NCBI GenBank assembly: GCA_024639645.1
Contig: JAHEIB010000007.1
Span: 1 to 40,232, forward strand
Direction of reading: 5' to 3'
Length of the DNA: 40,232 nucleotides
DNA from: Deltaproteobacteria bacterium
Lineage (GTDB): Bacteria > Desulfobacterota > Desulfobacteria > Desulfobacterales > B30-G6
Part shown: positions 1 through 40,232 of the stretch, piece by piece
Layout: every line of letters begins with the position of its first letter
How positions within the stretch are numbered: position 1 is the stretch's first letter
Position numbers and translations under genes: made by a program
The notes under the pieces: generated by a model
Told to the model about the DNA's origin: nothing
Database searches by the model: none
What the model saw: only the letters and a program-made list of their open reading frames with translations

Positions 1-1039
1 GGAAAGGTGTGTCTGGCGGCAGAAATGCAGTAAGAAGATTGGCCAGGCCATATTGAATCAGAATACCGATCAAGATACCCGCGCCCATACCGATGCTCCC
101 CAGTAGCACAACGACCACCATATAATGAACCAGAATATGGCGGTTGCTCGCACCCAGGGCTTTCATAATGGCAATCGTATACTGTTTTTCATTCAGCAGG
201 GCTGTCAGAGTGCTCTGAATACCGACCCCGGAAACAACCAGAATAAAAATCCCTACCAGATTCAGGAAAAAAATAAATCTTTCAAAAAAGCGCTTGATCC
301 GTGACCGGGCTGTTTGAAACGTATCCACCTGTTCCCTTTCCAGGTCAGCAATCTGCCCGAACCCGTTGGCCAGGACGTCTGTTTGCGTGTCATCTTTGAC
401 CTTCAACAGATGGACGTGACGTATACGGCTGCCGGTCTGGAGTAAACCCAGGGCATCGAGATCATCAGCGGCAATAAACACGCGTGGCCCAAATGAAAAG
501 AGACTGATAGGACGGTCAGGCTCGGCCAAAACCACGTCCTGGATAATCAAAGAGGTATAGCCCACCTGGATGGTATCACCAAGTTTCAGGCCCAGACGAT
601 CCAGAAGCGTCTGCGCCACGACGGTTTGCCCGGATACCAATACCTCATGGAGCGGCCGACCGGATAGCAGCACCACTTCCCCATAGAAAGGATACCCCTT
701 TTCCACCACCTTCAGCTGGGAAAGCACAGAGGTACTGTCATCACTGGTTCGGATGACACTGTAAAATTCATGATATCGGGCAAGCGCGACATGCCCCTTC
801 TCGACATTATCTGAAATGGCCCGGGACAGTGGCTCCGAGAGGGTCTCGTAGCTCCGGATAACGATGTCGGCGGCATGCAGTTTTCTGGCATCGTGTAACA
901 AGGACTGATGGATACTTTTTGAAAAACCCCCAAATGCCGTCAGGGTGACCAGGGAAAGTCCCACGCATAGAATGAAAACAACGGCCTGCTTTGAAGACCG
1001 TGTGATTTCACGTCGGATAAAACCGGGATGGATCATCAT
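1..1039 (-). CDS. ABC transporter permease, MacB/FtsX (YbbP-like), 3'-truncated by window
   Basis: Open frame running from an ATG at 1039 to the window edge (346 codons seen, no stop), so the C-terminal part is missing. It has an N-terminal membrane segment at about residues 18-42, a periplasmic MacB-core-like domain at about 45-265, then the start of an FtsX permease domain containing the typical IAIMKALGAS segment and further hydrophobic helices. The start overlaps the stop of the upstream ATPase gene by 4 nt (ATGA), so the two are translationally coupled. Such permeases normally work with their cognate ATPase to move or extract lipophilic substrates or lipoproteins in the envelope. YbbP is the closest family I recognise; LolC/E or MacB are alternatives. 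The substrate cannot be read from sequence. Confidence 0.85.
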   Translation of the reverse strand, partial: MMIHPGFIRREITRSSKQAVVFILCVGLSLVTLTAFGGFSKSIHQSLLHDARKLHAADIVIRSYETLSEPLSRAISDNVEKGHVALARYHEFYSVIRTSDDSTSVLSQLKVVEKGYPFYGEVVLLSGRPLHEVLVSGQTVVAQTLLDRLGLKLGDTIQVGYTSLIIQDVVLAEPDRPISLFSFGPRVFIAADDLDALGLLQTGSRIRHVHLLKVKDDTQTDVLANGFGQIADLEREQVDTFQTARSRIKRFFERFIFFLNLVGIFILVVSGVGIQSTLTALLNEKQYTIAIMKALGASNRHILVHYMVVVVLLGSIGMGAGILIGILIQYGLANLLTAFLPPDTPF

Positions 1040-1731
1040 GGCCCCTGCCCCGAAATACCGGAAATTTCCCGGTCAAGCCTGCCATCCTCTATGGTCAGAA
1101 CACGATCGGCGGCTTTGGCAATATCAGGATTATGGGTTACGAGAATCAGGGTTGCACCCTGTTCGGTTTTCAGGTCGATGAGTTGTGAGAGAACGATATT
1201 GCCGTTTTTCGAATCGAGATTGCCCGTGGGCTCATCGGCAAACAGCAGTTTGGGCTGGTTGACCATGGCTCTGCATAGCGATACACGCTGTTTTTCCCCC
1301 CCTGAAAGCTGACTCGGCATGTTGTCCGCCCTGTCAGCCAGCCCCACCCGTTTCAGGAGCCTGCTGGCGATCTGTTCTGCATCTTTTTTGCCCATGATTT
1401 CAGCCGGAAACATGATATTTTCCTTGGCCGTCATGGAAGGCACCAGGTGAAAAGATTGAAAAACAAACCCGATCATGCGGTTGCGTATGGGTGCCAGCTC
1501 ATCTTCCGTGGCACCCGTGATCTCCTGCCCCTGAATGGTGACACGCCCGGAGGATGGCTGGTCCAACCCGGAAAGCAGCGTCAGGAGTGTGGTTTTTCCA
1601 CTGCCGCTGCTTCCCGCAATGACCACGAACTCCCCCGGAGTGATGGACAGCGAAATATCTTTCAACACGGTAATGCGGCGATTTTCCACTGCATAGGTCT
1701 TGTTCAGATTCCTGGCTTCTAAAATGTTCAT
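1036..1731 (-). CDS. ABC transporter ATP-binding protein, YbbA/LolD/MacB family
   Basis: A 231-residue nucleotide-binding subunit with Walker A GSSGSGKTT at residues 40-48, signature LSGGEKQR, Walker B LLFADEPTGNLD and switch-histidine segment LVTHNPD. The PTGNLD form is typical of the LolD/YbbA/MacB class. I chose the ATG at 1731 because AGGAGAG lies 9 nt upstream; a longer in-frame start at 1773 has no such site and would add a non-conserved N-terminus. It energises the permease encoded immediately downstream, with a 4-nt overlap. Length is normal for the family. There is no evident link with the flagellar genes; it marks the boundary of the neighbouring operon. Confidence 0.93.
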   Translation of the reverse strand: MNILEARNLNKTYAVENRRITVLKDISLSITPGEFVVIAGSSGSGKTTLLTLLSGLDQPSSGRVTIQGQEITGATEDELAPIRNRMIGFVFQSFHLVPSMTAKENIMFPAEIMGKKDAEQIASRLLKRVGLADRADNMPSQLSGGEKQRVSLCRAMVNQPKLLFADEPTGNLDSKNGNIVLSQLIDLKTEQGATLILVTHNPDIAKAADRVLTIEDGRLDREISGISGQGP

Positions 1732-2055
1732 AACATCACACTCTCCTGCAGTCTTTGTATCCAGTAACAACATACATTATATTGAACTGTATAAGGTAAT
1801 ACCGGTGCTGACAAAATACAAGGCATGGAGGGTTCGGTAGTTTTTTACATAATTCACAGAAAACTGTTTCCTATGCACATGCGTATCCTGGCATCGAAGA
1901 TACAAGATGTAGGGGTAAAATAGAAAAACAGCCACAATCACGACATCGGGCACATTTTGTGCAGATACAAGAACCAGGCGCCGTTTATCAACCCCAAATA
2001 AGGCAGGTAATACCTTCACATATCGATATCATCACCAGCAAATACATATAGGCAA
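1732..2055. other. Intergenic spacer, no convincing gene
   Basis: This stretch separates the divergent ABC operon from the motility genes. It is moderately AT-rich. An 80-codon frame on the minus strand (1777-2019) lacks a ribosome site and resembles no family I know. Apart from the candidate -10 box near 1776 I see no RNA gene or repeat. Confidence 0.5.
1776..1781 (-). promoter_or_regulatory. Candidate -10 box (TATAAT) for the ABC operon
   Basis: A perfect TATAAT on the minus strand lies about 45 nt upstream of the chosen ATPase start, leaving a leader of roughly 38 nt. I see no convincing TTGACA-like -35 element at 16-18 nt, so this is only a candidate. Confidence 0.3.
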
Positions 2056-2316
2056 ATGGATAATCCATTCGAACAAAAATATCTTCAGGAACTGGTGCTA
2101 TATCGGACCCTCATTCACCGCGGGAGTTCAACTACGCACCCGATGGCATTCCAAAAAAAGCCCAACTATCATACGGGTACGTCAATAGGACCCCTTGAAT
2201 TGAATCCCGGAGTTAAACGAATATTTGAAAAACTCCAGCGCCAGATTTTTTATCACAGTGACTGGTGGTCTGCGACCCACTCCGACAAAGGCCTGGTTAT
2301 CGACCTTCTGGTTTAA
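2056..2316 (+). CDS. Small hypothetical protein (86 aa)
   Basis: An ATG frame of 86 codons with a weak AGG-type site about 5 nt upstream (TAGGCAA-ATG). The product is mildly basic and hydrophilic, with no signal peptide or membrane segment, and contains a plausible helix around residues 52-66. I do not recognise a family. It stands alone between the ABC operon and the sigma-28-like promoter for the HD-GYP gene. It could be a real orphan gene or a chance frame; codon use alone does not settle this. Confidence 0.35.
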   Translation: MDNPFEQKYLQELVLYRTLIHRGSSTTHPMAFQKKPNYHTGTSIGPLELNPGVKRIFEKLQRQIFYHSDWWSATHSDKGLVIDLLV

Positions 2317-2398
2317 GTTTTTTTCTCAAGACACATCCCCCTCAAATCTCTTGATTGGCCGAATTCCCTGATACATGTCACTGGAACGCACTTTTCAC

Positions 2399-2426
2399 TC
2401 AAGTTTTATGGCTAAACTGCCGATAT
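2399..2426 (+). promoter_or_regulatory. Sigma-28 (FliA) promoter for the HD-GYP-motAB operon
   Basis: TCAAGTTT at 2399-2406 and GCCGATAT at 2419-2426, separated by 12 nt. The FliA consensus is TAAAGTTT-N11-GCCGATAA, so 6-7 of 8 positions match in each half. Transcription would start near 2433 and give a leader of about 80 nt. This fits a late (class 3) motility operon carrying the stator genes. Confidence 0.75.
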
Positions 2427-2513
2427 GGGATATAGCGTGCTGTCTTTGCGGGTATAATCGCAATGGCAAGAGAATCTAAATGAAGAGAACGTTCAGCTGT
2501 TTGAGTATCCCAT

Positions 2514-3674
2514 ATGAATATTCTTATTGTCGACAACGATTCAAAAGCTCTGAATACCTACGAAGAGACCCTCAGCAATAACAAATATGATCTGCTGTTG
2601 GCTCAAAGCACTGGCGCTGCCTTGGAACTGGTTCAGTCGGAGTCGGTGGATATCGTCATCACAGCCTGGGATATGCCGGAGATGGACGGTCTTGAATTCT
2701 GCCGTCGCATCTACCAGGGGGGCTTTAATACAAACATCTACACCATTCTGATCAGCGACCAGGAAACCAACATCGATCTTATTAAAAACCTTGGAACCGT
2801 TGTTAACGATTACATTCGAATGCCGGTCAGCCCCATTGATTTGACCATCCGGGTCGCCATCGGCGCCAGGGTCGCAAGACTGGAAAATCAGATAAACCGC
2901 GACAGGGATACATTGAAAAAAGAATATTATCCAACGGTTCGCATGCTGTCACACCTGGTACACGTCTACAACGAAGATCTGGGTGACCATTCCCGGCGGG
3001 TAGCGGAAGCCTCGGTTAAAATGGCCCAGCGTCATCCCGGAATTTCAACCGATGTCTACCCCACCATTCGAGCTGCCGGGTTGCTCCATGACATCGGCAT
3101 GGTTTGTGTCCCAGCCAGTATTCTGGCCAAAAAAAGAACCGAAATGACGGCAAGGGAGCGTGTTCTCTATCTGTCACACCCGATTCAGGGCGAAAGCATC
3201 CTGAACGAAAACGAGAAACTTCGCCCGGTTGCCGCACTGGTAAGGATGCATCACGAACAGTATAACGGAAAAGGATTTCCAGATACACTCGCGGGGAACC
3301 AGATTCCCCTGCCGGCAAAAATCATTGCTGCGGTTTCACTCTATGATAACCTCGTTCATCGTGGGAAGTGTTCTCTGGAAGACATTCCCACACAATTGCA
3401 GCGGTATATGGGATATCAGCTCGATCCGAATCTTTATCAGTATCTGGTCCAGCTCAATCTGGACAACATGGTGGCAGATGCCCGGAAAAAATACCAGGAA
3501 GTACGATTCGAAGATCTTACCGAAGGCATGGTTCTGGCACGAAATGTTCGCCTGAAAGGCGGTGCCATGGCCATGCCATTTCAAACCAAGATCACTGCGG
3601 CCATGATTGATAAACTGAGTCAATATAATGAAAGGGGATATATCCCCAATAAATTTTATGTATATAAATGGTAG
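2514..3674 (+). CDS. Response-regulator-like protein with degenerate REC and HD-GYP domains
   Basis: A 386-residue protein with a receiver-like domain (1-115), a linker helix, an HD-GYP-like domain (about 140-300) and a C-terminal domain of about 60 residues. The family normally hydrolyses cyclic di-GMP in response to phosphorylation. Both activities look doubtful here. The phospho-acceptor position in ITxWDMPEMDG is Ala51, although Asp7, Asp9 and Asp53 remain, and the conserved switch lysine is replaced (IRMP, Met103). In the HD domain, H192-D193, H222 and H246-H247 are kept, but HDIGK is HDIGM, GYP is GFP (254-256), and the usual D of the DxxDA motif is Ser275. It lies 10 nt upstream of motA in the same operon, so it may be a c-di-GMP-linked stator or motor regulator rather than an active enzyme. 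Confidence 0.85.
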   Translation: MNILIVDNDSKALNTYEETLSNNKYDLLLAQSTGAALELVQSESVDIVITAWDMPEMDGLEFCRRIYQGGFNTNIYTILISDQETNIDLIKNLGTVVNDYIRMPVSPIDLTIRVAIGARVARLENQINRDRDTLKKEYYPTVRMLSHLVHVYNEDLGDHSRRVAEASVKMAQRHPGISTDVYPTIRAAGLLHDIGMVCVPASILAKKRTEMTARERVLYLSHPIQGESILNENEKLRPVAALVRMHHEQYNGKGFPDTLAGNQIPLPAKIIAAVSLYDNLVHRGKCSLEDIPTQLQRYMGYQLDPNLYQYLVQLNLDNMVADARKKYQEVRFEDLTEGMVLARNVRLKGGAMAMPFQTKITAAMIDKLSQYNERGYIPNKFYVYKW

Positions 3675-3684
3675 GTAAGAACTT

Positions 3685-4473
3685 ATGGATATTGCAACCA
3701 TCATTGGATTGTTCGGCGGTTCGCTGCTGGTCCTCTCGGCCATTGTCATGGGAGGAAGCGCGGTCATGTTTATTAACATCCCTGGTTTGCTGATCGTCGT
3801 GGGAGGCACCTTGGCAGCATGCTTTGTGAAGTTTTCCCTCAAGGATGTTATCAATTCAATCACCGTGGGTATGAAAGCGTTTATATACAAAATCGACCGT
3901 CCGGAAAACATCATTCAGGAAATGGTCGATTACACCCGGGTCGCAAAGAAAGAAGGATTGATTTCCCTGGAAAAAGTCGAGACCAAAGACAAGTTTTCAG
4001 CCAAAGCCCTACAGTACCTTTCCGACGGTTTTGATGAAGGTCTGATTGAAGACATGCTCAACAAAGACATCCGCTTGACCGTCCAGCGGCATACAACCGG
4101 ACAGAATGTTTTTAAGGGCATGGGCGCGGCAGCACCTGCCTTTGGCATGATCGGAACACTCATCGGCCTGGTGCAGATGCTGGCCAACATGTCCGAACCG
4201 GGCGCCATTGGGCCCGCCATGGCAGTGGCGCTGCTGACGACCCTCTATGGTGCGGTGATTGCAAACCTTATCTGTCTGCCCCTTGCCGATAAATTGTCCC
4301 TGAGAAGTCAGCAGGAGCGCATCAATAAGAACATCGTTCTCGAATCGGCCATCGGCATCAGCCGAGGGGTTGCCCCCATGGTACTCGAAGAATCTCTCAA
4401 AATCTATCTGTCGCCTAAAGAACGCGATAGAAACGGCGCCAAAGAAAACAGCCAGGAGACCGCCAATGGGTAA
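3685..4473 (+). CDS. motA: Flagellar stator protein MotA/PomA
   Basis: A 262-residue MotA/ExbB-family protein with four hydrophobic segments (about 4-26, 31-50, 145-170 and 178-200) and a large cytoplasmic loop between segments 2 and 3 that contacts FliG. The conserved proline-rich segment GAAAPAFGMIGTLIGLVQM and the GPAMAVALLTTLYGAV segment are present. The shorter length and the NIPGLLIVVGGTLAA segment resemble sodium-type PomA more than the 295-residue E. coli MotA. It sits 10 nt after the HD-GYP gene, and its stop overlaps motB by 8 nt, so the stator pair is co-translated. Ion type is inferred from its partner. Confidence 0.95.
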   Translation: MDIATIIGLFGGSLLVLSAIVMGGSAVMFINIPGLLIVVGGTLAACFVKFSLKDVINSITVGMKAFIYKIDRPENIIQEMVDYTRVAKKEGLISLEKVETKDKFSAKALQYLSDGFDEGLIEDMLNKDIRLTVQRHTTGQNVFKGMGAAAPAFGMIGTLIGLVQMLANMSEPGAIGPAMAVALLTTLYGAVIANLICLPLADKLSLRSQQERINKNIVLESAIGISRGVAPMVLEESLKIYLSPKERDRNGAKENSQETANG

Positions 4474-5206
4474 ACCGGACCCGGAGCCAGCGGAAGTTGT
4501 CGAAGAAGGCGCCCCCTTGTGGGTCGTCACATTTGGGGATCTCATGAGTCTGCTACTCTGTTTTTTTGTTTTGCTGCTATCTTTTTCTGAGATGGACCGC
4601 CAGAAATACAAAGAGCTTTCCGGATCCATGCAGAACGCTTTTGGCGTTCAGCGAAAAAAGCAGGTGTTCGATATTCCCAAAGGGGAAAAAATCATTGCTA
4701 AAAATTTTGATCAGGAAGCCATCACCCTTTCTACAGAATCCGACATCGTCGAACAGGTCCGCAAAGCCATTCAGGACACCTTTGGAGGCGCCGGAGGAAT
4801 GATAAAATTCGATGCCGATGAATACAAGGTTCGAATCCGTCTGATGGGTGAAAGTACCTTCCATTCAGGTAGGGCCGACATCCTGGAACCCATGAAACCT
4901 GTGCTGGCAAGGGTTGCGGAAGTATTCAAGAAAAATGGAGAAAACATTATCATCGCCGGGCATACCGACAATGTGCCCCTGAAAAAAGGGGGCCGTTTCA
5001 AGACCAATCTTCAGCTATCCATGGCCCGGGCAGCCTCGGTGGCCGACTTTTTTCTATCTGAGGGTTCCATCGCGCCCGATCGCATTTCCACCATGGGTTT
5101 TGGTGAGCACCGTCCTCTGGATAGCAATGACACCCCCCAGGGCCGACAAAAAAATCGCCGAGTGGAAATCATCCTGGGCGCCATGCCCGATCTCAATCAA
5201 ATTTAA
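4466..5206 (+). CDS. motB: Flagellar stator protein MotB, PomB-like
   Basis: A 246-residue protein anchoring the stator to peptidoglycan. One membrane helix (about 17-39) carries the ion-binding aspartate Asp25 in FGDLMSLLLCFF, followed by SFSEMD and a plug-like segment. An OmpA-like peptidoglycan-binding domain follows (about 115-240, with HTDNVP and NRRVEI). The helix and the following GSM-AFGVQ and DIPKG segments match PomB of Vibrio rather than proton-type MotB (ADFMTAMMAFF), suggesting a sodium-driven motor. I chose the ATG at 4466 because AGGAGA lies 6 nt upstream; the longer frame from 4370 lies inside motA. Confidence 0.93.
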   Translation: MGKPDPEPAEVVEEGAPLWVVTFGDLMSLLLCFFVLLLSFSEMDRQKYKELSGSMQNAFGVQRKKQVFDIPKGEKIIAKNFDQEAITLSTESDIVEQVRKAIQDTFGGAGGMIKFDADEYKVRIRLMGESTFHSGRADILEPMKPVLARVAEVFKKNGENIIIAGHTDNVPLKKGGRFKTNLQLSMARAASVADFFLSEGSIAPDRISTMGFGEHRPLDSNDTPQGRQKNRRVEIILGAMPDLNQI

Positions 5207-5347
5207 AAGAAGGAATCAAGGGTTCAAGGGGGATACAAGGGTTCGAGGTTGGCTGAAAGCTACAAGCGGAAAGCAGCATCCCTGCCTCCAAGCATCCTCG
5301 CTTACAGGCATACACGGGTTTAGGTGTCGGGTGATCAGATCTCTCAA
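5207..5347. repeat. Convergent intergenic spacer with degenerate composite repeat
   Basis: Between the convergent motB and the repeat-protein gene. Positions 5215-5248 hold AAGGGTT-type units (ATACAAGGGTTCGAGG), followed at 5254-5277 by three degenerate 7-bp units ending in AAGC (TGAAAGC, TACAAGC, GGAAAGC). The same order, an ACAAGGGTT motif and then AAGC heptamers, occurs on the minus strand at 13386-13490, so this looks like a decayed copy of that composite element. I see no clear terminator. Confidence 0.5.
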
Positions 5348-5851
5348 TTACCTACGGTTTTTCGGTGGAGGCCGATGGTGTGGACGTCGATGGGGGGAAA
5401 CCCAGATATTCATGTTTTCGAGCATACGGAGAGACGCTTCATAGTTCTGCTGGTCTTTATCTCCTGAGGCAACTGTCACAATAGCGCGAATGGTCTCATC
5501 GCTGAAACCTGCCTCCTTTAGCATGAGCAGATCATTCACAGAAGTGATCTGAATGCCCTTGGGAGGAATCTCATATACAATTGGCTGGCTGTCCTGCATG
5601 AAAGAAAGATTTCTGACCATCAATCGCAGGGTATCTTCACCGATACCGGCTGCCTTCATGTCCAGTACCTCTTGAATGGTCAAAGAGACCGTTTCGATAC
5701 TCTTCTCCTGGATCATCAACTGTATCGTTTCGTCACTGACCCCGGCCTGTTTCAAACGCAGCATCTGCTCCCCGGTCATGGCTACCGCCCCGAGCGGAAT
5801 CCACAGGATAAGCAAGGATATGATCAGAAAAGTATGCCGTAATGGTGTCAT
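5348..5851 (-). CDS. Exported protein with three degenerate helical repeats
   Basis: A 167-residue protein with a clear signal peptide (hydrophobic residues 8-22, cleavage probably after AVA near residue 24). The mature part holds three copies of a motif of about 19 residues, roughly L-x-K-x-A-G-x-S-D-E-T-I-x-x-M-I, at residues 30-48, 62-79 and 108-126. The C-terminus is rich in Pro, Arg and His. The gene starts 3 nt after the flgL stop and is therefore the last gene of the flgM-flgN-flgK-flgL operon. I do not know its function. Position and export suggest an envelope role tied to hook-filament assembly, but that is inference. Confidence 0.75.
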   Translation of the reverse strand: MTPLRHTFLIISLLILWIPLGAVAMTGEQMLRLKQAGVSDETIQLMIQEKSIETVSLTIQEVLDMKAAGIGEDTLRLMVRNLSFMQDSQPIVYEIPPKGIQITSVNDLLMLKEAGFSDETIRAIVTVASGDKDQQNYEASLRMLENMNIWVSPHRRPHHRPPPKNRR

Positions 5852-5854
5852 CTG

Positions 5855-6721
5855 TCATCGAAGAAATTGAAGCAGGCTCGGCTGCAGCAAGTCACCAGCA
5901 GCCACAAGTGCCGCTTCATAAACAGTATTTTGTAACTGTAAAGCCAGAACCGCTTCTGTAAGGTCCGCCTCTTCCATATCCGCCAGGTAAGTTTCCATTT
6001 TATGAATGAAATTGTCCAGATAACTGGCACTGGTCTCCATCTGGTCCCTGCTGCCACCAATTTCTGCACGAACATTCTGTAAATGCTCCTGGAAACGCGC
6101 CAGGGGCGCAGCCTGGCTCTGGACCTGAACGCTGTCACCACTCTCGAGGGCTATCTGCAATTCTTCCAGTATCAAGAAAATGTCTTCTGTGTCCTTGAAA
6201 ACGGTATTTCCATCTACCTGCAGAACGACCTCCGATGTCTGCCCAACACGGATGTGATAGGAACCGCTATCCCCTGTGTAGGTACCATCCCCCAGAAAAG
6301 GGGCTGTAGCGGTGTTGTTACCGGCAAATAGATAGGTGTCATTCAAACGATTGTTGGCCAGTTGGACCACCTGCTCGCGAATCTTAGCCACCTCGTCTGC
6401 CAAAACAGCCTGCATATCGGTATCCTGGCCGGCATGTGCCACAATATTCCTGGCTCTTGCCAAAAAATCATCCACCGTTGCCAGGGTGGTTTCGAGGGCA
6501 TCGATACGCAATTCCCCCTGGGTGATATTGCGTTGGTATTGGTTCAACGAAGAAAGTAGCTGTCGCGTATCCAGAATCCTAGACATACCACGTGGATCAT
6601 CGGAAGCCCGGTTGACGCGTTTGCCCGAAGCGATGGTTTCCTGGGTTTTCAGTATTTGTCCACGCTGCCGCCGCAGGTTGCTGAGGACGGATTCGGACCC
6701 TGTTTGATGGGTTACACGCAA
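5855..6721 (-). CDS. flgL: Hook-filament junction protein FlgL (HAP3)
   Basis: A 288-residue flagellin-like protein. The N-terminal helix region is typical (TGSESVLSNLRRQRGQIL, then IASGKRVNRASDDPRG), and the C-terminal coiled segment near 230-285 (DLTEAVLALQLQNTVYEAAL) matches flagellin/FlgL C-termini. FlgL caps the hook with FlgK and joins it to the filament after export through the type III apparatus. The start is a TTG codon at 6721 with GGAG 6 nt upstream. It follows flgK in the sigma-28 operon, separated by a heptamer palindrome (6736-6813). Confidence 0.95.
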   Translation of the reverse strand: MRVTHQTGSESVLSNLRRQRGQILKTQETIASGKRVNRASDDPRGMSRILDTRQLLSSLNQYQRNITQGELRIDALETTLATVDDFLARARNIVAHAGQDTDMQAVLADEVAKIREQVVQLANNRLNDTYLFAGNNTATAPFLGDGTYTGDSGSYHIRVGQTSEVVLQVDGNTVFKDTEDIFLILEELQIALESGDSVQVQSQAAPLARFQEHLQNVRAEIGGSRDQMETSASYLDNFIHKMETYLADMEEADLTEAVLALQLQNTVYEAALVAAGDLLQPSLLQFLR

Positions 6722-6735
6722 GAAGGGCTCCTTTT

Positions 6736-6813
6736 TAGCGTTAAGCCATAAGCTCTAAGCATTGAGCTGTTAACCGCTTAAAGCTTAGTGCTTATTGCTT
6801 AATGCTTATCGCT
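6736..6813. repeat. Heptamer palindrome A (flgK-flgL gap)
   Basis: Five 7-bp units of the type TAAGCNN on the plus strand (TTAAGCC, ATAAGCT, CTAAGCA, TTGAGCT, GTTAACC) are followed directly by inverted units GCTTANN (GCTTAAA, GCTTAGT, GCTTATT, GCTTAAT, GCTTATC). The left end carries TTTTAGCG, as in copies B and C. The right edge touches the flgK stop codon. The transcript could fold into a long imperfect hairpin. Confidence 0.85.
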
Positions 6814-8186
6814 CAAATCATATTAACAACGGTTTCCATCATTTCATCGGCCACGTTGATAAGTTGAGCAGCCGCTGAAAAAGCGTTCTGGTATTTAATG
6901 AGGTTGACCATCTCCTCATCAAGGGAAACCCCGGAAACCGATTCGCGATAAGCCGCCAGGTTGGCGGTTATATCTTCCTGGTACAGTGAATTCGTGCTGG
7001 CAGTCTGCAGTGCACTGCCAATATCGCCCACAAGTGAACTGTAGTATTGACCAAAAGTGGATTCACCCCCGTTCATGGTCAATGCCGCCTGCAGATCCGC
7101 AATGGCGAGAGCCACATTGTTTCCCCCGGGAAGACCCTCTGCAGGATCCGCCGCTGCAACTTTCCCCGGATCGTTCAAAATTACCGGATTCACCGCCATA
7201 TCCGATGCTGACGACCCTGTAAAAAAATCATTTTGTGTGCCATCAAGCCCGACACCGTTGACGTGAAGTGTGTTCACTTCTGAAATGATATCACCGGCCA
7301 AAATGTCGAGCCGACCCATGATATCCGGTATGACCGTGTCCCTGACTTCGATCTGCCCCTTGAGCTGACCGTCGATGATTTGATTCGTGATAACGGTTGT
7401 GTTTCCCTGGCTGTCCACCCACACGATGTCATCCTGCAGGGGATCCATGCCCGGTCTTGTATCAAGACGCGTAAAACCCGTGTTCTCAACCAGTGACATT
7501 CCTGAAGCGATTGAAACAGAGAGCGTCCCGTCCGCCTTTTCATAACTTGTCACATCAATCAGTTCAGAAAGGTCCTTCAGGAGTTGGGTCCGGCTGTCTT
7601 GCATGCCATTGCTGTCCCGTCCTTCCAGGTCGGCCTGGCGGATCTGACCGTTCAGGTCCGCCAACTGACCGGAGATCCGGTTGATGCTCTCCACCGCATC
7701 TTGGATGCCGGCATTGGTATCATTCTGAAGCTGACGAAGATTTCCGGCAAGTGCATTGAAAAGGCTAACCATCTCCTGGCTCCTGGCCAGCAGCTGACTC
7801 CGTTGCACCTGACCGGGGGGGTCGTTAGCCAGATCCATCCACCCGTTCCAGAATGCATTGAGTCGAGCGCTCAGACCCGTGCCCGATGATTCATCGAAGA
7901 GTATTTCAATTCTTTCCAGGCCATCCTGCTGGGATTCCCACCTTCCCGAGGTTTGAATGGCGCTACTGAGCTGGTTTTCCAGATATCGATCATAGACACG
8001 TTCGATATCCACCCCGGCGACCCCACTCGTAAAATAGTTCCCATCCAGTGTAGAAAACGTCACCCGTTGACGGCTGTATCCCTCGGTATCCGCATTGGCG
8101 ATGTTTCTTCCGGTGATATCGATGGCTTTTTGCTGGGCCAGAAGGGCTGTCCTGCCAATTCCCAGTATATTTTGTATGGTTGCCAT
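6813..8186 (-). CDS. flgK: Hook-filament junction protein FlgK (HAP1)
   Basis: A 457-residue protein with the FlgB/FlgE-type N-terminal motif (LGIGRTALLAQQKAIDITGRNIANADTEGYSRQR, about 8-41) and the C-terminal hook-family segment (GVSLDEEMVNLIKYQNAFSAAAQLI, about 418-442). FlgK is an exported junction protein between hook and filament. It is shorter than the roughly 550 residues of enteric FlgK, the loss being in the central variable domain; this is common outside enterics. It lies between flgN, which encodes its likely chaperone, and flgL. The stop codon abuts repeat A. Confidence 0.96.
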   Translation of the reverse strand: MATIQNILGIGRTALLAQQKAIDITGRNIANADTEGYSRQRVTFSTLDGNYFTSGVAGVDIERVYDRYLENQLSSAIQTSGRWESQQDGLERIEILFDESSGTGLSARLNAFWNGWMDLANDPPGQVQRSQLLARSQEMVSLFNALAGNLRQLQNDTNAGIQDAVESINRISGQLADLNGQIRQADLEGRDSNGMQDSRTQLLKDLSELIDVTSYEKADGTLSVSIASGMSLVENTGFTRLDTRPGMDPLQDDIVWVDSQGNTTVITNQIIDGQLKGQIEVRDTVIPDIMGRLDILAGDIISEVNTLHVNGVGLDGTQNDFFTGSSASDMAVNPVILNDPGKVAAADPAEGLPGGNNVALAIADLQAALTMNGGESTFGQYYSSLVGDIGSALQTASTNSLYQEDITANLAAYRESVSGVSLDEEMVNLIKYQNAFSAAAQLINVADEMMETVVNMI

Positions 8187-8237
8187 ATAGCCTCTTGCCG
8201 GGCTGCAGCGTGATCCTCCCGCTCTAGCCCGGGCAGT

Positions 8238-8738
8238 TTAAATCGTTCGGGCAAGCAAACGACCGTTTCGACCCTGTGTTGAAACACTGCCGTCCCGATG
8301 ATAAACAGGATCGGGCGCCAGATTATTGCTTAAAAATGCCAGGGAACCACTCACAAGACCCTGCGAATGGGTTATCAGTGACCGGTTGGCACGGTGTAAC
8401 ACGCCCATCTCTTCCAGCACCAATGACAATTCAGCGCCCAGTGTCGACAATTTATGCGAATACCGAATATCCACCTTTTCAGCCAAACGGGTAAGGGTAA
8501 GACCTGAAGCCGGCTGGTTCAGCTTTTCTGCTATCTGATGGATAACATGGATTCGCTGCTCCTCAAGAATCTTTACTTTTAGAATCAGGTTTTCTTTTTT
8601 CTTGGAGCTTGCCGTGATATTGTCCAACGCGAACGACAACAGGGCCTGCCGTTCGTCCTGGTAGACAGACAAAAGGGATCGATACAGACCCACTTCATCC
8701 ACCAGAAGCATTAATAATCTGTTCAGCAACTTTTCCAT
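8238..8738 (-). CDS. flgN: FlgN-family flagellar export chaperone
   Basis: A 166-residue, mostly helical cytoplasmic protein with long amphipathic helices (about 1-60 and 85-130). The N-terminus (LLxLLVDEVxLYRSLLSVYQDERQALL) and the later KKKENLILKVKILEEQR are FlgN-like. FlgN binds the C-terminal helices of FlgK and FlgL and delivers them to the export gate. Its place between flgM and flgK is the usual one. Sequence conservation of this family is low, so the call rests on both the motif and context. Confidence 0.88.
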   Translation of the reverse strand: MEKLLNRLLMLLVDEVGLYRSLLSVYQDERQALLSFALDNITASSKKKENLILKVKILEEQRIHVIHQIAEKLNQPASGLTLTRLAEKVDIRYSHKLSTLGAELSLVLEEMGVLHRANRSLITHSQGLVSGSLAFLSNNLAPDPVYHRDGSVSTQGRNGRLLARTI

Positions 8739-8744
8739 AATGGA

Positions 8745-9056
8745 TTAGATATTCTCGTCAGACAGGGCTTCTTTGAGCATGGCGGCTGCTATCTTGCCGG
8801 AATCGATCTGGTAGGTGCCTGTTTTGAGCTGATTCCGAATGTGGGCAACTTTCTCCTCTCTGATTTCCGGCATTGCTTTTATGAGTCTGCCGGCCGTCTG
8901 AATCTGTTTTGCCTCGGCTGACAACTCGACCTTATCGCCCTCTTTATCAGTCACCGGTGCCACCTGACGCGAAGATTGTTTTAGTTTTCTTTGGGCGTCA
9001 ATATTCTTGATATAATTATCAAGACTGGCAAGTGCCTTTTTTTCTGTAATCTCCAT
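8745..9056 (-). CDS. flgM: Anti-sigma-28 factor FlgM
   Basis: A 103-residue protein with the FlgM C-terminal region: DKVELSAEAKQIQ at about 61-73, then helices around KVAHIRNQLKTGTYQIDSGKIAAAML (about 69-95). FlgM holds FliA inactive until hook completion and is then exported. The first gene behind a consensus sigma-28 promoter at 9121-9147, it would give the usual negative feedback loop. The stop is 6 nt before flgN. Confidence 0.95.
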   Translation of the reverse strand: MEITEKKALASLDNYIKNIDAQRKLKQSSRQVAPVTDKEGDKVELSAEAKQIQTAGRLIKAMPEIREEKVAHIRNQLKTGTYQIDSGKIAAAMLKEALSDENI

Positions 9057-9120
9057 GGAAAATCCCTTTATCAGTCCAGGCGATTTCTGCCGGAAAACGG
9101 TTTATCCTTCCTATAATACA

Positions 9121-9147
9121 TTATCGGCAGAATGTGAAAAAACTTTA
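9121..9147 (-). promoter_or_regulatory. Consensus sigma-28 (FliA) promoter for flgM-flgN-flgK-flgL
   Basis: On the minus strand: TAAAGTTT (9147-9140), an 11-nt spacer, and GCCGATAA (9128-9121). This is an exact match to the FliA consensus. Transcription should start near 9114, about 58 nt upstream of the flgM start. The -35 element overlaps the stop codon of flgJ. Confidence 0.92.
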
Positions 9148-9528
9148 ATAAATATCAATCTTTTTTTGGGTCTCCTGCAACTCGGTGTCACCAAGCCGAA
9201 CTGCCAGCTGCTGTCTGAGAAAATCAGCCAGCCCGATACCCCTCTGATTGGATATTTTTCGTGCAATTTCAATGTCAAACATCGATGTATACGTCTTCGA
9301 TTGGGTGCTTTCACCTAAATACCCATCATCGGGAATGGATTCACGCATCTCTTTTAACAGCTGATAAATAAACAGGGATTCAAATTCAGCGCATGCCTCG
9401 TCCAGACCCTTTGAATCCGTTATCGAAGATTCGGGCATATCTGTTTTTTCACCAGCCGATGGACGCGTCTGCTTTTGGAGCATGGATGGCGCAGTCTCGG
9501 GGCCAATCATCATAAAAGGGGAAGACAT
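9145..9528 (-). CDS. flgJ: FlgJ-type rod-binding protein, muramidase domain absent
   Basis: A 127-residue protein matching only the N-terminal rod-binding domain of FlgJ (LDEACAEFESLFIYQLLKEMRESIP at about 41-65, then the IARKISNQRGIGLADFLRQQL segment). It acts as a rod cap/scaffold in the periplasm. The C-terminal glucosaminidase domain of enteric FlgJ (313 residues) is missing, so wall opening must depend on a separate enzyme. The ATG overlaps the flgI stop by one base (TAATG). Last gene of the flgF-flgJ operon. Confidence 0.92.
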   Translation of the reverse strand: MSSPFMMIGPETAPSMLQKQTRPSAGEKTDMPESSITDSKGLDEACAEFESLFIYQLLKEMRESIPDDGYLGESTQSKTYTSMFDIEIARKISNQRGIGLADFLRQQLAVRLGDTELQETQKKIDIY

Positions 9529-10631
9529 TATATGACCTCCAGCTTTGCCGACAATGCGCCGGCCGCCTTGATAGACTGCAGAATTGCGATCAGATCCCGG
9601 GGTGTAACACCCAGAGCATTCAAGGCCCTGACCACCTCTCCAATACTAACCCCCGCATCCACGACCGACAACCGGCTATTGCCTTCTTCAACCGTTAAGG
9701 CGGTATCCGGCGAAACAACGGTCTCGCCTTCGGAAAATGGGAGTGGCTGGGAAACATTCGATGATTCTTTGATCTGCACACTCAAACTTCCATGGGCTAT
9801 GGCAATGATTCCGATCCGAACATTTTCCCCCATCACCACAGTACCGGTTCGCTCATTGATCACCACCTTTGCGACGTTGTCCGGGTTCACTATCAGACCC
9901 TCGACCCGCATAACAAGTTCGACAATCCGCTCCTCATAGTATTGGGGTATTCTGACGTTGATGGTGCCCGGATTGGGTGTGACGGCAATGGAAGCTGAAA
10001 ATGAGGTGTTGATGGCCTGGGCTATCCTTGAAGCCGTTGTGAAATCCGGTTCAAGAAGACTCAAGGAAAAGGATCCGTTCGAAATAAAATCGGCCGCTAT
10101 TTCTTTTTCAATCATGGCGCCGTTGGCAACACGTCCAACAGTCGGAAAATTTTTCTGAATATTGGCGCCACTGCCGCTGGCTTCAAACCCCCCCGTGCTG
10201 ATGGGACCCTGTGCCACCGCATGCACAATACCGTTGACGGTCTTGAGGGGTGTCAAAAGGAGTGTTCCCCCTTGCAGATTCGAAGCGTCACCGATGGAGC
10301 TCACCAGAACATCCACACGGTTGCCCACACGGACATAGGGCGGCATCTCTGCCGTCACCATGACGGCTGCAACATTTTCAACCCGAACTTCATCCGCGTC
10401 TATGGTCATTCCCATTCTTTCGAGCATGGTGACAATGGACTGTTTTGTAAATACCGCCTTGTTACCATCCCCGGTTCCATCCAGGCCGATGACGAGACCA
10501 TAACCAATGAGCTGATTGGACCTGACCCCTTTGATAGAAGCAATATCCTTGATCCTGGCTGCATTGGCAGTTGATACGGTCACCATCAGCAGCAACACAA
10601 CCCATCTGGCGAACATAGGTACTTGTTTCAT
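9528..10631 (-). CDS. flgI: Flagellar P-ring protein FlgI
   Basis: A 367-residue precursor with a signal peptide (hydrophobic 8-20, cleavage likely after ANA at residue 24) followed by RIKDIASIKGVRSNQLIGYGLVIGL, the FlgI hallmark, and later GTVVMGENVRIG. It forms the periplasmic peptidoglycan ring around the rod. The ATG at 10631 is preceded by GAAGG at 4 nt; the longer frame from 10652 would place extra residues ahead of the signal peptide. Downstream of flgH by 47 nt and coupled to flgJ. Confidence 0.97.
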   Translation of the reverse strand: MKQVPMFARWVVLLLMVTVSTANAARIKDIASIKGVRSNQLIGYGLVIGLDGTGDGNKAVFTKQSIVTMLERMGMTIDADEVRVENVAAVMVTAEMPPYVRVGNRVDVLVSSIGDASNLQGGTLLLTPLKTVNGIVHAVAQGPISTGGFEASGSGANIQKNFPTVGRVANGAMIEKEIAADFISNGSFSLSLLEPDFTTASRIAQAINTSFSASIAVTPNPGTINVRIPQYYEERIVELVMRVEGLIVNPDNVAKVVINERTGTVVMGENVRIGIIAIAHGSLSVQIKESSNVSQPLPFSEGETVVSPDTALTVEEGNSRLSVVDAGVSIGEVVRALNALGVTPRDLIAILQSIKAAGALSAKLEVI

Positions 10632-10678
10632 GATACCTTCTTTTCCATACACGATATTTTCGGCTTTCCTGCCAGCAG

Positions 10679-11491
10679 CTAAAATGGCCAGAGCGCGTTA
10701 AAAAGATTGGCCAACCACCCTGGTTTCTGCCTGTCGTCAATAATACCTTTGCCACTGTATTCGATTTTGGCATCGGCAATATAGGTGGACAAAATAATAT
10801 TGTCCGTTGATATATCCCTGCTGCGTATGATGCCGGAAATATGGATAAACTGTTTCTCATTGTTGACAGCAACTTCACGGACACCCAGAATTCTGAGATT
10901 TCCATTGGGCAGGACTTCCGTGATTTTGGAAGTGATATACGCCGTCAAATCTCCGCTTCTGTTTGTCTCGCCATCACCCTCAAAATCGCTTCCAAACCCC
11001 GCATTCAAATTCCCCAGTGGATTGAACAACCAACTCGATGGCACATCGTCTTCCGCGCCAAAAAATTCGGGCGTCTGAATATTTATGGAGGAACCTCTCT
11101 CGGTGGTGGTATTGGCCTTGTTGGAGGCACTGGAAGATTCAACGATTCGAATGGTGACGATATCACCCACATGGTGCGCTTTCTGACTGATAAAAAGCGA
11201 TCCTAAAGCGCTGTTGGTGCTCCAAAGGGAATCCGGAATTTTCGTGTTCGCACCCGTTGTTGAAGGATGGGACGCTGCCATAACCCCACCATCGGCATTG
11301 GATGGTTGAATGGTTGAAATATTTTCTGGTACCGTTGTTAGCGGTAGTGGTTTTTCAGATCCCGGTGGTAGTTCCTTGACGATTGCGCCGCACCCCAGCA
11401 GCAACCCCATGACAAGAATTCCGATCACGCAGCGTACGGCAATCCCGGAGGCTACACAGATTTTTTTTACCCTGAATGGTTTCACCTTCAC
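10679..11491 (-). CDS. flgH: Flagellar L-ring lipoprotein FlgH
   Basis: A 270-residue precursor with a basic N-terminus, a hydrophobic stretch and lipobox MGLLLGC with Cys34 as the lipidated residue. The FlgH core follows (SLWSTNSALGSLFISQKAHHVGDIVTIRIVE, about 88-118, and PNGNLRILGVREVAVNNEKQFIHISGIIR). It forms the outer-membrane ring and confirms a Gram-negative envelope. A Pro/Ser/Thr-rich linker of about 50 residues sits between the lipobox and the core, slightly long for the family. Co-transcribed with flgA (10 nt gap) and flgI. Confidence 0.96.
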   Translation of the reverse strand: MKVKPFRVKKICVASGIAVRCVIGILVMGLLLGCGAIVKELPPGSEKPLPLTTVPENISTIQPSNADGGVMAASHPSTTGANTKIPDSLWSTNSALGSLFISQKAHHVGDIVTIRIVESSSASNKANTTTERGSSINIQTPEFFGAEDDVPSSWLFNPLGNLNAGFGSDFEGDGETNRSGDLTAYITSKITEVLPNGNLRILGVREVAVNNEKQFIHISGIIRSRDISTDNIILSTYIADAKIEYSGKGIIDDRQKPGWLANLFNALWPF

Positions 11492-11500
11492 GCTTTCTCC

Positions 11501-12514
11501 TTAAAAGAGGACTTTTACGGTTTTCGCATCCACCACATATCCATATAACTCTTTCTGCGTATCAATATTGATAATCTTGATACGTTCCCCGTGGCGCCCA
11601 TTGCCCTTGGCTTTTCCAAGGGTTGTAACTTGCAACGCCCCTGATACCGCCTTGACCGTAACGATGTCCCCTCTTTTCACCAGGGGTGGCAACTCGACGA
11701 TATCTGATCGTAAAACGGTTCCCGACAACAAAGACTTGGTAATCCGCTTGCCAAGAATGTCCTGGTCACTCGTTATGGCATTTTTCGGAATATCCACCAG
11801 ATTCATGTCCACCCATTGGATATCTTCTGTTGTGATGCGTTGATATCTCCGCATGGTATGCTTCAGCACCACGACCTCCTGAAGAATATCTGCCAGAAGG
11901 GTCGCCCAGATTTTACGGTATTGCTTGCCATTCACAAATACGGCCACAGACACCGGAATTTTGTTAGATCGGATGGGTATTTCCGCGAACACCACCCGGT
12001 AAGAGAGTTCACCCGGCGGGACAACGAGATCGTCAGCAACCCGGATATCCCGAACCACACCCCGCCGTCCCTGAAAAAGATCTTCCCGGACAAGGGCATC
12101 CCTGATGACGCTCCTGACCTGGTCTCGGCGCACAAGGGTACTGTTGCGTACCACCGTAGTCGGGGCGGTTTCATTCAGGGCCACCTGATCAACCGGGATA
12201 TGGTTCTGCTTCAGTTTCAGGACCACGTAGGCGGCCTCGATCTGTCGGGTTTTACCAGGCAATGGCGCCCTGCCCACCACCAGCTTTTTCAGTTCGTCAA
12301 CCAGTTTTGTATCCTGACCCCTGATATGTGCAATGTCTCCAAGCAGGACCGGATCGTCGTCCACAGTGACACGGGGCACCAACGCGATAAAAGCCCTAAC
12401 AGGAGCACCAGACGCCAGTCCGGTTGAAGGCAGAACAAACAGGGTTAACAAGAACCAGGTGCTGAAGGTTAGAACTTTGTGAAGCAGTTTTTTGGAATGT
12501 GCTTGCTTTATCAT
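11501..12514 (-). CDS. flgA: Flagella basal body P-ring formation protein FlgA
   Basis: A 337-residue exported protein: signal peptide to about residue 35, an N-terminal domain with DPVLLGDIAHIRG, then a SAF-type domain (about 215-337: LKHTMRRYQRITTEDIQWVDMNL, then RGDIVTVKAVSGALQVTTLGKA). FlgA is the periplasmic chaperone for FlgI. It is longer than enteric FlgA (about 219 residues), as is common in other proteobacteria. The ATG is 6 nt after the flgG stop and has no evident Shine-Dalgarno site, so translation is probably coupled to flgG. Confidence 0.93.
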   Translation of the reverse strand: MIKQAHSKKLLHKVLTFSTWFLLTLFVLPSTGLASGAPVRAFIALVPRVTVDDDPVLLGDIAHIRGQDTKLVDELKKLVVGRAPLPGKTRQIEAAYVVLKLKQNHIPVDQVALNETAPTTVVRNSTLVRRDQVRSVIRDALVREDLFQGRRGVVRDIRVADDLVVPPGELSYRVVFAEIPIRSNKIPVSVAVFVNGKQYRKIWATLLADILQEVVVLKHTMRRYQRITTEDIQWVDMNLVDIPKNAITSDQDILGKRITKSLLSGTVLRSDIVELPPLVKRGDIVTVKAVSGALQVTTLGKAKGNGRHGERIKIINIDTQKELYGYVVDAKTVKVLF

Positions 12515-12520
12515 TTTTTA

Positions 12521-13309
12521 TTATCGCTTAATATTGTTGGCCATCTGAAGCATTTCATCCGATGCCTGGATGGCCTTGCTGTTAAGCTCATAGGCCCTTT
12601 GGGCTGTAATCATACTGACCATTTCGTCCACGACATTGACATTGCTCATTTCAACATACCCCTGGGCAATCGTCCCCAGCCCATCCTCGCCGGGTGTGCC
12701 CACAGTGGCATCCCCCGAGGCGGTAGACACGAGGAGCAGGTTCCGGCCGATACTGGTCAATCCTGCCGGGTTGGTAAATCTGGCCAGTTCGATGGTGCCG
12801 ATATCGACGGCTTCAGCCGAGCCCGGCTGCAGAACGGATACCGTACCGTCCGTACCCACGTGAACGGAAATCGTATCCCCTGGAATGGTTATCTCTGGCT
12901 CCATTAAAAATCCGTCCGAAGTAACGATTCTTCCCTCACTGTCAATTTTAAAGGTGCCAGCACGTGTGTACGCTGTTTCTCCATTGATCTGAAGGATTTG
13001 AAAATACCCCGGTCCTTCGATGGCCATGTCAAAAGGATTCTGGGTGTGCTGAAAATCACCCTGTATGTTAAGTCTCTGGGTGGCGGCCGGTCGTGCACCG
13101 TGGCCCACCTGAATGCCGGTTGGTACTTCGGTTGCTTCTGAGGATGATACCCCGGGCGCTGTCAAGGTTTCATACAGCAGATCCTGGAAATCCGCGCGAC
13201 TCTTTTTAAACCCGGATGTATTGACGTTGGCCAGGTTGTTTGCGATCACATCGATATTCAGATTCTGCGCCTGCATCCCGGTTGCCGCGGTCCATATACT
13301 TCTCATCAT
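12521..13309 (-). CDS. flgG: Flagellar distal rod protein FlgG
   Basis: A 262-residue rod protein with N-terminal [47 protein letters not shown] and C-terminal [34 protein letters not shown], both diagnostic for FlgG. It forms the distal rod crossing the periplasm and P/L rings. Length equals that of enteric FlgG (260). SD-like AGAGGTAAGG precedes the ATG. It is separated from flgF by a composite repeat (13329-13490), unusual inside an otherwise tight operon. Confidence 0.97.
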
Positions 13310-13328
13310 TGTCCTTACCTCTCTTTGA

Positions 13329-13490
13329 TGTTTATTGCGTTCGTTGCGTTTATCGGGTTCGTTGGGTTCGTTGGGTTTGTATCGGTTTTAGCGATAAGCG
13401 TTAAGCTTTAAGCAGCTTATCGCTTATCGCTTACAGCTTGCACCTTCATCAAACCCTTGTATCACCCTGGTACCCTCGGACCCTTCATAG
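13329..13490. repeat. Composite element B: nonamer array, heptamer palindrome, ACAAGGGTT motif
   Basis: Fills the flgF-flgG gap. Positions 13329-13385 hold about six tandem 9-bp units close to GTTCGTTGG. Then TTTTAGCG leads into heptamers (GATAAGC, GTTAAGC, TTTAAGC, then A, then GCTTATC, GCTTATC, GCTTACA, GCTTGCA) up to 13442. At 13451-13490 come imperfect ACCCTTGTATCACCCTGG-type units. The same three-part order occurs at copy C (22582-22708). Confidence 0.85.
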
Positions 13491-13491
13491 A

Positions 13492-14250
13492 TCAGGCCAC
13501 CACACCCACATCCCCAACAGCCTGTGAATCCACCTCATCGAGTGTTTCCAGCGTCTTTTGGTAAGCTTCAAAAACCCTCAGGGCTTCAATCATCTCCACC
13601 ATACCCCTGACAGGGTCTACATTGGCAAGTTCCAGGTACCCCTGCATCATCGCAAAATTTTCTGACGGAATTGCCGATGCACCATTGTCCAATGCCGTAA
13701 AAAGTGATTCCCCCACCTTCTTAAGGTTCTGGGAATCGGGAAAGTGTGTAACCCGGATGGAACCGACGGTACTGCCGTCCACCTCTATGTTGCCCTCCCT
13801 GTCGATGGTAAAGGGCCCGTCCTCCTCCAACTGAATGTTGCCACCCTGGCCCAGTACAGGATATCCTTCCGGGGTCATCAAAAGACCATTCTCTCCAAGC
13901 ACAAAATTCCCATTGCGCGTGTACTTGACACCCTCGGGTGTTTGGACATTGAAAAAGCCATCACCTTCAATGGACAGGTCAAGCGGATTTCCGGTTTGGC
14001 GCAGGGGACCCTGAGAAAAATTGACATAAGACTCCAGGGACGGATCACCCAATAAAACCGGCCCTATGGATGGCATTGCTTCGCCATCCTCCTCCGGTGG
14101 AAGCAAGGGTTCTGCTTCCAGGAGTTCAAAATGGGCTCTATCCTCCTTGAAACCAACCGTATTCACATTGGCCAGGTTATTGGACAAAATATCCAACCGA
14201 TATTGTTGAATCAAAGCACCTGCAGTCGCTTGATACACGGCATCCGACAT
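13492..14250 (-). CDS. flgF: Flagellar proximal rod protein FlgF
   Basis: A 252-residue rod protein with the flg_bb_rod N-terminus ([37 protein letters not shown], about 6-42), a central GNPLDLSIEGDGFFNVQTPEGVKYTRNGNF segment, and C-terminal LELANVDPVRGMVEMIEALRVFEAYQK. First gene of the flgF-flgG-flgA-flgH-flgI-flgJ operon. AAGGAG lies 7-8 nt before the ATG. A sigma-54-type promoter lies about 45 nt upstream (14293-14306). Confidence 0.95.
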   Translation of the reverse strand: MSDAVYQATAGALIQQYRLDILSNNLANVNTVGFKEDRAHFELLEAEPLLPPEEDGEAMPSIGPVLLGDPSLESYVNFSQGPLRQTGNPLDLSIEGDGFFNVQTPEGVKYTRNGNFVLGENGLLMTPEGYPVLGQGGNIQLEEDGPFTIDREGNIEVDGSTVGSIRVTHFPDSQNLKKVGESLFTALDNGASAIPSENFAMMQGYLELANVDPVRGMVEMIEALRVFEAYQKTLETLDEVDSQAVGDVGVVA

Positions 14251-14291
14251 TTACGATCTCCTTCTCCTGTTAGACTGTCTGCCCAAACTCA

Positions 14292-14307
14292 TGCAAATTG
14301 TAAGCCA
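14292..14307 (-). promoter_or_regulatory. Sigma-54 promoter for the flgF operon
   Basis: On the minus strand TGGCTTACAATTTGCA: the -24 GG and -12 GC are separated by exactly 10 nt, matching TGGCACG-N4-TTGCA at all key bases. The predicted start is near 14281, about 31 nt upstream of flgF. The sigma-54 activator encoded at 37085-38491 is the likely regulator. Confidence 0.8.
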
Positions 14308-14443
14308 ATAGCGATGATGTATAGTTTTATTTAAATATCAAATGGTTGTATCAATGAGTTGCGGCAGCGACACCCGCAGTTTTCCTTAAACAGGCAAAAT
14401 TTGCCGAGGGGTTCCTTTCTTGCCTAGCCACACATGCCAGGGT

Positions 14444-14995
14444 TCAAATCCCTGATTCGATGGTCTCCAGCATCGACTGATGCGCCTCCCACCGCCCCTT
14501 GGCATGTTTATCATGGATGCTGGCGATCAGGTCGATTTCACACCGGGGAAGCCCCACCCGATCCCGGATATCCTTGGCGTTGAATCCCTTGGCTGCCAGA
14601 CTGGCGGCTACCTTGTAACGACTTGTATTGCCCTGTCCGACAGTACGTTCACGCACAGGGGACGGGCGGCTCTTCTTAAGGATATCATCGCCGCTTATGT
14701 CCGCTTTAGGCACTGCTCCGGGTACCTTGCTTTTGGTGCCCGGGAATTCACCGCGACGGGCTATCTTCCCTTTTAACTCTTGTGGTCTGGGTCTCAGGGT
14801 GTCCCGGGGCCGCTGTTCTGCCAATTGAGAGCTCAGGGTCACATCAAAATCCTGTTCAAACCGGAGCCGCTTCTCATTGACCAGTGCCTGATTTTTTATG
14901 ATGTTGAATATCAGCGAACCAATAAGAATCAACCCGCCGAAAGCGTACAAAAACTGCAGGGACAGCATCAGTATGTCTTGAATGGACAGGATCAT
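14444..14995 (-). CDS. Membrane-anchored DUF2802-like protein
   Basis: A 183-residue protein: N-terminal membrane helix (about 10-32), a charged, probably disordered middle rich in Arg, Lys and Pro (45-125), and a C-terminal helix-turn-helix-like segment KVAASLAAKGFNAKDIRDRVGLPRCEIDLIASI (about 130-162) that resembles DUF2802 proteins found in flagellar and chemotaxis clusters. I chose ATG 14995 (AAAGGAG 5 nt upstream) over an upstream TTG at 15013. The last gene downstream of fliA. Function unknown; probably peripheral to the flagellar apparatus. Confidence 0.7.
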   Translation of the reverse strand: MILSIQDILMLSLQFLYAFGGLILIGSLIFNIIKNQALVNEKRLRFEQDFDVTLSSQLAEQRPRDTLRPRPQELKGKIARRGEFPGTKSKVPGAVPKADISGDDILKKSRPSPVRERTVGQGNTSRYKVAASLAAKGFNAKDIRDRVGLPRCEIDLIASIHDKHAKGRWEAHQSMLETIESGI

Positions 14996-15021
14996 CCTAA
15001 CTCCTTTGTTCAATTTTCAGG

Positions 15022-15312
15022 CTAAATGCAAACGTCGATAACATTTCCCTGGTCACGATCAGGATTATGGGCGGGTCTATTTTGTGAACCCTTTCCTGCA
15101 ACTTTCTTTTCATTCGGTTTCCGGGCGACCATGCCTGAAGCATCCTTATTTCCGGGCGATCTTTCCTTCTCCCTGTTTAACAGATGCCGCATATCCTGTT
15201 TTTTCTGTTTCTTTTTCTGCCGGTTCTTGAAACTCTGCCGGGCTGTTCGGGTAACCTTTGCAGTGGGAATACCTTTTGACGTATTGTTCGGTAATCGGAT
15301 CGGATCTGCCAT
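15022..15312 (-). CDS. Small, highly basic, disordered protein
   Basis: A 96-residue protein rich in Lys, Arg, Asn and Gln (for example FKNRQKKKQKKQDMRHLL at about 28-45), with no hydrophobic segment and no domain I recognise. I chose ATG 15312 because GGAGG lies 7 nt upstream; a TTG at 15342 overlapping the fliA stop has no such site. It lies 26 nt after fliA and 26 nt before the DUF2802-like gene. Such basic tails could bind nucleic acid or membrane; no function can be assigned. Confidence 0.6.
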   Translation of the reverse strand: MADPIRLPNNTSKGIPTAKVTRTARQSFKNRQKKKQKKQDMRHLLNREKERSPGNKDASGMVARKPNEKKVAGKGSQNRPAHNPDRDQGNVIDVCI

Positions 15313-15338
15313 ACTGCTGCCTCCGTTTAAATTTCCGT

Positions 15339-16103
15339 TCAATTGTCAGCCATATGTCCCTTCAATCTCAATTGTCTTCTCAGTCGAAGAATCACAGACG
15401 CATGGATCTGCGACACCCTCGATTCTGTAATATCCAGGACTTTTCCTATTTCCTTCATGGTAAGTTCATCTGAGTAATAAAGGGAAATGACCATCCTCTC
15501 CTTTTCAGGCAGTTTTTCGATTTCCTGGCTGAGAGAATTGAAAACTTCCTTGAACTGAGCGTTTTCAAAAGCGTCTACAGCTCGGATATCGGCAATTTCT
15601 CTGAAAGCGGATGTCTTTTCCTTCTGACTGAGCAAACCCAGATCTTCCAAGCGTATAAAGCTGAAGCATGCTTTGGATCGAATGTCATAAACCTCTTCCA
15701 AACTCAGGCCCATTGCCTCAGCCAGCATTTCATCCCCCACATCGCCGTCGTTGTTCTGTTCCAAACGGTAGTAGGTATCTTCTAATTCCCGCACACGCTT
15801 TCTGGCTGGCCGGCTGAGATAATCTCTTGCACGCAGTTCGCTGAGCACAGCTCCCCGAACCCGGACCTGGGCATAGGTCATAAACGTATTTTCCCGCGAA
15901 GGATCGTAACGCTCTGCAGACTGGATGAGCCCGATAATACCGGCATTAATCAAATCATCTCTATCGACACTCACCGGCAGATGGGCGGCAATCCTCTGAA
16001 CAATCCGCTTCACCTGAGGCAGATGTTCAAGGATCAGCGCATCTCTATCCTGGCGATCATCCCCGGGATCGTATTCTGTTCGGGTTTTTGCAAATCCTGC
16101 CAT
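15339..16103 (-). CDS. fliA: RNA polymerase sigma factor FliA (sigma-28, WhiG family)
   Basis: A 254-residue sigma factor with region 2 (SVDRDDLINAGIIGLIQSAERYDPSRENTFMTYAQVRVRGAVLSELRARDYLSR, about 45-98), region 3 and region 4 (LPEKERMVISLYYSDELTMKEIGKVLDITESRVSQIHASVILRLRRQL). It directs the late motility promoters, including those at 2399-2426 and 9121-9147, and is held by FlgM. An AGGAG lies about 11 nt before the ATG. It follows flhG by 53 nt, with a hairpin (16132-16155) in the gap. Confidence 0.96.
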   Translation of the reverse strand: MAGFAKTRTEYDPGDDRQDRDALILEHLPQVKRIVQRIAAHLPVSVDRDDLINAGIIGLIQSAERYDPSRENTFMTYAQVRVRGAVLSELRARDYLSRPARKRVRELEDTYYRLEQNNDGDVGDEMLAEAMGLSLEEVYDIRSKACFSFIRLEDLGLLSQKEKTSAFREIADIRAVDAFENAQFKEVFNSLSQEIEKLPEKERMVISLYYSDELTMKEIGKVLDITESRVSQIHASVILRLRRQLRLKGHMADN

Positions 16104-16131
16104 AAACCAGGGAACTCCTAAAACACATCTT

Positions 16132-16155
16132 CCGGAAAAATAATGACTTTTCCGG
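16132..16155. other. Perfect 8-bp hairpin between flhG and fliA
   Basis: CCGGAAAA (16132-16139) and TTTTCCGG (16148-16155) form a perfect 8-bp stem with an 8-nt loop. It starts 1 nt after the flhG stop codon. No long U tract follows on the minus strand, so it is more likely an mRNA processing or stability element, or a weak attenuator, than a full terminator. Confidence 0.55.
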
Positions 16156-16156
16156 G

Positions 16157-17044
16157 CTAACGGGTTTGATTTTCCATCGTGTCATATATCTGTCGTGCAA
16201 CAACCTTGAAACATTCTGAGGCCGGTGACCTCGGGAATATATCGCTGACCATTTTCTGGGAACGAACACCTTTTGAAATATTGTCGTCTTTTAAAATATG
16301 CCCCATGAATTGAATCGATACATCCAAAAACTGACGGGTGACCAGTTCAAGATGATTGAAGATTTCCCGCGCCTCACCAGCATTTCCCACCTGGTTCACG
16401 AGAAGCCTGAAACCGGCGGTGCCATACTGAATCGACAAAACCTTCATCAGGGCATAGGCATCTGTTATGGCTGTCAGATCAGGCGTAACAACAACACACA
16501 CGTCCTGGGCACCGGCATTAAAATATAGAACATTCGAGGAAATACCGGCGGCTGTATCGATCAACACAGCATCAAATGAGGAAACAATTCGCAGCATCTG
16601 TTTGTGGATGAAATCCATTTGCAAATCCGTCAGATGGGTCAAGGCCTGAATTCCTGAAGATGCCGGCAACACCTTCATATTTCCCGGTCCGTCCACAAGA
16701 ATGTCGCCAATGGCTTTTTCCCCTGAAAAAACATGGGAGATATTGTATTTTGGCGTAATACCCAGCAGGACATCGAGGTTGCCAAGGCCCAGGTCCGTGT
16801 CCACAATGAGAACTCTTTTCCCAAGGCCACTGAGGACATAGCCCAGATTGGCAACGATACTCGTCTTGCCCACACCCCCCTTCCCGCTGCTGACGGCGAT
16901 TATTCTGGGCTCTGCCGCCTTTGGATCCTTTGTGGGTTTCACGATAAGGGGTGTTCTCTTCAGCAACCGTTCCTGGAAGCTGATAACATTGGTGGATGAA
17001 TCTTTTCCCATGATACTATTCATCTTTCCTGCCGTTTTCGGCAT
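16157..17044 (-). CDS. flhG: Flagellar number regulator FlhG (MinD-like ATPase)
   Basis: A 295-residue ParA/MinD-family ATPase with deviant Walker A GKGGVGKT at residues 54-61, VDTDLGLGNLDVLLG, and AVLIDTAAG. FlhG limits the number of polar flagella, by acting on FlhF and on the master regulator. An N-terminal extension of about 47 residues with a basic patch precedes the ATPase domain. I chose the ATG at 17044, overlapping the flhF stop by one base (TGATG) with GGAG 6 nt upstream; a longer frame from 17116 is inside flhF. Confidence 0.94.
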   Translation of the reverse strand: MPKTAGKMNSIMGKDSSTNVISFQERLLKRTPLIVKPTKDPKAAEPRIIAVSSGKGGVGKTSIVANLGYVLSGLGKRVLIVDTDLGLGNLDVLLGITPKYNISHVFSGEKAIGDILVDGPGNMKVLPASSGIQALTHLTDLQMDFIHKQMLRIVSSFDAVLIDTAAGISSNVLYFNAGAQDVCVVVTPDLTAITDAYALMKVLSIQYGTAGFRLLVNQVGNAGEAREIFNHLELVTRQFLDVSIQFMGHILKDDNISKGVRSQKMVSDIFPRSPASECFKVVARQIYDTMENQTR

Positions 17045-18381
17045 CACCGGCTCCCACGCGATTCTGCCGCGTAAGCATATCCGGCGTAAGGTGTTTTCTT
17101 GTTTTGTTGCCCCCACTCTGAACTGTAAGTTCTGTAGGGACTGAACTTCACTGGGTGATTTTCCAGCTGGTCTTCAAAGGCCTGCATTCGCTCCGCCAAA
17201 ATCTCAGGAGATGCGGATTTGGCCTGCCGCAGACTGGTTTCGTTAAAAATCATCCCCATCAACCGTCTGGCTGTCAGGACATGGATGTCATCAGGAATAT
17301 TTCGCCCATCCGTATAATATGAAAGGGGTATGCCAGTTTGAATGGCCCGGCTTAAAATATTTCCCTGCGTGGTGCTCTCGTCCACTTTGGTAAAGATTAG
17401 ATTCCCAACAGAAATTGCTTTAAAAGCATTGGAAATGACATTCAAATCCCTTGTTTTGGTGGTTGTACTCAACACAAGGTGTATACGGGGTGTTTCTATT
17501 TCCGCCATCAACAACGCCAGTTTGCCAAGCTGCTCCATATCATTCGGGTTGACGCCAGCGGTGTCCACCAGAATAAGATGCTTGTCCGCAAGTTCTCTGA
17601 GCGCCTTGCGTAAGGACATGGGTGATGAGGCTGCCTTTATGGGTATACCGAGAATGCGCGCATAAATGGCAAGTTGAGAAATACCGCCGATGCGCTGCTC
17701 GTCCAATGTTATCAGGCCAATGGACGATTTTCGCTGGTGACTGTATATCGTCGCTATCTTGGCGATGGTGGTTGTTTTACCGACACCCGTGGGACCTACA
17801 AACACCAATCGCTTTGGAAGATCTTGATTTATATCGGGATCTGGTCGCAAACGTATCCGGTCCTGGATCACGCCCTCGAAAATCTCAAGCAGGATTTCCT
17901 CCGAAATATGGGTTCTTTTCACGCCAGCCGCATGAACATGCCCCATCAGTTCCTTTGTGCTGTCCTCAGAGACACCCGCCATCAACATCTGCTGCTGGAA
18001 CCAGAACAGTTTTTTTACATAACCTGGCGGCAGCATGTCTTTGGTTGGAGACTGGGCCGAAGGCCGGGCAAAGGTGCGAATGGATGCACCCGTGTCATTG
18101 GATACCAACTGGTGCGCCTTTGTTTTCAGAGAATGGAAAGTTCCAGAGGCTGTGGCAAAAGAATCAGGCCGCTCTCTGGTAATTGTCACCTTGTCACCGC
18201 CTGGATACGCTGTATCCATAGCCGCAGTCAGGGTCACCTTCTGCTTTTTCCATTTCCCAATAAATCGTCCGTTTGGCCTGCTCGTCTTGACACCAAGTAT
18301 CACAGCTTCCGGACCGAATGCCTCTTTGGCCGCCTTCAAGGCCTCTGCCATATTGTCCGCTTCAAAGGTCTTAATCTGCAC
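17044..18381 (-). CDS. flhF: Flagellar biosynthesis GTPase FlhF
   Basis: A 445-residue SRP-type GTPase. N-terminal MQIKTFEADNMAEALKAAKEAFG motif, a variable basic B domain (about 35-120), an N domain, and a G domain with GPTGVGKT at 196-203, LVDTAGVN and TKVDES. It marks the pole for flagellum placement in Vibrio, Pseudomonas and Campylobacter. The start is GTG at 18381 with GGAG upstream, inside the end of flhA (11 nt overlap). Its presence with flhG is the strongest evidence for polar flagella here. Confidence 0.96.
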   Translation of the reverse strand: MQIKTFEADNMAEALKAAKEAFGPEAVILGVKTSRPNGRFIGKWKKQKVTLTAAMDTAYPGGDKVTITRERPDSFATASGTFHSLKTKAHQLVSNDTGASIRTFARPSAQSPTKDMLPPGYVKKLFWFQQQMLMAGVSEDSTKELMGHVHAAGVKRTHISEEILLEIFEGVIQDRIRLRPDPDINQDLPKRLVFVGPTGVGKTTTIAKIATIYSHQRKSSIGLITLDEQRIGGISQLAIYARILGIPIKAASSPMSLRKALRELADKHLILVDTAGVNPNDMEQLGKLALLMAEIETPRIHLVLSTTTKTRDLNVISNAFKAISVGNLIFTKVDESTTQGNILSRAIQTGIPLSYYTDGRNIPDDIHVLTARRLMGMIFNETSLRQAKSASPEILAERMQAFEDQLENHPVKFSPYRTYSSEWGQQNKKTPYAGYAYAAESRGSR

Positions 18382-20467
18382 TTGAAATCTCCACAGTACT
18401 CAAAGATTGAACCTGTACCTTATTTAAAATCTCATTAAACGACAAAACAGAAATTCCCGGTAAAAACCGGTCAATAAATTTCTTGAGATGCATCCTAATT
18501 TCTGGAGAGCAGAGAATGGTAGGCTGCGTCTGAATTCTTGAAAATTTTTCCAGTTCCCTGGCAAGAGCGTTGATCAATCGATGTGCCATATCCGGTGGCA
18601 AGGCCAAAAAATCTCCCTGATCCGTGTGCTGAACGGATTCGGATATATGTGTTTCAAGTGACGGCTCCAGTGTGACGGCCACGAGTTTTCCCTCAGGCGT
18701 CTGATGCATTTTTGTGATGCTTCGTGACAGGGCCTGCCGAACATGTTCGGTTAACTGGTCGATATTTTTCTGTGCCGGAGCCCAGTCGGCCAATGTTTCC
18801 AATATGGTCAGCATGTCGCGAATCGGCACTTTTTCACGCAGAAGATTTTGCAAAACCTTCACCACGGCCCCCAGAGACAGCAGATTGGGCACGAGTTCCT
18901 CTACTACCTTTGGGTAAGTCTCTTTGACGTTTTCTAATATTTCCTGGGTTTCCTGTCTCCCAATCAACTCCGGAGCGTGCTGACGAATGATCTCGGACAG
19001 GTGGGTTACAAGAACCGTGGGCGCATTGACCACCGTGAAACCATTGGCAAGAACAGCCTCTTTCTGATCTTCCCGGATCCACTTGGCCGGAAGCCCATAC
19101 GTCGGCTCCCGGGTTTCGATCCCTTCGATCTGCGCCTGGGCACCGTCCGGCTGCATTGCCAGATAATGGTTCATCATCACCTCGCCCCTGGCCACTTCGT
19201 TACCCTTGAGGCTGATGGTATATTCCCCGGCTTTCAGGTGCATGTTGTCCTGGATATGCACCGATGGAATAATGATGCCGATCTCCCGGGCAATATGCTG
19301 GCGGATCGATTTAATGCGATCCAGCAGCTCGCCCTCCTGCTCAGGGTCCACCAGGGGTATTAGCCCGTATCCGACATCCAGTGCCAGAGAATCCAGAGGT
19401 TGCAGCAGATATGTTTTTTCCGGCACATCTTCCTGTGCCGGAGCAATCTCTTCACCCATTTCTTCCCCTTGCCGTCCCTTTAGCTGATACACAAGATAGG
19501 CGGTGATACCTGACAGCAACGCGAGAAAGACAAATGGGACCGTGGGAAGCCCCGGAAACAGGCCGATACATAACAGTATCAGGGAAGCAATTGCGATGGC
19601 ACGGGGTTGATTGAGAATCTGGGATACAATGGAAAGTCCGAGACCCTTGTCTGTTCCAGCCCTGCTGACCACGATACCTGCGGTTGTCGATACCACCAGG
19701 GCGGGGATCTGGGTTACCAATCCATCACCGACGGTCAGAAGCGTGTAGGTCTGAGATGCCTCGGCAAATGACATGTTGTTTTGAAACACCCCGACACCCA
19801 GTCCGGCCACGATATTGATGAGCGTGATAACAATCCCGGCAATGGCATCTCCCCGTACAAACTTGTTGGCACCATCCATGGCGCCGTAATACTCTGACTC
19901 CTGAGCAATCAGACGCCGTCTTTCGCGCGCTTCCTGCTCCGATATCAGACCTGCATTTAAATCCGCATCAATACTCATTTGTTTGCCCGGCATGGCATCG
20001 AGCATGAATCTTGCGGCCACCTCTGCAATCCGGCCGGCACCCTTGGTGATAACAATAAAGTTAATGATCACTAAAATCAGAAAGACAATCACACCCACAG
20101 CGTAATTCCCACCCACCACGACATCGCCAAATGCGTGGATCACTTTTCCTGCGGCCATGGTGCCCTCATTCCCGTTCAGAAGAATGAGACGCGTGGAAGC
20201 CACGTTCAGTGCCAGGCGAAGCAGGGTTGCCAGAAGAAGAATCGAGGGAAATGCAGAAAAATCAAGGGGTTTAACCACATACATGCCCACCAGAAGAATG
20301 ACCACTGAGAAGGTGATATTGAAAGACAACAAAAAATCGAGGAGCATGGGGGGGACCGGTATGATCATCACCACCAGAATACACATAACGGCAAGACCCA
20401 TAAAAATATCCGCGTTTTTAAAAAACGAAGAGAAGCCGGGTATCTGGTTTAGTGTTGCGCTTTCCAT
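18371..20467 (-). CDS. flhA: Type III export gate protein FlhA
   Basis: A 698-residue inner-membrane protein: eight hydrophobic segments in the first 330 residues (the first at about 20-43), the FHIPEP-type loop (KGAGRIAEVAARFMLDAMPGKQMSIDADLNAGLI, about 145-178), and a large cytoplasmic domain (about 360-698). It forms the nonameric gate of the flagellar type III export system and takes in proton energy. Length matches FlhA (about 692). It is separated from flhB by a 240-bp gap with hairpins and a MITE-like inverted repeat; I see no clear promoter there. Confidence 0.98.
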   Translation of the reverse strand: MESATLNQIPGFSSFFKNADIFMGLAVMCILVVMIIPVPPMLLDFLLSFNITFSVVILLVGMYVVKPLDFSAFPSILLLATLLRLALNVASTRLILLNGNEGTMAAGKVIHAFGDVVVGGNYAVGVIVFLILVIINFIVITKGAGRIAEVAARFMLDAMPGKQMSIDADLNAGLISEQEARERRRLIAQESEYYGAMDGANKFVRGDAIAGIVITLINIVAGLGVGVFQNNMSFAEASQTYTLLTVGDGLVTQIPALVVSTTAGIVVSRAGTDKGLGLSIVSQILNQPRAIAIASLILLCIGLFPGLPTVPFVFLALLSGITAYLVYQLKGRQGEEMGEEIAPAQEDVPEKTYLLQPLDSLALDVGYGLIPLVDPEQEGELLDRIKSIRQHIAREIGIIIPSVHIQDNMHLKAGEYTISLKGNEVARGEVMMNHYLAMQPDGAQAQIEGIETREPTYGLPAKWIREDQKEAVLANGFTVVNAPTVLVTHLSEIIRQHAPELIGRQETQEILENVKETYPKVVEELVPNLLSLGAVVKVLQNLLREKVPIRDMLTILETLADWAPAQKNIDQLTEHVRQALSRSITKMHQTPEGKLVAVTLEPSLETHISESVQHTDQGDFLALPPDMAHRLINALARELEKFSRIQTQPTILCSPEIRMHLKKFIDRFLPGISVLSFNEILNKVQVQSLSTVEISSAD

Positions 20468-20492
20468 AAATGTCTCATTTCATCTATAGGGG

Positions 20493-20579
20493 TTGTCAGA
20501 AAAACGTTCCGATTGAGGGCCGTTTTTCGGCTACAAACCCTTATGCCGCCATCCTATTTTCGGAACATTATTCTGACAA
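20493..20579. repeat. MITE-like element: 20-bp inverted repeats 47 bp apart
   Basis: Left arm 20493-20512 (TTGTCAGAAAAACGTTCCGA) and right arm 20560-20579 are inverted copies matching at 18 of 20 positions. The whole unit is 87 bp and has no coding capacity. The arm layout resembles a small non-autonomous transposable element or a REP-type palindrome. I see no clear target-site duplication. It lies 25 nt upstream of flhA. Confidence 0.6.
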
Positions 20580-20617
20580 GCGGTATAAAACGTTACAAAT
20601 TAAATTATTAATGGATC

Positions 20618-20636
20618 TTCTCCCAATTTGGGAGAA
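20618..20636. other. Perfect 9-bp palindrome with 1-nt centre
   Basis: TTCTCCCAA-T-TTGGGAGAA. As RNA it would need a larger loop, leaving a stem of about 7-8 bp; as DNA it could be an operator. On either strand no U tract follows. An AAGGGTACAAGGGTCC motif, of the type seen at the flanks of copies B and C, follows at about 20637-20652. Confidence 0.45.
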
Positions 20637-20662
20637 AGGGTACAAGGGTCCAGGAATCGTTA

Positions 20663-20695
20663 ATTTGGATCAACGCTTCAGGCGATGATCCAAAT
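20663..20695. terminator. Strong hairpin downstream of flhB
   Basis: ATTTGGATCA (20663-20672) pairs perfectly with TGATCCAAAT (20686-20695); after one mismatch, CGC/GCG extends the stem around a TTCAG loop. It begins about 12 nt after the flhB stop codon on the minus strand. No U-rich tail follows, so it may be a weak or factor-assisted terminator or an mRNA stability element. Confidence 0.5.
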
Positions 20696-20707
20696 AATAT
20701 CTCCTTA

Positions 20708-21778
20708 TTACACGCGTTGGCGCCCTTTAAGCCGATAAACATAAGCCAGCACCTCAGCCACAGCCTTGTAAAGCGTCATGGGTATTATTTCCCCAATTTC
20801 TACAGATTTAAAAAGGGCCTGGGCCAATGGCTTCTGCTCAAGAATCGGAACCCCAGACGTTTCAGCGATTTCCCTGATGCGTGCTGCAACATACCCGGCG
20901 CCCTTGGCCACCACCTGGGGCGCATCCATCTTTTCGGTATCGAACCTCAAGGCCACAGCCAGTTGGGTCGGGTTCGTAACAACCACGTCGGCAGTCGGGA
21001 CCTCCGCCATCATGCGTCTTTGCGCCATTTCTAGCTGAACCCTTCTGATGCGGGCCTTTACGATGGGGTCACCTTCCCGCTGTTTCCATTCCTCTTTGAC
21101 TTCTTGTTTGGTCATCTTCAGGTCGTTCTCATATTGCCAGCGCTGAAAAGCATAATCCAGACCCGCCAGAACGATGAGCACCAGGCAGGTGTACAAACAA
21201 ATTTCAAGAGACACCCGCCCTGTAAAAGTGAGGATATCGAGAACCTCCATACGCATCAAATCCGGCAGTAATAAAAAATGCCGTCGAAGGGTTAAGTATG
21301 CAATTAGACCGATGATGAGAATCTTCAACAGGGCCTTTACCACCTCCACCAGGGAACGCAGGGAAAAAAGTCTTTTCATCCCACTGAGGGGGTTCAGTTT
21401 AGACAGTTTGGGTACCAGCGTCTTGCCCGTGAAAAGAATCCCGAATTGAGAAAGATTGGCAGCAATACCTGCCAGCATGATAGCCGTTATCAAAGGGAAT
21501 AGAACCCAGAACAGTTTTCCCAGTATCGTAGAGAGAATTCTAACAGCAGACAATTCCTGCAACTCAATGTTGATACCGTTCTGCAGAGCATCCCGCATGA
21601 GACTCGAAAGACTGTTGAACATCTGCCCACCCAGAAAAAAGAAGACCCCCATGGTCATAAAGAGAATAAACACCGACGGAATTTCCCGACTGACCGCTAC
21701 CTGCCCCTTTTTTCGAGCATCTTCCCGCTTTTTAGGTGTTGCGGGTTCGGTTTTGTCCTGATTTCTTTTTTCCGACAT
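20708..21778 (-). CDS. flhB: Type III export switch protein FlhB with NPTQ site
   Basis: A 356-residue protein: basic N-terminus (DKTEPATPKKREDARKKGQV), four membrane segments within residues 33-210, and a cytoplasmic domain. FlhB switches export specificity from rod-hook to filament substrates after self-cleavage between Asn and Pro of NPTH. Here residues 269-272 read NPTQ (His replaced by Gln, codon CAA at 20965-20963), while Asn269 and Pro270 are kept. The ATG at 21778 overlaps the fliR stop (TGATG) and has GAGGTGG upstream; the longer frame is inside fliR. Confidence 0.96.
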   Translation of the reverse strand: MSEKRNQDKTEPATPKKREDARKKGQVAVSREIPSVFILFMTMGVFFFLGGQMFNSLSSLMRDALQNGINIELQELSAVRILSTILGKLFWVLFPLITAIMLAGIAANLSQFGILFTGKTLVPKLSKLNPLSGMKRLFSLRSLVEVVKALLKILIIGLIAYLTLRRHFLLLPDLMRMEVLDILTFTGRVSLEICLYTCLVLIVLAGLDYAFQRWQYENDLKMTKQEVKEEWKQREGDPIVKARIRRVQLEMAQRRMMAEVPTADVVVTNPTQLAVALRFDTEKMDAPQVVAKGAGYVAARIREIAETSGVPILEQKPLAQALFKSVEIGEIIPMTLYKAVAEVLAYVYRLKGRQRV

Positions 21779-22572
21779 CACACACCACCTCTGCACAACT
21801 TCAGGAGCGTCATGATATCTACGCTGTTGGCACTAAAAAGCTGGCCTAAAAATGCTGACATATAGGGCATTGCCAACCCCAGAAAAATAAACCCAACAGC
21901 TATTTTCAACGGCATCGCAACAATGAAAACGTGCATCTGTGGCACCGTGCGCGCCATGAGACCCATGGCCACACTCGTCAACAGCAGCACAGTAATGATG
22001 GGCGCACCCAGTTTTATGGCCACCACAAACATATTACCTGCCAGCTTCATGACCTGTTCCACCAGGGCCTGCCGATAGTGAAAGCCCAGAGGCGGGATCA
22101 GGTGAAAACTTTCGGTTAAAGTCCGCAGGAGAAGATGGTGCGCATTGGTTGCCAGAAAGATCAGCATCGCCAGTACATGGCTGAATTGCGAGAGCAACGG
22201 CACCTGGTTTCCACCGGCCGGATCAACCACATTGGCTATAGCGAAGCTCATCTGGAAACCCACCAACTGCCCTGCCATCTGTACCGCCGTGAATACCATC
22301 TGGACGGTCAGACCGATAATGACACCTATGGCGACTTCTCCAACCAGACGCAGTGACAAAGCCAGAACCCCTTGTGACATGGTCACGGGAGCGCCCTGGA
22401 TCAGCGGCATCATAAGTACGCTCATGGATACCGCCAGCCCCACCTTGAACAGTAACGGAATATTCCTGCTGTTAAAGAATGGTATGGTCATCAGCATGGC
22501 ACTGACCCTGAAAAATACCAGGAAAAATAGCTCCAGTTGGGTCACGGGAATATCAAAATTCAGTGTCTGCAT
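21778..22572 (-). CDS. fliR: Type III export gate protein FliR
   Basis: A 264-residue inner-membrane protein with about five to six hydrophobic stretches; the N-terminal VTQLELFFLVFFRVSAMLMTIPFFNSRNIPLLFKVGLAV and central GFQMSFAIANVVDP segments are typical for FliR. It builds the export gate with FliP and FliQ. The ATG at 22572 has no evident Shine-Dalgarno site: the 9-bp repeat array of copy C ends only about 15 nt upstream. Coupled to flhB downstream. Confidence 0.95.
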   Translation of the reverse strand: MQTLNFDIPVTQLELFFLVFFRVSAMLMTIPFFNSRNIPLLFKVGLAVSMSVLMMPLIQGAPVTMSQGVLALSLRLVGEVAIGVIIGLTVQMVFTAVQMAGQLVGFQMSFAIANVVDPAGGNQVPLLSQFSHVLAMLIFLATNAHHLLLRTLTESFHLIPPLGFHYRQALVEQVMKLAGNMFVVAIKLGAPIITVLLLTSVAMGLMARTVPQMHVFIVAMPLKIAVGFIFLGLAMPYMSAFLGQLFSANSVDIMTLLKLCRGGV

Positions 22573-22581
22573 CGGTTATCA

Positions 22582-22708
22582 GGTTGTTGCGTTTGTTGGG
22601 TTTATTGGGTTTGTTGTAGTTTTTAGCGATAAGCTGTAAGCTGTATGCTTTAAGCGGCTTAGAGCTTATTGCTTATTGCTTACGGCTCTTTACCACCCTC
22701 AAACCCTA
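22582..22708. repeat. Composite element C: nonamer array, heptamer palindrome, AGGGTTTG motif
   Basis: Fills the fliQ-fliR gap. Units near GTTTGTTGG occupy 22582-22617; TTTTTAGCG leads into heptamers GATAAGC, TGTAAGC, TGTATGC, TTTAAGC, then G, then GCTTAGA, GCTTATT, GCTTATT, GCTTACG (22624-22687); CCACCCTCAAACCCTACC follows to 22708 and overlaps the end of fliQ. Same order and orientation as copy B. Confidence 0.85.
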
Positions 22709-22975
22709 CCTTATATACATGGGCAGATCTTTGATCAGATTCTGCGTGAATACGACGATCAGCTTCAGCATCCAGGGGAAAAAGACCAGCAACGCAATGG
22801 CCACCCCCAGCATCTTGGGAACAAAAACAAGGGTCATCTCGTTGATCTGTGTTGCAGCCTGGAACATACTCACCAGAACACCGATCACCAGTCCGGCCAC
22901 CAGCATAGGCGCCGCCAGCAAAATCGCCGTTTTTATGGCCAGAAGAAAATAACCTGTTATGAATTCCGGGGACAT
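22706..22975 (-). CDS. fliQ: Type III export gate protein FliQ
   Basis: An 89-residue protein with two membrane helices (about 14-40 and 52-76) and the FliQ pattern (SPEFITGYFLLAIKTAILLAAPMLVAGLVIGVLVSMFQAATQINEMTLVFVPK). It forms part of the FliPQR export gate. I chose ATG 22975 with AAAGGAG 9 nt upstream; the longer frame from 23047 runs into fliP. Its 3' end abuts the composite repeat C. Confidence 0.95.
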   Translation of the reverse strand: MSPEFITGYFLLAIKTAILLAAPMLVAGLVIGVLVSMFQAATQINEMTLVFVPKMLGVAIALLVFFPWMLKLIVVFTQNLIKDLPMYIR

Positions 22976-23043
22976 ATTGTTAAACTCCTTTAACCCGACC
23001 ATTGGAAGATTGTAGAATTTCCAGGGTACTGTTTCATCTCCCA

Positions 23044-23817
23044 TCAAGGGAAAAAACTTTTCACGAGAGAACCTATGATCAGGTGCCAGCCATCGGCCAG
23101 TACAAAAATCATCAGCTTAAACGGCAAGGACACCATGATGGGCGGCAACATCATCATACCCATGGATAGCAGCACGCTTGCCACCACCATATCGATGATC
23201 AGAAACGGTATATAAAGCAGAAACCCCATTTGAAAAGCGGTCTTCAACTCGCTGATAATGAAAGACGGTATCAGTATGGCAAAGGAAACACTCTCTCTGT
23301 TTTTTGGCCGATCTGATTGGCTGATATTCATGAGTAATTTAAGATCCTGCTCCCGGGTCTGTTTCAGCATAAACGTTTTCAAAGGCTGAATGGCCTGCTT
23401 CAGAGCCGTTTCCTGATCCATCTGTTTTGCCATATAGGGCTTCAGGGCATCCTCATTGATGGCGTCCCAGACCGGCATCATGACAAAGGCTGTCAGGAAC
23501 AATGAAAGACCGATGATAATCTGGTTGGGCGGCATCTGATTGGTTCCAAGGGCCTGACGCAACAAAGAGAGCACAATGGCAATTCGGGTGAAGGATGTCA
23601 GCATCACCAGAATCGCCGGGGCCAGCGAAAGAACCGTCAGCAGGAGAAATATCTGCAACACCACCGACATGTCCGCGGGCGCCTCGATTTTGTCCAGACG
23701 AATGTTCAGATACGCCGGGTTGTCGTCCGATTCCTGGGTCTGCCCTTCCGCAGGCAGCCAGAGAATCAAAACCATCAACACCATGATGGCTAACTTCATA
23801 TGGGAAGAATGCTTCAT
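23044..23817 (-). CDS. fliP: Type III export gate protein FliP
   Basis: A 257-residue protein with a signal peptide (hydrophobic 9-22), then membrane helices and the FliP signatures LTSFTRIAIVLSLLRQALGTNQMPPNQIIIGLSLFLTAFVM (about 80-120) and FLIIDMVVASVLLSMGMMMLPP. It forms the pentameric core of the export gate. The ATG at 23817 overlaps the fliO stop (TGATG), with AGGTGG about 7 nt upstream. Length is normal (about 245-255). Confidence 0.97.
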   Translation of the reverse strand: MKHSSHMKLAIMVLMVLILWLPAEGQTQESDDNPAYLNIRLDKIEAPADMSVVLQIFLLLTVLSLAPAILVMLTSFTRIAIVLSLLRQALGTNQMPPNQIIIGLSLFLTAFVMMPVWDAINEDALKPYMAKQMDQETALKQAIQPLKTFMLKQTREQDLKLLMNISQSDRPKNRESVSFAILIPSFIISELKTAFQMGFLLYIPFLIIDMVVASVLLSMGMMMLPPIMVSLPFKLMIFVLADGWHLIIGSLVKSFFP

Positions 23818-24227
23818 CAATCACTTGCCACCTGAACAGACGTGGCTTCTTTGCCTGTCCTGCTGTCTCTCGCGTTTTTCAAGAGCCGACTTAAATGGTT
23901 TGAAAAACTCAAGGGGGCCCCGCTTACACTGGATTCCTTTATTTGTTCAATACTGTCCGGGTCTTCTATCCGTGTCAGGAGTGAAATACGATCGCTGGTA
24001 ACACCCAGAACCAGTATTTTTCCTGGCACCTCCACAAGGGTCACACTTTTTTTGACACCAATGTAGCTTCTATCGATGATCCGGATAATTTTTTGTCCCG
24101 GGCCTGTCACATCTCTCTTCAAAAATCGCCGCAACAGATAAAAAGACCCCATGAATATACCCAGCACCAGCAACAAAGCTGAGAACATTTTAATGGCGGT
24201 GGCAATGAAATCGGGTTGATCGATCAT
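23817..24227 (-). CDS. fliO: Flagellar biosynthesis protein FliO
   Basis: A 136-residue protein with one membrane helix (about 10-32) followed by basic residues (RRFLKRD) and a FliO-like domain (IIRIIDRSYIGVKKSVTLVEVPGKILVLGVTSDRISLL). FliO assists FliP complex assembly. It overlaps fliN by 4 nt (ATGA) and fliP by 1 nt. Family conservation is weak; position between fliN and fliP strongly supports the call. Confidence 0.92.
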   Translation of the reverse strand: MIDQPDFIATAIKMFSALLLVLGIFMGSFYLLRRFLKRDVTGPGQKIIRIIDRSYIGVKKSVTLVEVPGKILVLGVTSDRISLLTRIEDPDSIEQIKESSVSGAPLSFSNHLSRLLKNARDSRTGKEATSVQVASD

Positions 24228-24661
24228 CTGAGTCTCTCGACACGTTCCGCCGGGCTGATGATTTCGGTGATACGGATGCCATATTTTTCATTGACCACCA
24301 CCACTTCCCCACGGGCAATCAAGCGTTGATTTGCAAGGATATCCAATGGCTCACCAGCCAGTTTGGCCAACTCGACCACCGAACCACGCCCTAGTTTCAG
24401 TAGTTCGTTGATGAGCATCTGGCTGCGTCCCAACTCCACCGTCAGCATCATGGGTATATCCAGAACAAAATCCAGATTCCCCTGCATGGGATTATCAGCC
24501 TTCTTGTTCAGGCCTGCAGTCTTGGGTGCCGCCCCTGCATCCCCCTGACGCATCTCAGAATTCCCCATTTCCTGGGCACCCTGATGTGCCATGGTGCCTT
24601 CATTGATCACATTCTTGTCCGTGCCGGAACTTGTTGAAGTCTTCCCCATATCGGCTTCCAT
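24224..24661 (-). CDS. fliN: Flagellar motor switch protein FliN
   Basis: A 145-residue protein with a hydrophilic, low-complexity N-terminus (1-60) and a C-terminal SpoA domain (about 63-145: LDFVLDIPMMLTVELGRSQMLINELLKLGRGSVVELAKLAGEPLDILANQRLIARGEVVVVNEKYGIRITEI in outline). It forms the lower C ring with FliM and docks FliH. The start has AGGAAGG upstream. It lies 20 nt after fliM. Confidence 0.96.
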   Translation of the reverse strand: MEADMGKTSTSSGTDKNVINEGTMAHQGAQEMGNSEMRQGDAGAAPKTAGLNKKADNPMQGNLDFVLDIPMMLTVELGRSQMLINELLKLGRGSVVELAKLAGEPLDILANQRLIARGEVVVVNEKYGIRITEIISPAERVERLR

Positions 24662-24681
24662 GTGTTACCTTCCTTCCTGTT

Positions 24682-25644
24682 TTATTGGGTCATGTCAAAA
24701 ATATGAACCGCGCGATTACCTTTGGCAATGCCGGCCATTCCCTGAAACTTGGGCACCGACTCGACGCTGACAGTAACATGGTCTTGCGGTCCTTTATCCA
24801 AGGTAATGACATCATCCCGTTTCAATTGCAGAATATCCCTCACGGTGTGCAGACTTTTCCCCAACTCCGCTATGACGGTTACCGGTGTCAAGCGTAAGGC
24901 CTGTTTCAGCTTTTCCGTATAAACCTGCTCCGTATTTTTTGATTGCATGTAACTGGAGGAAAGCTCATGCTTGATGGCATCCAGCATGAGATAAGGAAAA
25001 CAGATATGCATCTGGGAGGAAGATGAATTGACTTTGACATCGTATTGATTCACCAGCATCAAATCTGCGGGGCCGGCCACATGCAGGAATTCCGGGTTGG
25101 TTTCATCTTTTGTCAGCACAATCTTCACCGCATAAACCACCTCCCAGGCTTTTTCCAGATCCGTTAGGACCTCTCCGAACAGCCTTCGCATAATACCCGA
25201 CTCAATGGGGGTAAAATCTCGAATCTTCTTGGGTGGCTTACCACTTCCGCCTGCCAGGCAATCCATCAGGATAAAAAACAGCCGTGCCTCGAAAACCATC
25301 AGGCCTTTCCCGATCAAGGGTGCCATGGAAAAGATGCCAAACCCTGTGGGATGGGTGTGAGCCCCGATAAAATCGCCATACTTGACTATGTTTGTGGATG
25401 ACAGCTGGATGGCTACACCGGTCTGAAGCCGGGCCTCAAGGGTGGATTTTACACGCCGGGTAAATTTTTCATATACTTCCCCCAGGGCATCAAAATCGTC
25501 TTTCATGTGTACTTCCTGGGCGGTGATATCGTAGGCTTCCGTCTCGACGGTGGCCGCCGAATCCGTCTCCAAGTCCACCTCACCCTTGTCCATGGCGCCT
25601 AAAAGGGCATCGATTTCTTCCTGGGACAAGATTTCATTTGACAT
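24682..25644 (-). CDS. fliM: Flagellar motor switch protein FliM
   Basis: A 320-residue protein: N-terminal CheY-P binding motif ILSQEEIDALL (5-15), a middle CheC-like domain (about 45-225) and a C-terminal SpoA domain (about 245-318). It is the C-ring component that receives the chemotaxis signal and switches rotation. The intact CheY-binding motif implies chemotaxis control, although no che genes are in the window. Follows fliL by 12 nt. Confidence 0.97.
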   Translation of the reverse strand: MSNEILSQEEIDALLGAMDKGEVDLETDSAATVETEAYDITAQEVHMKDDFDALGEVYEKFTRRVKSTLEARLQTGVAIQLSSTNIVKYGDFIGAHTHPTGFGIFSMAPLIGKGLMVFEARLFFILMDCLAGGSGKPPKKIRDFTPIESGIMRRLFGEVLTDLEKAWEVVYAVKIVLTKDETNPEFLHVAGPADLMLVNQYDVKVNSSSSQMHICFPYLMLDAIKHELSSSYMQSKNTEQVYTEKLKQALRLTPVTVIAELGKSLHTVRDILQLKRDDVITLDKGPQDHVTVSVESVPKFQGMAGIAKGNRAVHIFDMTQ

Positions 25645-25656
25645 GCGCTAATACCC

Positions 25657-26124
25657 TTATTGTATGACAAAGTCTGTAAAGTAAATGTTCGAAACACAGG
25701 GCTCCTTGAAAAAGACATTTACCTGCTTCTTAATGTCCTGACGCAGGGCGATCTTTCCCTCCGTGTCTTTAATATCTTCATATCGTTTGGATGTTAAGAT
25801 CATCATGATGCTGTCGCGAATTTGGGGGATTCGCTGCCGGATGTCGTCATTGAGCTCCTCTTTGGCGATCTCCAGGTCCATCTTGATTTTAAGATAGCGC
25901 TTGCCGTTTTCTCCGGCGAGATTGACGATAAACGAATTCAGCGGAAATATCGGTTTGACGACCGCTTCCGCTGCCTCGTCTTCTGGCTGTTCAACTTGCT
26001 CCTGGCCGGCACCCTGACTCGCCATACTGGAGATTTTGCTCCACATCATAAAAAAAACACCGCCCATCATCAGTATGACCAAAAAGGCGGCCACGGACAA
26101 AATAATGATCAGTTTTTTCGACAT
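25657..26124 (-). CDS. fliL: Flagellar basal body-associated protein FliL
   Basis: A 155-residue membrane protein: one N-terminal helix (about 4-26), a short acidic linker and the FliL periplasmic domain (PIFPLNSFIVNLAGENGKRYLKIKMDLEI, then RDSIMMILTSKRYEDI and VFFKEPCVSNIYFTDFVIQ). It encircles the stator and supports torque. The ATG at 26124 has GGGAGTGG about 7 nt upstream; a longer start at 26142 lacks this. First gene of the large fliL-to-flhG operon behind a sigma-54-like promoter. Confidence 0.95.
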   Translation of the reverse strand: MSKKLIIILSVAAFLVILMMGGVFFMMWSKISSMASQGAGQEQVEQPEDEAAEAVVKPIFPLNSFIVNLAGENGKRYLKIKMDLEIAKEELNDDIRQRIPQIRDSIMMILTSKRYEDIKDTEGKIALRQDIKKQVNVFFKEPCVSNIYFTDFVIQ

Positions 26125-26175
26125 AACGTTGCCACTCCCCATACCATGAAAATTATCTGATTTTCATATGTAAAT

Positions 26176-26191
26176 TGCATGTAACATGCCA
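26176..26191 (-). promoter_or_regulatory. Sigma-54 promoter for the fliL operon
   Basis: On the minus strand TGGCATGTTACATGCA: GG and GC separated by exactly 10 nt. Predicted start near 26165, about 41 nt before fliL. It parallels the promoters upstream of flgF and flgB. Confidence 0.78.
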
Positions 26192-26405
26192 ATGACAGCA
26201 TCAGCAGACAAAAAATCTCATCGTGGAAGGCAATAAATCTAACCTATTGTTTTATATTGGATAAACAATGAAATTTTATTGTGAATCGATCCGCAGAACC
26301 CATATGGACAAAATCAGGGATATTGATGGCGGGAGAAAACAAGAAAAAACCGTCAATTTCTTAAAGCATTGTCAATGACTTGACGGTAAACCATGCGCAA
26401 TAGGC

Positions 26406-26483
26406 AATAAGCTGTAAGCGATAAGCTATAAGCGGTAAGCTGCTTACTGCTTAGGGCTTACAGCTTACAGCTTAAAGCTTATA
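26406..26483. repeat. Heptamer palindrome D (downstream of flgE)
   Basis: The largest of the family: units ATAAGC, TGTAAGC, GATAAGC, TATAAGC, GGTAAGC, then T, then GCTTACT, GCTTAGG, GCTTACA, GCTTACA, GCTTAAA, GCTTATA. Left and right halves are near-perfect inverted copies and could form a stem of over 30 bp. It lacks the flanking 9-bp array of copies B and C. Confidence 0.85.
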
Positions 26484-26554
26484 GTCTCTTTAGGAGGGAC
26501 AGAGGAGGTATAACTTAAGAGGCCCATACAGGATTCAGCGCGGACCTCGTAATC

Positions 26555-27775
26555 TTATCGCTTAATATTTATCAGTTCGTTCAAAATCTCATCGCTGGTG
26601 GTAATGACTCTTGAATTGGCCTGGAACGCGCGCTGGGTAGTGATGAGGCGCACAAATTCCGTTGCCAGATCCACATTGGACATCTCAAGGGAATTGGTGC
26701 TGAGCCCCCCCATGCTGCCTTGACCGGGGACACCGCGAAGCACCTGCCCGGAATCGAGAGACGCAGCGTAGAGATTGCCACCCAATTTGGTCAGCCCTGC
26801 ATAACTCGGGAAATCGGCAACCGCTATCTGATAGAGATTGTTTATCTGACCGTTTGAATAGGTGCCGGTAATAATGCCATCTTCATTGATGGTTATACTC
26901 TGGAGGGTACCCGCCAGGTATCCATCTTGATTTGTAAAAGAGGTAATGCTGGGCACGGCGTGCTGGGTGATGGACCCATTGGATGCAGCAGCATCGTACA
27001 TATCCCATGAAATGGCCTGGGGAGACGTGGCGCCGGTACTCCAGTTGATGGTCATGTTCGGGTCGGCACCACCGGCAGCCAGGCTTCCATCCGCATTAAA
27101 GGTCAGGGTACCGGTATCCCCACCCGCCATGGCACCGGCGGTTGCCGGAACTGTCGCCGCCCAGGACCATTCATTCGGATTGACGGTTTTTGTGAAGGTA
27201 ACCGTCAGGGGGATGTCATTCCCAAGGGAATCATAAACGATAAAAGAGGTGGAAAAGGTGTCGCCATCCACGGCCGTTGCATCCAGGTTGACATTGGTGA
27301 TAAACTCCTGGGTGGCCTGGGCCGGTACGGTACCGCCCATGGGCACCATGACATCCGTTGTGGCGCCGCCGACGATGCCACCCGATGAAACATCCCAGCC
27401 CTGTACCACCAGACCATTACTGTTTACGAGATTGCCATCCTGGTCAAAATGAAATGCGCCTGCCCGGGTATAAAGTTCCTGGCCGTTATCACTCATGATA
27501 AAAAAACCCTTGCCGTTAATCGCAAGATCCGTGGCATTGCCCGTTGTTTCAAGGGACCCCTGGTTCCATACGGCATCCAGTCCTGCAACGGTAACGCCTT
27601 TTCCAACTTCATTGCCGGTATACCCCGCCAGGGACTGATTGAGAAGATTGGCAAACGATGGGCGCGAGCTTTTAAATCCAGTGGTGTTCACATTCGCGAT
27701 ATTATCACCGATGACGGACATGGCCCATGAATTTGCATTGAGCCCGGATATGCCTGCGTATAATGAACCAATCAT
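26555..27775 (-). CDS. flgE: Flagellar hook protein FlgE
   Basis: A 406-residue exported protein with N-terminal SLYAGISGLNANSWAMSVIGDNIANVNTTGFKSSRPSF and C-terminal LEMSNVDLATEFVRLITTQRAFQANSRVITTSDEIL, typical of FlgE. The middle is glycine- and threonine-rich. It polymerises into the hook beneath the FlgD cap. GGAGG lies 7 nt before the ATG; flgD ends 4 nt upstream. Last gene of the flgB-to-flgE operon. Confidence 0.97.
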   Translation of the reverse strand: MIGSLYAGISGLNANSWAMSVIGDNIANVNTTGFKSSRPSFANLLNQSLAGYTGNEVGKGVTVAGLDAVWNQGSLETTGNATDLAINGKGFFIMSDNGQELYTRAGAFHFDQDGNLVNSNGLVVQGWDVSSGGIVGGATTDVMVPMGGTVPAQATQEFITNVNLDATAVDGDTFSTSFIVYDSLGNDIPLTVTFTKTVNPNEWSWAATVPATAGAMAGGDTGTLTFNADGSLAAGGADPNMTINWSTGATSPQAISWDMYDAAASNGSITQHAVPSITSFTNQDGYLAGTLQSITINEDGIITGTYSNGQINNLYQIAVADFPSYAGLTKLGGNLYAASLDSGQVLRGVPGQGSMGGLSTNSLEMSNVDLATEFVRLITTQRAFQANSRVITTSDEILNELINIKR

Positions 27776-27779
27776 AATG

Positions 27780-28502
27780 TTACCTCCAATTTTCCGTAAA
27801 ATAAGTTAGAATTGATGCTCCTGTTTCTGATATGTTTTCGGCTTCAGCAACATGCACCACACTGCTCATGGGTATGCTCATATCGTTGATGAGCAGATTG
27901 GCCACACCGTTGTCGTCAAATGTCACCCCGGTGACAGCACCGACGATAAAGGTATTTGTGGTTATGGCCTTACCCTCTGCATCACCCGCCAGAACTTCAA
28001 ACTGGTAGGACCCGTCTGAAACCAGGCGGCCGTCATGGTCGGTTCCGTCCCATACAACGGAACGGTCCCCGGCTTCCATGGCACCTGCTGAAATCGTTTT
28101 AACGAAATTACCCTGGGCATTGTATATGTTCACTACGGTTTCCACGGCATCCCCATCCAGCCCAAAATAAATCTGGGTAGGCGATGCATCGGATTTCTGG
28201 ATGATGTTCCCCTGGGCCCAGGCCGATTTTCCGATCATGGAAATCGTCTGGGTGTTGTTCATGGCCAGTTGATTGTTTCCAAGATCGTCTAGGTTTTCAT
28301 TGACATTGAAAAGCTGTTCCAGTGAACTGAATTGAGCCAGCTGCGCTGTAAATTCGGTGCTTTCCATAGGCTTGAGGGGATCCTGGTTCTGTAACTGTGC
28401 AACCAGCAGCTGCAAGAAATCATCCTTACCCAGCACATCGCTGGTGGGCCGGGTGGTCTCTAAACTCGGGACGGTATCGGTGTTGATAGCATTAATGGCC
28501 AT
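27780..28502 (-). CDS. flgD: Flagellar hook cap protein FlgD
   Basis: A 240-residue protein. N-terminal scaffold LGKDDFLQLLVAQLQNQDPLKPMESTEFTAQLAQFSSLEQL (about 24-64), then a FlgD Ig-like/tudor region (NIYNAQGNFVKTISAGAMEAGDRSVVWDGTDHDGR). It caps the growing hook and is removed before filament assembly. AAGGAGG precedes the ATG by about 9 nt. It follows fliK by 30 nt. Confidence 0.96.
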   Translation of the reverse strand: MAINAINTDTVPSLETTRPTSDVLGKDDFLQLLVAQLQNQDPLKPMESTEFTAQLAQFSSLEQLFNVNENLDDLGNNQLAMNNTQTISMIGKSAWAQGNIIQKSDASPTQIYFGLDGDAVETVVNIYNAQGNFVKTISAGAMEAGDRSVVWDGTDHDGRLVSDGSYQFEVLAGDAEGKAITTNTFIVGAVTGVTFDDNGVANLLINDMSIPMSSVVHVAEAENISETGASILTYFTENWR

Positions 28503-28532
28503 CTGTGTGCGACCTCCTTTATTAAAAACATC

Positions 28533-30254
28533 TTAGACAAAATAATCTATCTGGTTTTCCTCTCTGCCTGCAGAAATCACCTGTCTCGCTTCTTTTGGAT
28601 CTGCATCGGCAAGGGTGTTTTCTTCTTTCAACTGTCCATTCATACGTTGCATCTGTTTATGGGCCGATGTGCGGCCCTGCTCCTGCTGTCTGTTCTGGTC
28701 AGGGTCCACCAGGACATCGATTTTATCAATTTCGAGTCCCGACTCCTGAAGATCGGCTTTTAACATGTGCAGGTTTGTTTCAAGAAAATCCCTGGCCAGA
28801 AGCGTTTCAGCCCTGATTTCAACCGTTACCTTCAACTGGTCCATTATCACATTCAAATGCAGGTGGCCCAGGAAGGCTGGCTTGAGTTGAATCCTGGCCT
28901 GGGATTGACCGTTTTCCTGGCGCCAGACCGCTTTTTCGATGATATCGGTCAATGTGCGGATCTCACGCGTTTCCAGGGGAAGACGCACGGTCGCCAGGAT
29001 GTCACCTTTATCTGAAACGGCTGTTCCCGGCGGTCCCGTCAACGGCCAGGTCATTTTATCAATCTGAAGAAGGGTTTCAGGATCGCTTTTTTGATATGCC
29101 CCGAAAGTGGTAGCCTCCGGTTTGACCGAGGAAACATTCGTGTTCCCACGTGCGTCCACAAACTCAAACCGCGGATCCAGCACACCGGGTTTGTTTCCAT
29201 GCAATGGCGCTGAATACCCCCTGTCGCGCCCTTCCGAAAAATTCCCGAAAACATCCTGCCCCATCGGGGACAAAGATCCCTGGGGTAATGTCTTTGCGGA
29301 AGTCTCTGACAAGGTCAAAGACACCCTGCCACGAATATCCGTTTGCGGGCCCCTTGCATTTTCAAGAAACGGCAGCGTCATGGCCCCTTTTGGGGAGATC
29401 TCAAAATCCCTTCCCGCTGATGACACCTGTCCCTCCATAAGGCGATTCGCCTGGTTATTACTTCCGATCAGGGGCTTGGGTTCTCCGGTATCTCGGGCAG
29501 TACCCGAAACCATCGGTACGCCTTCAAAAGCCTGGAGCCTAACCCGTTCTGGAATAATGCCACTGCCTGCCATTTTCAGCCCTCGAGCGCCTGGGATGTC
29601 ACTGCTGACACCGGTCGGGTAAACGAGAACCTGCTGGCTGGGGCTGTCCATAGTGGTCTTTTCTGGAACATGGGGTATGGGTATCTCTTTCCGGACAGGA
29701 TCTGCCGACAATGACTCACCCTGCTTGGGGGGCACATGAACAACGATATTACGGGTCTCGACAATCTGCTCGGGACCCGCCTGAAACACTGGATTACCTG
29801 TCATGACGGCAGGGGGCGGTGTTGTGCCGACCATTGTTTCCGGATCAATCAACCCGGTTGTATCACTGGGGCGTGTGTCCCCGCCGCTTTCATCCAGCTC
29901 GGGCACAAGATCATCCAGCACCATCCCTGCATCCTTGAAAATAGGTCCCGGATTTATGGACATTTCGTCAGTCTGCCAAAGGGGTGGCGGTTGACGCACG
30001 CCCGCGTTTGCATCCAAGACGGGTTCCGAACCAGCGAAATCTAAAGCGGTCTCTAAAAACTCCGGATTGTCCTTGACACCATCATCCTGGTTTGCAGACA
30101 GGCTTTTCACAAAATCGGAAAAGCTTACCGGGACGACCGGCAACACCCCTTCAAGTGGCAAATCCAACGGCACCTCGCCACTGGGTAGCACCTTCTCTGC
30201 ACCGAAACGTATCGCTTGTGTTCCAGCAAGTTGTAGTGGTATCAATGTTTCCAC
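28533..30254 (-). CDS. fliK: Flagellar hook-length control protein FliK
   Basis: A 573-residue, low-complexity protein rich in Pro, Gly, Ser and Thr over the first 400 residues. The conserved Flg_hook C-terminal domain lies at about 430-545 (IQLKPAFLGHLHLNVIMDQLKVTVEIRAETLLARDFLETNLHMLKADLQESGLEIDKIDVLV in outline). FliK measures hook length and triggers FlhB to change export specificity. The start is GTG at 30254, with only a weak GGAA-type site. Long length is normal for such linkers. Given the NPTQ variant of FlhB, FliK and FlhB may have co-evolved. Confidence 0.93.
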   Translation of the reverse strand: METLIPLQLAGTQAIRFGAEKVLPSGEVPLDLPLEGVLPVVPVSFSDFVKSLSANQDDGVKDNPEFLETALDFAGSEPVLDANAGVRQPPPLWQTDEMSINPGPIFKDAGMVLDDLVPELDESGGDTRPSDTTGLIDPETMVGTTPPPAVMTGNPVFQAGPEQIVETRNIVVHVPPKQGESLSADPVRKEIPIPHVPEKTTMDSPSQQVLVYPTGVSSDIPGARGLKMAGSGIIPERVRLQAFEGVPMVSGTARDTGEPKPLIGSNNQANRLMEGQVSSAGRDFEISPKGAMTLPFLENARGPQTDIRGRVSLTLSETSAKTLPQGSLSPMGQDVFGNFSEGRDRGYSAPLHGNKPGVLDPRFEFVDARGNTNVSSVKPEATTFGAYQKSDPETLLQIDKMTWPLTGPPGTAVSDKGDILATVRLPLETREIRTLTDIIEKAVWRQENGQSQARIQLKPAFLGHLHLNVIMDQLKVTVEIRAETLLARDFLETNLHMLKADLQESGLEIDKIDVLVDPDQNRQQEQGRTSAHKQMQRMNGQLKEENTLADADPKEARQVISAGREENQIDYFV

Positions 30255-30432
30255 GGTTGTTTCCAGAACCTATTTTTTTACACGTACACTAGAATCCATC
30301 TCGAAAAATGGATTTTGGTTCAAGTTCAAGGCGGGCCCGAACTTCAATCCACCGTCATACTGAAGTATTCCGAGGAGTTGAAGCAAGGGACCAACACAGA
30401 AATTGGGCCAAAAAACTTTTTTGAGATAACTT
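30255..30432. other. Gap between fliJ and fliK with inverted repeat
   Basis: 178 bp without a gene in an otherwise compact operon. It holds the imperfect inverted repeat TTCAAGTTC/GAACTTCAA flanking GGCGGGCCC near 30320-30350. No sigma-54 or sigma-28 motif is seen. It could be an mRNA processing site or a weak terminator. Confidence 0.45.
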
Positions 30433-30876
30433 CTATCCTGTTTTACGATTAAACTGCTGAATCCCTATTTCGTCTGTAACGTCCTGCTCTTTTTTCAAAT
30501 ACAAGCGCTGGTATTGGTCTGCATGGGTCTGTTTAAGACGCTCTAAAATTTTCTTTTTTTTGACGGCTTTCAACAGGGCGATTTTTTTTTCACGCTTCTC
30601 TGCTTCAACCATTTGAACCCGGTGCCGTTGTCTGCCGATTTTCTCTGACAGATATGCTAGATAGGTGACATACAATTGGTTCTCAGACACCATTTTCGGC
30701 TCCTGCAGATTTTTTTTCAATTCCCCCGCCAGTTGGGCGTGCTTTTCCCGAAGATCCTTTTCCACCTGCTTTTCCAGAGACAAGCGTCTCTCCAAAACAG
30801 CAAACTCTTTTCCCAGGGCATCTTCAACAAACTGCCGGTGGCTCAGCAATGATTCCAGTTTGAATTTAAACTGCAC
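30433..30876 (-). CDS. fliJ: Flagellar export protein FliJ
   Basis: A 147-residue coiled-coil protein rich in Lys, Glu, Gln and Leu throughout (FKFKLESLLSHRQFVEDALGKEFAVLERRLSLEKQVEKDLREKHAQL in outline), with a Lys-rich stretch near residues 95-112. FliJ is the central stalk of the FliI ATPase and a cargo-free chaperone escort. The start is GTG at 30876. It follows fliI, separated by heptamer palindrome E. Confidence 0.92.
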   Translation of the reverse strand: MQFKFKLESLLSHRQFVEDALGKEFAVLERRLSLEKQVEKDLREKHAQLAGELKKNLQEPKMVSENQLYVTYLAYLSEKIGRQRHRVQMVEAEKREKKIALLKAVKKKKILERLKQTHADQYQRLYLKKEQDVTDEIGIQQFNRKTG

Positions 30877-30912
30877 AGCTCATACTTTCTTGTTGTTTTG
30901 ATTGAGCACAAC

Positions 30913-30982
30913 GGCTTACAAAGCTTTAAGCGATAAGCCGTAAGCTGCTTACAGCTTAAAGCTTACTGCTCACCGCTTACAG
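30913..30982. repeat. Heptamer palindrome E (fliI 3' end and fliI-fliJ gap)
   Basis: Units TTTAAGC, GATAAGC, CGTAAGC, then T, then GCTTACA, GCTTAAA, GCTTACT, GCTCACC, GCTTACA. Positions 30963-30982 lie inside fliI and encode its last residues (TVSGEQ) and stop codon, so a repeat unit has become coding sequence. Confidence 0.85.
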
Positions 30983-32285
30983 TAAAAATAGCTTCAAGCC
31001 CCTGCCGGCTCTCTGCCAGGGTCGCACACTCATCTATCTCCTGCATGAGATACTGGTTGATGATCGGGTTCTTTTCAATGGCGTCATCAATATCCGGATT
31101 GCTGCCGGCGGTGTAGGCCCCTATGTTGATTAAATCTTCGTTCCTGCGATAGGTTGCCAGGACTTTTTTAAGACCATTGGACAGGTCACGGTGCGTCTTG
31201 TCTATAATATCGTCCATAACACGACTGACACTCTTCAGCACATCAATGGCTGGATAATGATTCTGCATGGCCAGGCCCCGCGTCAAAACAATGTGGCCAT
31301 CTAGAATTGCTCTCACGGCATCGGCTATGGGTTCGTTAAAATCATCCCCCTCAACCAGTACCGTATATAACCCTGTAATGGTTCCACGCCCCTCGAAAGC
31401 CCCTGTTCTCTCCAGCAGTTTGGGCATCATCGTAAAAACCGAGGGCGTATACCCTTTGGAAGCCGGTGGCTCGCCCAGGGCCAGCCCGATTTCACGCTGG
31501 GCTGTGGCAAAGCGGGTAACAGAGTCCATCATCAGGTTGACATGCATGCCTTTATCCCTGAAGAACTCGGCTATGGCGGTCGCCACAAAGGCACCCCGCA
31601 TTCGAATCAAGGGCAGGTGGTCTGATGTCGCCACCACCACCACCGATTTTTTCAATCCTTCAGAACCCAGTTCCTTTTCGATAAATTCGTTGACTTCGCG
31701 ACCCCGCTCACCGATCAGGGCAATGACATTGCAATCGGCTTTTGTATGGCGTGCAATCATACCCAGCAAAATAGATTTTCCCACGCCAGAACCGGAGAAG
31801 ATGCCCATGCGCTGGCCACGACCCACTGTCAGCAGGCCATTGATGGCTTTGACTCCCATATCAAGAGGTTCTGTAATACGGCGCCGGGACAATGGATTCA
31901 TGGGTGTTGCATACAAGGGATATTCCGCTTCAAAAGCAATGGGTCCTTTCCCGTCGATGGGGTTTCCAAGCCCGTCGACAATTCTACCCAGCATTCCCAG
32001 GCCCACCGGCATGTATGCGCTGTCCTCCCTTGCAATGACCCGGCAGCCCGGTGAAATTCCCCGGACCTCTTCAAGGGGCATCAGCAGGACATGGTTCTCC
32101 CGAAATCCGAGAACCTCAGCCCTGGTAATCCGTTCATTATCCTGGCCATAAATATCACATACACATCCCAGATTGGTGACCGGGCCTTCGGATTCCACAA
32201 CCAGCCCGACAATTTTTGTTATTTTGCCGTAAACCTGAATCGGGTCAAGGTTGCTCAGCAGATTGTAATATTTGCCAAGATTCAG
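30963..32285 (-). CDS. fliI: Flagellum-specific ATPase FliI, apparent CTG start
   Basis: A 440-residue RecA/F1-beta-like ATPase with P-loop SGSGVGKS, GERGREV and the MMDSVTRFA strand; it drives export with FliH and FliJ. From the first ATG/GTG/TTG-type codon (GTG 32198) the protein would lack about 29 conserved N-terminal residues. The frame upstream is open and encodes NLLSNLDPIQVYGKITKIVGL, a normal FliI N-terminus, but holds no ATG, GTG or TTG. The only well-placed start is CTG at 32285-32283: GGAGG lies 6 nt upstream and the codon overlaps the fliH stop as CTGA. The length then equals the family norm. Confidence 0.95.
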   Translation of the reverse strand: MNLGKYYNLLSNLDPIQVYGKITKIVGLVVESEGPVTNLGCVCDIYGQDNERITRAEVLGFRENHVLLMPLEEVRGISPGCRVIAREDSAYMPVGLGMLGRIVDGLGNPIDGKGPIAFEAEYPLYATPMNPLSRRRITEPLDMGVKAINGLLTVGRGQRMGIFSGSGVGKSILLGMIARHTKADCNVIALIGERGREVNEFIEKELGSEGLKKSVVVVATSDHLPLIRMRGAFVATAIAEFFRDKGMHVNLMMDSVTRFATAQREIGLALGEPPASKGYTPSVFTMMPKLLERTGAFEGRGTITGLYTVLVEGDDFNEPIADAVRAILDGHIVLTRGLAMQNHYPAIDVLKSVSRVMDDIIDKTHRDLSNGLKKVLATYRRNEDLINIGAYTAGSNPDIDDAIEKNPIINQYLMQEIDECATLAESRQGLEAIFTVSGEQ

Positions 32286-32998
32286 ATGTCACCTCCATGA
32301 AGGGAAGCAAAGGCCTCTTTGATAAGCGCCAGCTGGCTTTGGATTCCGGCGTCAATATCCCCCTGCCGGGTTTCCACAAGACAATCGCCGCGCCCCATGG
32401 TGGTGTCCGGCTGAAATGCGAACCCCTCGGCGCTTGTATCCAGATACGACATGTCCGGATCTGCCTGCTTCAGTGCTTCGAGATCATGCGGGTTGATCCT
32501 GATACAGACGGGCTGACTGTCCTTGATCTTCTGCATGGCCTTGCGTACGATGTTCAAAATCATATCCGGATTGACACGCAGCTCATGATGGATAATTTTT
32601 TCCGATATGGCCAGAGCCAGCTTCACGGTCTCTTCGGCGGCATGCTCATAAATTGCATCTCTTTCTTCTTCCAGATGCTTGATTGCTTCACTGAAGCGTT
32701 CCAGTATACAGGCTACGGCCGGCGGCGCTTCCAAAATGTCCGGGCGGTCTGTTTCCAGACCATCAGAAATATCTGTATCCTGCTCACTGGTCGAGGCCCT
32801 GTTCGAGAGCATGGCATCCATTCCTGAAAGGGTCGGGCAGCTGTTTTCCTTTCGAAGGAGTCCTCTTTTAAAGCCCGCCCGGCTTGTGTCCGCCAGCGTA
32901 TCTCCCGATCTTGATATTGTTTCATCAATGGGTAAGAAATGATGCGACCGCGGATGGCTCCCGAAAGTGTCGGAGCCGGGTTTGATGATTTTATCCAA
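32282..32998 (-). CDS. fliH: Flagellar assembly protein FliH
   Basis: A 238-residue regulator of the FliI ATPase. The N-terminus (1-110) is poorly conserved and hydrophilic; the C-terminal FliH/HrpE domain (about 115-235) has EETVKLALAISEKIIHHELRVNPDMILNIVRKAMQKI, IRINPHDLEAL, then RGDCLVETRQGDIDAGIQSQLALI. It links FliI to the FliN ring. It overlaps fliG by 8 nt at its start and fliI by the CTGA junction. A second FliH-like gene is present at 39802. Confidence 0.94.
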   Translation of the reverse strand: MDKIIKPGSDTFGSHPRSHHFLPIDETISRSGDTLADTSRAGFKRGLLRKENSCPTLSGMDAMLSNRASTSEQDTDISDGLETDRPDILEAPPAVACILERFSEAIKHLEEERDAIYEHAAEETVKLALAISEKIIHHELRVNPDMILNIVRKAMQKIKDSQPVCIRINPHDLEALKQADPDMSYLDTSAEGFAFQPDTTMGRGDCLVETRQGDIDAGIQSQLALIKEAFASLHGGDI

Positions 32999-33968
32999 TG
33001 AATTCCTCGCCCCCCTTGCCCTGGATGATCAGCTCCCCTTTCTTCTCCATTTCCTGAACAACCTGGGTGATTTTTTGCTGTGCCTGGGTGACATCCGCCA
33101 TACGCACCGGTCCCATGGAATCAATTTCTTCCGTCAGCATCGCACTTGCGCGGGATGACATGTTTTTGAATATTTTTTCCTGTGTTTCATCAGCAGCGGC
33201 TTTCAGCGCCAAGGCCAGATCCTGTGTTTCGACATTTCTCAGCACCTGCTGCATTCCCCTGTCATCCACCATGACCAAATCATCAAATACAAAAAGCATC
33301 TGACTGATCCCGTTGGCCAGATCATCGTCGTTGCTTTCGATGTGTTCCATAATGGTATCGGCGATGTCGTCATCCAGTCGTTTGAGAATTTCAGCCAACT
33401 GGCTTAATCCGCCCACGGTCGGGGCAGCCGCCGGTGTTCGTTGTTTATCGGAACTCACCAGGTAAGCTTCGATTTCATCCAATATCCAGGGATTGACCTT
33501 GCCGAGCTTGGCAATCCGGACCGCAACATCCAAACGATGGTCCGGTTGCAGATCCGCCAAAACCGCACTCGCCACATCAGAATCCAAATAGGATAGAATC
33601 AGGGCCAGTGTTTGAGGATGCTCATCCTGAAGGAGCTGAACCAGCTGGTCCGGATCCATGAACTGGGCAATTCCCAGTCGCCCGGAAGATTTCTTTGCGG
33701 ACACGCCTGCAGAATTCACGCTCCCGGTGCCCTGGCTGTTCTGTTTCGCAGCAGGTTCGGTCTCCCCCCCCCGGGCCTGTTCGATAAATTCCTGCGCCAC
33801 TTTATCGACGACTTCCACTGGAATGGCATCGACCTGTGGCATCAAGCGTTTAACCTTTTCCTGCTCGGATGGGCTGAGGGTGCCCAGAACCGCCTGTGAC
33901 TCTTTTTCACCCAGGGAGTTGATGAGCATCGCTACTTTTAAGGGCCCGGCTAGTTTTCTTGGATCCAT
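32991..33968 (-). CDS. fliG: Flagellar motor switch protein FliG
   Basis: A 325-residue C-ring protein. N-terminal FliF-binding domain, a middle domain with HPQTLALILSYLDSDVASAVLADLQPD (about 116-142), and a C-terminal torque domain (about 230-315) with the charged helix DLVMVDDRGMQQVLRNV and LALALKAA, which contacts MotA. A flexible Gln/Gly/Ser-rich insert is near residues 72-95. Length is normal (about 331). It follows fliF by 98 nt, with a small inverted repeat in the gap. Confidence 0.97.
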   Translation of the reverse strand: MDPRKLAGPLKVAMLINSLGEKESQAVLGTLSPSEQEKVKRLMPQVDAIPVEVVDKVAQEFIEQARGGETEPAAKQNSQGTGSVNSAGVSAKKSSGRLGIAQFMDPDQLVQLLQDEHPQTLALILSYLDSDVASAVLADLQPDHRLDVAVRIAKLGKVNPWILDEIEAYLVSSDKQRTPAAAPTVGGLSQLAEILKRLDDDIADTIMEHIESNDDDLANGISQMLFVFDDLVMVDDRGMQQVLRNVETQDLALALKAAADETQEKIFKNMSSRASAMLTEEIDSMGPVRMADVTQAQQKITQVVQEMEKKGELIIQGKGGEEFIG

Positions 33969-34066
33969 GGGTCAGAACATCCTCTTACGTGCCGTGTAGG
34001 GGTGTTGAACTGTTTTTCACTTGAGTTGAGCGTTTCAACAAGAAAAAGACATACCTTAGTATATTG

Positions 34067-35698
34067 TTAAGACGTTTCTCCCATCCAGCCTTGCAGCAGC
34101 TTAGCGGAATTCTTGTTGTTGCTGGCCATCAGTTGAGCGGCCTGGGACACATGGGGCAACTCGCCCGAGGTCCCGGGTCTGCCCCGGGCATATTCATGTT
34201 CGATCTCGGCAATGGTCTTTGGCAACTGGCTGTATATCTCTTTATCCCAGGGTGAAGACGCCGTTACCCAGCGAATCAACGGCCGTACCAGAAACATGAA
34301 GATCAGCAGACAGAACAGGCCCAGGGCCAGAAAACGCCCCAGTTTCTCAAACTTGGCAATTTTGGTCATCCAACTCTCCTCCGGAGCCGGTGCCGCCTGG
34401 GCAACAGCCAGCATCGGGTCTGTTTCAAAGAGAATGTTCTGCACTTCAACTTCGTCCCCCCGTTCAGCATCAAAATTAATGGCTCTTTTGACCAGTTTCT
34501 CGATTTTGGCCATCTCCTCTGCTGTGCGGGGTATATATTTGGGATTTTCCAGACGATTCTGGCCATCGGACATCTGATAGCTGCCATCCACCACCACTGC
34601 CACCGATTGACGCAGGAGATTTCCGACCGGCATGATTTTCCGTTTGATCACCTTACCGATTTCATAATTGAGTGTCTTGTCCTGGCGCATAAATTCCTGG
34701 CGGCTGTTTCCGCCGGTATTGACTTCTTCAGTGACTTCACTTGGATTGATATTCGAGGCCACACCCGGTATACCCACGGCGATATCGGCATTCCGTCCTG
34801 TCTGCTCATTCATATGCTGCTCGCTCCGAATGACCGTATTTTCAGGCAGGTAGGTCTCCTCTGTCTGTTCCTCCTTCATAAAGTCCAGGAGACAGGATAC
34901 CCGTACGGTGGCCTTGTCACGACCCAGAACCGTCTCCAGCATGGTTGTGACACGATTTTCCAGGTCCATTTCTATTTTTCTCTGGTATTGAAGCTGCTCT
35001 GAACTGATCTTGCCGACAGCGGACGTATTGTGGTTGCCGGCCAGCATACGGCCGGTGTTGTCCACCACTGTCACATTTTCCGCGTCCAGGCGTGAAACAC
35101 TGGACGCCACTAAATGGACAATGCTCTGCACCTGGTTATCGGTCAATTTTTTCCCCTGACGCAGATTCACCACCACCGAGGCAGTCGAGGGTTCTTCCTC
35201 TTCCACGAACAACGATTTTTCAGCAGCGACAATGTGAACCCTGCTGCTGGCAACTTCCTCGAACTCGTTGATAGTGCGACTCAATTCTCCCTGCAAGGCC
35301 CTCTGATAATTGACATTCTGGACAAAATCGGTCATCCCGAGTTTGACTTCGTCAAATATTTCAAACCCGATGCGGCTGCCCTGGGGTAGGCCCTGGGAAG
35401 CCATCTCCAGGCGAATTTCATACAGGTTTTCCTTGGGGACCAGAACGGCACTCCCGTTCCCATCAAGCTGAAATGGAATATTCTTTTCCTTTAGCCTGGA
35501 AACGATGCTGGCCGTATCTTCCTGGGGCAGGTTCGTGAAAAGATATTGAAAATCAGGCCTGCCCGCCCAGGTCACCATAAAAATCATTCCTGCGATGGCC
35601 ACACTTGCCAGAAACAGGATGACAATCATTTTTCCCGAATCCAGGTTTCGAATAATGACCTTTAATTGATCACCGATGCTGGGAGAAGTTGCTTCCAT
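34067..35698 (-). CDS. fliF: Flagellar MS-ring protein FliF
   Basis: A 543-residue membrane protein with two membrane helices (about 22-46 and 448-470), periplasmic ring-building motifs between (QYLFTNLPQEDTASIVSRLKEKNIPFQLDGNGSAVLVPKE, and NVNYQRALQGELSRTINEFEEVASSRVHIVAAEKSLF), and a C-terminal FliG-binding tail ending KLLQGWMGE. It is the base on which the motor and export gate assemble. A TTGT/AAAGGAAACAC-ATG start context fits. Length matches family (about 550). Confidence 0.97.
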   Translation of the reverse strand: MEATSPSIGDQLKVIIRNLDSGKMIVILFLASVAIAGMIFMVTWAGRPDFQYLFTNLPQEDTASIVSRLKEKNIPFQLDGNGSAVLVPKENLYEIRLEMASQGLPQGSRIGFEIFDEVKLGMTDFVQNVNYQRALQGELSRTINEFEEVASSRVHIVAAEKSLFVEEEEPSTASVVVNLRQGKKLTDNQVQSIVHLVASSVSRLDAENVTVVDNTGRMLAGNHNTSAVGKISSEQLQYQRKIEMDLENRVTTMLETVLGRDKATVRVSCLLDFMKEEQTEETYLPENTVIRSEQHMNEQTGRNADIAVGIPGVASNINPSEVTEEVNTGGNSRQEFMRQDKTLNYEIGKVIKRKIMPVGNLLRQSVAVVVDGSYQMSDGQNRLENPKYIPRTAEEMAKIEKLVKRAINFDAERGDEVEVQNILFETDPMLAVAQAAPAPEESWMTKIAKFEKLGRFLALGLFCLLIFMFLVRPLIRWVTASSPWDKEIYSQLPKTIAEIEHEYARGRPGTSGELPHVSQAAQLMASNNKNSAKLLQGWMGETS

Positions 35699-35716
35699 GT
35701 GTTTCCTTTAATTGCT

Positions 35717-36019
35717 TTAGATTTGCATCCGTTTGATTTCGTCATAAGCGGCGATAACTTTATTTCTGACCTGTACCAGCAACTCGAGTGACAGGGATGC
35801 CTTTTCCATGGCCACCATCACCTCGTGCACATTTTTTTCCTTTCCGGAAACGAGGGCTTGGATGGCTCCGTCTGTTTCATGCTGAAGACGGTCCACCTCG
35901 CTGATGGATGTCTTCAGGATTTCAGTAAAGTTTTTGCCTTGTGTTTCAGACAGTTGTGCCGGTTTCTGAGGGCTTGGCCAGGCGGCATCCACATGGGCTG
36001 AAGGGTTTATGACGGTCAT
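35717..36019 (-). CDS. fliE: Flagellar hook-basal body protein FliE
   Basis: A 100-residue protein with the FliE pattern (FTEILKTSISEVDRLQHETDGAIQALVSGKEKNVHEVMVAMEKASLSLELLVQVRNKVIAAYDEIKRMQI in outline). It is the first exported rod-side component, joining the MS ring or gate to the rod. It ends 18 nt before fliF and starts 2 nt after flgC. Confidence 0.96.
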   Translation of the reverse strand: MTVINPSAHVDAAWPSPQKPAQLSETQGKNFTEILKTSISEVDRLQHETDGAIQALVSGKEKNVHEVMVAMEKASLSLELLVQVRNKVIAAYDEIKRMQI

Positions 36020-36021
36020 GA

Positions 36022-36459
36022 TTATCTTCCTATTTCCATGGCTTTCAAAACCATGCTCTTGATTGTCTTTATGGCCGTTACATTGGCTTCGTAGCTGCGA
36101 CTGGCGGACATCATGTTGACCATCTCTTCCACGACCTGAATATTTGGCATGGCCACATAGCCTTCGGCATCAGCATCCGGGTGATCCGGGTCATATTTGA
36201 GGATGGGGGGCCGGTTGTCGGGTATCACATCAACGACTTTGACCGGTGTCAGACCGCCAGACATTTCATTGTCCAGCACACCCCGGAAGGACACGCCTTC
36301 CGGCTGGGCTGCAAAAACAGGTTCTTTCCGCTCATAAGGCCCCCCGGATTCCGTCCGCGTGGTATTGACGTTGGCCAGGTTGGCCGAAATAAGATTCATG
36401 CGCAGTCGCTGTGCCGACAAACCAGAGGCGCTTGTTGTCAAAGCATCAAATAAGCCCAT
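36022..36459 (-). CDS. flgC: Flagellar proximal rod protein FlgC
   Basis: A 145-residue rod protein with N-terminal DALTTSASGLSAQRLRMNLISANLANVNTTRTESGGPYERK and C-terminal VAMPNIQVVEEMVNMMSASRSYEANVTAIKTIKSMVLKAMEIG, both diagnostic. Second gene of the flgB operon, 2 nt after flgB and 2 nt before fliE. Confidence 0.97.
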   Translation of the reverse strand: MGLFDALTTSASGLSAQRLRMNLISANLANVNTTRTESGGPYERKEPVFAAQPEGVSFRGVLDNEMSGGLTPVKVVDVIPDNRPPILKYDPDHPDADAEGYVAMPNIQVVEEMVNMMSASRSYEANVTAIKTIKSMVLKAMEIGR

Positions 36460-36461
36460 AA

Positions 36462-36893
36462 CTATTTATTCCCTCCCTGGATTATATTTCTGAGTGATTG
36501 AAATTTTTTGGCGACGATCTGGGCGGAAAGGGAATACATCAGACTGTTCTCAGCCATACCCGCCATCTCCCGATCCAGATCCACTGTATTGCCGTCGCGC
36601 CTTTCCACATGGCGTCCGTTTCCGTCGTCAGATCGAACAGTCGTTAGACGGATCGGGTTTCTCTGTGGTTCTATATGGCCTGCCTGGGTGGTTTCCATAC
36701 GAACACCATTTCCCATCCCTGTGGACCGGTCCAGTTTCTTCAACTCGTCTTCCACCATGACATCAAAGGCCTTGTAATTCGGCGTGTCGATGTTGGCCAC
36801 ATTGGAAACAATGGCGCTATGTTTGCTGGAGCGTAAATCAAGCGATCGCTCCAAAAAGGTAATTGTCTGATTGAAAATACCACCTGAACCCAT
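36462..36893 (-). CDS. flgB: Flagellar proximal rod protein FlgB
   Basis: A 143-residue rod protein: TITFLERSLDLRSSKHSAIVSNVANIDTPNYKAFDVMVEDELKKL at the N-terminus and NTVDLDREMAGMAENSLMYSLSAQIVAKKFQSLRNIIQGG at the C-terminus. I chose ATG 36893, which has AAAGGAG 5 nt upstream; the longer frame from 36983 would extend across the sigma-54 promoter. First gene of the large flgB-to-flgE operon. Confidence 0.97.
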   Translation of the reverse strand: MGSGGIFNQTITFLERSLDLRSSKHSAIVSNVANIDTPNYKAFDVMVEDELKKLDRSTGMGNGVRMETTQAGHIEPQRNPIRLTTVRSDDGNGRHVERRDGNTVDLDREMAGMAENSLMYSLSAQIVAKKFQSLRNIIQGGNK

Positions 36894-36933
36894 GTGTTCT
36901 CCTTTTGATACGGTTAACGCCGGCTCTTTTAAT

Positions 36934-36949
36934 TGCAATTGCCATACCA
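36934..36949 (-). promoter_or_regulatory. Sigma-54 promoter for the flgB operon
   Basis: On the minus strand TGGTATGGCAATTGCA: GG and GC separated by exactly 10 nt, with TTGCA at -12. Predicted start near 36923, giving a leader of about 30 nt. It lies inside the longer alternative flgB frame, supporting the shorter start. Confidence 0.82.
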
Positions 36950-37056
36950 GAGTTGAGCATGGATCCTGGCATGAAAGTAACATATTGATATAATGTAGTT
37001 AATATTATTTATAATTGGCAAAATTCGATTTTGGAGGCAGTATAAACACATGGGGG

Positions 37057-37073
37057 TAGGCAAAGATTGCCTA
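37057..37073. terminator. Perfect 7-bp hairpin after the activator gene
   Basis: TAGGCAA-AGA-TTGCCTA, located 12 nt beyond the stop of the sigma-54 activator gene. The U-rich tail (TCAGTTGTTTTT) lies on the plus-strand side, so the classic terminator orientation points the wrong way for the minus-strand genes. It may be a weak bidirectional terminator or an operator. Confidence 0.4.
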
Positions 37074-37084
37074 TCAGTTGTTTT

Positions 37085-38491
37085 TCACGCGACTGTTTTT
37101 GCCACATGGGATTTATGATTGGGAATGTCGCGCTCATGATCTCGCGATATGCCATATTCCCGAAGCCGGTTACGGAGTGTCCGGAGACTGATTCCCAAAC
37201 GCTCGGCCGTCCGGGTACGATTGTTATGACAGGCTTTGAGGGTATCCAGGATAAGCGCCATCTCCATTTCTTTTATGGTTGTGCCTGAGGACGCGAGATT
37301 ATTTTTCTTAGATTTTCCCACCGTGTCGACAAAATTAAGATGCTCCGGAAGCATGGTATCGCCGTTTCCGATAAGGACGGCCCTTTCCACCACGTTTTCC
37401 AGTTCACGAACATTGCCCGGCCATGGGTGGGATGCCAGATAATCAAGGGCAGCCGGTGCCGTTTTTATCATCCGCCGGTTGTTGATCAAACTGTATTTTT
37501 TTAAAAAGAACCTTACCAGAAGGGGGATGTCTTTTTTTCTTTCCCGCAAGGGGGGCAATGTCACGGGCAGCACATTCAAGCGGTAGAACAGATCTTCTCT
37601 GAAACGATTCTCCTGGACGGCCTTGACAAGATTCTGGTTGCTGATGGCGATAATCCGCACGTCGATGGCCCGGGGCTGTTGTCCGCCTACACGGTCGATT
37701 TCCCGTTCTTGAAGCACCCGCAGTATCTTGGCCTGCATATTGAGGGTCAGTTCGCTCACCTCATCGAGCAGGAGTGTGCCTTGATCGGCAAGTTCGAACC
37801 GGCCCACCTTGCGTGTAAAAGCACCGGTAAAAGCACCTCTCTCATAGCCAAACAATTCGCTCTCCGCAAGCGTCTCCTGCAGAGCTGCACAATTAATCGC
37901 CACCAAAGGACCTGTTTTGCGGCGACTTTCCTGATGGATGAATGATGCCAGCAATTCCTTTCCGGTGCCGTTTTCGCCAAGGATCAGAATGGTGGCATCA
38001 CTGTCTGCTACACGTCTGGCCAGAGCCAGAACATCCATCATGCATGCGTCCTGGGTAATGATGGTTTTGTTTTTTAAATTGTTTTCTATTTCAGAATTCC
38101 GGCACGACACTCTCTCTGGATGCCCGCTGGCATCACATACCTTCTGAACGGTGGCTGTCAGGGTTTCCAGGGAAAACGGTTTGAGGAGAAAATCCGAAGC
38201 ACCGGCCTTCATTGCCTCCACAGCGCGGTTGATGGATCCATAGGCGGTCATCATGATGACAGGAATCTTCGGAGACACGGCCTTGACCCCCTGAAGCACC
38301 TGCATACCCGACATCTCCGGCATACGCATATCCGTAATGACCAACCCGAATTTCTCTTCCTTGAATTTTTTAAGACCTTCCGCGCCATTGGCGGCACACT
38401 GAACATCACAGCCGTTCTTTTTCAGGGCATGCGTCAGGGCCAGCTGCATATCAGGCTCATCATCAATCACCAGAACTGAATCAAACTGCAT
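37085..38491 (-). CDS. flrC: Sigma-54-dependent response regulator, FlrC/FleR-like
   Basis: A 468-residue activator with an intact receiver (Asp10, Asp11, phospho-acceptor Asp54, Thr82, Lys104), an AAA+ domain with Walker A GENGTGKE (172-179), GAFTGA (219-224) that contacts sigma-54, and LLLDEVSE, and a C-terminal Fis-type helix-turn-helix (TRTAERLGISLRTLRNRLREYG). In Vibrio and Pseudomonas such proteins drive the middle flagellar genes. It starts at ATG 38491, overlapping the kinase stop (TAATG) with AAGGAGG upstream. It most likely acts on the three sigma-54 promoters found here. The family name is inferred from context. Confidence 0.9.
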   Translation of the reverse strand: MQFDSVLVIDDEPDMQLALTHALKKNGCDVQCAANGAEGLKKFKEEKFGLVITDMRMPEMSGMQVLQGVKAVSPKIPVIMMTAYGSINRAVEAMKAGASDFLLKPFSLETLTATVQKVCDASGHPERVSCRNSEIENNLKNKTIITQDACMMDVLALARRVADSDATILILGENGTGKELLASFIHQESRRKTGPLVAINCAALQETLAESELFGYERGAFTGAFTRKVGRFELADQGTLLLDEVSELTLNMQAKILRVLQEREIDRVGGQQPRAIDVRIIAISNQNLVKAVQENRFREDLFYRLNVLPVTLPPLRERKKDIPLLVRFFLKKYSLINNRRMIKTAPAALDYLASHPWPGNVRELENVVERAVLIGNGDTMLPEHLNFVDTVGKSKKNNLASSGTTIKEMEMALILDTLKACHNNRTRTAERLGISLRTLRNRLREYGISRDHERDIPNHKSHVAKTVA

Positions 38492-39465
38492 TATGCCGAC
38501 ACCTCCTTTTCCATAACCGGCACAGATACATCTTCCTGCGCTGCCGATGCATCGGCACACAAGGGCAAGCCGATGGAAAACATGGTTCCTTCTCCTAGGG
38601 TACTCGAAACATCAATGATACCGCCATGCATCTGGACAATGCTGTGAACAATGGAAAGACCCAGACCGGTTCCCCTTTCTTTGGTTGTGAAAAAAGGGTC
38701 GAATATTTTTGAAACACTGCCAGGATCGATCCCGGCACCGCTGTCTGAAATCCGGATTTCTGCCAATGCCGACCGTCCAGCATTCGTCATGGCACCTTGA
38801 ACTGTCGATATACAGAGGACACCGCCACCCGGCATGCTCTGGATCGCATTCAGGATGATATTCAGACAGACCTGTTTAATGAGCTCGACATCACCATTTA
38901 TAAACAGGGGCCTGGGACCATATTCCAGCTTGACATCGACGCCGTTCTCCTTGTCGGCAAGGTGCTTCATAAAAAACAGGGAGTCGTCCAGGGCTTCATA
39001 AATATCAAATCGTTCAAATCGGCTGGCTTCTTCGGGTCTGACAAATTGAAGCAGATTGGCGATAATGGCCTCAATACTCTTGACACCGGAAGAAATTCTT
39101 TCCGCAAGCAGCTGCAGGTCCGCTTGCCCTTCCAGGGAGGCTTGGAGACTGGTGGCAAACAGCTCGATGCTTCCCAATGGGTTTCGAATCTCATGCGCAA
39201 TTTTAGCGGCCATTTCACCCATTGCAGCCAGCCGGTCTTTCCGCCGGGAACGTTCGGGTTCGTGTTTCCGACCGGCGACGTTTTTCAGAACGACAACCGA
39301 GCCGTCACGCACCTTTGTCCGTCCCATAACCGGTGAAAAATCATTGTCAATTGGAAAACCATGGGTGCTGCTGTTTGAGGGTTTCATCACGTTTTCCATA
39401 TGCCTTTTATCATCATTAAAATACATGACCGTCAAGTTCAGGTGTATCAGGGGAAACAATAGCAA
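38491..39465 (-). CDS. Histidine kinase, FlrB/FleS-like, lacking most of its PAS domain
   Basis: Up to 324 residues. HisKA with AAKIAHEIRNPLG (His91 counted from 39465) and HATPase with INLN-type LNIILNAIQSM, DSGAGI and GTGLGLSIV. Upstream there is only the tail of a PAS/PAC-like unit (GSVVVLKNVAGRKHE) leading into the usual RKDRLAAMGEMA. FlrB/FleS kinases normally carry a full PAS domain of about 100 residues ahead of this point. The start is uncertain: TTG 39465 is the outer limit, but ATGs at 39426, 39399 and 39387 are possible. Coupled to the activator gene; the pair should control the sigma-54 flagellar promoters. Confidence 0.88.
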   Translation of the reverse strand: MLLFPLIHLNLTVMYFNDDKRHMENVMKPSNSSTHGFPIDNDFSPVMGRTKVRDGSVVVLKNVAGRKHEPERSRRKDRLAAMGEMAAKIAHEIRNPLGSIELFATSLQASLEGQADLQLLAERISSGVKSIEAIIANLLQFVRPEEASRFERFDIYEALDDSLFFMKHLADKENGVDVKLEYGPRPLFINGDVELIKQVCLNIILNAIQSMPGGGVLCISTVQGAMTNAGRSALAEIRISDSGAGIDPGSVSKIFDPFFTTKERGTGLGLSIVHSIVQMHGGIIDVSSTLGEGTMFSIGLPLCADASAAQEDVSVPVMEKEVSA

Positions 39466-39801
39466 TAGTTATGCCAGCCTCTAAAACATCTTTTTGAAAC
39501 GGTCTGATGAAAAGGAAGCTGGGATATCCGCTATTTCAGCCCTATGAAAAATATACTTAACTATAAATTTTTATTATATAAATAGATGATACTAGCGCGG
39601 GCGGCCTGACAACCCGGACGGTCGCCAAGCACTTGAAAGCTTAGGCTGGATTATAGGATCAGATCTGTCACAGGTAAGGTTTCGTCAATACCGGTAGAGA
39701 TTACCGTCACTTATTTGACACCCGGTAGCAGAGTGACCAGAGGATTATTGAAGCCTACCCGCAGCAGTGCTTCGCCTCTCGGTAAGGATTTTTTCTGCCC
39801 A
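39466..39801. other. Intergenic region upstream of the kinase
   Basis: 336 bp without a supported gene. It contains an AT-rich stretch with TATAAT-like boxes on the minus strand (39573-39578 and 39650-39655) that could serve the kinase operon, and a nested hairpin at 39684-39719 (outer arms GTCAA/TTGAC, inner CGGTA/TACCG). No tRNA, known riboswitch core or repeat of the heptamer family is seen. Confidence 0.5.
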
Positions 39802-40232
39802 CTATCTCCAATCATTTCGCGTTGGCTGAACCCCGACAGTTGCGGCAGAACCAATAGCAGATCTAAACGTTTCCATCAGCACCCGAAATTGATTTTCAGG
39901 TGTCGCATCGATGGTGCCATAATCGGTTTCGACCACGCAGCCGCCCCGTGAAAGCGCGGCATCCGGCTCCAACCGAAGGTCTTCCATGTGTTCCACCAGA
40001 TTGGACAGTTTCTTTTTGGATGCGGCCGTCTGCTCCATGTCCGCGGGGTTCAGCCGGATCTTGCGAATGGCTTGCCCCTGCCCTTTTTGAAGTGCTTTTG
40101 ACAGGCTGCCCAGAACCACATCCGGGTTTGTTTCGGCCGCGTGATTGATCATGATTTCGGCCAGACCCAGGGCCAACAGACCCACGGTTCGTTCTATCTG
40201 GCGATCCACGTCTCCGGCAACGGTCTCCATGG
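39802..40232 (-). CDS. Second FliH/SctL-like protein, 5'-truncated by window
   Basis: 143 residues of an open frame reaching the window edge; the ATG at 40230 is probably internal. The segment matches the C-terminal FliH/YscL domain: VVLGSLSKALQKGQG, then KIRLNPADME, then RGGCVVETDYGTIDATPENQFRVLM. FliH/SctL proteins regulate the export ATPase of flagellar or injectisome type III systems. The window's flagellar fliH (32282-32998) is already complete, so this is a paralogue. It may belong to a second flagellar set or to a non-flagellar type III system lying beyond the edge. Genes upstream of it would decide. Confidence 0.75.
   Translation of the reverse strand, partial: METVAGDVDRQIERTVGLLALGLAEIMINHAAETNPDVVLGSLSKALQKGQGQAIRKIRLNPADMEQTAASKKKLSNLVEHMEDLRLEPDAALSRGGCVVETDYGTIDATPENQFRVLMETFRSAIGSAATVGVQPTRNDWR

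Follow-up and report, generated by a model that had tools for sequence, protein, structure and literature searches.

A receiver and degenerate HD-GYP protein encoded directly upstream of motA and motB in Desulfobacterales

The locus and the predicted fold of its first gene product

The window, i.e. the whole stretch of DNA analysed, comprises 40,232 nucleotides from a member of the Desulfobacterales (assembly GCA_024639645.1, contig JAHEIB010000007.1) and carries a large part of a flagellar gene cluster, in which a FliA-type sigma factor is also encoded. The gene of interest, referred to here as H, lies directly in front of the stator genes motA and motB:

2399..2426, + strand: sigma-28 (FliA)-like promoter, TCAAGTTT-N12-GCCGATAT, a pattern match upstream of H
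2514..3674, + strand: H, an open reading frame of 386 aa (from the ORF list, Pfam and the AlphaFold model) with a receiver, a helical linker, a degenerate HD-GYP domain and a C-terminal small domain
2514..2858, + strand: receiver domain (residues 1–115), a pseudo-receiver with N8, A51 (2664–2666) and M103 (2820–2822)
2832..2969, + strand: long linker helix, residues 107–152 (DSSP of the model; pLDDT is low around 120–140)
2931..3443, + strand: degenerate HD-GYP domain, residues about 140–310, with metal ligands kept, HDIGM, NGKGFP, S275 and a short loop without RxY[RK]
3486..3671, + strand: C-terminal small domain, residues 325–386 (LxxLxxGMVLA...KxGA)
3685..4473, + strand: motA, a PomA-like stator subunit (PF01618, 90.5 bits; PomA model 310.6 bits against a cut-off of 341)
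4466..5206, + strand: motB, MotB_plug and OmpA (Pfam), with an ATG at 4466
15339..16103, − strand: FliA-type sigma factor gene (Sigma70_r2/r4), the likely user of the promoter at 2399

Only 10 nt separate the stop codon of H from the start of motA, and the motA and motB genes overlap. The strict sigma-28-like pattern occurs twice in the whole window, the site at 2399–2426 being one of the two matches, and the flagellar context suggests that the gene at 15339–16103 is FliA. A sequence-only reading of this DNA had described H as co-transcribed with motAB from a sigma-28-like promoter; the site and the tight spacing are both present, while co-transcription itself stays at the level of what this layout suggests. 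Two further open reading frames without a Pfam assignment were observed within the window. One (5348–5851, − strand, 167 aa) lies between motB and the flgL-side genes, contains repeated 'LKQAGVSDETIQLMI'-like segments and has no Pfam match above cut-off; the other (36462–36983, − strand, 173 aa) is located inside the flagellar cluster and has no Pfam match.

In H, Pfam places Response_reg at residues 3–114 and HD_5 at residues 144–305, each above cut-off; with HD as the only other match, no PilZ domain is found in the protein. Neither is a PilZ gene found among the window products scanned, while the whole genome gives 17 PilZ matches. The AlphaFold model of H has a mean pLDDT of 85.4 and a pTM of 0.54 and is good within the domains. 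Its best Foldseek matches are the HD-GYP structures 4r8z and 4mcw, together with many receivers; VIA-align gives a Z of 19.6 for 4mcw over 184 residues (rmsd 3.0), and receiver fold matches include 2jk1 (Z 21.6). The structure 9rbz is also among the matches to the HD-GYP domain. The VIA-align list consists mostly of receiver domains, so that a family missing from it is uninformative. The C-terminal small domain, predicted alone, has no PDB match below E 0.001.

Orthologs and the link to stator genes

When 389 genomes of the order were searched with H, 35 contained a full-length relative (E <= 1e-90); a search of 395 genomes from the phylum added one more (G457). The resulting set of 36 full-length orthologs is thus made up of Desulfobacterales and one genome outside that order. 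In all 36 (34 loci, G457 and the window), H lies directly 5' of motA on the same strand, in keeping with the earlier proposal that the gene is dedicated to the stator operon. In 29 of them, the gap to motA is at most about 30 nt; in the other seven it measures 74–349 nt. The reading frame is open throughout the set, and comparison of the window's H with its nearest ortholog gives a dN of 0.157 at a (saturated) dS of 2.85. A sigma-28-like site is located 5' of H in 26 of the 36 orthologs (shuffle p <= 0.03); the other ten give no promoter match at this threshold, one of them (G119) having only 83 nt upstream.

The type of motA that is linked to H (E <= 1e-92) is present in 57 of the 389 genomes. 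It is preceded by H in 35 of these, so H is not obligatory; no H was found upstream in the other 22, although for three of them (G117, G141 and G197) the upstream flank was just 1355, 913 and 435 nt long. The idea that H is needed for its stator type was rejected on these counts. At three of the 22 loci without H (L201 in G249, L202 in G261 and L203 in G333), the same motA type is preceded by a divergent gene in place of H, the receiver of which matches the H profile with 142–148 bits; these loci look as if H had been lost and its neighbour kept. Operon position is by itself no proof that H physically partners the stator.

Another motA type, about 45% identical, has an HD-GYP-like gene directly upstream in six of 17 loci (one per genome), and a second locus of G043 provides a seventh case (L126, L130, L127, L124, L133, L129 and L204). 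The HD motif is altered in this second stator-linked family, to HE in G047, G050, G016, G038 and G043, to YR in G029 and to HL in G023. The HH motif is altered as well, and several members lack the receiver or its Asp. Judged by sequence, this family is more degenerate than H, from which it can be argued that the trait selected beside stators is not catalysis. Elsewhere in the phylum, REC-HD-GYP proteins of ~420 aa are ~30% identical to H (L137–L141, L143, L146, L149), with no motA found in the loci examined; the five that were translated (L137, L138, L140, L146 and L149) have Leu or Phe at the HDxGK Lys and retain HD and HH.

Residues lost and kept in the two domains

The codons at the critical receiver positions of the window's H are unambiguous (A51 GCC, D53 GAT, M103 ATG). 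The phospho-acceptor is replaced by A51, the switch Lys by M103 and the second acidic residue by N8. Pseudo-receivers are described as having lost the phospho-acceptor Asp and/or other active-site residues (PMC12632262); with A51, M103 and N8, the window's receiver belongs to this class. The absence of both phospho-acceptor and switch Lys had been noticed from the sequence alone and is confirmed by the codons; phosphorylation of H at the normal Asp position is accordingly impossible, as that reading implied. N8, N251 and the shortened loop without RxY[RK] are additional changes that the sequence-only reading had overlooked.

A different picture emerged for the expectation that the Ala and Met changes would be conserved beside motAB. 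D51 and K103 are both present in 29 of the 36 orthologs, and both are gone in the same seven; Ala51 itself occurs in three and Met103 in one. The idea that Ala51/Met103 is conserved along with the stator operon was therefore rejected; as far as residues can tell, most family members combine a degenerate HD-GYP domain with a receiver that can be phosphorylated. The seven members that have lost the receiver site fall into two separate clades (G000 and G002; G152, G306, G225, G234 and G311), with the window in one of them. On the ortholog tree, the Asp/Lys state needs two changes, with starred branches forcing two. Since Asp and Lys are either kept together or lost together, the pair appears to be in use where it is kept; and since the losses coincide in an identical set of seven while the HD-GYP changes recur throughout the family, neither chance nor sequencing error accounts for them. 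In the second clade, mean receiver identity is 31% vs 51% among intact receivers, whereas the HD-GYP part has not drifted (60% vs 56%). The loss in the receiver layer comes later on the tree than the degeneracy of the HD-GYP domain.

Histidine kinase genes adjoin H in at least 11 of the 36 loci, some of which have little flanking sequence; nine of these kinases resemble the receiver-kinase L075 and two the kinase-receiver L077. No such gene adjoins H in the window, where the kinase at 38491–39465 is far away and adjoins a sigma-54 regulator gene. Each of the five second-clade members without the receiver site still has a kinase gene next to H, so a neighbouring kinase need not act on H. Local loss of a kinase as the reason for loss of the receiver site was set aside for the same reason.

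For the HD-GYP domain, too, the codons leave no ambiguity: M196 (ATG) gives HDIGM, N251 (AAC) and F255 (TTT) give NGKGFP, not DGxGYP, and S275 (TCA) takes the place of the first Asp of DxxDA, the last metal Asp. H159, H192-D193, H222 and H246-H247 are retained. The HD and HH ligands of a catalytic HD-GYP domain, with its upstream and middle His, are therefore present, while the HDxGK Lys, the GYP Tyr, the first DxxDA Asp and the RxY[RK] loop are absent. Apart from the loop, these losses, and the retention of HD and HH, had all been read correctly from the sequence.

This pattern extends across the orthologs. No ortholog has Lys at the HDxGK position, which is Met in 33 of 36; the DGxGYP Asp is Asn in all 36; the GYP Tyr is Phe in 34 and Tyr in two; the last metal Asp is retained in two and replaced by Ser in 31. 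None has the RxY[RK] nucleotide loop, the loop in H being 3–4 residues shorter, and R or K is present at position 283 in 32. H159, H222, H246 and H247 occur in every one of the 36, H192 and D193 in 35; all six ligands are among the 30 of 171 HD-GYP domain columns conserved in at least 34 orthologs (hypergeometric P 2e-5). Among HD_5 paralogs in the window's own genome, the four that could be parsed by pattern, of seven tried, all have HDxGK and R.Y[RK]. In one ortholog (L089, G183), the HD motif itself is changed to K-E, the gene still standing in front of motA. From these residues, and in line with the sequence-only reading, H is very probably not a phosphodiesterase, and its kept ligands may bind metal.

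Named relatives and candidate roles

A tentative reading, to which we give slightly less than an even chance, is that H works as a non-catalytic accessory regulator dedicated to a single PomA-like stator type of the Desulfobacterales, offering an interaction surface. H is by layout the first gene of a sigma-28-type H-motA-motB operon, and from this position it should be made together with the stator. In most members, a phosphorylatable receiver would set the conformation of the HD-GYP-fold domain through the long helix. The latter domain, in which the metal-site ligands remain while the catalytic Lys, last metal Asp, GYP Tyr and nucleotide-binding loop are gone, may, with the small C-terminal domain, act by protein interaction on the stator or on a partner bound to the motor, thereby setting stator engagement. 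As the receiver in the window's lineage lacks the phosphorylation residues, H might there be locked in one state, or its control might lie in how much of it is made or in some other ligand. Contact of H with the motor, the sign of its effect and any ligand are what we infer. The adjacency in 36/36, the promoter in 26/36, the conservation of the ligands, the loss of catalytic and nucleotide residues, the joint fate of receiver Asp and Lys, the kinase genes next to H, the low dN against a saturated dS and the second stator-linked family count for this adaptor role; the 22/57 genomes without H, the 10/36 orthologs without a clear promoter match, the kinase genes that persist where the receiver site is lost and the R or K at 283 count against it. 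The kept metal ligands could instead point to a sensor or to some enzyme activity of unknown kind.

A literature search found no HD-GYP gene described within an operon with motAB, which does not prove absence from print. Bd1817 of Bdellovibrio (PDB 3tm8), an HD-GYP protein without the GYP Tyr but with its metal site kept, matches H weakly in sequence; it is not known to have a receiver or a stator operon. Stator control by signalling is known chiefly via PilZ proteins, such as YcgR, FlgZ and MotI. H resembles these as a stator accessory, by functional analogy only, being without a PilZ match.

H might bind c-di-GMP without hydrolysing it and, as a receptor, brake or release the stator in the manner of YcgR or of DvhD from Desulfovibrio vulgaris, a role that we consider unlikely. 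Control of stators by c-di-GMP is known from other bacteria (PMC13432727), and the R or K at 283 in 32/36 orthologs could leave one phosphate contact to the nucleotide. DvhD (PDB 9rbz, 9rc0) likewise has a non-catalytic HD-GYP fold and a sulfate-reducing host, and is described (PMC13090378) as a pure c-di-GMP receptor, the membrane receptor of an adhesin system, in which the HD and HH metal motifs are lost; its c-di-GMP contacts there include K582 (the HDxGK Lys position), Y621 (GYP), R650 and Y652. In the alignment, however, M196 and F255 of H occupy the places of K582 and Y621, and the R650/Y652 stretch falls in an unaligned loop, matched to the shorter RxY-less loop of H by length and not by alignment. 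H thus has neither the Lys, the GYP Tyr nor the R and Y of the RxY loop that characterise a DvhD-type receptor. DvhD keeps the nucleotide contacts and has lost the metal ligands; in H, the reverse is the case. The absence of the contact residues weakens the idea of a c-di-GMP sensor put forward from the sequence alone, and HD and HH are altered in the second stator-linked family too.

A comparably doubtful explanation is that H is an allosteric partner of a genuine phosphodiesterase or diguanylate cyclase, the stator link reflecting co-regulation within the motility regulon. NosR is the closest named family to H, with a score below cut-off: its model (NCBIfam NF053512) gives 224.1 bits against a cut-off of 400 for the window's protein, over residues 121–376. 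It matches all 21 A1 members scanned, the most of any model at E <= 1e-20. HnoD of Shewanella oneidensis consists of a receiver and a degenerate HD-GYP domain. A review has HnoD inhibiting and fine-tuning the phosphodiesterase HnoB (PMC8846402). Burkholderia pseudomallei NosR (PMC12570481) is a receiver followed, as in H, by a degenerate HD-GYP domain (HG-GTP); NosK phosphorylates it, and its proposed target is another enzyme. The presence of further HD_5 proteins in the window's genome also speaks for this explanation. However, the conserved unit contains no phosphodiesterase or cyclase gene, motA is next door in 36/36, and a second degenerate family precedes another motA type. NosR keeps the phospho-acceptor, has the HG-GTP motif and is encoded with nosP/nosK, whereas the window's H has lost the site, keeps HD and is followed by motA and motB rather than partnered by NosP or NosK; HnoD is part of a nitric-oxide circuit, and H of a stator operon.

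The near-invariance of five His and one Asp, with the parts for binding or cutting c-di-GMP gone, leads to a bolder reading, in which the HD-GYP fold has been repurposed as a redox or oxygen sensor with a metal centre (e.g. di-iron), directly gating the stator of the flagellar motor in these anaerobes. It is regarded as improbable; if true, stator-linked HD-GYP proteins would constitute a new class of motor regulator from which the phosphorylation input has been shed repeatedly.

It is very improbable that H is still an enzyme, be it a weak phosphodiesterase or another metal-dependent phosphohydrolase: the retention of H159, H192-D193, H222 and H246-H247 in 35–36 of 36 would suit such an activity, but Lys and nucleotide loop are lost in 36/36 and the last metal Asp in 34/36, and G183, without HD, has kept the gene beside motA. 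That H is a functionless, decaying hitchhiker, as its absence from 22/57 genomes with the same motA type and the faster evolution of Asp-less receivers (31% vs 51%) might suggest, is the most improbable of all, given frames open in 36/36, low dN at saturated dS, strictly kept HD-GYP-fold columns and the kept promoter.

For the biology of sulfate reducers, the occurrence of a receiver with a dead HD-GYP domain before motAB in many Desulfobacterales points to an unstudied two-component link to motor torque. The second, more degraded family in front of the other motA type points the same way, towards two-component signalling tied to torque. The two clades in which Asp and Lys were lost jointly may serve as natural experiments in how response regulators come to work without phosphorylation.
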